Shown here one piece after another: positions 1 through 61,363 of a stretch of DNA of 61,363 nt; the stretch's first letter is position 1; every line of letters starts with the position of its first letter. The DNA is from Thermotoga sp. (GTDB taxonomy: Bacteria > Thermotogota > Thermotogae > Mesoaciditogales > Mesoaciditogaceae): the NCBI GenBank assembly GCA_020722015.1, contig DYLQ01000004.1, positions 8,235-69,597 of the forward strand. The letters are read 5' to 3'. The position numbers and the translations under genes are program-made. The notes under the pieces were generated by a model that was given only the letters and a program-made list of their open reading frames with translations, was not told where the DNA came from and did not search any database.

Positions 1-19
1 ATGAAATTCCCTAGGGTAT

Positions 20-484
20 CTATAGCTTTACTGCTGGGCTCTCATCTGAAAGGGTTATACGTTTGAATCCTTGTTCCAAAAGCTCCATCAATATTTCTTT
101 TGGGTTTTGGTTTCTTTGTTTGCTTAAAAGGTCCAACTGTTCCCTGTATTCTTTTGGAACCGTTAACGTGTAATCTCCATGTATCGTCAGATACAGGTTT
201 CCACCAAGGGCGTTTGCGATCTTTTCCATGAATTCGTAGCTTGGTTTTCTGCCGAGGTTCTCGAAACGGGATATGGCTGACTGTTTGGTGTTCATTTTTT
301 GAGCGACGTCTTCCTGGCTTAAATTTCGATCAAGGCGTTCATTAATAACTTCGACGATGAAGTCATCTAACGGATCTCTTTCAGAATTTTTTTCGAATTC
401 CTCTATCTTGTCTGGATTTTTCTCTTCAAATTCATAGTACTTTTTAGATTTTCTTTTTAATTCTTCCATTTTTTTCTTATTCAT
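20..484 (-). CDS. HigA-type XRE antitoxin
   Basis: Putative DNA-binding antitoxin of a type II toxin-antitoxin pair. A helix-turn-helix of the XRE/HTH_3 family lies at about residues 45-100 (motif LSQEDVAQKM...SAISRFE). The first 40 residues are lysine/glutamate-rich and look helical; the last 50 or so after the HTH have no clear match. At 154 aa it is longer than typical HigA (about 100 aa). It lies 35 nt downstream of the toxin-like gene on the same strand, in the toxin-first order typical of higBA. The start is ATG preceded by AGAGGT. In such pairs the antitoxin neutralises the toxin and usually represses the shared promoter; that role is inferred here. Confidence 0.75.
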   Translation of the reverse strand: MNKKKMEELKRKSKKYYEFEEKNPDKIEEFEKNSERDPLDDFIVEVINERLDRNLSQEDVAQKMNTKQSAISRFENLGRKPSYEFMEKIANALGGNLYLTIHGDYTLTVPKEYREQLDLLSKQRNQNPKEILMELLEQGFKRITLSDESPAVKL

Positions 485-519
485 ATTTATACCTCTTTTT
501 ATATTTGAATTTTAAATTT

Positions 520-879
520 TCAATTCTTATTTTTTCTTGCCTTTTTAGTATCTCCTTTTTTCTTCTTTTTGAATTCAGCATCAAGAATTATGATAGTGTC
601 TTTTTGAAAATGGTGAAATTGAAAATATATCCTCAAAACACCACCTCTTGCATTTTTGGGTATACGAAGTTCATACAATCCATCTCCGAGTGATTTGCAT
701 ATTCCTTGTTTCTTAAAATCATTTATGGCTTTTACACCGTTTTGCTCAATTGTTCTAAGGTCAATTTGAGTTAGGTCGTAGATTTTTTTGTGTTTCTTTT
801 CCAAAGATTCTATGTATTTTTTTACGCTCGATCTGTTTTCGTCTTGTTCTTCAGGAAAATATTTTATTTTCAATTTCAC
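520..879 (-). CDS. HigB/RelE-like toxin (Gp49-type)
   Basis: Small basic protein of 119 aa resembling the phage-derived Gp49/HigB branch of RelE-fold mRNA interferases. The typical pattern is visible: a helical N-terminal half, then GDGLYELRIPKN, then a strand-rich segment (GGVLRIYFQFHH) and the downstream I-I-L-D-A-E-F-K-K-K-K-K end that such toxins commonly show. Such toxins cleave mRNA on the ribosome. The start is GTG, and no ribosome-binding site is possible because the -10 box lies only 5 nt upstream (see the promoter entry). It is the first gene of a two-gene unit with the HTH antitoxin. Function is inferred from family pattern and gene order. Confidence 0.7.
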   Translation of the reverse strand: MKLKIKYFPEEQDENRSSVKKYIESLEKKHKKIYDLTQIDLRTIEQNGVKAINDFKKQGICKSLGDGLYELRIPKNARGGVLRIYFQFHHFQKDTIIILDAEFKKKKKGDTKKARKNKN

Positions 880-884
880 ACCCC

Positions 885-914
885 ATTATATAACCATTTG
901 GATATAAATGTCAA
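885..914 (-). promoter_or_regulatory. Promoter of toxin-antitoxin pair, apparently leaderless
   Basis: On the minus strand TTGACA (914-909) and TATAAT (890-885) are 18 nt apart, both perfect consensus boxes. Transcription starting 6-7 nt after the -10 box would begin at or next to the GTG start codon at 879, which implies a leaderless mRNA. Confidence 0.7.
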
Positions 915-1699
915 CGAAGCTCCGTACAGATCTTTCTTTGGATATAGAAATAGAGTGTCCAACGTTTTTAAATAGGAATTTTTAGATGGTCATTGAAAAG
1001 CATAAAAGCATTGTAATCTCAATTCAGTATTTCTTTTGTTACAAAGAAGGTGTCTCCAATCTTTACCCTATGAGGTATCATAGAGTTACCTAAAAAAATA
1101 GAAAGAAGACACTGACATTATGGTACCACAAATTGAAGTGACTTTGGATACGATTGTCAATTACGTCATTTCTGACGTACTGGAAGTTATTTCTCCAGAT
1201 CCTTCCAAAGACAACAGATTCAAGTTCTCAGATGAACAGAGATACTCAGAGTCATGGTGTTAAGTGGCAACCATCCAAAACGGTCAGCAGAATCAGCACT
1301 TTATGAGTACGCTTAACTACTATTTGCAAGTAAGAACTGCATTTAGTGTCAATTACGTTCAGAAATGTTGAAAAATTACGGCCGAAAAATGTGGATTTCT
1401 TACGGTGATTTTGTGAAAGCTATAATAAAATTATTTATCATATACGACACTATCTTTCTCTTCGGTTATTTTTACTCCGATTAGTCCTGTTTTCTGTTTT
1501 TCTTTCAATTTGTAACTCTTCTCATGTATGTTTATTATCGTCGAATGGTTAAAAATATCTCTTTTGAAATAAAGAGAATTTGTTTTGATGCAACAAACAA
1601 CGGATTATATGATGAATAATTTGCTGTGAGAATATTCTTCTTTGCTACAAATTACGTACCATATACTATTTTCAGATTTATACTTTTATCAGTAAATAC
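915..1699. other. Long gene-poor intergenic stretch
   Basis: No intact gene is visible between the toxin promoter and the terminator near tRNA-Cys. It holds the decayed remnant at 1120-1484; the flanks (915-1119 and 1485-1699) are AT-rich with no open frame, RNA or repeat that I can support. Confidence 0.5.
1120..1484 (+). pseudogene. Decayed coding remnant, possibly a transposase
   Basis: Reading-frame pieces line up as one broken gene. An ATG at 1120 opens 47 codons (MVPQIEVTLDTIVNY...) ending at a TAA at 1261. A second frame from 1254 continues protein-like sequence (MVLSGNHPKRSAESALYEYA) to a TAA at 1314. A third open stretch runs from about 1356 to the TAG at 1482. The frame switches and stops suggest a frameshifted, truncated gene, and the lone location beside a toxin-antitoxin pair would suit a dead insertion sequence. 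I do not recognise the family, so transposase is only a guess. Confidence 0.35.
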
Positions 1700-1732
1700 A
1701 ACAAATCCCCTTCATTTTGAAGGGGATTTGTT
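1700..1732 (-). terminator. Rho-independent terminator after tRNA-Cys
   Basis: Near-perfect hairpin with arms AACAAATCCCCTTCA and TGAAGGGGATTTGTT. It lies about 28 nt past the 3' end of tRNA-Cys on the minus strand and ends in a T-rich tract; T residues on the plus side could let it work in both directions. Confidence 0.65.
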
Positions 1733-1759
1733 TTGGTACAAACAATGGGTTATACGCGG

Positions 1760-1833
1760 AGGCGACGATGGGATTTGAACCCATGAATAAGGATTTTGCA
1801 GACCCTCGCCTTTGACCTCTTGGCTACGTCGCC
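1760..1833 (-). tRNA. tRNA-Cys (GCA)
   Basis: A 74-nt cloverleaf on the minus strand. The acceptor stem GGCGACG pairs with CGTCGCC, the anticodon loop reads CTGCAAA (anticodon GCA) and the T arm contains GGTTCAAATCC. The discriminator base is U, as expected for Cys. The 3' CCA is not encoded (the next bases read CCG), so it must be added enzymatically, unlike tRNA-Ser in this window. Confidence 0.95.
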
Positions 1834-1887
1834 TTAGACATATCTTATATTATCATTTCAAATCAAAGAAAATCAAGCCCTCAGGGT

Positions 1888-2253
1888 TCACCTTTGATTT
1901 TTAAATTTAACCCTAAGATGAAAGAAAAGGTACAAATTGAAGGCAAAAAGTATCAAGACGATGAAAAGATTTGAAAAGAATTTGAATTCAAAAACGCCAT
2001 CGTTTATAAAACCATCAAAAGATGCTGCAAAAAGTGCTATAACGTAGTAAGTGTCAAAAATAAGTCCCATTATACTGCCGGTTATCGCATGGGCAATCCC
2101 ACTCTTACTCTTGCCTAAATCATCGTAAAGTCCAAAGATGAAGATAAGCGTTATCGTCAAAGCGACAAATGCATCCATGTAATCGTGAGAAAGTACCATG
2201 AAAATGGCCAAAATTGCATATCCTACTGATGACAAAACCATCAATTTGAACAT
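1888..2253 (-). CDS. Small membrane protein downstream of feoB
   Basis: A 121-aa hydrophobic protein with about four predicted membrane segments and a basic tail (KFKNQR). I do not recognise a family. It begins 1 nt after the feoB stop codon on the same strand, so it is almost certainly co-transcribed with feoAB. That position suggests an accessory role in ferrous iron uptake, which is inference from context only; it does not look like the small HTH protein FeoC. Confidence 0.6.
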   Translation of the reverse strand: MFKLMVLSSVGYAILAIFMVLSHDYMDAFVALTITLIFIFGLYDDLGKSKSGIAHAITGSIMGLIFDTYYVIALFAASFDGFINDGVFEFKFFSNLFIVLILFAFNLYLFFHLRVKFKNQR

Positions 2254-2254
2254 T

Positions 2255-4177
2255 TCAGATCACCATATAGGCTATTTTCTCGAAGACAAAAGCGGTGGCA
2301 TAAGCAAGAGAAAGACTCCAAATGACTGAAAAAATAGGCCATTTATAACTGCCAGTCTCCATTTTCATCGTTGCTTGAGTTGCGGCACATGGAATGTAAA
2401 GCAAGGCAAAAAGCATAAGTGCGTAAGCGGTAATCGGGTTTAAAATCTTTGGCAAGAACGATTCAAGACTTCCATTTGCAAAAGTTCCAAGGGTGGTGAC
2501 CGTTACTTCCTTTGCAACACCGCCAAAGATCAGAGATAAAGTTACATGCCAGTCAAAGCCAAGGGGTGCCAAAATTGGCGCTATGCTCTTTCCTATTTGC
2601 GCCGCAAAGGAATTGCCAATGGATGAATTTGGCGGAAGATTGGAAAGAAGCCATACAACGGCCGTGGCCCCAAGAATTATACCTCCTGCCTTTTTCAAAA
2701 AGTGTTTCCCTCTTGACCACGTGTATATTCCGATACCTTTTGCCGTCGGCAACTTGTATCTCGGCATTTCTATCACAAAAGGAGAACTTTCTTTGTTTTT
2801 GAGTATGAAATTGAACACAACCGCCATGGAGAGAGCGATGAATATGCTTATCAGGTAAATGGAAAAGATCGCAAAACCTCCGTACGCTCCAAAAAAGGCC
2901 GCCGATAAGACGACGTAAATTGGAAGACGTGCACTGCACGTTGCAAATGGATTTATAAGGACCGACACAAGCCTTTCCTTTTCCCCTTCAAGGGTTCTCG
3001 TCGTCATTATGGCAGAAGCATTACAGCCAAAGCCTAAAAGCAAAGGAATAAAGGCCCTTCCACTCAACTTGAATCTGTGCATTATCCTATCGATTAAAAA
3101 AGCAGCCCTCGACATGTAACCTGAATCTTCAAGAATTCCCATGGAAAAGAAGAGAAAAAATATCAAAGGAACAAAGGTGAGCACGGATCCGACTCCTGAT
3201 ATGAGACCATCTCCGACAAATAATCCAAACCAGCCTGGTATAGAATGTGCATACCCTCCAAGAACATCGAAACCCTTACTTAGCAGATCGCTAAGTGGTG
3301 TTGAAACTGCAAAGGTGAATTCGAAGATCATCCACATTACGGAAATGAAGATCGGTATGCCAAGAATTTTATGTGTAAAAACATGATCAAGGGCATCTGT
3401 CAGAGTCCATATTTCCTTCGGCCTTACCTCAATCTGCTTTACTATGGAATCAATGAAATTGTACCTCGCCTTTGCTATTTCCAAGTGTATACCTTGATCT
3501 GACAATTCGACCGGACTTATCCCCGCTTTTTGGACGATCGAGATTGCGTAAGGATCTCTTTCTCTCAAAGAAATTGAAAGCCATCGTGAAGGAAAAACGC
3601 TCAAATTTTGATTTTTACGAATTAAATCTTCAAAAGATGAAAATTTCTTCTCGAGTTCATCGGGATATATCATGTATTTGGTCTTCTCGTTTTGAATAAA
3701 AGCGACCCTCATCAAATCATCAACATTTATTCCCTTTGTCGCTATCGTCTCGACAACTTGTATACCAAGCCTTTTTGAAAGCTCATGGGTATCTATTTTT
3801 ATATCAAGGCTTTTAACTTCATCCATTTGATTTAGGACAAGGATGGTCTTTATGCCGGTTTCTATTATCTGGATTGTAAGATAAAGATTTCTTCTTAAAT
3901 TTGTGCCGTCAACGATGTTGAAGATCATATCTGGTTTTCCATTCAAGAGATAATCACGCGCAACTTGTTCGTCAATACTTCTTGCGTTTAGCGTGTATAT
4001 TCCGGGAAGATCCACGACATTCACGATGTAATCTTTCCATTTTAAAACGCCAGTCTTTTTTTCAACCGTAACACCTGGCCAATTCGCAACATATTGATGA
4101 GCACCGGTAAGCGCATTGAAAAACGATGTTTTTCCGACGTTTGGATTTCCCATAAGGGCAACGGTTATTTCTTTCAC
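2255..4177 (-). CDS. feoB: Ferrous iron transporter FeoB
   Basis: GTP-dependent Fe(II) uptake permease of the inner membrane. The N-terminal G domain shows G1 GNPNVGKT (residues 10-17), G3 DLPG (56-59) and G4 NQMD (116-119), followed by a helical linker and a polytopic core with the conserved gate motifs GFGCNASAIM and NPFATCSARLP. At 640 aa it is a compact but complete FeoB. The ATG start overlaps the feoA stop codon by 4 nt, and a small membrane protein follows 1 nt after its end. The operon lies behind a palindromic operator near 4650, so metal-dependent control is likely. Confidence 0.97.
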   Translation of the reverse strand: MKEITVALMGNPNVGKTSFFNALTGAHQYVANWPGVTVEKKTGVLKWKDYIVNVVDLPGIYTLNARSIDEQVARDYLLNGKPDMIFNIVDGTNLRRNLYLTIQIIETGIKTILVLNQMDEVKSLDIKIDTHELSKRLGIQVVETIATKGINVDDLMRVAFIQNEKTKYMIYPDELEKKFSSFEDLIRKNQNLSVFPSRWLSISLRERDPYAISIVQKAGISPVELSDQGIHLEIAKARYNFIDSIVKQIEVRPKEIWTLTDALDHVFTHKILGIPIFISVMWMIFEFTFAVSTPLSDLLSKGFDVLGGYAHSIPGWFGLFVGDGLISGVGSVLTFVPLIFFLFFSMGILEDSGYMSRAAFLIDRIMHRFKLSGRAFIPLLLGFGCNASAIMTTRTLEGEKERLVSVLINPFATCSARLPIYVVLSAAFFGAYGGFAIFSIYLISIFIALSMAVVFNFILKNKESSPFVIEMPRYKLPTAKGIGIYTWSRGKHFLKKAGGIILGATAVVWLLSNLPPNSSIGNSFAAQIGKSIAPILAPLGFDWHVTLSLIFGGVAKEVTVTTLGTFANGSLESFLPKILNPITAYALMLFALLYIPCAATQATMKMETGSYKWPIFSVIWSLSLAYATAFVFEKIAYMVI

Positions 4178-4557
4178 TTTTTCCTCTCCACCAGGATTTT
4201 TTGAGCCATTCCATGATTGATTAAAAACTTTTTTTCTCCAACCATAACGGAAACTTTACAATTAAGCGTATCAGAGAGCACTTGAATTTCTTTTCCGATT
4301 TCGATTCCCAAACTTGCAGTTTTATAAGTGAAAAACTTTCCAGCCATGAAATTCAAAACAACGTAGGTACCCTTTGGCACAACGGAAAGAGGAGCAGGAT
4401 AGATTGGTTCAACCTTTATCATCCTGCTTTCGTCTTGCCTTAGAGATATTTCAGTCGAATCAACAAGGTAAATGGTCGGGTCTCCAAATGGAGCTCTTCT
4501 GATAACTTTTATCTCACGGCCAGGTAACCATCCCAAACTCATGAGTTTTGATTTCAA
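4174..4557 (-). CDS. feoA: FeoA-domain protein, N-terminus uncertain
   Basis: Cytosolic FeoA-type SH3-like protein that supports FeoB. The FeoA pattern is seen in LMSLGWLPGREIKVIRRAPFGDPTIYLV, and a second FeoA-like half follows (SVVPKGTYVVLNF...GLEIGKEIQVL is degenerate). The annotated start is a TTG at 4557 with no good ribosome-binding site. In-frame coding similarity continues upstream for about 21 codons (DRCPENTRCILIESGLSDS), as expected for the N-terminal part of FeoA. There is an AGGAG at 4640-4636, but the in-frame ATG at 4635 is followed by GTA and then TAA. After that stop only ATA codons (4626, 4623) precede the domain. Either an unusual ATA start is used or the N-terminus is damaged. 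Confidence 0.85.
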   Translation of the reverse strand: MKSKLMSLGWLPGREIKVIRRAPFGDPTIYLVDSTEISLRQDESRMIKVEPIYPAPLSVVPKGTYVVLNFMAGKFFTYKTASLGIEIGKEIQVLSDTLNCKVSVMVGEKKFLINHGMAQKILVERKK

Positions 4558-4639
4558 AGAGTCGGAAAGACCAGATTCGATTAGAATACAACGTGTATTT
4601 TCTGGGCATCTGTCAAGAGATATTATTTATACCATCTCC

Positions 4640-4662
4640 TTATTGAGAATCAATCTCAATAA
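4640..4662. promoter_or_regulatory. Palindromic operator upstream of feoAB
   Basis: Perfect 9-bp inverted repeat TTATTGAGA-N5-TCTCAATAA. It sits directly downstream of the feoA -10 box and abuts the AGGAG, so a bound repressor would block initiation. Position and target suggest a metal-responsive repressor (Fur- or DtxR-type). It differs from the Fur-box-like site at 55101. Confidence 0.65.
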
Positions 4663-4663
4663 G

Positions 4664-4691
4664 ATTCTACCATATAATGAATTTTTTTCAA
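4664..4691 (-). promoter_or_regulatory. feoAB promoter
   Basis: On the minus strand TTGAAA (4691-4686) and TAGAAT (4669-4664) are separated by 16 nt. The operator palindrome begins 2 nt downstream of the -10 box. Confidence 0.6.
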
Positions 4692-4704
4692 AACAACTTC
4701 TACT

Positions 4705-5259
4705 TTAAACAAGCATCTTTCTTTTCTTTATTTCCCACCATATCCTCGAAATTGGCAATCCCATGACATTGAAGAAATCTCCGTCAATTCTTTCGACGAG
4801 TATCATTCCCATGTCTTCTTGGACTCCATATGCGCCGGCCTTATCAAGAGGGGAGCCTGTTTTGACGTATGATTTTATGGTTTCATCATCAAGATCGTAA
4901 AATTTCACATTTGTCGATTCGACGAAATTAATTCTCTCTGTTTTTAATCTTATGCAAACGCCGGTATAAACCGTATGCCATTTGCCCGACAACATCTTAA
5001 GCATTTTGATCGCGTCATTTGAATCCTTTGGTTTTCCAAGGATGATTTCGTCAATTTCAACAGTTGTGTCTGCTGCAAGTATCACGTTGTTGCGTTGTAT
5101 CGAATCAGCCTTCATTTCAGAAAGTCTTAGCACCATCTCACGTGCTGATTCACCTTCTAAAACCGATTCGTCTGCACTTGGATGGACAACTTCAACGTCT
5201 TTAAAAATTTTTTGAAGTAATTCTTTTCTTCTTGGAGAAGAGGAAGCTAAAGTTATCAT
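4705..5259 (-). CDS. maf: Maf-family nucleotide pyrophosphatase
   Basis: House-cleaning pyrophosphatase that hydrolyses modified or canonical nucleoside triphosphates (dTTP/UTP-type in many Maf proteins). The N-terminal signature LASSSPRRKELL is unmistakable, and the conserved acidic core (ADTTVEI, GKPKD), the TGV segment and DKAGAYGVQ follow in family order. At 184 aa it has the normal length. It begins 10 nt after the NusG_II-domain gene in a minus-strand series with apbE. Substrate preference cannot be read from the sequence. Confidence 0.93.
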   Translation of the reverse strand: MITLASSSPRRKELLQKIFKDVEVVHPSADESVLEGESAREMVLRLSEMKADSIQRNNVILAADTTVEIDEIILGKPKDSNDAIKMLKMLSGKWHTVYTGVCIRLKTERINFVESTNVKFYDLDDETIKSYVKTGSPLDKAGAYGVQEDMGMILVERIDGDFFNVMGLPISRIWWEIKKRKMLV

Positions 5260-5269
5260 TTTATCACCT

Positions 5270-5701
5270 TTAATTTTGAAAAGTCATAGCGTCATACGTA
5301 GTTCTTTCTTTTGCACCTTCCGTGTAAACAACTATCTTGTTTGGAACGCTTATTATCGTTTCACCTTCTTTGGATATCCATCCCGTTGCAACACTTACCT
5401 GATTTGTTTCAGTTTGAGGGAAAATCCAATTTGTTGAATAAGTTGCCCTTATGGCTCCTGGCTTTGTTTCAAGTGTCATAAGGTATGTATCTCCTCTGTA
5501 AACCTTGTAATATGCGTTTTTGTCAAGAGGTATAACTTCGTAGACCTTTCCGTCGAGCAAAACAACGGCTTTTGCAGCCGATGGTGCGAATTGCCTAAAA
5601 CCAATCCATAACCCAAAACCGAGTATTAGGAATATGAGAAGAATAAGATCCCATTTTGAAAATATCTTATGGCTTGTATTCGTATTTTTGCCACTCTTCA
5701 T
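5270..5701 (-). CDS. NusG domain II membrane protein (EetA-like)
   Basis: A 143-aa protein with one N-terminal membrane anchor (about residues 18-36) and an extracytoplasmic NusG_II-type domain, recognisable from DGKVYEVIPLDKN and the late block TGWISKEGETIISVPNKIVVY. Proteins of this family lie beside Gx-transporter proteins and ApbE in many Firmicutes, and to my knowledge EetA of flavin-based electron transfer loci belongs here. Many members carry a Cys-containing loop just before TGWI; here it reads QTETNQVSVATGWI with no Cys at all. The gene overlaps the end of the upstream apbE copy by 35 nt. Biochemical role unknown. Confidence 0.75.
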   Translation of the reverse strand: MKSGKNTNTSHKIFSKWDLILLIFLILGFGLWIGFRQFAPSAAKAVVLLDGKVYEVIPLDKNAYYKVYRGDTYLMTLETKPGAIRATYSTNWIFPQTETNQVSVATGWISKEGETIISVPNKIVVYTEGAKERTTYDAMTFQN

Positions 5702-6683
5702 TTTTGATTATCTGCCCCTCTTCATTCACAGCGTAATACGCTACTCCCAATTCAGAAGCCATTTTCTCCATCTCGGACGGTCCGGCAACCATAGAAAAAA
5801 CTCCAAAACCGTCTGAAAACACCGATTCTGTTGAGACTGTGGTAACAGATTCAAAGTAGTCGTTGGAATAGCCAGTCTTTGGGTCAAATATGTGGTAATA
5901 TCTTTTGCCATTGACGATTATGTATCTTTCGTAATCTCCAGATGTTCCGACATATCCACTGTAAAGTTTAACATAGGCTATTGAATTATTCGGATTGCCT
6001 CTTGGATTTTGAATTCCGATTATCCATGGCTGATTCCCGTATTTAGGTCCTATTATTCCGACTGTTCCGCCAACATCCACAAAACCCGAAGATTTTGGGT
6101 CATTTTGCCTTGCCATGTTTATAAGCATTTGATCTATGTATCCTTCCATCATACCGTTGAGATCAAGCCACACGCCGTTTAAAAGTCTCACCTCATCTTC
6201 TTTTATCTCAACATTTTTGTATCCAACATGCTCCAAAGCCGTTTGAATTTCCTGAGGCGTTGGCAAATGCCAAGATTTAGTGTTATCCGTGTTGAATCCC
6301 CAAAGCGGAACAAGTCTTCCTATTGTTGGATCGAATTTGCCATTTGTAATTCGAGCAAAATTTATCGATTCTTTTATGACATAGAGTAAATCCGGAGAAA
6401 CTTTAACCCACTTTCCATCTGAATGGTTAAGGTTGTAGAGCTCAGAACCTGCAATCCACGGATCGAAAATGAGATCGTACTTCTGAAACGTATTAAACAT
6501 TTTATCGACTATCTCTTTGGCATTTCCTTTTTCTGTGGCATAAGATATTTCAACGTCGGTACCAAGTTCAACACCGTAACGAGTGTAGTATTTTGGTGGA
6601 GTTTTCGCAAGAAAGACAGATGCAACAACACTTCCCACGATTGCCACGGTAAAAATGGATATTATGATGTTGCGTTTTTTCAT
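5667..6683 (-). CDS. ApbE-family protein, degenerate active site
   Basis: Membrane-anchored paralogue of FAD:protein FMN transferase (ApbE), which attaches FMN to Thr/Ser of extracytoplasmic redox proteins. A hydrophobic anchor lies at residues 3-25. Family landmarks include TNGKFDPTIGRLVPLWGF, GFVDVGGTVG and HIFDPKTGY. Two key sites differ from the norm. The LGGIAKGY flavin-binding block reads LNGMMEGY (near 175-182), and the Mg ligand block SDAFGT reads SDGFGV (Thr to Val near 295). The start at ATG 6683 (after GAAGGGAAG) is preferred over a TTG at 6707. It sits between the Gx-transporter gene and the NusG_II gene. Its enzymatic activity is doubtful. Confidence 0.85.
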   Translation of the reverse strand: MKKRNIIISIFTVAIVGSVVASVFLAKTPPKYYTRYGVELGTDVEISYATEKGNAKEIVDKMFNTFQKYDLIFDPWIAGSELYNLNHSDGKWVKVSPDLLYVIKESINFARITNGKFDPTIGRLVPLWGFNTDNTKSWHLPTPQEIQTALEHVGYKNVEIKEDEVRLLNGVWLDLNGMMEGYIDQMLINMARQNDPKSSGFVDVGGTVGIIGPKYGNQPWIIGIQNPRGNPNNSIAYVKLYSGYVGTSGDYERYIIVNGKRYYHIFDPKTGYSNDYFESVTTVSTESVFSDGFGVFSMVAGPSEMEKMASELGVAYYAVNEEGQIIKNEEWQKYEYKP

Positions 6684-6696
6684 GAAAATCTTCCCT

Positions 6697-7218
6697 TCAT
6701 TTTTCAAATTTTATCCTTTTGACGAGCACACCCGCGACGATCGCATTGGCGATCCCAGAAAAAATTCCGATTATTTCCATGTACGGTAGGTAAGACATGA
6801 TAGCCCATGTTCCTACTATTTGGACTCCTATCAAAACCTGAATAACGTTGTTTAACAAGGCTCCTATTACGCTGTGAAAAATAAGTCCAGCTTTTTTAAC
6901 TGACCAAAAAGAAAGATACATGGCAAAGGTCGATCCTATCGAACCGATAAACCCCATCAAAAAGGTGGGGGCAAGAAAGGTGCCGCCGAGTAAACTTCCT
7001 ATGAGTGATTTTCCGATCGTAAGAACTACAAGCCAAGAAAGAGGGGTATCCGGCAAAGCGTAGACTATCACCATATTGGAAAATCCCCAGCGTGCTCCCG
7101 GGATAGGCACAGGAAATGGAGCATAATTTTCAAGTATATATATCGCAGCTCCGACTGCCACAAGCATGCTGTAAGTCGTTATTTTTTTGCTTACTTTTTG
7201 ATATTCATCATTTCGCAT
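6697..7218 (-). CDS. Gx transporter family membrane protein (EetB-like)
   Basis: Integral membrane protein of the family once called heptaprenyl diphosphate synthase component I, now Gx transporter. Five to six hydrophobic segments are seen, with the characteristic glycine-rich block FLAPTFLMGFIGSIGST and an early PIPGARWGFSNM motif. The start is taken at ATG 7218 (MRNDEYQKV), because a longer reading would overlap apbE far upstream; it still overlaps the preceding apbE stop by 11 nt. It lies between two ApbE paralogues and just before a NusG_II protein, a neighbourhood typical of extracytoplasmic flavinylation loci. The transported substrate is unknown. Confidence 0.82.
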   Translation of the reverse strand: MRNDEYQKVSKKITTYSMLVAVGAAIYILENYAPFPVPIPGARWGFSNMVIVYALPDTPLSWLVVLTIGKSLIGSLLGGTFLAPTFLMGFIGSIGSTFAMYLSFWSVKKAGLIFHSVIGALLNNVIQVLIGVQIVGTWAIMSYLPYMEIIGIFSGIANAIVAGVLVKRIKFEK

Positions 7219-8224
7219 ATTCGTTCCAAAGCGTATTGGTTTGAGTTTGACCATTTTCGTAAACGGCGAAATAGCCAATTCCCAACATTTCTGACCATTG
7301 GTTTATATCATTCGGACCTGCGGCCATAACGGCAGTTCCAAAAGCATCTGAAAGCATTCCGTTGTCCGATATACTCGTTATAGATTGAAAATAATTGTCC
7401 GAATATCCGGTTTTAGGATTGAGAATGTGATAATATCTTCTTCCTCCAATGATTATGTAGCGTTCGTAATCTCCAGATGTTGCTATATATCCTTTGTAAA
7501 GGTTGACGTATGTTAAGGCATCGTTAGAGGTCCCACGCGGATTTCTAACGCCTATGACCCATGGTTGATTGCCATACTTTGGCCCTATTATTCCTATATC
7601 TCCACCTATATCCACGTATCCCGTGGAATTCGGATCGTTTTTCTTTGCCATTTCGACAAGTAACTGAACTGCATATCCTTTTGCTATGCCTCCCAGATCA
7701 ACCCATGCGCCGTTCAAAAGCCTTACCTTATCTCCATCAAACTGTATATTTTGGTAACCCACGTGAGGCAAAACATTGGCAATTTCGCTTGATGAAGGTA
7801 AGTGCCATTTTTTGGAATCGGTTGAGTTGAATCCCCACAGATCAACAAGTCTTCCTATAGTCGGATCGAAATAGCCATTCGTTTTTTGTGCAATCTGGAC
7901 TGAATATTTCAAAACATCAAGTAACTCAGGACTAACTCGAGTCCATTGACCATTTGAATGGTTTAAATTGTAAAGTTCTGAATTAGAAATCCATGGATTA
8001 AAAGTGTTGTTTATGTTGTCCAATTCTTTAAACATCGTTTCAACGACCTGCTTGGCATTTCCCTTTTCAGTCGCGTAGGAGATGGTAACGTTGGTACTCA
8101 ATGCCACACCATACTGGACGTAGTATTGTGGTGGTTTTTTCCAAAAAGCTTCAAAGACAACTATTGCGACTATGAGTAAGATGGAGAAGGTTATGATCAT
8201 GACTCTTATGGATAAAAAATTCAC
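7208..8224 (-). CDS. apbE: FAD:protein FMN transferase ApbE
   Basis: Membrane-anchored flavin transferase that moves FMN from FAD onto Thr/Ser of extracytoplasmic flavoproteins. An N-terminal anchor (residues 7-25) precedes the ApbE domain. The conserved blocks are intact: TNGYFDPTIGRLVDLWGF, DLGGIAKGY (near 177-184) and SDAFGTAVM with Asp293/Thr297 as likely Mg ligands. The family HIxDPxTG motif reads HILNPKTGY, with Asn for Asp. A GTG at 8224 that overlaps the radical SAM stop codon (GTGA) is taken as start; 8260 is possible but would extend 39 nt into the upstream gene. It is about 60% identical by eye to the degenerate copy at 5667-6683, so the pair arose by duplication. Confidence 0.92.
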   Translation of the reverse strand: MNFLSIRVMIITFSILLIVAIVVFEAFWKKPPQYYVQYGVALSTNVTISYATEKGNAKQVVETMFKELDNINNTFNPWISNSELYNLNHSNGQWTRVSPELLDVLKYSVQIAQKTNGYFDPTIGRLVDLWGFNSTDSKKWHLPSSSEIANVLPHVGYQNIQFDGDKVRLLNGAWVDLGGIAKGYAVQLLVEMAKKNDPNSTGYVDIGGDIGIIGPKYGNQPWVIGVRNPRGTSNDALTYVNLYKGYIATSGDYERYIIIGGRRYYHILNPKTGYSDNYFQSITSISDNGMLSDAFGTAVMAAGPNDINQWSEMLGIGYFAVYENGQTQTNTLWNEYAK

Positions 8225-9207
8225 TTTCTTATCGCTATCTGGTAACCGCAATTTGTGCAACTCCCTTCCTCATCAAGACCTACGACGTTAACGTTGTATC
8301 CATTTCTTTCTATAACGGTTTTGCCACACTTGGGGCAGATAGTGTCTTCGTGCATTCCGGGTACATTACCTATATAAACGTAATCAAGATATTCTTTGGC
8401 AACATGCCATAACTTTTCAAGTACGTCCGGATCCGTTGGCGGCTTATCGTACTTGTAATTGGGAAAGTATCGTGAAAGGTGAAGCGGAATCGACCTGTCT
8501 ATCGATCCTAACCATTCGGCAATTCCTTTTGTTTCCTCTTCGGAATCGTTATCTTCTGGCACGATTAAAGTTGTTATCTCAACGTGAATGCCGGCTTTCT
8601 GTGCAGTTTCAACATTTTTCATGACGACATCGCGTTGACCTCCGAGTACTTTTCTGTAATATTCATGATTGAATGACTTGACATCGATGTTCATAGCCGA
8701 GAAGTACTGGGCTAAAAGTTTAAAAGGTTTTTCCTCTATAAAGCCATTTGTCACGAGAACGTTGTTAAGTCCATCTTTCATGGCGGCACGTGCACAGTCA
8801 AGCACATACTCAAACCATACAACTGGTTCCGAATAGGTGTAGGCTATCCCAAAAGAGTTATGATCTTTGGCCAGAGACACCAATTGCTCTGGAGAAAAGT
8901 CCCTGACATGCGGAATAGCATGAGATATTTCCCAATTCTGACAGAAAGGACATGACATGTTACATCCCCAACTGCCTACCGAGAGTATCTCACTTCCCGG
9001 ATGAAAGTGAAAAAGTGGTTTCTTTTCTATGGGATCCACAGAAATTGCTGAAATTTGACCATAATTGAGGGAATAAAGCGCTCCTTCAATGTTTTTCCTT
9101 ACGCCACATATTCCTACCTGACCATTTTTCAGCAAACAATGATGTGGACACAGATCGCATCTTACTTTATCGTCTTTCAGAATCTCGAAAAAAAGTGCTT
9201 CCCTCAT
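8221..9207 (-). CDS. AmmeMemoRadiSam-type radical SAM enzyme
   Basis: Radical SAM protein of the PflA-like group named AmmeMemoRadiSam. It has an N-terminal Cys pattern (CDLCPHHC...GICG), the [4Fe-4S]/SAM motif C82-x3-C86-x2-C89 within GCNMSCPFCQNWE, and a C-terminal zinc-ribbon (CPKCG...CTNCG). Relatives lie beside AMMECR1 and Memo genes and are thought to modify an unknown target; neither partner gene is in this window. The ATG at 9207 overlaps the folE2 stop as ATGA, with AAGGA 9 nt upstream, so it is preferred over the GTG at 9225. Confidence 0.9.
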   Translation of the reverse strand: MREALFFEILKDDKVRCDLCPHHCLLKNGQVGICGVRKNIEGALYSLNYGQISAISVDPIEKKPLFHFHPGSEILSVGSWGCNMSCPFCQNWEISHAIPHVRDFSPEQLVSLAKDHNSFGIAYTYSEPVVWFEYVLDCARAAMKDGLNNVLVTNGFIEEKPFKLLAQYFSAMNIDVKSFNHEYYRKVLGGQRDVVMKNVETAQKAGIHVEITTLIVPEDNDSEEETKGIAEWLGSIDRSIPLHLSRYFPNYKYDKPPTDPDVLEKLWHVAKEYLDYVYIGNVPGMHEDTICPKCGKTVIERNGYNVNVVGLDEEGSCTNCGYQIAIRK

Positions 9208-9995
9208 TTTTTCAGATCCTTCCACCTCTCATGACATGCATAAGCGTTGTGAGTGTGAATTGATTCGTAACTTGTAACTTTTACGTTGTACCAAATGACA
9301 CGATTATCACTTTCAAGTTTTAAAGAGATATCCCTGACAACATCTTCGACGAATTTTGGGTTATCGTAAGCATTTTCTGTCACATACTTTTCATCCTCGC
9401 GTTTGAGTAGCGTAAAAAGTGGCGTTGATGCCGAGCTTTCTGCCGCATCTATGAGATCTTCTATCCAAACTATGTGATTCATTCTGATGGAAACATCTGC
9501 CTTGGCTCTTTGGTTATGAGCACCCCTCTCACTTATCTCTTTTGAACATGGACAAAGCGTTTGAATAGGTACAATTACCTCGAGCACAAAATCGAAATCG
9601 TCATTCTTTTTACATATGAATTTGGCTTTGTAAGGAGTGTAACTTTCTATTTTTGACACAGGTGCCTTACGCATGACAAAGTAATCAAATTCAACTTCAA
9701 AATGTGCCGTAGCGGATTTTAAATGTTCTCTCATATCATCTAAAATGTTTTCCATATTCTGAATGGTCATTTTCCCATTGTGATTGTTAAGTACTTCTAC
9801 AAATCTGCTCATGTGGGTGCCCCTGAAGTCCTTCGGCAGATCAACGTACATGTTTATCTTACCAACCGTACTTTGGTAAGAATTTTCTCTGTCTAAAACG
9901 ACTATTGGGTAGACTATATCGTTTATTCCTACCTTATCTATGTATATATTTCTCAAATCTTTTTGACTTTGCACATCCGGAAGATACTTTTTCAA
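9204..9995 (-). CDS. folE2: GTP cyclohydrolase FolE2
   Basis: Type IB GTP cyclohydrolase that makes 7,8-dihydroneopterin triphosphate for folate and queuosine precursors. The family signatures are visible: RGTHMSRF (near 58-65) and CPCSKEISERGAHNQR (from residue 148), with Cys148 the likely metal/active-site ligand and His160 nearby. FolE2 tolerates metals other than zinc, which is useful under zinc limitation. The start is a TTG at 9995, preceded by AAAGGAG with about 8 nt spacing; the upstream ATG at 10022 has no site. At 263 aa it has the family length. QueH, used later for queuosine, is encoded at 38165. Confidence 0.95.
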   Translation of the reverse strand: MKKYLPDVQSQKDLRNIYIDKVGINDIVYPIVVLDRENSYQSTVGKINMYVDLPKDFRGTHMSRFVEVLNNHNGKMTIQNMENILDDMREHLKSATAHFEVEFDYFVMRKAPVSKIESYTPYKAKFICKKNDDFDFVLEVIVPIQTLCPCSKEISERGAHNQRAKADVSIRMNHIVWIEDLIDAAESSASTPLFTLLKREDEKYVTENAYDNPKFVEDVVRDISLKLESDNRVIWYNVKVTSYESIHTHNAYACHERWKDLKK

Positions 9996-10095
9996 ACATA
10001 TTTCTCCTTTCAACAGAAACAATACAATTATACCATTTATGCTTTACCACGCTTATACATGAGATTTTGTTGTATAATTCATTTTGTGATGATAA

Positions 10096-11010
10096 ATGGA
10101 AAAGATAGTTGAAGTAAAAGGGCTTAGAAAAAGATACGGTCATTTTGAGGCTTTAAAGGGCATAGACATAGTACTTTACAGGGGAGAAATTTTTGGCTTT
10201 TTAGGACCCAATGGTGCAGGAAAAACAACCACCGTTGAGATTCTGGAGGGACTCAGAAAACCTGGAGAAGGCGAAATAACTTTTTTTAACGAAAAGATAC
10301 ACAACGCCATTCCACCCCATGTGAAGGAGAAAATAGGAGTCGTGCTACAAGAAACACGTTTTCTTGATCATCTTAAAGTTAGAGAAATACTTGAACTTTT
10401 TGCTTCTTTTTTCAAACAGGCTAAATCTCCGGAAGAAATAATTGAAATGGTTCAAATGGAGGAAAAAGCTGATGATTACACGGAAAATTTATCCGGTGGA
10501 CAACGTCAGCGTCTTGCGATAGCAACGGCTCTTGTAAATGATCCGGAGATAATATTCCTTGATGAACCAACGGTTGGACTTGACCCTCAATCAAGAGAAT
10601 CTGTGTGGAAATTGATTAGGATGCTTAAAAATAATGGAAAGACGATTTTTTTGACAACTCATTACATGGAAGAAGCCCAAGCGCTTTGTGATAGAATATC
10701 TATCATAGACAGGGGAAAGATAATCGTTTCCGATACGCCCAAAAATCTCGTGAAAAACTACGGTGGGAAAAGTGAGATCGATTTTAGATGTAATTCAATT
10801 CCTTTAAAATCGACAATCGACGATTTAAAATCAAACGTTAATGTTGTTGACGATCACTTCAGAATTGAAACGGATGACATAACGAAAACTCTTGAAGAAC
10901 TCGTGGAGTGGTCAAAAAAATTCAACATCACCATAACGGATATTTCCTTGGTAGAACCCACTCTCGAAGATGTTTTTTTATCTTTGACCGGAAGAGGCCT
11001 GAGAGATTGA
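10096..11010 (+). CDS. ABC-2 type exporter ATPase
   Basis: ATP-binding subunit of an ABC-2 (DrrA/CcmA-like) exporter. Walker A GPNGAGKT is at residues 37-44, the signature LSGGQ at 132-136 and Walker B IIFLDEPT just after; the H-loop lies in TTHYMEEA. The C-terminal 90 residues form the usual extra domain of this group (VEPTLEDVFLSLTGRGLRD). Its stop codon overlaps the first permease start, and a second permease follows, so it likely drives a heterodimeric export complex for a drug, lipid or other small molecule. A TATAAT lies at 10073-10078, upstream of the ATG. Substrate unknown. Confidence 0.93.
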   Translation: MEKIVEVKGLRKRYGHFEALKGIDIVLYRGEIFGFLGPNGAGKTTTVEILEGLRKPGEGEITFFNEKIHNAIPPHVKEKIGVVLQETRFLDHLKVREILELFASFFKQAKSPEEIIEMVQMEEKADDYTENLSGGQRQRLAIATALVNDPEIIFLDEPTVGLDPQSRESVWKLIRMLKNNGKTIFLTTHYMEEAQALCDRISIIDRGKIIVSDTPKNLVKNYGGKSEIDFRCNSIPLKSTIDDLKSNVNVVDDHFRIETDDITKTLEELVEWSKKFNITITDISLVEPTLEDVFLSLTGRGLRD

Positions 11011-12188
11011 AAGCATTCTGGAAATTTTTCAAACTTCATCTGCTTTCAGATTTAAGAAATCGAAGATCGATATTTTGGGTTGTTATATTTCCCATTCTTT
11101 TACTTGTTTTGCTTATCCTGGCATTTTCAAATCTTGGTACAAATGGAGCACTTAACTTCAGGATAATACTTATAAATGAGTCAGGAGCGTCAGGTCTTAA
11201 TTTTTCAGACAGAATTGTTGATATCGTTAAATCGATGTCATATCCAAATAAAAATGCCGTTTTTACGCTTACGGAAATGAATCCGGATCAAAAAGATTCA
11301 GCGATTGAAAAAGTGCTTTACGCAGATGCGGATATTTTGGTGGTCATACCCAAAGATTTCGATGCGTCGATCGCAAGATCTGTTTTGCTTTCAAAGCTTG
11401 GCATGAATTTTTCTCCTGCAACACTTGATGTCTTTTACGTTCCGAATAGGGCTTCTTCAAGTCTTGCGCAGGAAATGATCGGAGGCCTTACAGGGAAAAT
11501 AAACGCTTTCTTCGCCGGCACACTCGGCCAAAAAATTTCTTCGGTAGTTATAAAAGATGAGATTCTTGGAGAGATCATGGGATCACCATCTTACACGGAT
11601 TTTGTAACGCCCGGAATTCTCGTCATAGCACCATTTACAACGGGACTGTTGTTGGTTGCCCCTAAATTATCGTTTTTAAGAGCAAACAGGGTGATGAGAA
11701 GATATGCTTCAACTCCCATGAATCCTGTCAGTTTCTTTTTTGGCTTTACCTTTTCAAGAACCGCCATAATGGTAATTCAATACATAGGTCTTGCATTCTT
11801 CGCTGTTTTTGTCATGCGATCAAGGATCGATATTTTTTCTTTGACTGCTTTCTTTTATTACCTTTTTTCATGTGCCGTTTACACGGCAATAGGATTCGCA
11901 GTAGGAGTTGCCGTTTCAAGTGCTGTCGCCGTAAGTGCGCTTTCAAGTGTTGTGAACTTACCACTTGAATTTTTGGCCGGTATATATTTCCCACTTTTCA
12001 ACCTTCCTTGGTACATAAAGATATTTGTCTATGCCAATCCACTTTGGTATGCCACAAATGCAATGAGAGAACTTTTGAGAGTCTCCCAATCTCAATCTCC
12101 CATGTGGATGAATATTTTAATCCCGGGACTGTGGCTTATGATATCGATGGGTTTTGCCCTTACAAAGAGAGCAGCAGAAAGAAAATGA
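11007..12188 (+). CDS. ABC-2 type permease, subunit 1
   Basis: Membrane subunit of the ABC-2 exporter. A first membrane helix near residues 18-38 is followed by a large extracytoplasmic domain of about 180 residues and then five or more helices in the C-terminal half. This is the layout of the ABC2_membrane_3 family. TTG at 11007 overlaps the ATPase stop codon (TTGA) and gives 393 aa starting LKAFWKFFKLHLL, so it is preferred over an ATG at 10908 that lies inside the ATPase gene. The next permease begins 4 nt after its stop. Confidence 0.88.
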   Translation: MKAFWKFFKLHLLSDLRNRRSIFWVVIFPILLLVLLILAFSNLGTNGALNFRIILINESGASGLNFSDRIVDIVKSMSYPNKNAVFTLTEMNPDQKDSAIEKVLYADADILVVIPKDFDASIARSVLLSKLGMNFSPATLDVFYVPNRASSSLAQEMIGGLTGKINAFFAGTLGQKISSVVIKDEILGEIMGSPSYTDFVTPGILVIAPFTTGLLLVAPKLSFLRANRVMRRYASTPMNPVSFFFGFTFSRTAIMVIQYIGLAFFAVFVMRSRIDIFSLTAFFYYLFSCAVYTAIGFAVGVAVSSAVAVSALSSVVNLPLEFLAGIYFPLFNLPWYIKIFVYANPLWYATNAMRELLRVSQSQSPMWMNILIPGLWLMISMGFALTKRAAERK

Positions 12189-12192
12189 TCCA

Positions 12193-13257
12193 ATGAAAAA
12201 TTTATTCGGTAAAGCTTTTAAAATGTTTATACGTGATCGCCAGGCTATTTTGATGTTTTTCATACTTCCCATTCTCTTCATGTTGATACTTGGTTTTGTG
12301 ATAGAAGGATTGTCGGGAAGTGCAACTGGAGTCAACGTTAAAATCGCCGCTTTTATTTCATCTTCATCTCTTGAGAATGCCATAACTAAAGCCTCTTCTG
12401 GTACAGGACTTGAATTCATCTTCACAAAAAGCGTTGATGATCTTAATGAACTTTTGGACGATGGGAAAGCCCAAATGGGAATAATTTTCAAAAACGATGA
12501 CTTTACTTTTGTCTACAATCAGTCTTTTGGGCAGTACAACAATTATTTGAAAATTCTTCAGGATGTCATCTCAAGTAGTGTTGTAAACGCACTTTCAAAC
12601 GTTAAACCTTACATTCAGATAAGATCGTTATCCGTTAAAAGTGGCAACTTAACTGTGATAGGGTTCATAGTGCCAGGCGTCATATCGATAGCGATAACCA
12701 TAGCCGGTATTTTCGGTATGGCCATAATTGCGGGTAATTACAGACAAAATATGGTTTTGAAAAGGTTAGCGGTAACGCCTTTAAATGGAGGCTCTTTCTT
12801 TTTTTCTCTTGCAATCGTGAGATTCATTGCATCTTTGATATCTGCATCTTTGACAGTCGTACTTTCTGAAATCGTATTTTCAACCTCGTATGATATAAAC
12901 TGGTTTTCTTTCCTTATCTTTATTTCAAGCGGCATTATCCTTTCTCTCGGAATAGGTGTCATTTTAGCTTTGCTTTCAAGAGATTTATGGACAATATTGA
13001 ACATCTCAACGATTCTTTCCATAACGATGATGCTGTTTTCCGACGTGTTCTTTCCTTACTCCATAATGCCCTTTTACATGAGAGTAATCTCGAAAATGCT
13101 TCCGATATCTTACTTTTCCGAAGGGTTAAGATACACACTTGGAATTGAAGCCATGCATTACCAAGATTTTGCAATTTTGACGGCCGTTTTCATCATAAGT
13201 GGCATTGCAATGATTTTCTTTGGCGGAATTAAAATTTTAAAACTCGAAAGAAAATAG
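12193..13257 (+). CDS. ABC-2 type permease, subunit 2
   Basis: Second membrane subunit, 354 aa, with the same topology as the first: one N-terminal helix in DRQAILMFFILPILFMLILG, an outer domain, then five helices. The ATG at 12193 (MKNLFGKAF) is chosen because the earlier ATG at 12154 lies inside the first permease gene. Both permeases probably pair as a heterodimer under the ATPase at 10096. No terminator hairpin is obvious between its stop and the promoter at 13267. Confidence 0.88.
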   Translation: MKNLFGKAFKMFIRDRQAILMFFILPILFMLILGFVIEGLSGSATGVNVKIAAFISSSSLENAITKASSGTGLEFIFTKSVDDLNELLDDGKAQMGIIFKNDDFTFVYNQSFGQYNNYLKILQDVISSSVVNALSNVKPYIQIRSLSVKSGNLTVIGFIVPGVISIAITIAGIFGMAIIAGNYRQNMVLKRLAVTPLNGGSFFFSLAIVRFIASLISASLTVVLSEIVFSTSYDINWFSFLIFISSGIILSLGIGVILALLSRDLWTILNISTILSITMMLFSDVFFPYSIMPFYMRVISKMLPISYFSEGLRYTLGIEAMHYQDFAILTAVFIISGIAMIFFGGIKILKLERK

Positions 13258-13266
13258 AACTGGCAC

Positions 13267-13303
13267 TTGACTTTGATCCAAAATATGACTATAATCATAG
13301 TCA
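13267..13303 (+). promoter_or_regulatory. Promoter with palindromic operator over the -10 box
   Basis: TTGACT (13267-13272), 17-nt spacer, TATAAT (13290-13295). A perfect palindrome TGACTAT-AATC-ATAGTCA (13286-13303) covers the -10 box and the predicted start of transcription. A protein bound here would exclude RNA polymerase. The first gene of the operon is a Phd-like DNA-binding protein, so autoregulation is likely. Confidence 0.75.
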
Positions 13304-13313
13304 AGGTGATATT

Positions 13314-13568
13314 ATGCTTAACAAACTTAAATTTTACAACGTTGCTGAAGCAAAGGCCGAACTTTCGAAGTTGCTGTCCGAAGCAAAGTATCAGGATGTT
13401 GTCATAACGAAAAACGGAATACCGGAAGCAAGTGTTTTGAATTACGAAAGGTATGTCAAGATCATGGATTTTCTCGAGCAAGTTAAAGACATATACACAC
13501 TCGATGTGGGAGAAGGCATACCTGAAGATCCTGTTGAAAAAATGCTTGAAGATGATCAGGAGGTGTAG
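13314..13568 (+). CDS. Phd/YefM-like antitoxin without toxin
   Basis: An 84-aa protein with the Phd/YefM pattern: [17 protein letters not shown]...[14 protein letters not shown], that is, a short strand-helix DNA-binding fold in which the repeated ITKNGxP turn is characteristic. A partner toxin (RelE, Doc or VapC type) is not found on either side. Instead the sugar-ABC ATPase gene follows after 2 nt and must be co-transcribed. It is preceded by AAGGTGAT at normal spacing. Phd proteins bind palindromes in their own promoters, and a perfect palindrome covers this promoter's -10 box. The likely role is therefore autorepressor of the operon, which is inference. Confidence 0.8.
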
Positions 13569-13570
13569 AA

Positions 13571-14764
13571 ATGGCAGATGTGATCCTTGAACACGTCTGG
13601 AAAGTTTATGAGAAAAAAGTTGAGGCGGTGAAAGACGCGAATTTGAATGTCGCGGACAAGGAGTTCTGTGTTTTAGTTGGTCCTTCGGGTTGTGGAAAAA
13701 CAACGACGCTTAGAATGATAGCAGGTCTTGAGGAAATAACCAAAGGAACGGTCAAAATTGGGGACAAAGTTGTAAATGATGTCGAGCCCAAGGACAGAGA
13801 TATAGCGATGGTCTTTCAGAACTATGCACTTTATCCTCACATGAATGTTTATCAAAACATGTCTTTTGGTTTGAAATTAAGGCATTTTCCAAAAGATGAG
13901 ATAGACAGAAGAGTCAAAGAAGCCGCGAGGATCTTAGGCATAGAAGAATTTCTTGACAGAAAACCGAAACAACTTTCAGGAGGTCAAAGGCAACGTGTTG
14001 CCGTTGGTCGTGCCATAGTCAGAAATCCAAAGGTCTTTCTCTTTGATGAGCCTCTTTCAAACCTTGATGCTAAACTCAGAGTCCAAATGAGATCTGAACT
14101 CAAAAAACTTCACGCCAGACTTAACGCCACGATGATTTACGTTACGCACGATCAGGTGGAAGCCATGACAATGGCTGACAAAATAGTCGTCATGAGTACC
14201 GGCGTTATCCAGCAAATAGGTAAGCCATTTGACATATACCATTATCCAGATAATATATTCGTTGCCGGTTTCATAGGTTCTCCTTCAATGAATTTCTTAA
14301 AGGCAACTGTTTTGTGGAAAGACAACGCTATGTGGATCAAATTGTCAAACAATGCCGTCGTCAAAGTTCCAACGATTTACGAGGAAGAACTTGGAGACTA
14401 CAAAGACAAAGAGATCGTTTTTGGGATAAGGCCTGAAGATATCTACGATAAGATGTTTGCCGTTGCCGCAAAACCAGAAAACACGGTTAGCGTCAAGGTA
14501 GATATAATAGAACCGCTTGGGAACCAAACCATGATTCATGCAAGAGTCGGAGATGAATTAATAGTCGCGTCTGTGGATCCAAAAACAGAAGCTCAACTCG
14601 AACAATCAATGGATCTCGTCTTTGATATGTCAATGATGAGGGCATTTGATCCTCAAACACAAAAAGCCATAATAACAAAGGAGAAACTCGTGCATGGAAT
14701 GAATCAGAGCAAAGCTGTCAAAATCGACAACGGGAAAAATCAGGTTGCAGAAGAGAAAAAGTGA
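13571..14764 (+). CDS. MsmK/UgpC-type sugar ABC transporter ATPase
   Basis: Cytoplasmic ATPase for CUT1 sugar importers. Walker [10 protein letters not shown] is at residues 37-45, Q-loop [10 protein letters not shown], signature LSGGQ at 135-139, Walker B VFLFDEP, then a MalK-type C-terminal regulatory (TOBE/OB) domain with [12 protein letters not shown]. In bacteria with one such protein it often serves several importers; here no permease genes are adjacent. It could energise the sugar-binding protein encoded at 18326. It is co-transcribed with a Phd-like protein 2 nt upstream (AGGAGG lies in the end of that gene). Confidence 0.93.
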
Positions 14765-14886
14765 CGCTAAAAATTGAACAGAAGAATTAGCAAATTAAAA
14801 TCGCGTTGATCCCTTTAAAATAAGGAAAAATGTGCTTTTCAAGATCGTCGATCTCAGGGGTCTAAATCGACTTTGGCGAGGGGTAA

Positions 14887-15165
14887 AATTGGGGTGAGTC
14901 TTTTATACCAAAGCATGTCCAAAAGTCAAAATGTGGTGATTCTGGAGCGAAACATCTGAAACACTTGCCACACAAGGGATTGCGCGATTTTAAATTCAAA
15001 AAACAGAAGGTTTTGCTACAAAGATTTACAATCATTTTACCAAGATTTATTCAAAACTTATTCTCTATGGATCACGAATTTAATAAAAGTGATAAATGTA
15101 ATCTCAAAGACATTCATTATGAATATAAAATATACAATTATGGTTCAATTCGTGAACTTGATTGA
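14887..15165 (+). pseudogene. Possible ISL3-like transposase N-terminal remnant
   Basis: The 393-nt stretch between the ABC ATPase and the tRNA-Ser promoter has no intact gene. One open frame without a credible start carries a stretch like the zinc-finger N-terminus of ISL3-type transposases: KSKCGDSGAKHLKHL, then LRDFKFKKQKVLLQ, where family members have Cys-x2-Cys, H-K and an R-D-x-K-x-x-K-V-x-L run. The second Cys pair is absent and no DDE domain follows. The 14765-14886 part shows only stop-rich sequence. Weak, but consistent with a dead insertion sequence. Confidence 0.3.
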
Positions 15166-15186
15166 GTATAAAAAAAATGTTAAAAT
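15158..15186 (+). promoter_or_regulatory. Promoter of tRNA-Ser
   Basis: TTGATT (15158-15163) and TAAAAT (15181-15186) with a 17-nt spacer. Transcription would start about 5 nt before the mature tRNA. Confidence 0.65.
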
Positions 15187-15197
15187 CATCGTAAGAC

Positions 15198-15285
15198 GGA
15201 GGTGTGCCCGAATCGGCTAAGGGGCCGGTCTTGAAAACCGGTGGCACTACGTGCCTTCTGGGTTCGAGTCCCAGCACCTCCGCCA
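15198..15285 (+). tRNA. tRNA-Ser (TGA)
   Basis: An 88-nt type II tRNA. Acceptor stem GGAGGTG pairs with CACCTCC, the anticodon stem-loop CCGGT-CTTGAAA-ACCGG gives anticodon TGA, a long variable arm (GGCACTACGTGCC) is present and the T arm holds GGTTCGAGTCC. The 3' end has discriminator G and an encoded CCA. Confidence 0.96.
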
Positions 15286-15331
15286 TAGTTTAAAACCATC
15301 TTGTTAAAAAAATCACTAAAGGAGGTTGAAA

Positions 15332-15814
15332 ATGGACAAAGTTCAGGTTCTAAAGGAAAGAATTAGAGAAATAGAATCGCATCAGCTTGAAAAGGGCGAC
15401 ATGCTCTTAAGCGCCCTTCATGCAACGCAAGAACTTTTCGATAACTCAATACCCCTTGAAGCTGCAAAAGCAATATCTGATGAGTTAGACGTTAAAGTTG
15501 AAAGAATATACGAACTTGCCACTTTTTACAGCATGTATTCTACAAAACCGAGGGGAAAGCATCTCATAAGGCTTTGTGAAAGTTTGCCATGCCATGTCAT
15601 TGAAGGTCCTAAAATAACAAAAAAGCTTAAGGAAATTTTGAATGTAGACTTTGGGCAAACGACAAAAGATGGACTTTTCACACTTGAGACCACATCGTGT
15701 CTTGGAATATGCGGTGTTGGACCCGTCATGATGATCGACGATGAGACGTATGGCAATTTAACGCCTGAAAAGATAGAAAGTATCGTGCAAAAATACAGAG
15801 GTGAAGAATCATGA
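15332..15814 (+). CDS. NuoE/HydC-like [2Fe-2S] subunit
   Basis: Thioredoxin-like [2Fe-2S] subunit of NADH-linked oxidoreductases (NuoE of complex I, HydC of bifurcating hydrogenase). All four cluster cysteines are present: C82 and C87 (RLCESLPCHV), C123 and C127 (TSCLGICG). The N-terminal helical bundle has the usual pattern up to TFYSMYSTKPRGKH. The ATG at 15332 follows AAAGGAGG at good spacing and is preferred over an in-frame TTG six nt upstream. The nuoF-like partner starts 4 nt before its end. No HydA, NuoG or formate dehydrogenase gene is adjacent, so the electron acceptor module lies elsewhere. Confidence 0.92.
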   Translation: MDKVQVLKERIREIESHQLEKGDMLLSALHATQELFDNSIPLEAAKAISDELDVKVERIYELATFYSMYSTKPRGKHLIRLCESLPCHVIEGPKITKKLKEILNVDFGQTTKDGLFTLETTSCLGICGVGPVMMIDDETYGNLTPEKIESIVQKYRGEES

Positions 15815-17436
15815 AAGCGATGACTATACTCTTCTCATTAGATTCAAATAGTTTGCTTAACGGCGCTAAATCTTATGAAAGTATGATAAAAAATCTCGTT
15901 AGCGAGTATAACATGTCAGATGTCGTAGAGATAATTGAAACCGGAAGTTTCGGATTTTACGGCAAAGGATCTGTTTTTCAAATTCTTCCCGATGATGTTT
16001 ATTACATCGTCAACTCCACAGATGAACTCAAGGAAATTTTTGAAGAGCATGTTTTAAAGGGAAGAAATGTTCCAAAATTTTTACTTGACAAAGAAAAACT
16101 CACACTTGCAGATATTTCCAAGTTAAAAGAGACGAGAATAGTACTTCGAAATGTTGGGTTGATAGATCCAAGCAGTATAGAAGAATACATAGGTCGAGAT
16201 GGATATGTTGCGCTTTACAAAGCACTGAAAATGAAACAAACTGAGATAATAGATATTCTGAAAGATTCCGGACTCAGAGGCAGGGGCGGTGCTGGATTTC
16301 CAACTGGTCTCAAATGGGAAATGACTTTGAAATCCAAAAATGATAGAAAATACGTTCTTTGCAATGCGGATGAAGGTGAACCTGGCACATTTAAAGATAG
16401 ACTCATACTTGAAGGGGATCCGCATTCTGTACTTGAGGCTATGGCAATAGGAGGATATGCAGTTGGAGCGCAATTGGGATATATTTACATAAGAGGAGAA
16501 TATCACAATTCCATTCAAAAAGTACAAAAAGCCATAGATGATGCTGAAAGTGCAGGATTGTTAGGAGATCATATCTTCGGAAGTGATTTTTCTTTCAAGA
16601 TAAGCATAAGACCGGGTGCCGGAGCATATGTGGTCGGTGATGAAACGGCTCTCATGGAATCTTTGGAGGGGAAAGTTGGAAGACCCAGGCTGAAACCTCC
16701 TTATCCAACGGAATACGGACTTTACGGTAAGCCAACTCTTATAAACAACGTTGAAACTTTTGCAAATGTTCCATGGATAATTTTGAACGGATCGAATGCT
16801 TTTAAATCATATGGAACACAAAGATCGAAAGGCACCAAAGTTTTTTCTTTGATAGGCAACGTAAATAGCAAAGGCGTTGCTGAACTTCCACTCGGTTCAA
16901 CTCTTAGAGAATTGATATACGGTTTTGGCGGTGGAATTGCAAATGGAAGAAATCTCAAGATGGTTCAAACCGGTGGAACGGCAGGTACCTTTGTGACTCC
17001 TGATAAACTTGATATTCCAGTTGATTATGAATCGATAAAAGACGGAATATCTCTTGGATCCGGTGCGGTGCTCGTCATAGACGATAAAAATTGTGCTGTA
17101 GATGTGGCAAAAAAAGTCGCAAGATTTTACATGCATGAATCCTGCGGGAAGTGCACGCCATGTCGTGAGGGTACAAGGGAGTTGTACACACTTTTGGATG
17201 AGATATCCAAAGGACGTGGAAAAACAGAATATATTGAAAGAATAAAAAATTTATCGCAAGAAATAGCCGACACCTCTTTCTGTGGTCTTGGTCAATCCAT
17301 TAACATGCCAATCCTGAGTTTGGTCGATAATTTCAAAGATGAATTTTTAGGACACATAGGTGCGAGTGAATGTCCAGTCGGTGTTTGTGAATTCGAAAAG
17401 GCAAAGGGAAAAAAGCAAACGGTATACAAACTTTAA
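15811..17436 (+). CDS. NuoF/HydB-like NADH-binding flavoprotein
   Basis: NADH/FMN subunit of a NuoEF-type or HydBC-type module. FMN site RGRGGAGFPTG at 156-166, NADH region around CNADEGEPGTFKDR, [4Fe-4S] ligands C445, C448, C451 (SCGKCTPCREG) and C491. The first 90 residues keep the shape of the extra thioredoxin-like [2Fe-2S] domain found in HydB (…ETGSFGFYGKGS…VLKGRNV), but its Cys positions read Ser/Tyr, so that cluster is lost. The C-terminal two-[4Fe-4S] ferredoxin domain of HydB is also absent (541 aa). The stop codon lies inside repeat copy A. Role: passing electrons between NADH and an acceptor subunit not seen here. Confidence 0.92.
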   Translation: MKAMTILFSLDSNSLLNGAKSYESMIKNLVSEYNMSDVVEIIETGSFGFYGKGSVFQILPDDVYYIVNSTDELKEIFEEHVLKGRNVPKFLLDKEKLTLADISKLKETRIVLRNVGLIDPSSIEEYIGRDGYVALYKALKMKQTEIIDILKDSGLRGRGGAGFPTGLKWEMTLKSKNDRKYVLCNADEGEPGTFKDRLILEGDPHSVLEAMAIGGYAVGAQLGYIYIRGEYHNSIQKVQKAIDDAESAGLLGDHIFGSDFSFKISIRPGAGAYVVGDETALMESLEGKVGRPRLKPPYPTEYGLYGKPTLINNVETFANVPWIILNGSNAFKSYGTQRSKGTKVFSLIGNVNSKGVAELPLGSTLRELIYGFGGGIANGRNLKMVQTGGTAGTFVTPDKLDIPVDYESIKDGISLGSGAVLVIDDKNCAVDVAKKVARFYMHESCGKCTPCREGTRELYTLLDEISKGRGKTEYIERIKNLSQEIADTSFCGLGQSINMPILSLVDNFKDEFLGHIGASECPVGVCEFEKAKGKKQTVYKL

Positions 17437-17645
17437 AAACGAAGTCATTTGATTTATACTTAAAAATGAGGTCATTTGACTTCAGCAATTACCTTTCGGT
17501 GTCTGGTCCTCGCTTCGCTGCGGAGGCCACCTGCAAGGCAATTTGCTCTCCGCCAAATTTGAATTTATTATGCAGGAACGAAAAACCAAAAACCACAAGC
17601 CATCTGCCATTTGCCACTTGCTATCTGCCAAATTTGAATTTATAT
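17426..17645 (+). repeat. Dispersed intergenic repeat, copy A
   Basis: Shares ACTTTAAAAACGAAGTCATTTGA at its left end (differing slightly from the others), an inner GTGTCTGGTCCTCGCTTC...GCGGAGGCCACCTGC block with copy B, and a right end TGCCACTTGCTA..TGCCAAATTTGAATTTATAT with copies B and C. The outer GTTGGTTTT end is missing, so this copy is truncated or diverged. It begins within the last codons of the nuoF-like gene. Confidence 0.7.
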
Positions 17646-17674
17646 GAGGGAAATTCTCGCGGCAGATGTTTTTG

Positions 17675-17683
17675 TGGTATAAT
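17675..17683 (+). promoter_or_regulatory. Extended -10 promoter of coaE, leaderless
   Basis: TGG-TATAAT (extended -10, 17675-17683) with no convincing -35 box. Six T residues separate it from the GTG start codon at 17690, so the transcript would begin at or near the start codon. Confidence 0.6.
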
Positions 17684-17689
17684 TTTTTT

Positions 17690-18286
17690 GTGAGATTAAT
17701 AGCGATAACCGGAGGAATTGCAACAGGTAAAAGTGTTGTTTCAAGATATCTTAGAAGCCTTGGCTATCCAGTTATAGACGCAGATGAGATTGGTCACGAA
17801 ATACTTGGATGCAAAGACGTAAAATCGAAAATCGTAGAACGTTTTGGAGATATTTTAGATTTAAAGGGAAATATTGACAGGAAAAAACTTGGCTCAATTG
17901 TTTTCTCGAATAAAGACAAATTGAGAGAGTTAGATGAAATAACACATCCAAAAATAACGGATGAGGTTTTGCATCGGGCTAAAGAACTTGAGATTGTGAA
18001 TGATGAGATATTTGTAGAGGCTGCCGTTTTGTTTGAGATGGGACTTGATAAGTACGTTGATTTCATCGTAGTTACAGATTGTCCGGATGAGATAAGAATT
18101 AAAAGGATGATCTTAAGAGATCATCTCAGTTACGAAGAAGCGCTTAAAAGAATAAACTCCCAGATGAAAAGAGAGGAGTATTTAAAAAGGGCAAATTTAA
18201 TCGTTGATACCTCAGGTGATGTAAACAAAACTCTTGAGCAAATCTTTGAAATGTTGAATAAAAAACCTTGGTGTGGTAAAATATAG
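17690..18286 (+). CDS. coaE: Dephospho-CoA kinase
   Basis: Last enzyme of coenzyme A synthesis; phosphorylates dephospho-CoA. P-loop GGIATGKS at residues 8-15, then DADEIGHEIL, HPKI and the EAAVLFEMGLDKYVD lid region of the family. 198 aa from a GTG at 17690, which fits the usual N-terminus (MRLIAITGG). There is no ribosome-binding site; the -10 box ends 6 nt upstream, so a leaderless mRNA is likely. It stands alone between repeat copy A and the sugar-binding protein gene. Confidence 0.95.
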   Translation: MRLIAITGGIATGKSVVSRYLRSLGYPVIDADEIGHEILGCKDVKSKIVERFGDILDLKGNIDRKKLGSIVFSNKDKLRELDEITHPKITDEVLHRAKELEIVNDEIFVEAAVLFEMGLDKYVDFIVVTDCPDEIRIKRMILRDHLSYEEALKRINSQMKREEYLKRANLIVDTSGDVNKTLEQIFEMLNKKPWCGKI

Positions 18287-18325
18287 GGCTAAGGCTGGTA
18301 ATATATCAAAAAGGAGGGATCACTG

Positions 18326-19579
18326 ATGAAAAAGGTTCTTGTTGTGATGTTGGCCATATCCGTTTTGATGACCGGCATGATCTTTTCAAAGACGGTTGTG
18401 ACTTTCTGGGAATCAATGGGTGGAGATCTTGGTAAAACGTTATCTCAAATAGTCGATACCTTTAATTCCCAGCACGCAAACATAGAAGTAAAAGCCATAT
18501 ATGTTGGCAGTTATACTACTCTTCAGGAAAAATTACTTGCAAGTGCCGTTGGAGGTGGATTACCCACCATCAGTCAGGTTTACTCAAATTGGACTGCTGC
18601 TTTGATGAAATCAAATGTTATTCAACCTATGCAAACCTTCATAGACAACCCGCAAATTGGACTTTCTAAGAGTCAATTGGACGATATATGGTCACCTTTC
18701 TTGAAAGCCAACACCTGGAATGGGAAAATTTACACTTTGCCATTTAACAAATCGATATACATAATGTTTGTTAATCAAGATGCACTTGCGCTTGCAGGGG
18801 TCAGTATCCCGAAAACAGTTCCGGAACTCATAAATGATCTTCCACTCCTGACGATAAAAGATTCGTCTGGAAAGGTCATTCAATATGCCCTTGGGCTTAG
18901 AACAACAGTTGACACTTACGAAGTTTTCTTAAGGCAAAATGGAGCCGACTTTATAAATTCGGATTACACGAAAGCCACTTTGGATACGCCCGTCGCACTT
19001 GAAACGCTTCAAACACTTGTCAACATGATAAAGACCGGTGATGTGCTTGGACAGGGTGGATATTTGGATGGACCATTTGGAAATGGTCAGATAGCAATGT
19101 ACATAGACACATCGGCAGGGCTTTCTTACACGGCAAATAGCGTCGGAGGGAAATTCTCATGGACCATAGCACCCGTTCCATCGTGGAAAACACAGGCTCC
19201 ACCGTTTGCCGGAACAGATCTTGCCATCTTCAATACGGCAACAACTGAGGAACAACAAGCTGCGTGGGAATTCGTCAAATTTTTGCTAAGCCCTCAAATT
19301 CAGGCTTTCTGGGCTATAAAGACGGGTTATTTGCCTGTAACAAAGAGTGCGGTAGAAACGCAAGCGTGGAAGGATTACGCATCATCAAATCCAATGGCCA
19401 ATATACTTGTGTCTCAAATTCCTTATGGTTCCTCTGATCCAGGCATAGCGGCATGGAGTCAGATAAGAAATGACGTTGGAACTCTTGTTTCTGACGCAAT
19501 GTTCTTCAAAAAGACGCCACAAGAGGCTCTACAACTTGCCCAGCAGGAAGTCACAAAGGATCTTCAAAGAAATCAGTGA
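18326..19579 (+). CDS. Sugar ABC transporter substrate-binding protein
   Basis: Extracytoplasmic family-1 (CUT1, MalE-like) solute-binding protein, 417 aa. A signal peptide with hydrophobic core VLVVMLAISVLMTGMIF ends before SKTVVTFWES; there is no lipobox cysteine. The mature part has the standard order: FWESMGG, LQEKLLASAVGGGLPTI, NGKIYTLPFNKS and a C-terminal W-x-x-I-K-TGYLPV. Strong AGGAGGG precedes the ATG. No permease genes adjoin it, so partner membrane subunits lie elsewhere; the ATPase may be the one at 13571. Sugar specificity cannot be read. A bidirectional terminator follows. Confidence 0.92.
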   Translation: MKKVLVVMLAISVLMTGMIFSKTVVTFWESMGGDLGKTLSQIVDTFNSQHANIEVKAIYVGSYTTLQEKLLASAVGGGLPTISQVYSNWTAALMKSNVIQPMQTFIDNPQIGLSKSQLDDIWSPFLKANTWNGKIYTLPFNKSIYIMFVNQDALALAGVSIPKTVPELINDLPLLTIKDSSGKVIQYALGLRTTVDTYEVFLRQNGADFINSDYTKATLDTPVALETLQTLVNMIKTGDVLGQGGYLDGPFGNGQIAMYIDTSAGLSYTANSVGGKFSWTIAPVPSWKTQAPPFAGTDLAIFNTATTEEQQAAWEFVKFLLSPQIQAFWAIKTGYLPVTKSAVETQAWKDYASSNPMANILVSQIPYGSSDPGIAAWSQIRNDVGTLVSDAMFFKKTPQEALQLAQQEVTKDLQRNQ

Positions 19580-19599
19580 TTGAGAATTAAAAAGATCAA

Positions 19600-19623
19600 A
19601 AAAGCCCCCTTAGGGGCTTTTTT
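19600..19623. terminator. Bidirectional terminator
   Basis: Hairpin AAAAGCCCC-CTTA-GGGGCTTTT with A/T tracts on both sides, between the convergent sugar-binding protein gene and secF. Confidence 0.9.
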
Positions 19624-19651
19624 ATTTGTGAACTACATATTCGTAAAAATT

Positions 19652-20581
19652 TTATCTTTTTACCAGGGTCTTTCTTCTTCTTGAAAGCCATCCTATCAAC
19701 AACGGACTTGCTATGTATATCGAGGAATAAGTTCCAGTTATGACTCCAAAACTCATTCCGAATGCAAATGGCCTCAAAGTCGAACTTGCGAAGAGAAATA
19801 GCGTGAAGACCACTATGAATGTTGTCAAAGATGTGTTTATAGTTCTTGAAAGCGTTTCGTTTATGGAAACATTTATTATCTCATCGATTGGCTTGCCATG
19901 CATCTTTTTCAAGTTTTCCCTTATTCTTGAATAAACAACGACAGTATCGTTCAACGAATATCCAAGCAAAGTCAGTAATGCGGCTACGACCGTACTATCG
20001 AATGTTATCCAAAACATAGAGTAAAGTCCTGCCGTGATTATCAAATCATGGGCAAGAGAAGCCAAAGCACCAACTCCAAAGATGAATTGGTACCTTATGG
20101 CTATGTATATAAGCAAGAGTATCATAACGACAATTGACGCCCATATCGCCGATTGTCTGAGACCGGCTGCCGCATAGCCACTAACCGTTTCGAAAGATTC
20201 GAAATTGGTCTGTAACCCTTGCTTACTCGCAACACTTTGAACATCTGAATTCAATTTCGCCCTTGCAGATGCATTGTAAAATTGTTTTACCGTGAGATCG
20301 AAAAGAGATCTTTGAGTGGTTGTACCATTAGCCGTCATAGACGTAAGTTTAATTATACTCGCATTTGCAAAGGCCGGATCGGCTTTTGAAAATATACTTC
20401 TCACATCTGCAATTGAAAGATCTGGTTTGTTAAAAGAAGACGTTATCATGGTTCCGCCCGCAAAGTCAACACCAAAATTAAATCCTTTTACGAGTATAAA
20501 AACGATAGAGAGTGCTATGGCAGCCAAAGATATACTGATGAATATATACCTTGGCCCAACGAAATTTATCATCTTCCTCAT
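19652..20581 (-). CDS. secF: Protein translocase subunit SecF
   Basis: Inner-membrane RND-type subunit that with SecD uses the proton or sodium gradient to help pull proteins through SecYEG. The N-terminal FVGPRYIFISISL is followed by a first helix, the DFAGGTM motif, a small outer domain and five helices including LGYSLNDTVVVYSRIREN and the family end TGTYSSIYIASPLL. 309 aa, normal length. It overlaps secD by 4 nt (ATGA). Confidence 0.96.
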   Translation of the reverse strand: MRKMINFVGPRYIFISISLAAIALSIVFILVKGFNFGVDFAGGTMITSSFNKPDLSIADVRSIFSKADPAFANASIIKLTSMTANGTTTQRSLFDLTVKQFYNASARAKLNSDVQSVASKQGLQTNFESFETVSGYAAAGLRQSAIWASIVVMILLLIYIAIRYQFIFGVGALASLAHDLIITAGLYSMFWITFDSTVVAALLTLLGYSLNDTVVVYSRIRENLKKMHGKPIDEIINVSINETLSRTINTSLTTFIVVFTLFLFASSTLRPFAFGMSFGVITGTYSSIYIASPLLIGWLSRRRKTLVKR

Positions 20582-22041
20582 CTTTGATTACCTCCCTTTT
20601 TGTTTTTGTTATTGGAAGTTCTGTTGTTAAAAGTCGTGTTTTTTGGCTGAGGCTGATTTGGGTTAACAGGGTTAACCTGTTCGGCATTTGGCGTTAATGG
20701 GAGGTATTTGTTTTTAACGATAGGCGCAATAAGGTCCATCATAACTCTTGAAAAGACCAAAGACGTGAAGATCGTTCCGATTATACCTATAGTAAGGGTA
20801 ACCGCAAAACCTTTTATGGATCCGGTACCAAAATAATAAAGCGTGAAGGCAACTATCAAAGTTGTGATATTCGCGTCCAATATAACAGCCGTAGATCTTG
20901 TAAAGCCTGCCGTTATTGATGCTTTGGAAGTTTTACCCGTTCTCATTTCTTCCTTTATTCTTTCGAAGATTATGACGTTTCCATCCACAGTCGTTCCTAT
21001 GGTGAGGATGATACCTGCCATACCGGGAAGAGTAAGAATTCCATGAGTGAGCGCAAGCATTCCCAGCACGAAGAACGCGTTGTAAATGAGGGCGAGATCC
21101 GCGATCATACCCATCAAAGGTCCGTAATAGATAAGCATGTAAGCAAGCACTATTGCCATTCCTATTAGACCAACGATTATGCTTGTACGCACCACATCAG
21201 CGCCCAAGGTTGGTCCAACAGTTTGTTCCTCGCTCAAATTCAAGGTTACAGGTAAGTTACCACTGCGTATAAGAGCTGCAAGTTCTTGTGCCTGTTGATA
21301 GGTGAAATTTCCTGTTATTTGTGCATGACCACCTTGTATTGCCTGTTGAACTACAGGGGCACTTAAAACGACATTGTCAAGTACTATGGCAAGTGGTTTT
21401 CCGACAAGAGCCTGTGTTATCTGGTAAAAATCTTGTGACCCTTTCGAGTTAAAAGAAAGATCTATTTCCCAACCGCCATTTGCCGTGTTCATTGCAGCAG
21501 CGGCATTCGAGACATCACTTCCACTTAATTGGAGTGTTCCTGCACCAACTTGAATATTTTTGTTCACAAGATACCACGTATTCTTGGGAACACTCGGATC
21601 TGATGTTTTAAGCCATTGTGCGCCAGCATACTGAAGTCCTATTTTCGGGGCGGGCTGAACTGACGAGACAACCGTATCAAGTACCTGGGCAAAGTAAAGT
21701 TCTCCTCTTTGACCTATTAAGGATTCGGCCTTTTGCGGATTATCTATGCCAGGAATTTCAACCCTTATTCCGTTATTCCCAAGACTAGCAACGTTTGCTT
21801 CTGTGAAATTGGCATCGTCAAGCCTTCTTCTCAGAATTGTTACAACTTGATTTGCCGTATCCTGAGTAACGTTACCTGAAAAAGTGTATTCAAGTAAAGA
21901 CCCACCCTTGATATCTAATCCCAGAGGTATGTTGGCAAATAAGCCTGTGTTGGAAGGGTTCATTGGGTAGAACAAAAAGAACACCACAACGAATAAAACA
22001 CCAATTACTACTACCGCCCTTGTTCTATCGTATCTCATCAA
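20578..22041 (-). CDS. secD: Protein translocase subunit SecD
   Basis: Partner of SecF. An N-terminal helix is followed by LGLDIKGGSLLEY, the large P1 outer domain with the usual VTILRRRLDDANFTEANV block, and C-terminal helices with TLPGMAGIILTIGTTVDGNVIIFERIKEE. 487 aa. The tail after the last helix is rich in Asn, Lys and Gln (NKNKKGGNQR) and probably disordered in the cytoplasm. It follows yajC by 27 nt. Confidence 0.96.
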   Translation of the reverse strand: MMRYDRTRAVVVIGVLFVVVFFLFYPMNPSNTGLFANIPLGLDIKGGSLLEYTFSGNVTQDTANQVVTILRRRLDDANFTEANVASLGNNGIRVEIPGIDNPQKAESLIGQRGELYFAQVLDTVVSSVQPAPKIGLQYAGAQWLKTSDPSVPKNTWYLVNKNIQVGAGTLQLSGSDVSNAAAAMNTANGGWEIDLSFNSKGSQDFYQITQALVGKPLAIVLDNVVLSAPVVQQAIQGGHAQITGNFTYQQAQELAALIRSGNLPVTLNLSEEQTVGPTLGADVVRTSIIVGLIGMAIVLAYMLIYYGPLMGMIADLALIYNAFFVLGMLALTHGILTLPGMAGIILTIGTTVDGNVIIFERIKEEMRTGKTSKASITAGFTRSTAVILDANITTLIVAFTLYYFGTGSIKGFAVTLTIGIIGTIFTSLVFSRVMMDLIAPIVKNKYLPLTPNAEQVNPVNPNQPQPKNTTFNNRTSNNKNKKGGNQR

Positions 22042-22068
22042 AAAGGCCTAAGGCCTGTTCACCTCCAC

Positions 22069-22491
22069 TCATTTTTCGGTTGAATCTTTTGATTCTGACA
22101 GATCTGTATCTTTTGGATTTTCGATACTCTTATTTTCAGAAGAGGTAGAACCATCGCTTTTGATAACAGATGAAATTGCCCTTTTCGTGACTTCTATTTC
22201 CGTACTTCCGCTTCTTAATTTAACGGTGTTGCTCTTTATATCTGTTACCTTTCCAATAACTCCACCAACTGTTACGACTGTGTCTCCCTTTTTAAGGTTG
22301 TTCATCAAATTCTCAAAACTTTTTTTCTGCCTTCTTTGAGGGAAGATCAGCAGAAAATAAAAGATCGCAACGATAACCACAAGCCAAATTATCATTGTCA
22401 ATATCCCCGCATCTCCACCACTCGTTGCAGGGGTAGTCGATTGAGGAGCTGATGTAACTGGGGCTGCAGCTAATACGATTTTGTCTAACAC
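22069..22491 (-). CDS. yajC: Preprotein translocase subunit YajC
   Basis: Single-span membrane protein that associates with SecDF. One helix (ILTMIIWLVVIVAIFYFLLIF) is followed by the family motif PQRRQKKSFENLMNNLKKGDTVVTVGGVIGKV. It carries a longer N-terminal, Ala/Thr/Pro-rich outer segment and a charged C-tail than in E. coli (140 aa). GTG start at 22491 after AAAGGAGG. It is the first gene of the yajC-secD-secF group. Confidence 0.94.
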   Translation of the reverse strand: MLDKIVLAAAPVTSAPQSTTPATSGGDAGILTMIIWLVVIVAIFYFLLIFPQRRQKKSFENLMNNLKKGDTVVTVGGVIGKVTDIKSNTVKLRSGSTEIEVTKRAISSVIKSDGSTSSENKSIENPKDTDLSESKDSTEK

Positions 22492-22509
22492 TTGAATTGT
22501 GCCTCCTTT

Positions 22510-23337
22510 CTAAGAAACTTTTATGCCTAAAATTTTTCTTGCATCAGTTGGAGTGGCAATCTCACGGCCTAATTCTCTCGCCATCCTTACAACTTTTTCA
22601 ACGAGTTCTGCATTGGATTTTGCAAGAACTCCTTTTGACAAATAGATGTTATCTTCGAGCCCTACCCGAACATTACCTCCTATCGCGATGGCAATCATGG
22701 ACATTTCAAATTCATGCCTTCCAATCCCGGAAACTGTCCATGTGGCTTCTTGAGGAATCGAATCCACCATGCGCATAACATTTCTCACATCTGCAGGGCA
22801 TGAACCAGGTACGCCTAAAACAAAGTCAAAATGCAGATGACCTTTTATTATACCTTCTTTTACAACTCTTAAAGCATTCGAAATATGACCTAATTCAAAA
22901 CATTCAAATTCTGGCATTACGTTAATTTCTGCCATCTTGGACGCAAAATGCCTTATAAGAGGCATATCGTTTACGAAAATATCGTCTCCAAAATTCGTCG
23001 TTCCGACATCAAGAGATGCCATTTCCGGACCAGAGTATATCGATTGAAGCCTTTCCTCGGGTGTCATTCCAACCGCTCCACCTGTCGACACTTGAATTAT
23101 CAAGTCAGGACATTTATTCCTTATGAGATCGATAACCTTTTTGAAAATTCGGATATCCTGTGTTGGTTTTCCCGCTTCATCTCTTACGTGAAGATGCACT
23201 ATGGAAGCCCCTGCTTTGTAAGATAAAAAGGTTTCATTTGCTATTTCTTCAGGAGTCAACGGAATGTAAGGCGTTTGCTCTCTTGTAACCTCTGCACCGC
23301 AAATAGCAGCAGTGATGATCAACTTATCTGTGTTCAT
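22510..23337 (-). CDS. kce: 3-keto-5-aminohexanoate cleavage enzyme (BKACE family)
   Basis: Zinc-dependent beta-keto acid cleavage enzyme. The reaction inferred is (S)-5-amino-3-oxohexanoate plus acetyl-CoA giving L-3-aminobutyryl-CoA and acetoacetate, a step of anaerobic lysine fermentation. Seen: [14 protein letters not shown] start, metal motif [12 protein letters not shown] with His48 and His50, QVSTGG, and the late [13 protein letters not shown] motif. 275 aa, normal. It overlaps the kal-like gene by 4 nt, which supports the lysine assignment over other BKACE substrates. kamDE lie 6 kb away on the same strand. Confidence 0.88.
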
Positions 23338-23738
23338 ACCCTTTGACTCTTTCTTTGCCTTTCAAGAGGAACAACACACGTTCCGCTTGCTTTTGCAACA
23401 AGTAAAGGCTTTTCAATTACGTCACATGCACCATTTCCATCAACGGGCTCAATGACTTTGTAAGCTTCAAAATACATTTTTCTTGATGTCTTTCCAAATT
23501 CGATTATCTTACCATAAACTTCTATGTAATCTCCCGCATGAACGGGAGTCAAAAATTCAACCATATCGTAGGCTCTGAAAAGTCCTTCATCTCCATCTGA
23601 AATTATAAGAAGTTCTGTTGCAACATCTCCAAAAAGTTGCATGATCTTTGCGCCATCAACAAGTCCTCCTGAGTAATGCACATCTGACTCAGAAATTCTT
23701 ATTCTTATGGATGGTTTATTCCAATCTTCATGAGTCAT
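23334..23738 (-). CDS. kal: 3-aminobutyryl-CoA ammonia lyase
   Basis: Hot-dog fold protein of 134 aa that I assign to L-3-aminobutyryl-CoA deaminase (crotonyl-CoA plus ammonia). Seen: [34 protein letters not shown] and [19 protein letters not shown], the pattern of this small family. The gene-order evidence is strong, as it overlaps kce by 4 nt. The next gene upstream (thrS) ends 1 nt before its ATG, so it is co-transcribed with thrS. A general thioesterase is the alternative. Confidence 0.85.
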
Positions 23739-23739
23739 A

Positions 23740-25662
23740 TCAATCTCCGAAGATCGAATTTTGACTTCTGCTTTTTATTTCTTCAGAAATCTTGGATATA
23801 AAATCACCAACTTTAAGGTCACCGAGATCTTTACCGTTTCTTAGTCTTACAGCCGCACTTTCACTTTCAACTTCTTTATCTCCAACGATTAGCATGTAAG
23901 GTATCTTTTGAAGTTGGGCTTCTCTTATTTTGTAATTTATTTTTCTTGGTTTGCCATCTATCTCAGCCCTTATATCGTTTTCACCAAGTGCCTTCAAAAT
24001 CCCTTGAGAGTACTCAAGGTGCTTATCAGATATCGGCAAAACCATTACCTGAATCGGGGCAATCCATGTCGGAAAGGCCCCAGCATAATGCTCTATGAGG
24101 ATCCCTATGAATCTTTCTATCGAGCCGTATATAACCCTATGAATCATAACAGGTCTGTGTTCAAGGTTATCAGAACCAATATAAGAGATTTCAAATCTCT
24201 CCGGCATCAGAAAATCAAGTTGTATCGTCGCACATTGCCATGTTCTTCCTATTGAATCTTTAACGTGAAAATCTATTTTCGGCCCGTAAAATGCGCCATC
24301 TCCTTCGTTTATCTGATAATCAAGGCCAATGTGATCAAGAGCGCCTTTAAGGGCATTTGTGGAAATTTCCCATATTTCATCTGAACCCATAGAATTTTCA
24401 GGTCTTGTGGAAAGTTCAACTTTGTAAGGGAATCCAAAAAGTTTGTAAGTTTTATCTACAAGGGATATCACGCCTTTTATCTCGCTTTCAATTTGATCTT
24501 GAGTGCAAAATATGTGCGCATCATCTTGAGTAAAGGCACGTGTTCTGAAAAGGCCATGGATAACACCGCTTCTTTCGTAACGATGTACAGTTCCGAGTTC
24601 ACACATTCTCAAAGGCAGATCTTTATAACTTTTCGTTTGAGATTTGTATACCATTATGTGGCCCGGACAATTCATTGGCTTTATAGCGTACATTTGATTT
24701 TCTTTTTCTGTAAAATACATGTTTTCTCTGTAATGATCCCAATGGCCCGATTGCCTCCATAGGGCTTCATTCATAACCATCGGGGTAACAACTTCGACGT
24801 AATTGGCCTTTTTGTGTTCCTCTCTCCAATATCTTTCAAGTTCACGCCTTATCACGGTGCCTTTGGGATGAAAAAACACCATTCCGGGCGCAACATCAGG
24901 ATGGATCGAAAAAAGATCAAGTTGAGGTCCTAATTTTCTGTGATCGCGTTTTTCGGCTTCTTCAAGCATTGTAAGATAACTTTCAAGATCTTCTTTTCTG
25001 TAAAATGCCGTTCCGTAGATTCTTTGGAGCATCTTGTTTTTTTCATCACCGCGCCAGTATGCTCCCGCGACGTTGAGCAGTTTGAAGTTTTTAATCATAC
25101 CGGTAGATGGAAGATGAGGACCACGACAAAGATCTACGAACTCTCCTTGTTTGTAAAATGTAACGTAAGGTTCGCCTATGTCTTTTATTATTTCAACTTT
25201 GTAAGGCTGTTTTTGAGATTCAAAGTACTTGATCGCTTCATCGGAACTCATGACGATTTTTTCGAGAGGAAGGTTTTCTTTGATGATGTTTTTCATCTCT
25301 GCTTCTATTTTTTTGAGTTCTTCTTCGTTCAACGGTACATCAACATCGATATCGTAATAAAAACCATTCTCTATCGTTGGACCGATGGCAAGTTTTGCAT
25401 CCTTGTAAAGACGCTTTATGGCTTGAGCCATTATATGGCTCATTGTATGTCTGTAAAGTTCGGCAGCTTTTGGATCTTCAATCGTGAAAAGATAGATCTC
25501 TTCATCTTTTTTTACGATGTGAAAAAGATCTAAAAGTGTTTTCCCTATATACCCTCCAACTATCTTTGAATTAAGGTGATTTTCTCTTAAAAGATCTTTC
25601 AATACTCCTTCATTTACATCGTAAGTTTTTCCTTCAAAATGCAACCTTCCCAAAAGATCCAC
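23740..25662 (-). CDS. thrS: Threonyl-tRNA synthetase
   Basis: Class II aminoacyl-tRNA synthetase for threonine. Domains in order: a short TGS-like N-terminus, the editing domain with [11 protein letters not shown] and CRGPHLP, the catalytic core (GMVFFHPKG, zinc-binding [45 protein letters not shown]), and the anticodon-binding domain from APIQVMVLP. 640 aa, full length. No T-box leader was seen upstream. The gene immediately precedes kal-kce. Confidence 0.97.
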
Positions 25663-25699
25663 CTTCTTAAATCGTTTTTTGATATTATATCATATCATA

Positions 25700-26356
25700 T
25701 CATGAACCATTAGATATCGTTTTGAAATATTTTAAAATGCCGTTGTCGTAAACGAGTGCTTCTTTCCATATGTTAACTGGATTTTCAAGCCACTTTTCCC
25801 TTGCCGGATTCGACATGAAGAATGGTTCTATTAAAACAGCAGGGACTTGCGCGTATCTTAACACGTAATATTCTTCTTGAATGAGATCACCTTGAACCCC
25901 GGTGAAATTTTCAAAAGCCTCAAGAAAAATCTTCGCGGCAAGTTCTGAATTATCCGTCGTACTCCAGTAAAAGGCCTGTGGTCTGTCTATATCTGGGGCA
26001 CCTTCTATGGAATTATGATGCATGCATAAAAAAAGATCCGCCCCGAGGTTGTTGGCAAGTGCTATTCTTGCTTGAAGAGAAACGTACACATCCGTTGCTC
26101 TTGTCAGATAAACACTTGCACCCTGGACTTTTAGAATGCTTGCAAGATCAAGTGCAACTTGAAGATTTATGTTTTTTTCAAGCAATCCTGTCGGCCCTAT
26201 TGCTCCCGTGTCTTCACCTCCATGGCCCGGATCAAGGACTATGATTTTCCCTCCAAGCACATTCATAAATGTAGCAGTTGAGGTCGTTGAGGACGCAAAG
26301 GAAATGGAAATTGAAACAAAAAACAAAATTACCACCAACAAGATCGCTCTTCTCAT
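25700..26356 (-). CDS. N-acetylmuramoyl-L-alanine amidase
   Basis: Secreted zinc amidase of the Amidase_3 family that cuts the bond between muramic acid and the stem peptide. Signal peptide at residues 1-21, then the family core: VLDPGHGGEDTGA (zinc His), E of GLLEKNINLQ, LTRATD, LFLCMHHNS and IEPFFMSNPAR. 218 aa with no cell-wall-binding repeats. The ATG has AGGAGG upstream (GCAGGAGGTAACTAC). It lies between ndh and thrS in the long minus-strand run. Confidence 0.93.
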   Translation of the reverse strand: MRRAILLVVILFFVSISISFASSTTSTATFMNVLGGKIIVLDPGHGGEDTGAIGPTGLLEKNINLQVALDLASILKVQGASVYLTRATDVYVSLQARIALANNLGADLFLCMHHNSIEGAPDIDRPQAFYWSTTDNSELAAKIFLEAFENFTGVQGDLIQEEYYVLRYAQVPAVLIEPFFMSNPAREKWLENPVNIWKEALVYDNGILKYFKTISNGS

Positions 26357-26399
26357 GTAGTTACCTCCTGCAATTGGACGGAAAGATCATACCACAAAT

Positions 26400-27605
26400 T
26401 CAAAAGATCTGATCCTTAAGATATTTCATGACAAGACCAAATCCTCCAACGTGAAACATGTGCTGCATATTCACAAGATGTTTCATGGGAATAGTCCTGT
26501 ATCCTGCAAAAGTACCGAGGGATTTTACGTTGGCAACTCCATATCTGCTTCCAATGTACACTATGTTTCCATGCAGTTTTAAATCAAGTGCCTTTTTCCC
26601 TCCTCCTTTTACAGCGGCGATCACGTTGTTTGCAGCTATCTGAGCGGATTGCATGGCAGATTCAACGAGTCCCGGCATAGGCTTGTTGGATTTGTCAACG
26701 TAGGAAGCAACATCTCCTATGGCATAGACATTCGGATCCGATGTTTCCATGTATTCATTCACAATGATTCTGCCTCTTTTATCCTTTTTAAGATCAAGTT
26801 GATTTGTAAAAGCGCTGCCCTGAACACCACCAGACCATACAAGTGTTTTTGTCGGTATGAATTCACCCGATTTAAGCGTAAATCCATCTGGCGAAACGTT
26901 AACTATCATTGAATTGGTCTTAACTTCAACACCATGCTCATTCATGTATTTAATGGCTTTATCGACAACATCTGTGTTTTCTATGTTGGGAAGAATTCTC
27001 GGCAAAGCTTCGACTATCATTAACTTAACTGATTTTCTATCAATGCCGTTAACTTTGGAAAGCTTATCGATCCACTCCATCAGCTCTCCCATGAGTTCAA
27101 CGCCAGTAAAGCCACCACCACCAACGACAAACGTAAGCATCTTCTGTTTTTCGTTTGGATCTTTGATATTTTTGACATCTTCAAAGATCTTTTTCACATG
27201 CTTGTTTATCCTTTGCGCATCTTCAAGAGTCCAAAAATATAGAGCATTTTCCTTCATACCGGGTATTCCGAAAAAATTAGGATCGCTACCGACTGCTATG
27301 ACAAGAAAATCATAATCGAAACCTTTGTCATGACTGAAAACCTTCCTGTTAACGAGATCAACCTTTTCAATTTCGGCCTTTTCAAGTTTTGCAGATTTCG
27401 GCAAAACCTTATCGATAGGCATCTTCAAAGCATCTAAAGGTATTCTTTCACAGGCAAATTTGTGTATTTCAGTTCTGAAAGTTTGGAATCCTTCTTTTTC
27501 AAAAAGTGTAATTTCAACGTCCTTCGAGGATGATCTTTTACCCAACGCTTGGACAAATTCAACTCCGGCAAATCCTCCTCCTACGATTACTACCTTTTTG
27601 GCCAT
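26400..27605 (-). CDS. Type II NADH dehydrogenase-like flavoprotein
   Basis: Monotopic NADH:quinone oxidoreductase (NDH-2) candidate, 401 aa. FAD site VVIVGGGFAGVEF at residues 4-16, second Rossmann NADH site FVVGGGGFTGVELMGEL, FAD motif VYAIGDVASY and the quinone-side segment ESAMQSAQIAANNV. It begins 3 nt after a UbiA-type prenyltransferase gene, so quinone synthesis and reduction are coupled at operon level. In Gram-positive flavin-based electron transfer loci an NDH-2 feeds a dedicated demethylmenaquinone pool; that role is inferred. A sulfide:quinone reductase is less likely, as its Cys motifs are absent. Confidence 0.87.
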   Translation of the reverse strand: MAKKVVIVGGGFAGVEFVQALGKRSSSKDVEITLFEKEGFQTFRTEIHKFACERIPLDALKMPIDKVLPKSAKLEKAEIEKVDLVNRKVFSHDKGFDYDFLVIAVGSDPNFFGIPGMKENALYFWTLEDAQRINKHVKKIFEDVKNIKDPNEKQKMLTFVVGGGGFTGVELMGELMEWIDKLSKVNGIDRKSVKLMIVEALPRILPNIENTDVVDKAIKYMNEHGVEVKTNSMIVNVSPDGFTLKSGEFIPTKTLVWSGGVQGSAFTNQLDLKKDKRGRIIVNEYMETSDPNVYAIGDVASYVDKSNKPMPGLVESAMQSAQIAANNVIAAVKGGGKKALDLKLHGNIVYIGSRYGVANVKSLGTFAGYRTIPMKHLVNMQHMFHVGGFGLVMKYLKDQIF

Positions 27606-27608
27606 AAA

Positions 27609-28514
27609 TCACCTCCATGTTCGAAAATTAACTATGATAAGTCCTATTACTAAACCCAATCCGAAGATCAACATCGCGTTAGAAGTTGAAATATCTATAT
27701 TCATGATCGCCTTGCCGTCTATTTTACCACGTGATTTTGAGAAAAGTTTCACCATAATCATCACGTAAAAAGGTATTGAAAGGAAAGAAAGTAAGCTCCA
27801 TAAAGAAATTTTTTGAATTAAAATCATGTAAAACAACAAAATGAATTGAAGAAGAAATATCGCAAGGTAAAGCCAAGCACCGAAAATATCTCCGAACAAA
27901 ATCGTCATGGATTTTATTCCAATCTGCCTGTCATTATCTGTGTCTCTTATCTCATTCGACAGTACTATATTCGTGACCGGAAAGCCTATTATCGAGGAAA
28001 GGATCAACACATCGGGTGATATGGTCCTTGCCATGAGATAATAACCACCCGTTGTGATCAAAAGGCCGTATATCACGAATATGGTCGGGACTGAAAGACC
28101 ATGGTATTTCAAATTAACGGGATCGGCGGTATAAAAATAACCTCCAACTATTCCTGCCAAACCAAAGATCAAGATGTAAGGCGTTGAAAGCAAAATAACC
28201 GCGATTCCGAAAATAAAAGCCACAGCAAAACACGCTATCATTACGTACTTCTCTGCTTTTAGAGTTATCTTTCCATTCATAAGAAGCCTGCTTCCGCTCG
28301 ATCCAAAAGTTCCAGGCCTGTCTATTCCATGTTTGTAATCAAAATAATCGTTGGCACTGTTAGAACCGAGATGGATGAACATCAAAGAAATGGCTCCAAG
28401 CACGTAAAGTACCCATGAAAAATACCCTTCTCTAAACGCAAATAGAGCACCAACTGTGAAGGGTAATAAGCTTGCTCCAACAACATAAGGCCTTGTCGCG
28501 AGAAAATATTTCAT
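27609..28514 (-). CDS. UbiA/MenA-type prenyltransferase
   Basis: Polytopic prenyltransferase, probably acting on 1,4-dihydroxy-2-naphthoate to give demethylmenaquinone. Both Asp-rich motifs are present: NDYFDYKHGID and, in the second half, NEIRDTDNDRQIGIKSM, the latter typical of MenA. Eight or nine helices, 301 aa. It is joined to the NDH-2 gene by a 3-nt gap. Quinones are unusual for fermentative Thermotogota, so this is a notable pair. Other men genes are not in the window, and a role in another aromatic-prenyl lipid cannot be excluded. Confidence 0.85.
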   Translation of the reverse strand: MKYFLATRPYVVGASLLPFTVGALFAFREGYFSWVLYVLGAISLMFIHLGSNSANDYFDYKHGIDRPGTFGSSGSRLLMNGKITLKAEKYVMIACFAVAFIFGIAVILLSTPYILIFGLAGIVGGYFYTADPVNLKYHGLSVPTIFVIYGLLITTGGYYLMARTISPDVLILSSIIGFPVTNIVLSNEIRDTDNDRQIGIKSMTILFGDIFGAWLYLAIFLLQFILLFYMILIQKISLWSLLSFLSIPFYVMIMVKLFSKSRGKIDGKAIMNIDISTSNAMLIFGLGLVIGLIIVNFRTWR

Positions 28515-28526
28515 AATACTACCTCC

Positions 28527-29333
28527 TTACAAAGTTGTAACGTATCTTATCAAAAATCCAACGACGTAAGCCACAAAAGCGGCCATACTTCCCGTCAAAA
28601 GCATTTCAAGGCCACTTTTAATCCAATTTACATTTGTGACCACATTTCTCAAAGCACCAACGATGAACAGAGTTACAAGTGTTAAGATCGTTGCCGTTAA
28701 AAACGTATTTCGCGCGAAAACAGGTATAAAACTTGCGAGAATGTAAGTTACAAGTGGCATGAATCCAAAAAAGACAAAAGAAAAAAAGGTAACAATTGCA
28801 TCTGCAAATGGAGAGGCGTTTTCGTCCTCAAGTATACCGAGCTCTTCGTGCATCATCGTCTCAACCCATAAGTCTTTGTTTGAACTTAGAATATCAACAA
28901 GATCTTTGGCTTTTTCTTCTTCCAAACCTTTTGATTTGTATATCTCCACTAATTCTAACTTTTCAGAAGCGGGATCTACTTCCACTTCCCATTTTTCGCG
29001 CTGTCGTTCACTTTTGCTGTACTTCTTCGATGTTTGTTGAGAAAGGTAATCTCCCATGGCCATTGAAAAACCATCACCGAAAAGATTTGCAAATCCCATT
29101 ATCAGAACAATCTGAGGACTGAGATGAGCTCCCATGGCACTAGCAACGACGGCGAAAGTCGTTATTATTCCATCACTTGCACCGTAAACAAGAGGATTCA
29201 TGTACCTTCCTTGAGTGGTTTTGTGCCAAGACTCTTCCGCTATGGATTGCTTTGAATGGGCCTGATTGTGAAGCGTGAGATCTTTTGATTCAAAGGCTTT
29301 TCTTGCCATCTTTTGTCTATCTTTTTCTTTCAT
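28527..29333 (-). CDS. VIT1/CCC1-family Fe/Mn transporter
   Basis: Membrane carrier of the VIT1/CCC1 family that exports or sequesters Fe(II)/Mn(II). Signature GASDGIITTFAVVASA and GFANLFGDGFSMAMGDYLS, five helices, and a long Glu-rich cytoplasmic metal-binding loop (EVEVDPASEKLELVEIYKSKG... MMHEELGI). 268 aa with a charged N-terminal extension of about 45 residues. Lies 12 nt upstream of the prenyltransferase gene and 55 nt downstream of kamE. Confidence 0.9.
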   Translation of the reverse strand: MKEKDRQKMARKAFESKDLTLHNQAHSKQSIAEESWHKTTQGRYMNPLVYGASDGIITTFAVVASAMGAHLSPQIVLIMGFANLFGDGFSMAMGDYLSQQTSKKYSKSERQREKWEVEVDPASEKLELVEIYKSKGLEEEKAKDLVDILSSNKDLWVETMMHEELGILEDENASPFADAIVTFFSFVFFGFMPLVTYILASFIPVFARNTFLTATILTLVTLFIVGALRNVVTNVNWIKSGLEMLLTGSMAAFVAYVVGFLIRYVTTL

Positions 29334-29388
29334 GTTAATGTTAACTCCTTAGAAAGATTTTTATTTGAAAACAACGCTACACGTCAGT

Positions 29389-30138
29389 CTAAGACGATCT
29401 TTTCAAAATCCTATCCGTTATGTAAGCCGCCACATCAGATGGCATTGTTCCCGCACCAAAGCCGGCATCGTATCCCAGTTCGACTGCAAGTTCATGGGTT
29501 ATCCTCGGTCCTCCGACTATCAGCAATACCTTATCTCTTAGTTTCTCAGCATCTAATATATCGACAAGATCTGTCAGTTGCTTTATATGAATTTCTCTTT
29601 GCGTCACGATTTGGGAAACGAGTATGACATCTGCTTTGTATTCTCTTGCTTTCCTTACAAGTTCCAAAGGCGGTACTTGACTGCCGAGATTGTAAACTTT
29701 AAAAGCTTTATATCTTTCAAGGCCTGAATCTCCGTGATATCCTTTCATGTTAAGTATTGAATCGAGTCCTATAGTATGGGCATCAGAACCTATCGTTGCA
29801 CCAACGATTACAACCTGACGTTTCAGATATTTCGATATTTTATCGTTTATCTCTTCAATTCCCATTTTAGTTATTTCAACTTCAAATGTTTTGATGGATG
29901 TGTAATCGACGTATTTGTTGGTTTTCGCGTAAATCACGAAAAAGGTAAAATCTTCTCCTATATCTTCGGTGAGTACTATTTGGATATCCGAAAAGCCCAT
30001 TGATTCAACGAGCATCCTTGCGGCTTCGCGTGCCTTTGCACCTGCCGGTATTGGAAGTGTGAAAGATAACTGAATCACGCCATCGTTGGTTTGATCACCG
30101 TAGGGCTTGATATTTTTAAGATCCAAATTGGGTATCAT
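29389..30138 (-). CDS. kamE: Lysine 5,6-aminomutase beta subunit
   Basis: Cobalamin-binding subunit of the adenosylcobalamin- and PLP-dependent aminomutase that moves the terminal amino group of D-lysine or L-beta-lysine to C5. The N-terminal ~100 residues form the dimerisation domain; the Rossmann-type B12 domain starts with VIVGATIGSDAHTIG, where His121 is the cobalt ligand. Lys132 (NMKGY), 11 residues later, matches the lysine that holds PLP. 249 aa. ATG overlaps the kamD stop by 4 nt. Confidence 0.95.
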   Translation of the reverse strand: MIPNLDLKNIKPYGDQTNDGVIQLSFTLPIPAGAKAREAARMLVESMGFSDIQIVLTEDIGEDFTFFVIYAKTNKYVDYTSIKTFEVEITKMGIEEINDKISKYLKRQVVIVGATIGSDAHTIGLDSILNMKGYHGDSGLERYKAFKVYNLGSQVPPLELVRKAREYKADVILVSQIVTQREIHIKQLTDLVDILDAEKLRDKVLLIVGGPRITHELAVELGYDAGFGAGTMPSDVAAYITDRILKRSS

Positions 30139-31697
30139 AATCCATCACCTCTTACCATTGTTTCCATCTTGTCAAAGATGGGATTGTAGTAATCCTCGTC
30201 TTTGACGAATACGCCATCGGCACCCTTTCCCTCGTCCATCTTTCTTGAGATATCTCCAAATACACTTTCTTCTATCGAAGCCATCAAGCCCACCTCTTTC
30301 ACGTGTTCGAGAAGTGAGATGGCGTTTTCAAGCACCCTACTTGCTTCTTTTTGTATGAAACCGTCTTTTTTGAACTCGATGTCTTTTCCAAGCGCCTTTG
30401 CATTGTTAAAAACGTACTTCGCATTTGAGATGGCAAGGTACCTATCCTGAACAAGCGGTGTGTGAATTGCTTCCGTTAACATTCCAAGCAGATGTATCGA
30501 TTGACCTGTCATGATGGATACAAGATTGTACAAGGTATTTTGCGCATATCCTTTGAATATATTTCCGGTCATGTAACGCGTTGGAGGCATGTATTTTGGA
30601 GTTGCGTTGGGAAAGAGTTCCCTTGTCAAAAGTGCATGTGCGATCTCGTAAAGTAATCCATTTTCCACATCGGGATCTATTTCAAAGGCATGACCTATTC
30701 CCATGTATTCAGGTTTCATTCCGGCCTTAAGGGCGAACTGTTCATTTATGAGTTGCGATGCGGTAACGGTATGTGCGCGATCAATTGGATCTGATGTTTT
30801 TATGTAATTGTCCTCTCCCGTGTTTATGGTTATATGAGAAAAGGCGCATATAAATCTTGACGTGTATTGATCGACAAAGGTCCTCATCATGTTTATGTTT
30901 CTGAACAAAATTCCGTACATCGAATCGTTGAGCAACATGTCAAGACCTTCAAGTGCGGCCATCGCACTTATTTCCGGCATGCAAAGGCCTGATGCGTAAT
31001 TCGTGAGTCTGATGTATCTTCCCACTTTTGAAGCCATTTCGTCCAAAGCTTCCCTCATGATTTTGAAATTTGCTTGAGTTGCGTAAGTTCCACCGTATCC
31101 TTCAGTTGTGACACCAAACGGAACGAAATCCAACAAAGATTGGGCCGTTGATCTTATCACGGCAATTATATCCGCTCCTTCACTTACTGCAGCCTTTGCC
31201 TGAATCACATCTTCGTATATGTTTCCAGTTGCGACTATGACGTAAATGTAAGGTTGATTTGGATTTCCGAGCGTTTCAAGCATGGAATCTCTTTCATTTT
31301 TGATTTTTTCCAACTTTCTTATGGATTCTTCCGTTAACTCATCGATTTTTTCTGCAACGATACTTTCTTTCTGAGGTCTGATTTCTACAAGAGAAAATTC
31401 TTTTCTGCCAACTGACTCGGCAATTTCTTGAGGGGACATCGATTTTGCCACGCAGGCATTTGCAATCCAGTAAGTTATGCCTCTTTTAAGGCCGTCGTGT
31501 GATTTTACATCATGAACGACGACATTTGGAAGTGGGATACCATCGGTATCAACGCCATCAATTCCGTAAAGTCGCGTCACCGTTCTTTCGACTGAGTCGG
31601 TACTTCTCAGATTTATGAATTTTTGTACATCATCCGTAACGGCCTTTGCCAGCTCTCTTGCTTTCCTCACCAAATTCTGATCGAGATCAAGATGCAT
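30135..31697 (-). CDS. kamD: Lysine 5,6-aminomutase alpha subunit
   Basis: Large (TIM-barrel) subunit of lysine 5,6-aminomutase, 520 aa, the usual KamD length. Recognised from its N-terminus (DQNLVRKARELAKAV), the RSTAQSLLDFVPFGVTTEGYGGT block and a late MTGQSIHLLGMLTEAIHTPLVQDR segment. It follows hisS by 22 nt with a strong GGAGG. Lysine 2,3-aminomutase (kamA) and 3,5-diaminohexanoate dehydrogenase (kdd) are not in the window. Confidence 0.94.
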   Translation of the reverse strand: MHLDLDQNLVRKARELAKAVTDDVQKFINLRSTDSVERTVTRLYGIDGVDTDGIPLPNVVVHDVKSHDGLKRGITYWIANACVAKSMSPQEIAESVGRKEFSLVEIRPQKESIVAEKIDELTEESIRKLEKIKNERDSMLETLGNPNQPYIYVIVATGNIYEDVIQAKAAVSEGADIIAVIRSTAQSLLDFVPFGVTTEGYGGTYATQANFKIMREALDEMASKVGRYIRLTNYASGLCMPEISAMAALEGLDMLLNDSMYGILFRNINMMRTFVDQYTSRFICAFSHITINTGEDNYIKTSDPIDRAHTVTASQLINEQFALKAGMKPEYMGIGHAFEIDPDVENGLLYEIAHALLTRELFPNATPKYMPPTRYMTGNIFKGYAQNTLYNLVSIMTGQSIHLLGMLTEAIHTPLVQDRYLAISNAKYVFNNAKALGKDIEFKKDGFIQKEASRVLENAISLLEHVKEVGLMASIEESVFGDISRKMDEGKGADGVFVKDEDYYNPIFDKMETMVRGDGL

Positions 31698-31719
31698 GAT
31701 CTGCCTCCTCGATTTTTAT

Positions 31720-32961
31720 CTATTTTGCACCATTTATCTCTTTTATCATCTCTGACAATCTTACCTTTGATTGTTCCCCCGTTTTCATGTTTTTCAAAGT
31801 ATAAAGACCGGTCCTTATCTCTTCTTCGCCTATAACAACGGTGTATCGCGCATTTTCTTTTGAAGCGTAAGAAAATTGACCCTTGACATTTCTTCCCATA
31901 ACATCGACATCTACTTTAAAATAACGTGAAAGCGCGCTTGCGACCTTCAAGGCTTCGATTCTTTGATCTTCATCTATGGATACGATATAGACATCCAAAT
32001 CTTCTGCTTTCGGAAGTTTTCCTTCCTCCTCGAGTGCGAGGATTAACCTTTCTATCCCAAATGCAAAGCCAATTGAGGGAATTTTGGGGCCACCGAGTTC
32101 TTCTATGAGTCTGTCGTAACGTCCTCCTCCTCCTATGGCGTCCTGTGCTCCAAGAGAAGGATATTTAAATTCAAAGACCGTTCTTGTGTAATAATCGAGA
32201 CCTCTTACGATCGATGGATCGACTTCATACTCTATCTCCATTTCGTCGAGGTATTTTCTAAGTTTATCGAAATGCACTTTACAATCATGACAGAGATAAT
32301 CCGTTATTTTTGGCGCATTTTCAGCATATTTTGCATCTTTTTTACAATCAAGAAGTCTTAACACATTTCTATCATATCTAACCCTGCAATCATCGCATAG
32401 ATCGTTGAAAAAAGGTTTATAGTAAGCCTTAAGCGCTTCAACGTAATTAGGTCTACATTTTTCGTCCCCGGTTGAATTTATCTTGAGTTTGAATTTGTCT
32501 AAACCTATCGCTTTAAGCATTTCAATTGCCAGAAGAATTGTCATGGCATCGGCAATCGGCAAAGGTGATCCTATAAGTTCAACGCCAAATTGATGAAATT
32601 GTCTCATTCGTCCAGCCTGAGGGCGTTCATACCTGAACATGGGTCCGTAATAGAAAAGTTTCTGAGGAAGGCCTTTAGATAAAAGGTTGTTTTCTATGAA
32701 AGCGCGCATAACCGGCGCAGTGCCTTCAGGTCTGAGTGTTATAGATCTGTTTCCTTTGTCCTCAAAAGTGTACATTTCTTTTTGAACGATATCAGTTTCA
32801 TTTCCCACACTTCTGTTGAACAGCTCAGTTGCCTCGAAGATCGGTGTTCGTGTCTCGATAAAGCCAAAATTCAAGGCGACATTTTTGAGTTTGCCTTCAA
32901 GCCATTCCCATATTCTTGAATCCTCGATTATGTCATTTGTGCCTTTAATTCTCGATATCAC
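31720..32961 (-). CDS. hisS: Histidyl-tRNA synthetase
   Basis: Class II synthetase for histidine, 413 aa. Motif 1 region GTNDI, motif 2 block TLRPEGTAPVMRAF...FRYERPQAGRMRQFHQFGVE, histidine-binding RGLDYYTRTVFEF and motif 3 IGFAFGIERLI, then the anticodon domain. A Cys-rich stretch (CDDCRVRYD...CKKDA...CHDCKVHF) in the middle is typical of many bacterial HisRS. GGAGG precedes the ATG. It heads towards kamDE on the same strand. Confidence 0.97.
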   Translation of the reverse strand: MISRIKGTNDIIEDSRIWEWLEGKLKNVALNFGFIETRTPIFEATELFNRSVGNETDIVQKEMYTFEDKGNRSITLRPEGTAPVMRAFIENNLLSKGLPQKLFYYGPMFRYERPQAGRMRQFHQFGVELIGSPLPIADAMTILLAIEMLKAIGLDKFKLKINSTGDEKCRPNYVEALKAYYKPFFNDLCDDCRVRYDRNVLRLLDCKKDAKYAENAPKITDYLCHDCKVHFDKLRKYLDEMEIEYEVDPSIVRGLDYYTRTVFEFKYPSLGAQDAIGGGGRYDRLIEELGGPKIPSIGFAFGIERLILALEEEGKLPKAEDLDVYIVSIDEDQRIEALKVASALSRYFKVDVDVMGRNVKGQFSYASKENARYTVVIGEEEIRTGLYTLKNMKTGEQSKVRLSEMIKEINGAK

Positions 32962-32990
32962 ATCGTTCCTCCTTGACAGATTTCGTCTTT

Positions 32991-33605
32991 TTAGACTACC
33001 AAGCCGTCTTTGCCATGCGCCATTATCTCATCGTATGCCTTTTTCAAAATCCTTATATCATCCCACGTTAAAGCCTTCGGAGAGCCTTGCTCTTTAGACT
33101 GATTTCTCAAGAGATAACTTGGATGAAACATGGGAAAGAGTCTTATGCCGCCTTTCCATTCAAAAAACTTTCCTCGTGATTCAGTTATGGATCCTTTCAT
33201 GAAAAAGTTAAGGGCAGTTGCTCCAAGTGGGACTATTATCTGAGGATTTATCACGGCCAATTGGGCCATTAAAAAATGTGAACAAGAGAGAACTTCTTCT
33301 GAGGAAGGTACTCTGTTTTCGGGCGGTCTGCATTTTACAACGTTGGTTATGTAGAGTTCTTTTCTTATGAATCCTGCGGATTCAAGGATTTTGTCGAAAA
33401 GTTGACCTGCTTTTCCAACGAAAGGTCTTCCTGAAAGATCTTCTTCTTGGCCAGGTCCTTCACCGACAAAGACTATGGGTGAATGAATATTTCCTTCTCC
33501 TGGCACGACATTTGTCCTTGTTTGACTTAGTTGACACGCCGTACACTCTGAAATTTTTTCTTCAATAACTTTCATCAATTTTTCATCTTTTTCATCGTTC
33601 TCCAT
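32991..33605 (-). CDS. Family 4 uracil-DNA glycosylase
   Basis: Thermostable [4Fe-4S] uracil-DNA glycosylase that removes uracil formed by cytosine deamination, a repair function prominent in thermophiles. Fe-S ligands C21, C24, C92 and C108; catalytic motif GEGPGQEED at 48-56; late motif HPSYLLR. 204 aa, family length. AGGAGG precedes the ATG. It heads the long minus-strand gene series and is divergent from the patatin gene. Confidence 0.94.
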   Translation of the reverse strand: MENDEKDEKLMKVIEEKISECTACQLSQTRTNVVPGEGNIHSPIVFVGEGPGQEEDLSGRPFVGKAGQLFDKILESAGFIRKELYITNVVKCRPPENRVPSSEEVLSCSHFLMAQLAVINPQIIVPLGATALNFFMKGSITESRGKFFEWKGGIRLFPMFHPSYLLRNQSKEQGSPKALTWDDIRILKKAYDEIMAHGKDGLVV

Positions 33606-33627
33606 TTTAACCTCCTACCCAAAATTT

Positions 33628-33648
33628 TACCATAACATATGGTATAAT
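33628..33648 (+). promoter_or_regulatory. Patatin-operon promoter with palindrome
   Basis: Extended -10 box TGG-TATAAT (33640-33648), overlapped by a perfect palindrome TACCATA-ACA-TATGGTA (33628-33644). No clear -35 box. The overlap suggests that a repressor may act here, but the palindrome could be chance. Confidence 0.45.
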
Positions 33649-33666
33649 CTAAAAGAGATGATATAA

Positions 33667-34872
33667 ATGAAATGGTTTTTTCTCATTTTGATTTTGACAG
33701 GGAGTGCTTTTATGGCCTTTTCATCTCCGTGGGCTTTGGTCTTGACAGGTGGTGGAGCACGAGGAGCATACGAAGCTGGAGCCCTTAAAGCGATAAATCA
33801 GTTGGACCTTGACGTAAAAGGTGTATATGGTACTTCAGTTGGGGCGTTGAATGGAGCATTTTACTGTCAAGGAGAGACCGAAAAACTTTACAAGATGTGG
33901 CAAAATCTTTCTTACTCGGATGTCATGTCGATAAATGCTTCCTCTAATACCACCAACGTGTACTTAAATGTAATACGCGAGATGTTTTCCTTTCATCTTA
34001 TAAATGTAGAGCCACTGATCGAGATGGTAAAGGAAAATCTCGATGAACAGAAGATCAGAGACAGCGGAATAGATTTCGGCCTTGTAACTTACGATCTTTC
34101 AAAATTTTCTCCGGTTGAGTTGTACATTTCTCAAATTCCAAAAGGACAACTTTTGGATTACGTACTTGCAAGTGCAAATTATCCCATCTTTCAAAGACAA
34201 ATTATAAACGGTCAGACTTACATAGATGGCGGAGTTTACAACAATGCACCTGTTAACATGGCTCTTGAAAAAGGATTCAAAAATATTTTGCTTGTAAATG
34301 TCTCTGATATTCCCTTTTTTCTTCCACCAATACCAAAAGATGTTGATTTGAAGAGCATATCACCATCAGGAACCATAGGAAGTGCCTTGGATTTTAATCC
34401 GGAAAATGAACGTAGGTTGGAAAAAATGGGATACCTCGATACGTTAAAAGCTTTTGGAAAGTTCGTTGGACGGAATTATTACATATATCCACCTAAATCA
34501 CCCATACTCATAGATGCTTTGCTTTCGATGGATGCAACGGAATTGTCCAAGATAGCAGATATTCTTGATCTAAATATAGCAGGTTATTCACACGATCTCG
34601 CAGTCTACGGAATTTTAATTCCAGAGATTTTGCAAACTGTTAAGGCTACTTCTTTTGACTCTTTGAATCTTGACTTGTTTGAAATAACCGCAAGCGTACT
34701 TGATATAAACAGGCTGGCTCCTTACACTCAGAGCGAACTCGTGAAAGCAATAGCCGAAAGTAATCAAAAGTTGAATACAAGTTTTCTTTTTTTTCAAATA
34801 AAAGAAAATTCTATTGTCGAAGTTGTAAGAGAGATATGTAAGTTCATAGTTTCATCTGGTATGAAGTGTTAA
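33667..34872 (+). CDS. Secreted patatin-like phospholipase
   Basis: Patatin-family serine hydrolase of the Ser-Asp dyad type (lipid acyl hydrolase), 401 aa. Signal peptide at residues 1-19. Oxyanion motif GGGARG at 28-33, nucleophile elbow GTSVG with Ser57, and catalytic Asp187 in IDGGVYNNAP. The C-terminal 200 residues contain no motif I know. It is the first gene of a plus-strand series running to trmFO. Confidence 0.9.
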   Translation: MKWFFLILILTGSAFMAFSSPWALVLTGGGARGAYEAGALKAINQLDLDVKGVYGTSVGALNGAFYCQGETEKLYKMWQNLSYSDVMSINASSNTTNVYLNVIREMFSFHLINVEPLIEMVKENLDEQKIRDSGIDFGLVTYDLSKFSPVELYISQIPKGQLLDYVLASANYPIFQRQIINGQTYIDGGVYNNAPVNMALEKGFKNILLVNVSDIPFFLPPIPKDVDLKSISPSGTIGSALDFNPENERRLEKMGYLDTLKAFGKFVGRNYYIYPPKSPILIDALLSMDATELSKIADILDLNIAGYSHDLAVYGILIPEILQTVKATSFDSLNLDLFEITASVLDINRLAPYTQSELVKAIAESNQKLNTSFLFFQIKENSIVEVVREICKFIVSSGMKC

Positions 34873-34888
34873 AAGGAGAGCGATGTGA

Positions 34889-35440
34889 ATGTTCAGAATT
34901 TACATGGGATCCATCCTTTCATCTACTGAATTCACGAAATTCGACCTTGGCATAACTTCGGATCGTACGCTCTCAACGATTGGTAGATGGTTAAAGGTGG
35001 ACAACGATGGAATTGTTTTTGACGATTCGAATTTCAATATTTTCCAAAGGAGATGGCGTGTGCCCATAACATTGGACGAACTTATCTTTGAAACTTCAAT
35101 TTTGAAAATTGGCACACTTTACAACGATGAACTTAGAATGCGTGCACTTCTGCTTAAAATAGCCGAATTAAAGATAGATCTCATCGTAGGGTATCTCAAA
35201 AGCCAAAGTTACAATCCTTACGAACTCATAGCAAGTGGCTGGGGATGTGCTCAGACAACAGGAATTCCAACGGTTATCGTGAATGTAACTCCACCTGAGA
35301 ATGTTAACTATTCCTTTTTCTTGAAAATGACGGAAACTAACGATGGCATGATAGTGCTTTCTGATAGGTACACGATGATTTCCATTTCTACAGAAAAGAA
35401 AGAATATACTCAAAATAACAAGGGACAGGCAGAAAAATGA
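34889..35440 (+). CDS. Protein of unknown function
   Basis: A 183-aa soluble protein with mixed alpha/beta pattern and no signal peptide or membrane span. I see no known motif; a central hydrophobic strand-helix (KIDLIVGYLKSQ, then GIPTVIVNVT) suggests a Rossmann-like or flavodoxin-like fold, which is guesswork. Start ATG at 34889 after AAGGAG. The next gene overlaps it by 4 nt (ATGA), and the patatin gene is 16 nt upstream, so these form one operon. Confidence 0.7.
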   Translation: MFRIYMGSILSSTEFTKFDLGITSDRTLSTIGRWLKVDNDGIVFDDSNFNIFQRRWRVPITLDELIFETSILKIGTLYNDELRMRALLLKIAELKIDLIVGYLKSQSYNPYELIASGWGCAQTTGIPTVIVNVTPPENVNYSFFLKMTETNDGMIVLSDRYTMISISTEKKEYTQNNKGQAEK

Positions 35441-36234
35441 CCTTTGAAAAGATCTTAAATTTTTTTAGATCTTTTTTTTCAAGAAGAAAAACGAATGCTT
35501 TTTTGAATTACATGACTCATGAACCCAGTGAACTTGAATATGTGGGAGTTATACAATTTCAACATCAGAATTTCAAAAGTATTAAAGACTTTTATGTCAA
35601 AGTTTTGTCAGTTGTAAAAGCGGCAAAAATGGAAGGATCTCAACTCGTACTTTTTCCAGCCGGAATGAATACAGAACTTTATTTCGTACCTGAAGAAGCG
35701 CTTTCCGGGAATCAAATATCAAAAATAGAAGACGAATGTTTAAAAGTCTTTTCTAACGTTGCTTTGGCGGAAAAAATGTACATAGGATACGCCGATTTGA
35801 TCAAAGGTACGAAGGTATGCCATCTTTTAAACGGTAACGGTAAACAAGTTGATGGAAATAAATTCATCGTCTACAACGTGAAGGTCGCTTTCATGAATGA
35901 TGATATCGATGACGATGTAGATCTTATCTTGAATTCATGCCTTGTCAAGAAATGGATTGGTGATTATGAATCATTTGGTCATGCATGGCTTTATTCGCAG
36001 CAGGAATATGCTTATTCCATGGAAAGTTACATGGTTGGAGATCATTTCACAGGTCAAAGTGGAATTTACGCCCCGATAGAAGCAACAGAATCGATGAGCG
36101 GTATAATAAAACAGGCACAAAGTAGACTTCTTGAAGAAGTTCTTGTTTCGAAGATAGATTTTTCTGCCCTTGAAAGTTTAAAAAGGAAAAGAAATGCTAA
36201 AAATGCATATACAAGATTGCTCGAACACAAATAA
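35437..36234 (+). CDS. Nitrilase-fold protein lacking catalytic residues
   Basis: A 265-aa protein whose strand order resembles the carbon-nitrogen hydrolase fold: GVIQFQHQN, then AAKMEGSQLVLFPAGMNTE, VALAEKMYIGYADL, VDLILNSCLV, a mid helix, and TGQSGIYAPIE...LVSKIDFSAL. In active nitrilases the second block is LVVFPE; here the catalytic Glu position is Ala75 (LFPAG). No equivalent of the catalytic Lys, nor of the GxxICyD cysteine, is seen. It is therefore probably a non-enzymatic relative with a binding or regulatory role. It overlaps the upstream unknown gene by 4 nt and precedes transketolase by 17 nt. Confidence 0.65.
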   Translation: MTFEKILNFFRSFFSRRKTNAFLNYMTHEPSELEYVGVIQFQHQNFKSIKDFYVKVLSVVKAAKMEGSQLVLFPAGMNTELYFVPEEALSGNQISKIEDECLKVFSNVALAEKMYIGYADLIKGTKVCHLLNGNGKQVDGNKFIVYNVKVAFMNDDIDDDVDLILNSCLVKKWIGDYESFGHAWLYSQQEYAYSMESYMVGDHFTGQSGIYAPIEATESMSGIIKQAQSRLLEEVLVSKIDFSALESLKRKRNAKNAYTRLLEHK

Positions 36235-36251
36235 ATGCGGAGGTGTTTTGA

Positions 36252-38168
36252 ATGAAAGAAAGATTTTATTACGAGAAACTACCAGAAAATGAGATACAGA
36301 AACTTAAATTGCTTGGAAAACGTTGCCGCGGAGACATAATAAAAATGACAACAGTCGCTGATTCAGGCCATCCGGGAGGTTCAATGAGTTCCATAGATAT
36401 ATATCTGACGGTCTTTTCAAACGCAAGGATAGATCCAAAGGATCCTTGGAATCCTTTGAGAGACAGAATAATAGTAAGCCATGGTCATACCTCTCCTGGA
36501 GTTTATGCTGCGCTTGGCGAACTTGGATTTTTCAACGTTGAAGACGCGATAACAGGTTTCAGGTATTTCGATTCTCCATTTGAAGGACACATAACAAGAG
36601 GTATTCCCGGTGTTGAATGGACAACGGGAAACCTCGGACAGGGATTAAGTGCGGCGTGCGGTATGGCATTGGCCGCAAAGATACAAAATATCGATTATCA
36701 TGTTTTTGCACTTATGAGCGATGCTGAACAGGCTAAAGGACAGGTTGCGGAAGCAAGAAGATTTGCAAAAAAATTCGGCCTTTCAAATTTAACCGTCGTG
36801 ATAGATTACAACGATGCACAGATAAGTGGACATGCACGCAACGTCATGTTCGTTGACATAAAAGCGGATTATGAAGCAGATGGATGGAGAGTTATCGAGG
36901 CCGACGGTCATGATTATGCCCAATTGTACGATGCCATAAAATGCGCAATTGACAATCGAGATGAGCCTACGGTGGTTGTAGGTAGAACTATAATGGGAAA
37001 GGGAGTTTCTTTCATGGAGGACGACGTTGAATACCATGGTAAAGCGCTTTCCCTCGAACAGGCAGGCAAAGCTTTGAAAGAATTAGGCGTTGAAAATGAC
37101 ATTCAAAAGTACATTGAAAGGCGTAAGACCTTTTCAATGCCTCATTTTGACATAAAACCCTATCAAGTCAAGATCGATACGGGTGAAAAAAGAATATACA
37201 AATCAGGCGAATCTGTGGCAAATCGGGATGCATTCGGTCGTGCTCTTGCAGATATAGGTGCTGCGAATTCCAAATCACATGGTACCCCCATTGCCGTTAT
37301 AGATTGCGATCTCAAACCTTCCACAAAAACCGATCTTTTCGAACGTGTAGTACCGGATCTTTTCTTTCAAGCGGGCGTTCAAGAGCACAATGCCGCAACG
37401 GTTGCCGGTGCTCTTTCAAGTCAGGGCGTAATTACATTTTTTGGGGATTTCGGCGTGTTTGGAATAGACGAAACATATAACCAACAAAGGTTAAATGACA
37501 TAAACCACACGAATTTGAAATTGATCGTAACCCACGTAGGCACGGATGTCGGAGAAGATGGCAAAACTCATCATTGCGTTGATTACATAGGTAGTTTGAG
37601 AAACATATACAATTTCAAACTCATCGTACCTCAAGATGCCAATCAGACTGATAGAGCTGTAAGATTTATGGCAAAAGCATGGGGAAATTATGCTCTGGCA
37701 GTTGGTAGATCGAAAATTTCTGTTGTATCCAAAGTTAACGGTGAAACGTTTTTTGACGAAAAATACGAGTTCGTTTACGGCGAATGCGATCTTTTCAGAG
37801 AAGGCGAGGATGTTACGATTTTCTCAACAGGACAAACATCTCATATTGCCGTTAAAGCCGCAGATGATTTGCTCAAAGAAGGAATCAAAGTTACGGTGAT
37901 CGGAGTTCCGACACCTTTTGGATTGCCAAAATGGATATCTTCTTACATATCTTCGAAACACGTTTTAACTTTCGAAGATCATAACGCGAATACAGGACTT
38001 GGAAGCATCATATCTGAATTTGCCCTTGATAACCGTGCTTATCCAAAAAGTTTTACAAGGATAGGACTTTTCGATTACACAAAATCTGGTCTTGTAAAAG
38101 ACCTTTACAGAATAGAAGGATTGGATGTGGATTCTCTTAAATCAAAGGTAAAGGAGATCATTGGATGA
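36252..38168 (+). CDS. Transketolase (divergent)
   Basis: Single-chain thiamine diphosphate enzyme of 638 aa, transferring two-carbon units in the pentose phosphate pathway. Seen: DSGHPGGSMSS at 37-47, HGHTSPG, GNLGQGLS, a central GQEHN-type catalytic Glu site (AGVQEHNAATVAG) and THVGTDVGEDGKTHH. The diphosphate/Mg motif GDGE reads SDAE (156-159); the Mg-binding Asp157 and the later Asn187 are kept. Good GGAGG precedes the ATG. It overlaps queH by 4 nt. Exact substrates may differ from textbook transketolase. Confidence 0.88.
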   Translation: MKERFYYEKLPENEIQKLKLLGKRCRGDIIKMTTVADSGHPGGSMSSIDIYLTVFSNARIDPKDPWNPLRDRIIVSHGHTSPGVYAALGELGFFNVEDAITGFRYFDSPFEGHITRGIPGVEWTTGNLGQGLSAACGMALAAKIQNIDYHVFALMSDAEQAKGQVAEARRFAKKFGLSNLTVVIDYNDAQISGHARNVMFVDIKADYEADGWRVIEADGHDYAQLYDAIKCAIDNRDEPTVVVGRTIMGKGVSFMEDDVEYHGKALSLEQAGKALKELGVENDIQKYIERRKTFSMPHFDIKPYQVKIDTGEKRIYKSGESVANRDAFGRALADIGAANSKSHGTPIAVIDCDLKPSTKTDLFERVVPDLFFQAGVQEHNAATVAGALSSQGVITFFGDFGVFGIDETYNQQRLNDINHTNLKLIVTHVGTDVGEDGKTHHCVDYIGSLRNIYNFKLIVPQDANQTDRAVRFMAKAWGNYALAVGRSKISVVSKVNGETFFDEKYEFVYGECDLFREGEDVTIFSTGQTSHIAVKAADDLLKEGIKVTVIGVPTPFGLPKWISSYISSKHVLTFEDHNANTGLGSIISEFALDNRAYPKSFTRIGLFDYTKSGLVKDLYRIEGLDVDSLKSKVKEIIG

Positions 38169-38704
38169 GAATTTTGCTTCACATCTGTTGTGCGCCGGAT
38201 GCTACCACAGCATACAAAAGACTTTCTGGGTCTGGTGATGTTGTTGGGTACTTTTTCAATCCCAACATTCATCCGTACGAAGAATATCTGAAAAGGCGTC
38301 AAGCACTTGAAAAACTTTCTGACATTTGGAATTTTGATGTCATTTATCCCGAATACGATCCAGATCCATGGTTTAAGTCTGTCAGGGGTCTTGAAGATTT
38401 GCCGGAAGGATCCATGAGATGTAAGGCATGCATTGCCTTAAGATTAAGGCAATCTGCGATCTTTGCCAAAGAAAATGAATTTGATGCCTTTGCCACATCT
38501 CTTACGACGAGTCCACACAAGGATGTGAAGTTCATAAATGAGATGGGAGAAAAATTTTCCAAAAAAGTAGGCATAAATTACATTGAAAGTGCTTTTAGGA
38601 AAGAGAATGGTTTTTTGGAAAGCGTCAATTATTGCAAAACACTTGGAATTTACAGGCAAAATTACTGCGGCTGCATCTTCAGCCTTCCAAAGGTTAAGGT
38701 GTAA
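38165..38704 (+). CDS. queH: Epoxyqueuosine reductase QueH
   Basis: Metal- and Fe-S-dependent enzyme performing the last step of queuosine synthesis in tRNA anticodons (unrelated in sequence to QueG). Seen: HICCAPDATT with Cys9-Cys10, MRCKACIALR and the terminal YRQNYCGCIFS. 179 aa, family length. ATG overlaps the transketolase stop (ATGA). FolE2 at 9204 supplies the pathway precursor. Confidence 0.94.
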   Translation: MRILLHICCAPDATTAYKRLSGSGDVVGYFFNPNIHPYEEYLKRRQALEKLSDIWNFDVIYPEYDPDPWFKSVRGLEDLPEGSMRCKACIALRLRQSAIFAKENEFDAFATSLTTSPHKDVKFINEMGEKFSKKVGINYIESAFRKENGFLESVNYCKTLGIYRQNYCGCIFSLPKVKV

Positions 38705-38707
38705 TGC

Positions 38708-39625
38708 ATGGAAATATGGAATGAAATCGGAGAAAGACTGCTCGATCTTTTCAATGGAGATGTTATTTGCACAGACAGAGAAGGTATCCCAAAATTCTCA
38801 ACGATAGGACTTTCTTCCGATCTTTCGCAAGCCGTTTCTGTTGCGTTAAAGACGGGCGTGAGAGTTAGTCTTGTTCATGATCAAAAACACGTGCTTGTCA
38901 TTCCTTTCAATTTTACAAATTTCAAGGGATGCGTGCTTTTGATTGGATACGAATTTTCGGAAGAAACTTTGGCCATCTTCGTTCAAAATGTGCTGGGAGA
39001 GGTTGTAAAAACAGCAGATGGTTATCAAGAAGAATCAATTCCTACCGAGATAATAGATGCTTTTAAAGGAAGAGACAAACCTGTTTTGTGTGCTGCCATA
39101 CCTTATCAAATCGATGACATTCAATTAAGAGGTGAAATGGCTAAGATCGGCGGTAGATTTGTTAAACACCTTGAATCGGGAGAAGATTTTTTCATTTTCG
39201 ATGGAAAAGCTGAAAAAGTTCCATATGGATCCAAAGTTGGATTTTCAGTGGATCCAACACCAGAGATAGCTTATCATCAATCCATTGCCGCCCTTCATTA
39301 CGGATCAGATCCATCAGGCTTATCCGATTATTCAAAACTTTCTCCTGCCTTTTTGATCCAAGATATCATGGAAAACAAAGAAATGAAGAAAGCCGTGATG
39401 GGAAAACTCGAAAAATATCCTGAACTTCTCCAAACTTTGAAAGTTTTTTTTGAAAATGACGCAAGTCCTGTTAAAACTTCAAAGGTTATGAAAATACATC
39501 GCAACACCATTCTTAACAGATTAAACAAAATAAGAGACATAACGTACCTTGATCCAAAAGCTTTCAAAGATAGCGTAATACTGTATTTGGTACTCATGAA
39601 TTCGGAGGGAAACGTCTTTGAATGA
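38708..39625 (+). CDS. PucR/CdaR-type transcriptional regulator
   Basis: A 305-aa regulator with a C-terminal PucR-type HTH (HTH_30): LLQTLKVFFENDASPVKTSKVMKIHRNTILNRLNKIRDIT. An N-terminal 100-residue region has the look of a CdaR sugar-diacid-recognition-like sensor; the middle holds a GGDEF-like or linker part I cannot name. Its start follows queH by 3 nt and its end overlaps trmFO by 8 nt. PucR/CdaR regulators respond to sugar acids, purines or amino acids; the ligand here is unknown. Confidence 0.82.
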   Translation: MEIWNEIGERLLDLFNGDVICTDREGIPKFSTIGLSSDLSQAVSVALKTGVRVSLVHDQKHVLVIPFNFTNFKGCVLLIGYEFSEETLAIFVQNVLGEVVKTADGYQEESIPTEIIDAFKGRDKPVLCAAIPYQIDDIQLRGEMAKIGGRFVKHLESGEDFFIFDGKAEKVPYGSKVGFSVDPTPEIAYHQSIAALHYGSDPSGLSDYSKLSPAFLIQDIMENKEMKKAVMGKLEKYPELLQTLKVFFENDASPVKTSKVMKIHRNTILNRLNKIRDITYLDPKAFKDSVILYLVLMNSEGNVFE

Positions 39626-40829
39626 AAAGATCGTTCACGTCGTAGGAGGAGGACTTGCCGGCAGTGAAGCTGTTTATCAAATAGCACAGGCAGGGTGGGA
39701 TGTGATATTGCACGAAATGAGACCCTTTGCTAAAACAGATGTGCATGAAACTGACAAATTTGCCGAACTTGTCTGTTCAAATTCCATGAAATCAGTTGAT
39801 CTCAAAAATGCCTCAGGCCTTCTTAAAAAAGAACTCGTTGATCTTGATTCTTTTGTTTTGAAAATTGCCATGAAACACGCTATCGGTGGTGGAAAAGCGC
39901 TTGTCGTTGACAGAGAGTCTTTTTCTGAAGAGATAACTTCCATTATAGAATCACATCCAAAGATATGTGTTAAAAGAGAGGAGATCATGGAAATCCCACC
40001 GAACGGCATATGGATAATAGCCACAGGTCCTGTAACTTCAGAAAAGCTTTACAATTGGATCACGAATAAATTTAAAAACGGAGCGCATTTTTTCGATGCA
40101 GTTGCCCCAATAATCGATGCAGATAGTCTGGATATGTCTAAGATCTTCATTGGAAACAGATACGACAGAGATGGAAAGGATTATCTTAATTGTCCCATGA
40201 ACAAAGATGAATATCTTAATTTCAGAGAAAATCTCATCAACGCCGATGTCGTTCCAATTGAAAAATTCGACAGAAAGTTCTTATTTTCGAGATGCCAACC
40301 AATCGAAGAAATAGCAAGATCGGGTGTTGATGCCATGAGATATGGCCCTTTAAGACCCGTAGGATTGGAATCAGACGGTAAAAGAGCGTACGCCGTTGTT
40401 CAATTGAGACGCGATAATTACGCTGGCACGTTGTTGAACATAGTTGGTTTTCAAACAAGGCTCAAATGGCCGGAACAAGAAAGAGTTTTCAGAATGATAC
40501 CAGGTCTTGAAAATGTTAAAATCGTAAGGTATGGTGTGATGCATGCCAATGTTTACATAGAACCGTACAAAGTCACAGATGAGTTTTTCAGATCAAAATC
40601 TATGAAAAATCTTTTTTTCGCAGGCCAGATAACGGGCGTTGAGGGATACGTTGAATCGATAGCAATCGGACTTTACGTTGGACGAAATGTAGTTAGGATT
40701 CTAAATGGTTTTGAACCTGAAAGATTCTCTAACGATACGATGATAGGTGCCTTGATAGACTACGTCACGAAAACCGATAATTTACAGCCTATGTATGCTA
40801 ATTTTGGCATATTAAAAAGAAACCTCTGA
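39618..40829 (+). CDS. trmFO: tRNA (uracil-54-C5)-methyltransferase TrmFO
   Basis: Folate- and FAD-dependent enzyme that makes ribothymidine at tRNA position 54. FAD motif HVVGGGLAGSEAVYQIA at the N-terminus, then HEMRP, SNSMKSVDLKNASGLLKKEL, RCQPIEEIARSG and AGQITGVEGYVESIA, all diagnostic. 403 aa. TTG start at 39618 after CGGAGGG; the nearby ATG at 39622 is in another frame. Confidence 0.96.
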   Translation: MNEKIVHVVGGGLAGSEAVYQIAQAGWDVILHEMRPFAKTDVHETDKFAELVCSNSMKSVDLKNASGLLKKELVDLDSFVLKIAMKHAIGGGKALVVDRESFSEEITSIIESHPKICVKREEIMEIPPNGIWIIATGPVTSEKLYNWITNKFKNGAHFFDAVAPIIDADSLDMSKIFIGNRYDRDGKDYLNCPMNKDEYLNFRENLINADVVPIEKFDRKFLFSRCQPIEEIARSGVDAMRYGPLRPVGLESDGKRAYAVVQLRRDNYAGTLLNIVGFQTRLKWPEQERVFRMIPGLENVKIVRYGVMHANVYIEPYKVTDEFFRSKSMKNLFFAGQITGVEGYVESIAIGLYVGRNVVRILNGFEPERFSNDTMIGALIDYVTKTDNLQPMYANFGILKRNL

Positions 40830-40879
40830 AAAATTGATGTGATCATTTGATTCACAATTTTAATTGACGTTGGATATAG

Positions 40880-43290
<2,411 letters not shown>

Positions 43291-43364
43291 TCTAAAACCT
43301 CCTGCATTTTTATATGCTCCAACAACCATCTCATAATTTTGCGTGATTTACCATTTACTCATAT

Positions 43365-43535
43365 TATACTAAACCAACTTTAAAAAACGAAGTCATTTGA
43401 CTTTATCAGATGAGATTCCCGATGGGGCTCGAGAATGACAGTTGGGTGTCTGGTCCTCGCTTCGGCTGCGGAGGCCACCTGCCACTTGCTACCTGCCAAA
43501 TTTGAATTTACACGTTGGTTTTAAAAAAGATTTAG
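43365..43535. repeat. Dispersed intergenic repeat, copy B
   Basis: Most complete copy. Left end TATACTAAACCAACTTTAAA, then GAAGTCATTTGACTTTATCAG (also in copy C), the GTCCTCGC...GCGGAGG hairpin-forming block (also in copy A), TGCCACTTGCTACCTGCCAAATTTGAATTTA and right end GTTGGTTTTAAAAAAGATTTAG. Left AAACCAAC and right GTTGGTTTT are inverted. It fills most of the 385-nt gap between osmC and the decarboxylase gene; the rest (43536-43660) is AT-rich with nothing I can name. Confidence 0.75.
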
Positions 43536-43675
43536 AAATACCATTCACCGCTTTTTGATGGTTTAGAATTTCACAGTTTTGTATAAAAGAAAATCTTAAC
43601 TTTTCAGTACTTATATTCATAACATATTTGGTTTTATCATTATTCGATATCTTTAAACGAAAGAGGTGGGGTGAT

Positions 43676-44825
43676 ATGGACATTTCAGAGCGTGTGCGAG
43701 AGATTGCACGTTCTAATGAAAGTCCTTTTGTATTGATGGATCTCGATATAATCGAGGATAATTACGATCAGCTGATCAAGGAAATAAATGGCGTAAGAGT
43801 TTTTTACGCCGTTAAAGCGAATTCTCACCCTAGAATAATCAAAAGGCTTGATGATTTGGGTGCTTCTTTTGACGTTGCTTCTCGAGGAGAAATAGAAATG
43901 CTCCTTAACATGGGAATCTCAGGATCAAACCTAAGTTTTGGAAACACGATAAAGAAGGAAGAGGATATTCGTTTTGCCTTTAACAAAGGGATAAACTATT
44001 TTGCTGCTGATGCGGAAATGGAACTCGAAAAGATCTCAAAAAATGCTCCGGGTGCACAAGTTTATCTCAGACTTGCGATGAATGGTTCAGACAGTGATTG
44101 GCCGCTTTCCAGAAAGTTCGGTACGAACATCGATCATGTCAAGAAACTCGTCGTTTACGCAAGTGATCTTGGCCTTGTGCCAATTGGTGTTTCTTTTCAT
44201 GTCGGTTCGCAATGTTACGACAAGTACAGTTGGAAAGATGCTTTAATGCAAGTTGCGGATATATTTTGGTTCGCGAAACTTGAAGGCATAAAGATGACGA
44301 CCATAAACCTTGGCGGTGGCATCCCAGTGAAATATGTGAGAGACATTCCAACCGTTGCTGAAATAGCAAACGTTATAAATGAAAGCATAGATGAATATTT
44401 TAAATTTATGGAAAGACCGACACTTTTCATAGAACCGGGGAGATCTATGGTTGGAAATGCCGGAATTTTGGTTTCAAGAGTGCTCCTGAGATCTTCAAAA
44501 GAGAAAAAGGACTGGGTTTATATAGACGCTGGCGTCTACCACGGTTTGATGGAAACAATAGAAAACCTCAGATATACGGTCGTTGTTGATGGAAAAGATG
44601 ATCATCCAAAGAAAACTTTTACCCTTGCAGGACCTACTTGTGATAGCATAGACGTTGTTTACGATGAAGTTGAACTGCCGGAAGATGTAACACTTGGAGA
44701 TATAGTTTATTTCGTCAACGCAGGTGCATACACACTTGATTACAAGACACACTTCAACGGGATCGAAGGCCCTTATGCACTCTTCTTAGACGAAGTTAGC
44801 GTTAAATCAGTCCATGAAACCAATG

Positions 44826-44839
<14 letters not shown>
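43676..44839 (+). CDS. Ornithine/lysine decarboxylase (fold type III)
   Basis: PLP enzyme of the alanine-racemase-fold decarboxylases, 387 aa. PLP Lys47 in FYAVKANSHP, glycine-rich phosphate site INLGGGIP, EPGRSMV and the substrate-site cysteine in GPTCDSID. This Cys motif and the length are typical of ornithine or lysine/ornithine decarboxylase rather than diaminopimelate decarboxylase. It would give putrescine or cadaverine for polyamines. ATG at 43676 follows GAGGTGGGG; the upstream ATG at 43628 lies in intergenic sequence without a site. Exact substrate not certain. Confidence 0.87.
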
Positions 44840-45067
<228 letters not shown>

Positions 45068-45082
45068 ATTTTTAAATACACG

Positions 45083-45110
45083 AGGCGGGGTAAAACCCGC
45101 CTTTTAATTT
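45083..45110 (+). terminator. Terminator after ferredoxin gene
   Basis: Hairpin AGGCGGG-GTAAAA-CCCGCCT followed by a T-rich tract. Confidence 0.88.
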
Positions 45111-45179
45111 TTCAAAAATTAAAAACTATGTGTTATAATTAATTTTAGATCGTCTTAGATACAGAAAGGGGTACAAGAA

Positions 45180-45371
45180 ATGTCAAGAAAGTGTGATATT
45201 TGCGGTAAGAGTATTGAAACAGGTCATAGAATAAGCCATTCTCACAGAAAGACTCTGAGAACATTCAAACCAAATCTCCAACCCGTAGGTGTTAAAGGCG
45301 AGGATGGAAAAACAAAACGTTTGATGGTTTGCACGCGGTGTTTGAAGGCTGGGAAAGTTCAGCGTGTTTGA
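45180..45371 (+). CDS. rpmB: 50S ribosomal protein L28
   Basis: Large-subunit ribosomal protein bL28, 63 aa. [33 protein letters not shown] and the end [14 protein letters not shown] are characteristic. Two CxxC pairs (C5/C8 and near the C-terminus) indicate the zinc-binding version. A TGT-TATAAT box lies about 45 nt upstream, and AAAGGGG precedes the ATG. Confidence 0.97.
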
Positions 45372-45389
45372 TCGCAATCTAACTAAAAT

Positions 45390-46481
45390 ATGAAAAGCAG
45401 AGGTACTTATGCGGAGGTAAACACTGAGAATTTCCTCCGCAATATTCATGAAATATCGAAAAGGTCAGGCATTCACGTTGCACCTGTTTTAAAGGCCGAT
45501 GCTTACGGTCATGGTGCCGTGAAACTTGCTCATGTCTGTGAAGAAAACGGAATAGGTTTTCTCGTTGTTGCTTTTTTGGAAGAAGGCATAGAAATACGTG
45601 AAAGTGGTGTGTTGCTTCCAATACTTGTGCTGAATTATTTTGATACCAAATACGCGAAAGAAGCTATTTTTAACGATTTAAGCATCACGATATTTTCAAA
45701 AGCACAAAAAGATGCAATTTCTACTCATCTTGGTGATGACGATAAACTTAAAGTACATCTAAACGTGGATACAGGCATGGGAAGGCTTGGATCAACTTTT
45801 GATGAGGCTTTTGAACTTTACGATGAGATACAAAAAGACAAGAAATTCATTTTTGAAGGGATTTACACACACTTTTCCGCCGCCGATGACCCTTCAGATC
45901 AATTTAACACACGGCAGGTTAATCAATTCAACGAATTTCTCAAAAAGATAAAAAGGCCAAAATACGTTCACATTTCAAACAGTGCCGCAATAACGTGCCT
46001 TGATCTCAAAATTGGAAATATCTCAAGAGTTGGCATAGCCGCATACGGACTTCAGCCTTCTACGAAGGTGAAGACCGATTATCTAAAACCCGTCATGAGT
46101 GTCCATTCAACTGTGGCTTTTATAAAATCAATAGATCAAAGCAGATCGATAGGCTATGGGCATACTTTTATTGCCCCCCAAAAAATGAAAGTTGCGACCA
46201 TACCCTTTGGATACGCAGATGGACTTCCAAGATCACTTTCAAACAAAGGATGTGTGCTTTTAAACGGTAAACGCGCAAAGATCCTTGGAAGAGTGAGCAT
46301 GGATCAAATTGTCGTTGATGTTTCGAACATAGAAGGTGTTAAAATCGGAGATGATGCTGTTATAATTGGAAAAAGTGGAAACGATGAAATAACGGCTGAA
46401 GAGATCGCAGAATTGGACGGAACGATAAATTACGAAATAGTCTGTGGCATTTCAAAAAGGGTACCGAGAATTTACATTTGA
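45390..46481 (+). CDS. alr: Alanine racemase
   Basis: Makes D-alanine for peptidoglycan. PLP Lys35 in PVLKADAYGHG, phosphate-site SRVGIAAYG and the second catalytic Tyr in RSIGYGHTF, plus GRVSMDQIVVDVS. 363 aa, normal. It follows rpmB by 18 nt and overlaps the YhaM-type gene. Confidence 0.96.
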   Translation: MKSRGTYAEVNTENFLRNIHEISKRSGIHVAPVLKADAYGHGAVKLAHVCEENGIGFLVVAFLEEGIEIRESGVLLPILVLNYFDTKYAKEAIFNDLSITIFSKAQKDAISTHLGDDDKLKVHLNVDTGMGRLGSTFDEAFELYDEIQKDKKFIFEGIYTHFSAADDPSDQFNTRQVNQFNEFLKKIKRPKYVHISNSAAITCLDLKIGNISRVGIAAYGLQPSTKVKTDYLKPVMSVHSTVAFIKSIDQSRSIGYGHTFIAPQKMKVATIPFGYADGLPRSLSNKGCVLLNGKRAKILGRVSMDQIVVDVSNIEGVKIGDDAVIIGKSGNDEITAEEIAELDGTINYEIVCGISKRVPRIYI

Positions 46482-46495
46482 AAAGTGGTGAAGAT

Positions 46496-47530
46496 GTGAA
46501 ATTAGGAGACCTTTTTAGCGAAGAGTATCTTGAAAAGCTTGGCTTTTCAAACAAAGTTTCGATGGGCCGCAAGATGGTTGCCGATATCGTCGAAAATGAT
46601 AACGTTGACATGGATCTCAAGGTCATAAGTAAGAGATTACAGGAATCAAAAGATGGGAAAAAATTTCTTCTATTGACCCTTTCGGATAAAACTGGAGAAT
46701 TAAGGGCGATAGATTGGTACAATGCGAGAGAAAATGATTCAAAGATAAAAGTTAACTCCATCGTAAGGATAAGAGGACGTGCAAGCGTTTATTCTGATAA
46801 ACTCCAAATAGCCATAGATAAAGATAGAGATGCCATCATGATTTTTAAAGAAGGAGAGTATGACCCGAATCTTTTTTTGTCAGTCACGAAAAAAGATGTA
46901 TCAACCATGTATACTGAATTTCAGAAGATGATTTCGAACGTATCGAATAAAGATGTTAGAGAACTCTTGAACTTTCCTTTTCAGGATGAAAAATTCGTCG
47001 AATCTTTTCTCATCGCACCTGCGGCCATTGTCGTTCATCACGCTTACAAAGGAGGCCTTCTTGAGCACACACTGGGTGTTATGAAATTATGTGTTGAAAT
47101 GGCAAAACTTTATCCGGATGTGAATATGGATATTCTTGTCGCAGGAGCAGTTTTTCATGATCTTGGCAAGATAAAAGAATACGAAATAAAACCCTACGGC
47201 ATAGAAAGGACAACTGACGGCGAATTGATAGGCCATATAGTGCTTGGTGTTGAGATGGTTGATGAATGGTCCAGAAAAATCCCGGGCCTTTCTCAAAATT
47301 CGCTTCAGCACATCGAACACCTTATCCTTTCTCATCATGGTGAACTCGAACTCGGTTCACCGACAATTCCAAAGACAACGGAAGCGATAATACTTCACAG
47401 TGCCGACGATCTCGACTCTAAAATGGGGCAAATAAATGCTTTGAAAGAAAAAGGCTCTGAAAATGATTGGAGTGATTACGATAGATATCTCGGAAGAAAG
47501 ATCAAACTTAACTGGGAAAATGAAGAATGA
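46496..47530 (+). CDS. YhaM-type 3'-5' exonuclease (OB fold plus HD domain)
   Basis: RNA/DNA 3'-5' exonuclease related to YhaM/Cbf1. An N-terminal OB-fold nucleic-acid-binding domain (LLTLSDKTGELRAIDWYNA) precedes an HD hydrolase domain with HHAYKGGLLEHT, FHDLGKI and LSHHGELELGSP. GTG at 46496 (VKLGDLF) fits the family N-terminus best; a TTG at 46478 overlapping the alr stop is possible. It ends 30 nt before topA. Substrate (RNA or DNA) is not known. Confidence 0.9.
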   Translation: MKLGDLFSEEYLEKLGFSNKVSMGRKMVADIVENDNVDMDLKVISKRLQESKDGKKFLLLTLSDKTGELRAIDWYNARENDSKIKVNSIVRIRGRASVYSDKLQIAIDKDRDAIMIFKEGEYDPNLFLSVTKKDVSTMYTEFQKMISNVSNKDVRELLNFPFQDEKFVESFLIAPAAIVVHHAYKGGLLEHTLGVMKLCVEMAKLYPDVNMDILVAGAVFHDLGKIKEYEIKPYGIERTTDGELIGHIVLGVEMVDEWSRKIPGLSQNSLQHIEHLILSHHGELELGSPTIPKTTEAIILHSADDLDSKMGQINALKEKGSENDWSDYDRYLGRKIKLNWENEE

Positions 47531-47560
47531 TGGAAAAAACTGTCTCTCAGAGGCGCAAAA

Positions 47561-49783
47561 ATGACAAAAAAACTCGTTATCGTTGAGTCTCCGGCAAAAG
47601 CCAAAACAATCCAAAAATACCTCGGAAAGGATTACGAGGTTTCTTCTTCTCAAGGTCATGTAAGAGATTTACCTGAATCGAAATTCGGAGTCAAGATGAA
47701 CGGTAAAATAGAACCCGAATTTGAAATAATAGAGGGAAAAGAAAAAATAGTAAAGGAGTTAAAAACTCTTTCAAAAGGTAAGGAAGTTTTACTCGCAACG
47801 GATAACGACAGGGAAGGCGAATCCATAGCATGGCATCTTGCGTGGATCCTTGGACTTTCCGTGAAAGATAAAAACAGAATAGTCTTCAACGAAATAACGG
47901 AGAAGGTCATAAAAGAATCCGTTAAAACTCCAAGAAGTGTTGATCTGAAAATGGTTGACTCTCAGCTCACCCGAAGAATTCTTGACAGAATCGTTGGATA
48001 TAAGATCAGTCCGATTCTCTGGAGAGTTTTTAAAGGTAATTTAAGTGCCGGAAGGGTACAATCGGCAGCTCTGAGAATACTTGTAGATCAGGAAAAGAAA
48101 GTACGCACTTTCAAACCTCAGAAGTATTACGAGATCAAGGCAAAGATCTTTGAAGAGAAGATAAAACTGAGGAATTTTGATGGAGAAGCGCTCGATAAAA
48201 AACCTTTCAAAAAAGCAGATGAAGCCCAAAAAGCCTTTGATTACATTTCAAAATCAAAATTTAAAGTCATCGATGTTGTAAACGAAGAAATAAAGGTAAA
48301 AGCACCACTGCCTTTTAAAACAAGTACGCTTCAGCAAAACGCTTCGTCTATGATGGGCTTTACAGTTTCAAAAACCATGAAACTTGCCCAACAACTTTAC
48401 GAAGGTGTCAATTTAGACGGTGAAATGACGGCTTTAATAACGTACATGAGAACTGATTCTTACAGAATATCCGATTTGGCAAAAGCAGAATCGAAGAAAT
48501 ACATAGAAAAGAATTTTGGCAAAGACTTCATAGGTTTGAACAGAGTCATAAAAAACGTTGAAAATGCTCAGGACGCTCATGAAGCGATAAGGCCAACATA
48601 TCCGGATATGGCTCCAGAAAAATTAAAAGGAAAAATTTCAAAAGATCTTTTGGAACTATACACGTTGATATGGAAGAGATTTATGGCTTCTCAGATGTCA
48701 GATTCCGTTTACAAGAAAAGTACCGTTACCATATCCGATGAAAAAAATCGTGCAATCTTTATAGTAGAGTTCAGAAAAAGAATCTTCGATGGCTTTGAAA
48801 GAGTGGATGATACCAAGGGAGAAACAAAGACCTTCCCGGATGTCAAAAAAGGCCAGCACGTCGACGTTGAAGATCTTTCCATTGAAGAAGAAATGACTTC
48901 TCCTCCTCCGAGATACACAGAGGCAACACTTGTGAAAAAACTTGAAACAGTTGGAATAGGCAGACCAAGTACTTATGCGACTATAATACAAACTCTGCTT
49001 GACAGAAAATACGTTGTTCGGGATAAAAAGACACTTATTCCGACCTTCCTTGGAGTGATCGTGAGCGAATTTTTGTCTAAAGCATTCACGAAGATAGTCG
49101 ATCTCAAATTCACCGCAACCATGGAAGAAGCACTCGATCTTATAGAAAATGGGAAAGAGGACTGGCAAAACGTTCTAAAAAATTTTGACGAAGATTTCGA
49201 ATCAAATCTCGATAACGTGAAAGCAAATCTGAAAGATTCATTCGTTTCAATAGAAACAGATGTCAAAGCGCCGGATGGTACTTACATGTATCTTAAGTAC
49301 GGAAGGTACGGACCTTACCTTGAATCAAAGAGCGGAGATCGTATGAGCATACCTTCCGGTTCAAAGATAGATTATGACTGGCAAAAAGTTCATATAGAAA
49401 TGGCGAAGCCGGAAATTTTGGATGAGAAATGCCCGAAGTGCGGCGCTCCTCTTGTCAAAAGGATTGGTAGATATGGAGAATTCATATCTTGCAGCAGATA
49501 TCCAGAATGTGATTACACGAGGGCAATCCCAAAATATGCCAGGGGCAAATGTCCGAAATGCGGCGGAAATGTTTTGGAGAGAAAAAGCAAAAAAGGAAAG
49601 ACTTTTTTCATTTGCGAAAACAATCCTGCCACCTGTGATTTTATAAGTTGGTATGAACCTTCGAATTACAGGTGCCCTGAGGATGGAGAAGTACTTTATT
49701 ACAAAAAGAAAAAAGGATCAGAGGTCCTCTTTTGTCAAACTTGCAAAAAAGAGTACGAAGAGTCGGACTTAAAGAAAGATTAA
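47561..49783 (+). CDS. topA: DNA topoisomerase I
   Basis: Type IA topoisomerase that relaxes negative supercoils. Toprim domain VIVESPAKAKTIQKYLG and ATDNDREGESIAWHL, active-site Tyr in TYMRTDSYRIS, DAHEAIRPT and C-terminal zinc modules (CPKCGAPLVKR...CSRYPEC; CPKCGGNV...C; a third CPEDG...CQTC that has lost a full pair). 740 aa. Its last 52 nt overlap lnt. No reverse-gyrase helicase domain is attached. Confidence 0.97.
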   Translation: MTKKLVIVESPAKAKTIQKYLGKDYEVSSSQGHVRDLPESKFGVKMNGKIEPEFEIIEGKEKIVKELKTLSKGKEVLLATDNDREGESIAWHLAWILGLSVKDKNRIVFNEITEKVIKESVKTPRSVDLKMVDSQLTRRILDRIVGYKISPILWRVFKGNLSAGRVQSAALRILVDQEKKVRTFKPQKYYEIKAKIFEEKIKLRNFDGEALDKKPFKKADEAQKAFDYISKSKFKVIDVVNEEIKVKAPLPFKTSTLQQNASSMMGFTVSKTMKLAQQLYEGVNLDGEMTALITYMRTDSYRISDLAKAESKKYIEKNFGKDFIGLNRVIKNVENAQDAHEAIRPTYPDMAPEKLKGKISKDLLELYTLIWKRFMASQMSDSVYKKSTVTISDEKNRAIFIVEFRKRIFDGFERVDDTKGETKTFPDVKKGQHVDVEDLSIEEEMTSPPPRYTEATLVKKLETVGIGRPSTYATIIQTLLDRKYVVRDKKTLIPTFLGVIVSEFLSKAFTKIVDLKFTATMEEALDLIENGKEDWQNVLKNFDEDFESNLDNVKANLKDSFVSIETDVKAPDGTYMYLKYGRYGPYLESKSGDRMSIPSGSKIDYDWQKVHIEMAKPEILDEKCPKCGAPLVKRIGRYGEFISCSRYPECDYTRAIPKYARGKCPKCGGNVLERKSKKGKTFFICENNPATCDFISWYEPSNYRCPEDGEVLYYKKKKGSEVLFCQTCKKEYEESDLKKD

Positions 49784-51285
49784 TTTTCGCTTCTTTATCC
49801 GCTGTAATAACGGCCATCTCCATGCCGGGGATGGTTTCTTCTATTTTTGTATGGTTTGGTCTTGTTCCGTTATTTTTTGCTCTGCAAGATGACGGCAATT
49901 TTAAATTACGTCTTTCGTTTTTTCTTGGCTGGTATTTCGGAATACTTTACATGGGTATATCCACGTACTGGCTATTACCTACCCTCGTTAAAAATATAGC
50001 GCTTTTCAACAACTTTCCTCCCATATTTGGTGTATTGGCATTTGTAATGTTTGCCATCATAGAAGGGTTATTTTTTGGAGCTTTCGCATTTTTTTATGCC
50101 TTATTTCAAAGGAAATCAGGACACGTTCCATGGATCGTCCATATGCTATCTATGGCGGGAATTTACATCATATTTGAATTTCTGAGAGGATATGGTGCAA
50201 CAGGCTTTACGGGATCCATGCTTTCAGATGCGCTTTACGGTGAAATAGGCACTTTACAGATCGTATCTTTTGTGGGAGCAATAGGCCTTACTTTTCTTGT
50301 CTTCTTAGCCAATTATCTCATTTACAGATTTTTATCGAAGAAGAATTTCAAAGGCCTTACCATCCTTTTAATCGTAATAGCGTTTTCATATCTTTTTTCG
50401 GCCTTTTATCCTTACATGATAAAGACCGATCAAGGCAGAAAACTCTCAATAGGCGTTGTTCAACCGAATATTTCAGTTTCACAAAGGTATTCGATGAGCT
50501 CAGATCAGATCTTCAAAGAAGTCAAATGGGGTATAACATCTCTTGCGACAAAGACGAAGATCGTCTTTTTTCCGGAAGGCACTTTTGAGTATGAAATATC
50601 CGGAACAAAGGTTTATTCGGATTTGAAAGCACTTCTAAAAGCGGAAAATGTACGGGCTGTCATAGGGTATCCGTCCTCTAAGAATGGGAAAATCTACAAT
50701 TCTGCGGGTCTTTTCGATGAAAATGGACTCGAAGAAATTTATTCGAAACACATACTCGTTCCGTTCACAGAAACCCTACCGTATCCTCAGATATTTGGTG
50801 TTTTTGGTTTTTTAAAGCTTGGAGAATTTTTCACGCCGGGTAACAAGTTTACCGTTTTTCATTTTGATGATGAGAACTTTTCGACGGACATATGCTTCGA
50901 AAGTTATTTTGGATGGCTTTCAAGAAAATTCACCAACGAAGGAGCACAATTCATAGTGACCATAACAGATGACAGTTGGTTCGATCAAAGAACAGCTCTG
51001 ATACAGCATTTTTCTCAAGACGTTATGAGAGCTGTTGAAAATAGAAAATGGGTAGTTCAAGTCGCTGATACCGGAATAACCGGAGCGATCAATCCATACG
51101 GTCAGATCGTCGAACAATTGCCAATTCATAAAAAGATAGCATCAACCTTTGATATTTACCCAAATAACGTTAAAACATTTTACGATCGATTTGGGGATAT
51201 CGTATTATGGCTATCAATCGGATTTGTGATTTTGGAATCATTTTTCATATTTAAAAGACTCTTTAAAGATCTCTACCAAAAATGA
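49732..51285 (+). CDS. lnt: Apolipoprotein N-acyltransferase
   Basis: Inner-membrane enzyme that adds the third acyl chain to lipoproteins. About six N-terminal helices, then a periplasmic nitrilase-type domain with Glu in FFPEGTF, Lys in KHILVPFTE and Cys in STDICFES, and a final helix. 517 aa from TTG 49732 inside topA; TTG 49741 is an alternative. Its presence implies triacylated lipoproteins, though no lipobox is visible on the secreted proteins of this window. Overlap with topA suggests co-translation. Confidence 0.92.
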   Translation: MSNLQKRVRRVGLKERLIFASLSAVITAISMPGMVSSIFVWFGLVPLFFALQDDGNFKLRLSFFLGWYFGILYMGISTYWLLPTLVKNIALFNNFPPIFGVLAFVMFAIIEGLFFGAFAFFYALFQRKSGHVPWIVHMLSMAGIYIIFEFLRGYGATGFTGSMLSDALYGEIGTLQIVSFVGAIGLTFLVFLANYLIYRFLSKKNFKGLTILLIVIAFSYLFSAFYPYMIKTDQGRKLSIGVVQPNISVSQRYSMSSDQIFKEVKWGITSLATKTKIVFFPEGTFEYEISGTKVYSDLKALLKAENVRAVIGYPSSKNGKIYNSAGLFDENGLEEIYSKHILVPFTETLPYPQIFGVFGFLKLGEFFTPGNKFTVFHFDDENFSTDICFESYFGWLSRKFTNEGAQFIVTITDDSWFDQRTALIQHFSQDVMRAVENRKWVVQVADTGITGAINPYGQIVEQLPIHKKIASTFDIYPNNVKTFYDRFGDIVLWLSIGFVILESFFIFKRLFKDLYQK

Positions 51286-51333
51286 ACTGTAATCTGTAAA
51301 GTTCATTTTAAAGTAGAAAAAGGAGGAGAAAAT

Positions 51334-52938
51334 ATGGAATGGTGGAAAGAAGGAGTTTTTTATCAGATATATCCAAGAAGTTTCAAAGATTCAAATGGAG
51401 ATGGGATAGGCGACTTAAACGGAATAAGAGAAAAATTAGATTATTTCAGCTGGCTTGGTATTGATGCGCTTTGGATATGCCCTTTTTTTAAATCACCAAT
51501 GGTAGATTTTGGCTACGATATAAGTGACTACACAGACGTCGATCCTATCTTTGGAAATTTAGATGATTTCAAAGCCTTATTGCATGAAGCTCACAAAAGA
51601 AATATTCGCATCATCATAGATCAAGTCTATAACCACACATCAGACAAACATCCATGGTTTATCGAATCAAAAAGTTCAAGAAATAATTCAAAATCGGATT
51701 GGTACCTATGGCGATCTCCAAAATCAAATGGAGAACCTCCAAACAATTGGGTATCCTTGTTTTCAGGAGAAAAGGCAGAGAGTGCATGGACATGGGATGA
51801 AAATCGTAAACAGTATTATCTTCATCTATTTGCCAAAGAGCAACCGGATCTGAACTGGCAAAATGAAGGGTTGCGAAGGGCAATTTACGATTCAATGAAA
51901 TTCTGGCTTGATATAGGTGTGGATGGATTCAGATTTGACGCAGCATCTCATTTTTACAAGGCAATTGAAAACAACATCATAAAAGGCCCTCAAATCAAGA
52001 AAAGTTTATTTGAAAGTTCAAGAGATGAATATTATTGGGATCCATTCACGGCAAGACCCCAAACACTTCTTGAAATTGAGAATATAAGACGATTCATGGA
52101 CTCCTATCCTGAAAAGGTAAGTATAGGAGAGGTATCCTCAGATATGGGATTGTGTCTTTACCTGATGTTTACCATTCCTGGTAGATTTAACATCGCATTC
52201 AACATCGATTTTCTTGAAAAACTCTCTTTTGATGCCGCTAACATAAGAGCACTTTCAGAAACTCTCGATAAATTCTTTGGTACGAGAGCATGGCCGAGTT
52301 ACGTAACAGGTAATCATGATAACAGAAGAATTTTAAGCCGCATGGCAGGGGAAATGCATGTAGATTTTGAGGATAAGAAAAAAATATCAAAACTCTTCGC
52401 AACTCTGCTTTTAACCCTTAGAGGAACGCCATTTATATATTACGGAGAAGAACTTGGAATGGAAGATACGTACATACCGCGCGATCGTGTGATGGACCCG
52501 TGGGGTAAGGCTTTATGGCCAAAGCCAGGGCGCGATCCATCGAGAACCCCGATGCAATGGGATTCATCGAAATTTTCAGGATTTTCAGATTTTGAACCAT
52601 GGTTACCGGTCAATGAAAACAAAGTGGACGTAAATGTAGAAAAAGAGATGAATGATCCCAATTCCGTTTTGAATTTTTACAAAAAATTACTTCAAATGCG
52701 AAAAAATTACGAGTCTTTAAGAACGGGTTCCATGGAGTTTCTGGATATCGATAACGATTTGTTGGCTTACAAAAGAGATGGCGATATTACAATTGCAATT
52801 GTTTTGAATTTTTCAAACGGGTCGAAGTTAATAGATACAAACAAACTGAGCGGTAAGATCGTCATGAGTAATTATCCTGATCATGTACTCAAACCAAAAG
52901 AAATTCGCCCATTCGAGTCTTTGCTGATTGAAATGTAA
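51334..52938 (+). CDS. GH13 alpha-glucosidase / oligo-1,6-glucosidase
   Basis: Cytosolic (no signal peptide) GH13 enzyme of 534 aa that releases glucose from malto- or isomalto-oligosaccharides. All four regions are seen: DQVYNHTS, GFRFDAASH (nucleophile Asp), IGEVSSDM (acid/base Glu) and TGNHDNRR, plus the QPDLNW motif of the oligo-1,6-glucosidase/alpha-glucosidase group. Strong AAAGGAGGAG precedes the ATG. It suits breakdown of dextrins made by the pullulanases encoded 3 kb away. Confidence 0.93.
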   Translation: MEWWKEGVFYQIYPRSFKDSNGDGIGDLNGIREKLDYFSWLGIDALWICPFFKSPMVDFGYDISDYTDVDPIFGNLDDFKALLHEAHKRNIRIIIDQVYNHTSDKHPWFIESKSSRNNSKSDWYLWRSPKSNGEPPNNWVSLFSGEKAESAWTWDENRKQYYLHLFAKEQPDLNWQNEGLRRAIYDSMKFWLDIGVDGFRFDAASHFYKAIENNIIKGPQIKKSLFESSRDEYYWDPFTARPQTLLEIENIRRFMDSYPEKVSIGEVSSDMGLCLYLMFTIPGRFNIAFNIDFLEKLSFDAANIRALSETLDKFFGTRAWPSYVTGNHDNRRILSRMAGEMHVDFEDKKKISKLFATLLLTLRGTPFIYYGEELGMEDTYIPRDRVMDPWGKALWPKPGRDPSRTPMQWDSSKFSGFSDFEPWLPVNENKVDVNVEKEMNDPNSVLNFYKKLLQMRKNYESLRTGSMEFLDIDNDLLAYKRDGDITIAIVLNFSNGSKLIDTNKLSGKIVMSNYPDHVLKPKEIRPFESLLIEM

Positions 52939-52951
52939 TTTGCATTCAGAC

Positions 52952-53100
52952 TATACTAAACCAACTTTAAAGAAGTCATTTGACTTTATCAGATATTTTA
53001 TTTTACACGGAATGACGCATGCCATCCGCTACGTGCTACATGCTACATGCCACCTGCCAAATCTGAATTTATATGTTGGTTTTGAAAAAGATCTAGTATA
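52952..53100. repeat. Dispersed intergenic repeat, copy C
   Basis: Left end TATACTAAACCAACTTTAAAG and right end GTTGGTTTTGAAAAAGATCTAGTATA; the terminal heptamers TATACTA/TAGTATA are perfectly inverted. It keeps GAAGTCATTTGACTTTATCAGAT and TGCCACCTGCCAAATCTGAATTTATAT but lacks the GC-rich hairpin block of copies A and B, and it has a tandem TGCTACATGCTACATGCC run inside. Confidence 0.75.
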
Positions 53101-53109
53101 ATTTGAGAG

Positions 53110-53139
53110 AAATCCCTTCTCATTCGAGAAGGGATTTTT
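53110..53139. terminator. Bidirectional terminator
   Basis: Perfect 12-bp stem AAATCCCTTCTC-ATTC-GAGAAGGGATTT with T tracts, between the convergent glucosidase gene and the solute-binding protein gene. Confidence 0.9.
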
Positions 53140-53152
53140 GTTCTAATGAAAT

Positions 53153-54880
53153 TTACTTAAGATGCACGTTCAAAAGCGCCATCAAAAGATCGGAACTTCC
53201 AAGTCCTATCGCAGCACCTGGGCTGCCGCCTGCGGAATAGAGGTATGCATTAGATGGAAATCCGGTTATCATCGATTCGTTGTAAATGTTGAAATTCGTC
53301 CTGTTTGTCAAAGATATGTAAGGCATCTCATCAAGAAATACACGTTCGATTTTATAAATAGCCTGTTTTTGGGCTTGAAGATTTGTTGTACTGGCATATT
53401 CGTTTAACGCTTCGGTTATAATGGGGTTCGTGTACCTTGATATGTCCGATATCACCGTTTCTCCAAGTTTTGGTGCCGAGAAAGCAGGGCTGAGATTCGT
53501 GTAATATTCGTAATAAGGTGTAGGTCCTCCGCCAATTCCCCAATATATAACCATATCGTAAGTGCCGGTTGTTATACTTCCCATGTAAGTACCGCCTGAC
53601 TGCTGACTTACACTGACACTTATTCCGAGTTGTCCAAGCTCCTGCGCTATTATGGTTCCCATCGATATGAAATCCGTACAGCCTGCGCAAACAACGAGAT
53701 TAAGAGTCGGTACCACCTTACCGTCAGGTCCTACGAGCTGACCAGATGAATTTTTGACAAATCCTATCGATGCAAGCAATTTTTGAGCTTCTTGAGGATT
53801 GTACGTGTTTAAATACGTATTCGTTGCGTCAAGAGACGGATCCATCCAATCGTACTGGCTTGGTATAAGCCCGGCTTGGTTGGGATTGTATCCTCCCGTT
53901 CCGAAATAAACATCTTTTTCAAGTTCGTCTTTATTTATGGCTATCGAGATGGCTCTTCTGAAAATTGGATTGTTAAGAGGATATTTTTGTGTGTTGAGTA
54001 CCATTGCATTAACACTGTAAGTCGGCCACCATATCTTGTTCACCGACGGATCCTTGTCAACAAATGTCTTCACCGGATCCGGTGCGAAAAGGAAAGACCA
54101 ATCTGCTTCATGCTTCAGCATGTAAAGATATGCCGTTGTGTTCGATACGACATATGTAACATCCACTTGATCCACATACGGCCTTCCGGTCATCCAATAA
54201 TTCGGATTTTTGACAAGTACAACTTTGTCAGGTGAAAAACTTTTAAGCAAAAATGGGCCAGTACCTACTGGATTTGGATTTGTGTATGTGGAAGGATCTT
54301 TTATCTGTGACCATATATGTTCCGGAATTATCGGCTGACTCGCTATATAGGGCAACAAAGCCACATTTGGTTTTGAAAATGTGAAGATCACCGTATCGCT
54401 GCCACTTGCTTTGACGCTCTGAACGTTAGATGTTTTAGACCAGATACCGTATCCATCTATTGCCGGATATTCCTTTATGTAGTTAAAGGTAAATGCAACA
54501 TCTTTAGCCGTAAATGGAATACCATCCGACCATTTGACGTCGCTCCTTGTTGTGATGACAAGCTTAAGATTGTTATCTTCCCATTTATAGGAAGTGCCAA
54601 GCAGATTTGTGGTATCACCATTCAGCATGTTAACGTAAAAAAGAGGTTCATATATCGCATGAGTCGGAAGGTTTGTCGGAACAAAGGGATTGAAATTCAA
54701 AGTTTGGGGTCCCCATGGCATAACCTCTTTAAGAGTGCCGCCGTATTTGACATTAGTACCCCAATTAACTATGCCAGGGCCGTATGCTTGTACAAAAGAA
54801 TATGTTGTTGCGCCAAATACAAATAACCCCACAAGCATAACAAGCACGAGAAAAATCGAAATACTTCTTGCCCTGTTCAT
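53153..54880 (-). CDS. Family 5 ABC transporter substrate-binding protein
   Basis: Extracytoplasmic SBP_bac_5 (peptide/oligosaccharide) binding protein of 575 aa. Signal peptide at residues 1-24 with no lipobox Cys. Family blocks: LVITTRSDVKWSDGIPFTAKDVAFTFN, PVGTGPFLLKSF, KNPNYW, NPIFRRAISIAINKDEL. In Thermotogota many such proteins bind oligosaccharides instead of peptides, so the ligand is open. No permease or ATPase genes adjoin it. AGAGGTG precedes the ATG. Confidence 0.92.
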   Translation of the reverse strand: MNRARSISIFLVLVMLVGLFVFGATTYSFVQAYGPGIVNWGTNVKYGGTLKEVMPWGPQTLNFNPFVPTNLPTHAIYEPLFYVNMLNGDTTNLLGTSYKWEDNNLKLVITTRSDVKWSDGIPFTAKDVAFTFNYIKEYPAIDGYGIWSKTSNVQSVKASGSDTVIFTFSKPNVALLPYIASQPIIPEHIWSQIKDPSTYTNPNPVGTGPFLLKSFSPDKVVLVKNPNYWMTGRPYVDQVDVTYVVSNTTAYLYMLKHEADWSFLFAPDPVKTFVDKDPSVNKIWWPTYSVNAMVLNTQKYPLNNPIFRRAISIAINKDELEKDVYFGTGGYNPNQAGLIPSQYDWMDPSLDATNTYLNTYNPQEAQKLLASIGFVKNSSGQLVGPDGKVVPTLNLVVCAGCTDFISMGTIIAQELGQLGISVSVSQQSGGTYMGSITTGTYDMVIYWGIGGGPTPYYEYYTNLSPAFSAPKLGETVISDISRYTNPIITEALNEYASTTNLQAQKQAIYKIERVFLDEMPYISLTNRTNFNIYNESMITGFPSNAYLYSAGGSPGAAIGLGSSDLLMALLNVHLK

Positions 54881-55074
54881 ACAGTAATCACCTCTTTTAA
54901 AATTCTGTACTGATTCTAATATACTGCCTTAATGTAACCGAAATGTTAAGATTTGTGCTTTGACAAACGATTTTTATTGAAAAATCAACCAAATTCGAGT
55001 TAGAAATTCTCATCGTCAAAACGTGAACTGCTCTCCATTGAAATGGGGAGGATTCTTGCCATCGTTTCTTAAAT

Positions 55075-55119
55075 TTGACAATTTAGTCGTATTATGATAT
55101 AATAATGAAAATCATTATC
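55075..55119 (+). promoter_or_regulatory. Consensus promoter overlapped by a Fur box
   Basis: TTGACA (55075-55080), exactly 17 nt, TATAAT (55098-55103): both boxes perfect. The 19-mer AATAATGAAAATCATTATC at 55101-55119 differs from the classic Fur box (GATAATGATAATCATTATC) at two positions and covers the end of the -10 box and the start of transcription. Iron-dependent repression of the following gene is the natural reading. Confidence 0.8.
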
Positions 55120-55130
55120 GGAGGTGAACT

Positions 55131-55667
55131 ATGAAAAAATTTTTTGTAATGGCGGTTTCTTTTTCGATTTTGATGATTACATCTTTAGCCTTTGCTGCTG
55201 TTCCTGATTTCACAATGTATGGCTTTCCCAACGTTGTGGCTTCTATAATCATTCAACCAAATCAAAATGTAAATCTCACGCTTGGTAACGCGGAAATAAG
55301 CATTCCAGCAGGTACTTTCGGCAGTGATACAGTCCGATTCGAGTTGTTGAACGCCACTCCAGGTGTTTGGCAAAAATATGTTCCAACAGGTCAAAAGGTA
55401 CTTTACGCCTTTGCCTTTAGAGTAACGGATCTAAAAACTGGGGATTTAATCGGAAAATTTTTGGAACCGGTGATCTTCTACTTTTCTTCAAATGAAATTA
55501 CCAAAAACGCTGAATATCTCGATACAACGCCAACATTCAAGGTTTCTGAAAATCCGGTACCTCCAAAAATCAAGATCTACGGGCAGGGAAGTGAATATCT
55601 AATAGGTTCGCTTTCTCATCCTATAATTGGAGCTCCAGTGGGATGGCTTGTTACAGTTCCGGAATAA
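55131..55667 (+). CDS. Secreted protein of unknown function, Fur-box promoter
   Basis: A 178-aa exported protein: signal peptide 1-22 (ending FAA), then about 155 residues rich in beta strands. I do not recognise the domain. Repeated features are ISIPAGTFGSDTVRFELL, GKFLEPVIFYF and YLDTTPTFKVSENPVPPKIKIYGQG, suggesting a beta-sandwich. No Cys, His-cluster or heme motif is visible. GGAGGTG lies 7 nt before the ATG. It is monocistronic, with a terminator downstream. The Fur box suggests high expression under iron limitation, so a part in iron capture or in surface remodelling is inferred. Confidence 0.75.
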   Translation: MKKFFVMAVSFSILMITSLAFAAVPDFTMYGFPNVVASIIIQPNQNVNLTLGNAEISIPAGTFGSDTVRFELLNATPGVWQKYVPTGQKVLYAFAFRVTDLKTGDLIGKFLEPVIFYFSSNEITKNAEYLDTTPTFKVSENPVPPKIKIYGQGSEYLIGSLSHPIIGAPVGWLVTVPE

Positions 55668-55744
55668 AAGTTAAATTTATGATCAAAAACGGGAAGATTC
55701 TCCATTTCATGAAGAAATGAGAGCAACAGCTTTAAAAGAGTTGA

Positions 55745-55783
55745 GGGCTTCGTGCTGTTCGATGCGAAGCTCCGCTTTTTTTT
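55745..55783 (+). terminator. Terminator after the Fur-box gene
   Basis: Stem GGGCTTCG/CGAAGCTC (one G-T pair) with a 12-nt loop, followed after CCGC by eight T residues. Confidence 0.65.
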
Positions 55784-55866
55784 GAAATCGTACTTCTGTG
55801 TCGCTGTATCTGAGAATCAGCGTATCACAGAATAAAGATTTCATGAAGATGAAGGAAGTGATTTAT

Positions 55867-58464
55867 GTGAAAAAGCTGTTAATTGTCGTCATTGTCGTAC
55901 TTTTTCTCTCTTCTTTTGCACTTGCTGCAAATTACACCGCTATCTCTACGGGAAAGGTTGCCAAAGATTTTGATGCAAAAACAGTCGTCATAATACACTA
56001 TCATCGCTTTGACGGGAAATACGCCGGATGGAACCTATGGGTATGGCCCACTGAGCCCGTTGGAATACCTGGCTCAGGGTACCAATTCACGCATTACGAT
56101 GCTTACGGACCATATGCGATAATCAAATTCGATGAAAAGTACACACAGGTTGGCTTCATAGTAAGACTATCAAAGGACGGAAATGCCTGGGTCGAGAAGG
56201 ATGTGGCCGTTAATCGATACATAGATATTCCACCTTCCGGAGTTGCCGAAATATGGGTTTTGCAAGGGCAAAAAGAATACTGGACAAATCCGGCAGAGAT
56301 CAACACAGAGCCAAGGGTATTAGGCGCCTTTCTAAACAGTCTTAACGTGATCGATGCTTACATGAGCAAGAGTATCAACATCGCGAATTGGAAAGATGAG
56401 TTCGATTTCACCGTTGATGGAAAGAAATGGCCGATCTTAAAGGTAACTCCTGAAATCGCCGGCAGTGCTCTTGACACAGATTACGTGCAAATAGAACTTT
56501 CCAAACCTTTGAACACTTACCAAGTTGCGCAGCCTATGATCTTAAGAGTAACGGGATTTGCGACCGCGACGGTTTACGCTTACAAAGCACTCAACGAAAA
56601 ACCGTTCAACTACAACGGCCAACTTGGGGTTATTTACACGCCGTCCGAGACAACCTTTAAGGTATGGTCTCCGGTTTCATCAAGTGCATCCCTTCTTCTT
56701 TTCAAAAGAGTTGACTCGGTTAACCCGTATGAAGTCTACAAAATGTCGAGAAATTCCGAAGGCGTATGGTCTGCAACCGTTAAAGGCAATCTGAATGGCG
56801 TTTATTACCTTTACAGATTTTATTCCTACGGTAAATATCGTGAGGCCTTAGACGTATATTCTCATGTGGCTGATGCCATGAACACCAAATCGATGGTTGT
56901 GGATCTTTCAGATACGAATCCGCCTGGCTGGAACTCCGTGCCTTCACCATTGCTCAAGGCGAAGACCGATGCCATAATTTACGAAACGGATGTAAGGGAT
57001 TTCACGGCTGCAACCTCTTCAGGAGTGCCCATGGACTATCGTGGGAAGTACCTTGGATTTACGGCTACAAACACGAGTTACGATGGAATTCCAACTAGCC
57101 TTTCTCATCTGAAGGCTCTTGGAATCACGGACGTTCAACTTCTTCCAATAGAGGATTTCTGGAATGTTCCACTTGATGCTTACAATTGGGGGTATGTGCC
57201 TTATCTCTATATGGTTCCGGAAGCCCAATACTCGACAGATCCTTCCAATCCAGCAACGACGATCTTTCAGGCAAAGAGCATGATCGAGGCACTTCACAAA
57301 GCCGGTATCGGCGTGGTACTTGACATATCCTTCAGCCACACATCGGCAGTCGGCAAAGGCTCGGCCTTCGATCAAACCGTCCCTTACTACTATTACAGAA
57401 TAGACAAGGCAGGCCAATACATAAACCAATCCGGGGTTGGCAACACGCTCGACACAGGCAATTACATGATGAGAAAATACGTTCTCGATACTTTGGAATA
57501 CTGGCTTGAAGAGTATCATGTTAATGGATTTAGATTTGATCAACTTGCCCTTTTGAATGCGGATACCGTTAAGGCCTTTACGGAAAAGCTTACAAAAATC
57601 GATCCTCAGATATTGCTTTACGGAGAGCCATGGGGACCTTACTTCACCTATGGAGATCAGAAAAACATGAATATAGGTTTCTTCAACGGATATCTCTACA
57701 ACGCGATAGACGGTGCATATGATCTTTCGAGCAAAGGCTTTTCAACCGGTGAAACAGGACTTAACACCCTAATTGAGCGCGGAGTTGTTGGAGAAACCGA
57801 CTACAACGATCTTATAAACGGTTTTGCCTTTAATCCGGGACAATCGATCAATTACGTCTCCTCTCATGATGGATACACGCTGTGGGACAGGATAAATGGT
57901 TTGGTACCCACATGGTCACAATCACGCAAGTTAGATGCCCAAAAGCTTTCTCTTGGGATAATTCTTACGTCTCAAGGAATTCCTTTTCTCTACGGCGGTA
58001 CGGAATTTGCAAACACGAAGTATGGAAACTCCAACAGCTATGATGCACCCATAAGAGTCAACGAACTTAAATGGTCCAGACTTAAAAAGTTTTCAGACCT
58101 TAACGATTACGTTATTGGTCTTATCAAACTCAGAAAAGCACATCCTGCATTCAGAATGACAACGGCAGAAGAGATAAAGAAACATATAACCTTTTTCCCA
58201 ACAAAATTCAAGAAGATAAACGAATACTTGAGAATGCCTCTTCCATTCGTCGGTTACGAGATAAGCGGAAATGCAAATGGCGATAAATGGAAGGATATCA
58301 TCGTGATTTACAACGGAGACACGTCAATCGTTGATTTCACGCTTCCTGAAGGAGAATGGAAGGTCGTCGTTGATAATTCGATCGCAGGGGTTAAGACCTT
58401 AAAGATAGTTTCTGGGGAAATACATGTTCCACCGACATCCATGATGGTGCTTTACAAAAACTGA
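55867..58464 (+). CDS. pulA: Secreted type I pullulanase
   Basis: Debranching enzyme for alpha-1,6 links of pullulan, glycogen and starch, 865 aa. Signal peptide LLIVVIVVLFLSSFALA. An N-terminal CBM41-type domain (IIHYHRFDGKYAGWNLWVWP), an Ig-like segment, a CBM48-like domain (YTPSETTFKVWSP) and a GH13_14 catalytic domain follow. Type I motif YNWGYVP is present. Nucleophile Asp558 (GFRFDQL), acid/base Glu587 (YGEPWG) and Asp668 (SHDGYT) are kept. Region I reads DISFSH (486-491), with Ser in place of the usual Asn, and region IV has HDG rather than HDN. GTG at 55867 gives a normal signal peptide; upstream starts would add a polar leader. Confidence 0.92.
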   Translation: MKKLLIVVIVVLFLSSFALAANYTAISTGKVAKDFDAKTVVIIHYHRFDGKYAGWNLWVWPTEPVGIPGSGYQFTHYDAYGPYAIIKFDEKYTQVGFIVRLSKDGNAWVEKDVAVNRYIDIPPSGVAEIWVLQGQKEYWTNPAEINTEPRVLGAFLNSLNVIDAYMSKSINIANWKDEFDFTVDGKKWPILKVTPEIAGSALDTDYVQIELSKPLNTYQVAQPMILRVTGFATATVYAYKALNEKPFNYNGQLGVIYTPSETTFKVWSPVSSSASLLLFKRVDSVNPYEVYKMSRNSEGVWSATVKGNLNGVYYLYRFYSYGKYREALDVYSHVADAMNTKSMVVDLSDTNPPGWNSVPSPLLKAKTDAIIYETDVRDFTAATSSGVPMDYRGKYLGFTATNTSYDGIPTSLSHLKALGITDVQLLPIEDFWNVPLDAYNWGYVPYLYMVPEAQYSTDPSNPATTIFQAKSMIEALHKAGIGVVLDISFSHTSAVGKGSAFDQTVPYYYYRIDKAGQYINQSGVGNTLDTGNYMMRKYVLDTLEYWLEEYHVNGFRFDQLALLNADTVKAFTEKLTKIDPQILLYGEPWGPYFTYGDQKNMNIGFFNGYLYNAIDGAYDLSSKGFSTGETGLNTLIERGVVGETDYNDLINGFAFNPGQSINYVSSHDGYTLWDRINGLVPTWSQSRKLDAQKLSLGIILTSQGIPFLYGGTEFANTKYGNSNSYDAPIRVNELKWSRLKKFSDLNDYVIGLIKLRKAHPAFRMTTAEEIKKHITFFPTKFKKINEYLRMPLPFVGYEISGNANGDKWKDIIVIYNGDTSIVDFTLPEGEWKVVVDNSIAGVKTLKIVSGEIHVPPTSMMVLYKN

Positions 58465-58490
58465 AATAGATGAGATACATCGAATTAAAC

Positions 58491-58519
58491 AAAAAAAGCC
58501 ACGCTTTCGCGTGGCTTTT
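58491..58519. terminator. Bidirectional terminator between pullulanase genes
   Basis: Hairpin AAAAGCCACGC-TTTC-GCGTGGCTTTT with A and T tracts on either side, between two convergent genes. Confidence 0.92.
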
Positions 58520-58523
58520 ATCT

Positions 58524-61363
58524 TCATTGGTACATGACGTATGCACTCAAAGGATCGAGTGTATAAGAGCCTGATACAGTCGCAATTGTCGTTTGGGATG
58601 CGACAAAAGGATTAACGACCAAATTCCATGTTCCGAAAGGCAATGAGACAGTTTGAGATGACGTATTGCCGTTGAAATACACAAGAATCGTCGACCAAGA
58701 ATCCCCTACCGCACTTCCGTTTATGGTATATCCGACAACTCCACTTGGAGTGGTTAGAAAAGATAAGTTGTTCGTTATGATTTGTGCAGAATTGATTCTG
58801 AAGGCCGGATGATCCTTCCTTATCGAGATCAATCCTTGAACGTAATTGTCAACCGTTGCGAAGGTTGTAAGCCTTGACCAATCGAACTCGTTCGGACCCT
58901 GGACATTGTATGAATTTCCGTTACCTCCCTTGGTTCTTGCAATTTCATCTCCTCCTTGCATGAAGAAGACGCCCTCAGAAAGCAATGGAATTGCCAGGCC
59001 GAGCTTTTGAGCGGCTATATACTGTGCTTGTGTCCATGAAGGTTCTGCTCCATTTATCTTATCCCAAAGCGTGTAGTTGTCGTGAGAGGTTGCGTAATTT
59101 ATGGTTTCATCCGGCTTAGACGCGAAGGTATTCGGCAAAGAATCGTAAGGAATGCTTCCGACGATGCCACTTTCTATTTCACTTTGATTTTGATTTGGAG
59201 CACCATCTATGAATCCTTGAGCGGAATAGTTTGCTGCCGTACCGGTTATGGCATCTCTGAAATAGCCATTGAACATGCCCATGTGCATCCCACGTTGATC
59301 ATCGTAGACGAATTGTGCTCCTGCGGCTGGCCATGGTTCGCCGTAAAGCAAAACCTCCGGGTTTATCGCGGTTAACGAGCTTATTATTTGGCGAATGGTA
59401 GAGGGATTGTAAAGGTAAAGTTGATCGAATCTGAACCCTGAAACATGGTATTGGTTCATCCAATATTCAAGAGTGTCAATGATGAGTTTGGCAACCATGT
59501 CATTTCCCGTTTTAAGATCATTTCCGACGCCGGAGTAATTCGTCATTTGACCGTATTGATTGTAATTGTAATAATAGTAAGGCACGGCCGCCGTGTAAGG
59601 TGTTGTAACGTAAGAGGTATGGCTAAAAGAGATGTCCAAGACAACGCCTATTCCAACGGAATGAAGTGCCATTATCATCTGTTTGACCTCTTCTATCGTG
59701 TTTAGAGGATTATTTGGAGTTGTCGAGTATTTTGCTTCGGGAACCATGTACAGATATGGCACATACCCCCAATTGTACCCTGGATTTAGCGGATCTTCAT
59801 AATCTTCTATCGGCAAAAGTTGAACGTAATTCACGCCAAGCCACTTAAGATGATCAAGAGCCGTCGGAAGACCATCGTATGTCGTGTTGCGTTGAGTGAA
59901 TCCAAGGTAAGTCCCTTGGTATTGAGGCAAGACTCCAGAATCAGGATTATCGGTGAAGTCTTGAACGTGCACTTCGTAGATGATGGCATCAGTCATCTTT
60001 GAGGGGAAAATTGCCTGATCTGAAGACCATCCAATTGGATTGGTTTGTGACATATCGACAACCTCTGAGAGCGTGTTTTGAGGATTGGCAGCATGAGAAT
60101 ATATATCTGGAGCAGAGATCCATTGACCATATCTATGGTATTGATATTCATAGTATATACCGTAGAGATTTCCAGCCACGCTGACAGACCATACACCTTG
60201 CGAATTTCTTGACATGGCGTAGGTTGCGTAAGGCGTTGTACTGTCGTAATTCGAGAAAAGTAAAAGGTTGACGTGATCTGAGACCGGAGACCATACCCTG
60301 AATGTCGTTTGGTAAGGCGTGTAAATTGCACCAAGTTGGCCTGAATAGTAAAAGGCCGGATTGTTAAGTACGTACCTTGCGTAAACCGTCGCAGTTGCAA
60401 AGCCACTTATCGACAACACCATAGGCGATGCAACGTCCGATGGGCTCAAAGATTCGCCAAGGTTTATCGTCAGGTAATCGGAAATCCCACTCCCTCCGGT
60501 ATTCGCACTGACAACTGAGGATATTGGAATACTTTGTCCGTTGACGGTGAATGAAAACTGAGACAAATTTGAAGTATCAACAGGTTTGTTCAGCGTTAAG
60601 TTGATCTGATTCAAAGAATCGAGAAAGGCGATTATGACCTGGTTTGATGTTGGGATATTCACGGCCTTAGCCTTCACGGAACTGTTCAAAACGTTAAAGT
60701 AAACGACAACGGTCGTTGCCTGAGGAACAATTATCGTACCGTTTGATCCTGAATATCCACCGTAGCTGCCGTTGAAATAATATTGCGTCAAACTCGCAGG
60801 AGGCGTTGAAAAGGCGGCCCGAGGTGTTATTTTGTATCCATATCCACCTGCAAAATCATTCGTGGATGGTCGTGTAATCGTTGCGGCAAAGGTACCATTT
60901 CCGATATACGTCATGGTGGCAAATCCCCAATTGTTTATGTCAGACGCGAAATACCAATGCATGGTCTCTTTTGTCGTGTCTCCTATGCCAAGGGCAGAAT
61001 TCGTACTTGCAACAGATTGATTGAAATAAAACGTCACATTTCCTGACTTAACTGGGATATTCCCATAATCATTGTTGGATCCGGAACCACCATACCAAAT
61101 AACCTGCGTTCCCGTCCAGTCTATAACTTTGTACTGGTACTGACCCGTTGTTGATGACAAGGTCGTGGTTAAGGTGTAAATTCCAGAAGCGCTGGATGTC
61201 ATCTTGTAATTGGAATTTCTCTGCCACCCGTTGAAATTACCGGCAACGTAGTAGCCGATGGTTGTGCTGCTTACAGGTTCAAGCCATACGCTGCTGTTAA
61301 GCACGTTGAAATAAACCGCCACTTCTGATGCCGGAGCTGAAAGGTAAGAGGAACCATTGTCAT
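58524..61363 (-). CDS. Pullulanase paralogue with extra starch-binding-like modules (partial)
   Basis: The open frame runs past the window end, so the N-terminus and any signal peptide are missing; at least 945 codons are present. N-terminal part: two or more modules of about 100 residues (GYYVAGNFNGWQ...MTSSASGIYTLTTTL...YQYKVID; HWYFASDINNWGF...), each followed by V-x-VYFNVLNSSV, like starch-binding or X25-type modules. Then an Ig-like part, CBM48-like domain and GH13_14 domain with YNWGYVP, GFRFDQLYL, LYGEPWP and SHDNYTLWD. Region I again reads DISFSH. It is tail-to-tail with the pullulanase at 55867 and clearly paralogous, but keeps HDN where the other has HDG. Confidence 0.9.
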   Translation of the reverse strand, partial: DNGSSYLSAPASEVAVYFNVLNSSVWLEPVSSTTIGYYVAGNFNGWQRNSNYKMTSSASGIYTLTTTLSSTTGQYQYKVIDWTGTQVIWYGGSGSNNDYGNIPVKSGNVTFYFNQSVASTNSALGIGDTTKETMHWYFASDINNWGFATMTYIGNGTFAATITRPSTNDFAGGYGYKITPRAAFSTPPASLTQYYFNGSYGGYSGSNGTIIVPQATTVVVYFNVLNSSVKAKAVNIPTSNQVIIAFLDSLNQINLTLNKPVDTSNLSQFSFTVNGQSIPISSVVSANTGGSGISDYLTINLGESLSPSDVASPMVLSISGFATATVYARYVLNNPAFYYSGQLGAIYTPYQTTFRVWSPVSDHVNLLLFSNYDSTTPYATYAMSRNSQGVWSVSVAGNLYGIYYEYQYHRYGQWISAPDIYSHAANPQNTLSEVVDMSQTNPIGWSSDQAIFPSKMTDAIIYEVHVQDFTDNPDSGVLPQYQGTYLGFTQRNTTYDGLPTALDHLKWLGVNYVQLLPIEDYEDPLNPGYNWGYVPYLYMVPEAKYSTTPNNPLNTIEEVKQMIMALHSVGIGVVLDISFSHTSYVTTPYTAAVPYYYYNYNQYGQMTNYSGVGNDLKTGNDMVAKLIIDTLEYWMNQYHVSGFRFDQLYLYNPSTIRQIISSLTAINPEVLLYGEPWPAAGAQFVYDDQRGMHMGMFNGYFRDAITGTAANYSAQGFIDGAPNQNQSEIESGIVGSIPYDSLPNTFASKPDETINYATSHDNYTLWDKINGAEPSWTQAQYIAAQKLGLAIPLLSEGVFFMQGGDEIARTKGGNGNSYNVQGPNEFDWSRLTTFATVDNYVQGLISIRKDHPAFRINSAQIITNNLSFLTTPSGVVGYTINGSAVGDSWSTILVYFNGNTSSQTVSLPFGTWNLVVNPFVASQTTIATVSGSYTLDPLSAYVMYQ

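Follow-up and report, generated by a model that had tools for sequence, protein, structure and literature searches.

A remodelled ApbE and an adjoining EetA' without the family cysteines changed together in the Athalassotoga lineage

Why does a heat-loving bacterium carry two ApbE genes in one operon, one canonical and one changed at its conserved active-site blocks? The locus lies in a window of 61,363 nucleotides (the whole stretch of DNA analyzed here), from a genome of the Mesoaciditogaceae that belongs to the genus of Athalassotoga saccharophila NAS-01. The original prediction described an intact copy (here copy A) and a copy with a mutated active site (copy B). The blocks it quoted for the two copies were exact, and all of them lie on the minus strand, which had been left unsaid; no reading frame matching either ApbE motif set was found on the plus strand. 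The gene ends at 5667 and 7208 were also borne out, but the 5' ends given as 8224 and 6683 are only possible internal starts, with the frames reaching 8260 and 6707. The features of the locus are as follows.

7208-8260, minus strand: copy A, a canonical ApbE (FAD:protein FMN transferase) of 350 aa, from PF02424 (9.3e-72) and motifs; a single N-terminal membrane anchor, and the blocks DLGGIAKGY, VDIGGD, ATSGDYERY, YHILNPK, and SDAFGT
7699-7673, minus strand: DLGGIAKGY block of copy A
7351-7334, minus strand: SDAFGT block of copy A
6697-7278, minus strand: EetB of the Gx family (Hpre_diP_synt_I; PF07456, 3.2e-30), an ECF-S-like FAD-exporter component, with the function taken from PMC9973259
5667-6707, minus strand: copy B, the remodelled ApbE (PF02424, 1.6e-64)
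6138-6164, minus strand: DLNGMMEGY block of copy B, with G to N at 184, A to M at 187, and K to E at 188
6063-6071, minus strand: GGT of copy B (in VDVGGT), with Asp/Asn (FmnB N216) replaced by Thr at residue 215
5799-5816, minus strand: SDGFGV block of copy B, with the metal-ligand Thr (FmnB T305, E. coli T284) replaced by Val303 and Asp299 kept
5270-5701, minus strand: EetA' (NusG domain II; PF07009, 3e-16), sharing 35 bases with the end of copy B
5339-5437, minus strand: Cys-less segment of EetA', STNWIFPQTETNQVSVATGWISKEGETIISVPN, with a 7-residue insertion; the canonical form is STC-CVHTGWI-IVCVPN

A profile search of the genome identified copies A and B as its sole ApbE genes. The nearest solved structure to copy A is TM1553 (1vrm). 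Copy B comprises 346 aa from a TTG, or 338 aa from the ATG at 6683, with a membrane anchor at residues 14-32, and it passes the curated PF02424 cut-off by a wide margin (218.4 bits versus 25.6). Its AlphaFold model (pLDDT 94) gave 1vrm as the best PDB match in Foldseek, with a TM of 0.94. Copy B shares with canonical members of PF02424 (TM1553, FmnB, and E. coli Ftp) the fold, the membrane anchor, the catalytic triad, and the residues on the ribose and adenine side of FAD. The sequence surrounding the changed blocks had been called very similar in the two copies; both do belong to PF02424, but the wording was generous, given that the identity is 55% over 335 aa. The UPF0280/DUF375 proteins (DVU1097, 2o34) have a distant ApbE-like fold, but their similarity was much lower (TM 0.55 on the target), and copy B clearly belongs to PF02424.

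We mapped the active site of copy B onto FmnB via alignment to 7esa, in which the published numbering corresponds to the chain index plus 20. FmnB K190, A189, N216 (Asp in copy A), and T305 correspond to Glu188, Met187, Thr215, and Val303 of copy B; D184, S257, R262, H273, and D301 are retained. In this alignment copy B keeps the Asp-Ser-His triad (Asp299, Ser256, and His272), which is fixed in all B sequences, and it also keeps Arg261 and Asp182. Copy B differs from canonical ApbEs in having Val for the site-1 Thr, Thr for Asp/Asn216, Glu for Lys, and Met for the neighboring Ala, as well as in being a second copy in its operon. Bulky Met187 and Phe304 have also been introduced into the phosphate pocket. 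The change of Asp/Asn to Thr in VDVGGT, a third change at the metal site, had been overlooked, as had a matching change in the adjoining NusG_II gene. The metal-site changes behind the description of a mutated active site are thus real, but the description was too strong for a protein that retains Asp299, Ser256, His272, Arg261, and Asp182.

The two substitutions first reported differ in what they mean. In E. coli Ftp, the metal at site 1 is coordinated by the OG1 atom of T284 (PMC4767422), and in the FmnB-ATP complex Thr305 is a metal ligand (PMC8906456). By alignment, the Thr to Val change in copy B takes away a genuine metal ligand, as had been proposed; the position is Val in 5/5 B sequences and Thr in 80/80 ApbEs of other Thermotogota families that cover the site. 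In FmnB, replacement of metal-site residues by Ala greatly reduced or abolished activity (PMC8906456). The Lys to Glu change, by contrast, had been taken as a sign of inactivation and does not serve as one. E169 of E. coli Ftp, the equivalent of Treponema K165, is the protein ligand of the second metal, and the authors of that study expect the Mg requirement for FMN transfer to lie at site 2 only (PMC4767422). Salmonella ApbE also has Glu here (VGEGY). Since Glu is native in the E. coli and Salmonella enzymes, the Lys to Glu change brings in a residue already known from functional ApbEs rather than a lesion, and it was ruled out as proof of inactivity. Copy B resembles these Glu169-type enzymes both in the Glu site-2 ligand at the Lys position and in the Gly that immediately follows the conserved metal-binding Asp, but it has Val303 and Gly302 where E. 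coli ApbE has Thr284 and Asp283. Alignment with characterized ApbEs, which had been suggested as a check, therefore agreed with the prediction on the lost Thr ligand and departed from it on the Glu and the triad. Considered as a possible pseudoenzyme, copy B has changed metal-site residues together with an intact triad and a Glu that is a known metal ligand. For annotation, Lys to Glu in an ApbE should not be equated with lost activity.

We surveyed conservation across the Thermotogota, including 10 genomes of the Mesoaciditogaceae and genomes of other families. ApbE was found in 102 of the 103 Thermotogota genomes. Each of the four Athalassotoga genomes has copy B, as does a single genome from a second genus (G006); the other five Mesoaciditogaceae genomes have a single canonical ApbE each. 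Lys and Thr are both kept in 80/80 ApbEs from outside the family that cover these positions. The B signature is fixed in 5/5 genomes of two genera and absent from every other Thermotogota ApbE examined, which makes it more than a chance pattern. Copy B and the canonical family members are fixed for different residues at 14 positions, nine of which lie in the FAD-phosphate/metal pocket blocks. Among columns that do not vary in canonical members of the family, switches in B were more frequent in the pocket (9/34) than elsewhere (5/110; P=0.0007, an indicative value, as the pocket blocks were picked after residue mapping). As a control, the A clade was compared with the single copies, and no pocket bias was observed (P=0.94). 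The dN/dS values across related genomes were 0.05-0.08 for B and 0.05-0.14 for A. Copy B is under ordinary purifying selection, and its change was selected rather than being decay, so that the earlier view that this is not random decay held up. In the tree, the B clade is monophyletic (100/100), and its sister group is the A clade of Athalassotoga (97/99).

The gene that overlaps the end of copy B has changed as well. EetA' has the NusG_II/DUF1312 fold (AlphaFold pLDDT 77; matches to 4esn, 3ld7, and 4obi with probability 1.00). The three cysteines of the EetA family (C..C..C) are kept in 52/52 other aligned EetAs and missing in 5/5 B genomes, each of which has only one EetA. Like B, EetA' is under purifying selection: its dN/dS was 0.03-0.05, compared with 0.16-0.35 for canonical EetA pairs, and its stem in the tree is long, at 0.99 changes per site. 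The gene order is ApbE-EetA-EetB in 59 Thermotogota loci, versus A-EetB-B-EetA' in the B genomes. As the alignments show, B and EetA' diverged together, with the B pocket rebuilt and EetA' deprived of its three cysteines. In the simplest history, the pair would have arisen by duplication of ApbE-EetA in the Athalassotoga lineage, after which the Cys-bearing EetA would have been lost. Because the duplication and the cysteine loss are one event, the five B genomes are not independent, and the coupling of B with a Cys-less EetA counts as one origin and one apparent transfer.

EetB of Listeria binds FAD and is required for flavin export for flavinylation; eetB adjoins eetA in 3,328 genomes and apbE in 2,169 (PMC9973259). 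Deletion of eetA gave no EET phenotype in Listeria, where the function of EetA is not known (PMC9973259), and an eetA/B double deletion in Lactiplantibacillus impaired flavin-dependent electron transfer, with neither gene alone restoring transfer (PMC9888254). As in the EetA-EetB-FmnB system of Listeria and other Firmicutes (PMC9973259), EetB (PF07456), EetA (PF07009), and ApbE occur together here, the ApbE there using exported FAD. Unlike in Listeria, there are two ApbEs, the EetA lacks cysteines, and the evident target is RnfG instead of PplA. RnfG (DVMTGAT) was the only plausible flavinylation target found in Athalassotoga. A search for a separate target of copy B with the DxxSGAT pattern gave RnfG only, and the remaining in-frame matches look like cytoplasmic enzymes. 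The Rnf operon with RnfG (G000:C41:75074-75346) lies on the window's own contig.

On contig C43 of G006, the genome of the second genus, four genes have their closest relatives in G006's own genus (75-86%), namely FolE2, the radical SAM gene, copy A, and EetB, and B (71%), EetA' (76%), and Maf (75%) are nearest to Athalassotoga. This pattern suggests that the B-EetA' pair moved into the G006 lineage as a block, although an older duplication with differential loss may also account for it. Contamination by a misbinned contig is unlikely; the genes upstream resemble those of genus g3 to roughly the degree that the Rnf genes of G006 do. A distal gene fragment on the same contig (L125, 1-313) is 97% identical to G009, a much closer match than its neighboring genes show, which suggests that recombination took place recently close to the operon.

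The native copy A of G006 (L125/L020, contig C43, 2997-4031) is degenerate, with the blocks DLEGIVKGY, ATSGDHEKY, and SNAFDM. Phylum-invariant residues are replaced in it (Asp by Asn, Thr by Met, Arg by Lys, and Tyr by His), while B is intact. Metal ligands of an ApbE have thus been lost for a second time, independently, and apparently after the B pair entered the genus. No third ApbE exceeded the profile cut-off in G006, in an assembly that is ~87% complete, so one may be missing; the best trace of a hidden copy was only a fragment (E=0.44). That weak match, at G006:C192:4756-5085 in a 248-aa frame, is possibly a UPF0280/DUF375 ApbE-like protein. RnfG of G006 retains the DVMTGAT flavinylation site. 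With A degenerate, no third ApbE, and the RnfG site kept, copy B is the sole remaining transferase candidate in this genome. Any flavinylation of RnfG in G006 would have to come from B, barring a gene missing from the assembly. The proposal that B only helps A, as a non-catalytic partner, loses weight accordingly.

We therefore tentatively favor, with a probability of about 0.45, a co-evolved flavin-handling pair of B and EetA', in which B would retain FAD binding and probably also FMN transfer, with a changed metal chemistry. Copy B would sit at the outer face of the membrane and receive FAD exported by EetB, which would be held by the retained Asp182, Ser256, Arg261, and His272. The metal chemistry would shift from a Thr-supported site 1 to an E. 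coli-like site 2 on Glu188 and Asp299, making B a specialized FMN transferase paired with its own Cys-less EetA'. The signature fixed in 5/5 genomes, the concentration of switches in the pocket, the low dN/dS, the kept triad, the E. coli-type Glu, the altered gene order, the cysteines kept in all other aligned EetAs, and the G006 case count for this reading. Counting against it are the Thr present in all 80 ApbEs of other families and metal-coordinating in E. coli, and the impaired FmnB Ala mutants (PMC8906456). Further points against it are the intact A retained in Athalassotoga and RnfG as the sole plausible target found, which leaves B with no known substrate of its own.

The main rival is B as a pseudoenzyme, a possible though doubtful reading in which it would bind FAD without transferring FMN and would hold or pass on the FAD exported by EetB, or scaffold EetA', leaving A alone to flavinylate RnfG. 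The invariant metal-ligand Thr and Asp/Asn215 are lost, Met187 and Phe304 crowd the phosphate pocket, and the B gene lies between eetB and eetA with the FAD-side residues kept; the four Athalassotoga genomes have an intact A beside B, and no second target was found. However, the retained triad and the E. coli-type metal ligand speak against a dead enzyme, and in G006, where the partner A is degenerate, a dead B would leave no transferase.

It is rather unlikely that B is a membrane-anchored FAD-binding non-transferase that forms, with the Cys-less EetA', a new EetB-fed flavin carrier or electron-transfer module. If this were true, the three cysteines of ordinary EetAs would serve the metal chemistry of canonical ApbEs or the flow of electrons, and EetA would gain its first functional assignment. 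We consider it improbable that B, partnered by EetA', has become a different enzyme or a sensor, such as a pyrophosphatase that cleaves FAD in a metal-dependent way or a protein that binds some other nucleotide. Treponema Ftp, with the same fold, can hydrolyze FAD, and one residue turns E. coli Ftp into a pyrophosphatase (PMC4767422); the remodelling of B is clustered in the phosphate pocket, but the adenine- and ribose-side residues are conserved and there is no sign of another ligand. A functionless duplicate in decay, for which nothing speaks except the altered catalytic-site positions, is refuted by the dN/dS and the fixed signature, and the intact overlapping frames and apparent co-transfer with EetA' also stand against it.

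The EetA cysteines and the ApbE metal site were altered jointly, on a single occasion, and the two genes apparently also moved as a unit. The joint change and apparent joint transfer make a functional link between ApbE and EetA directly testable, and the paired change offers a route to the function of EetA, a widespread protein. Copy B also probes which ApbE metal site FMN transfer needs.

Two ApbE genes were also observed in a genome of another Thermotogota family (G010; L043 and L063, contigs C195 and C40). At the Lys and Thr positions the two genes appear canonical; one has EetA-EetB beside it, and the other was found without EetA or EetB alongside. Within the window, a gene for an Ndh2-like pyridine nucleotide oxidoreductase (26400-27605, minus strand) adjoins one for a MenA/DmkA-like prenyltransferase (27609-28514, minus strand). 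The Ndh2-like gene occurs in 4/4 Athalassotoga genomes and in 0/6 of the remaining family genomes. The pair (26400-28514) was ruled out as a requirement of copy B, being present in 4/4 Athalassotoga genomes but missing in G006. Ndh2-like and MenA/DmkA-like functions also occur in the EET locus of Listeria.
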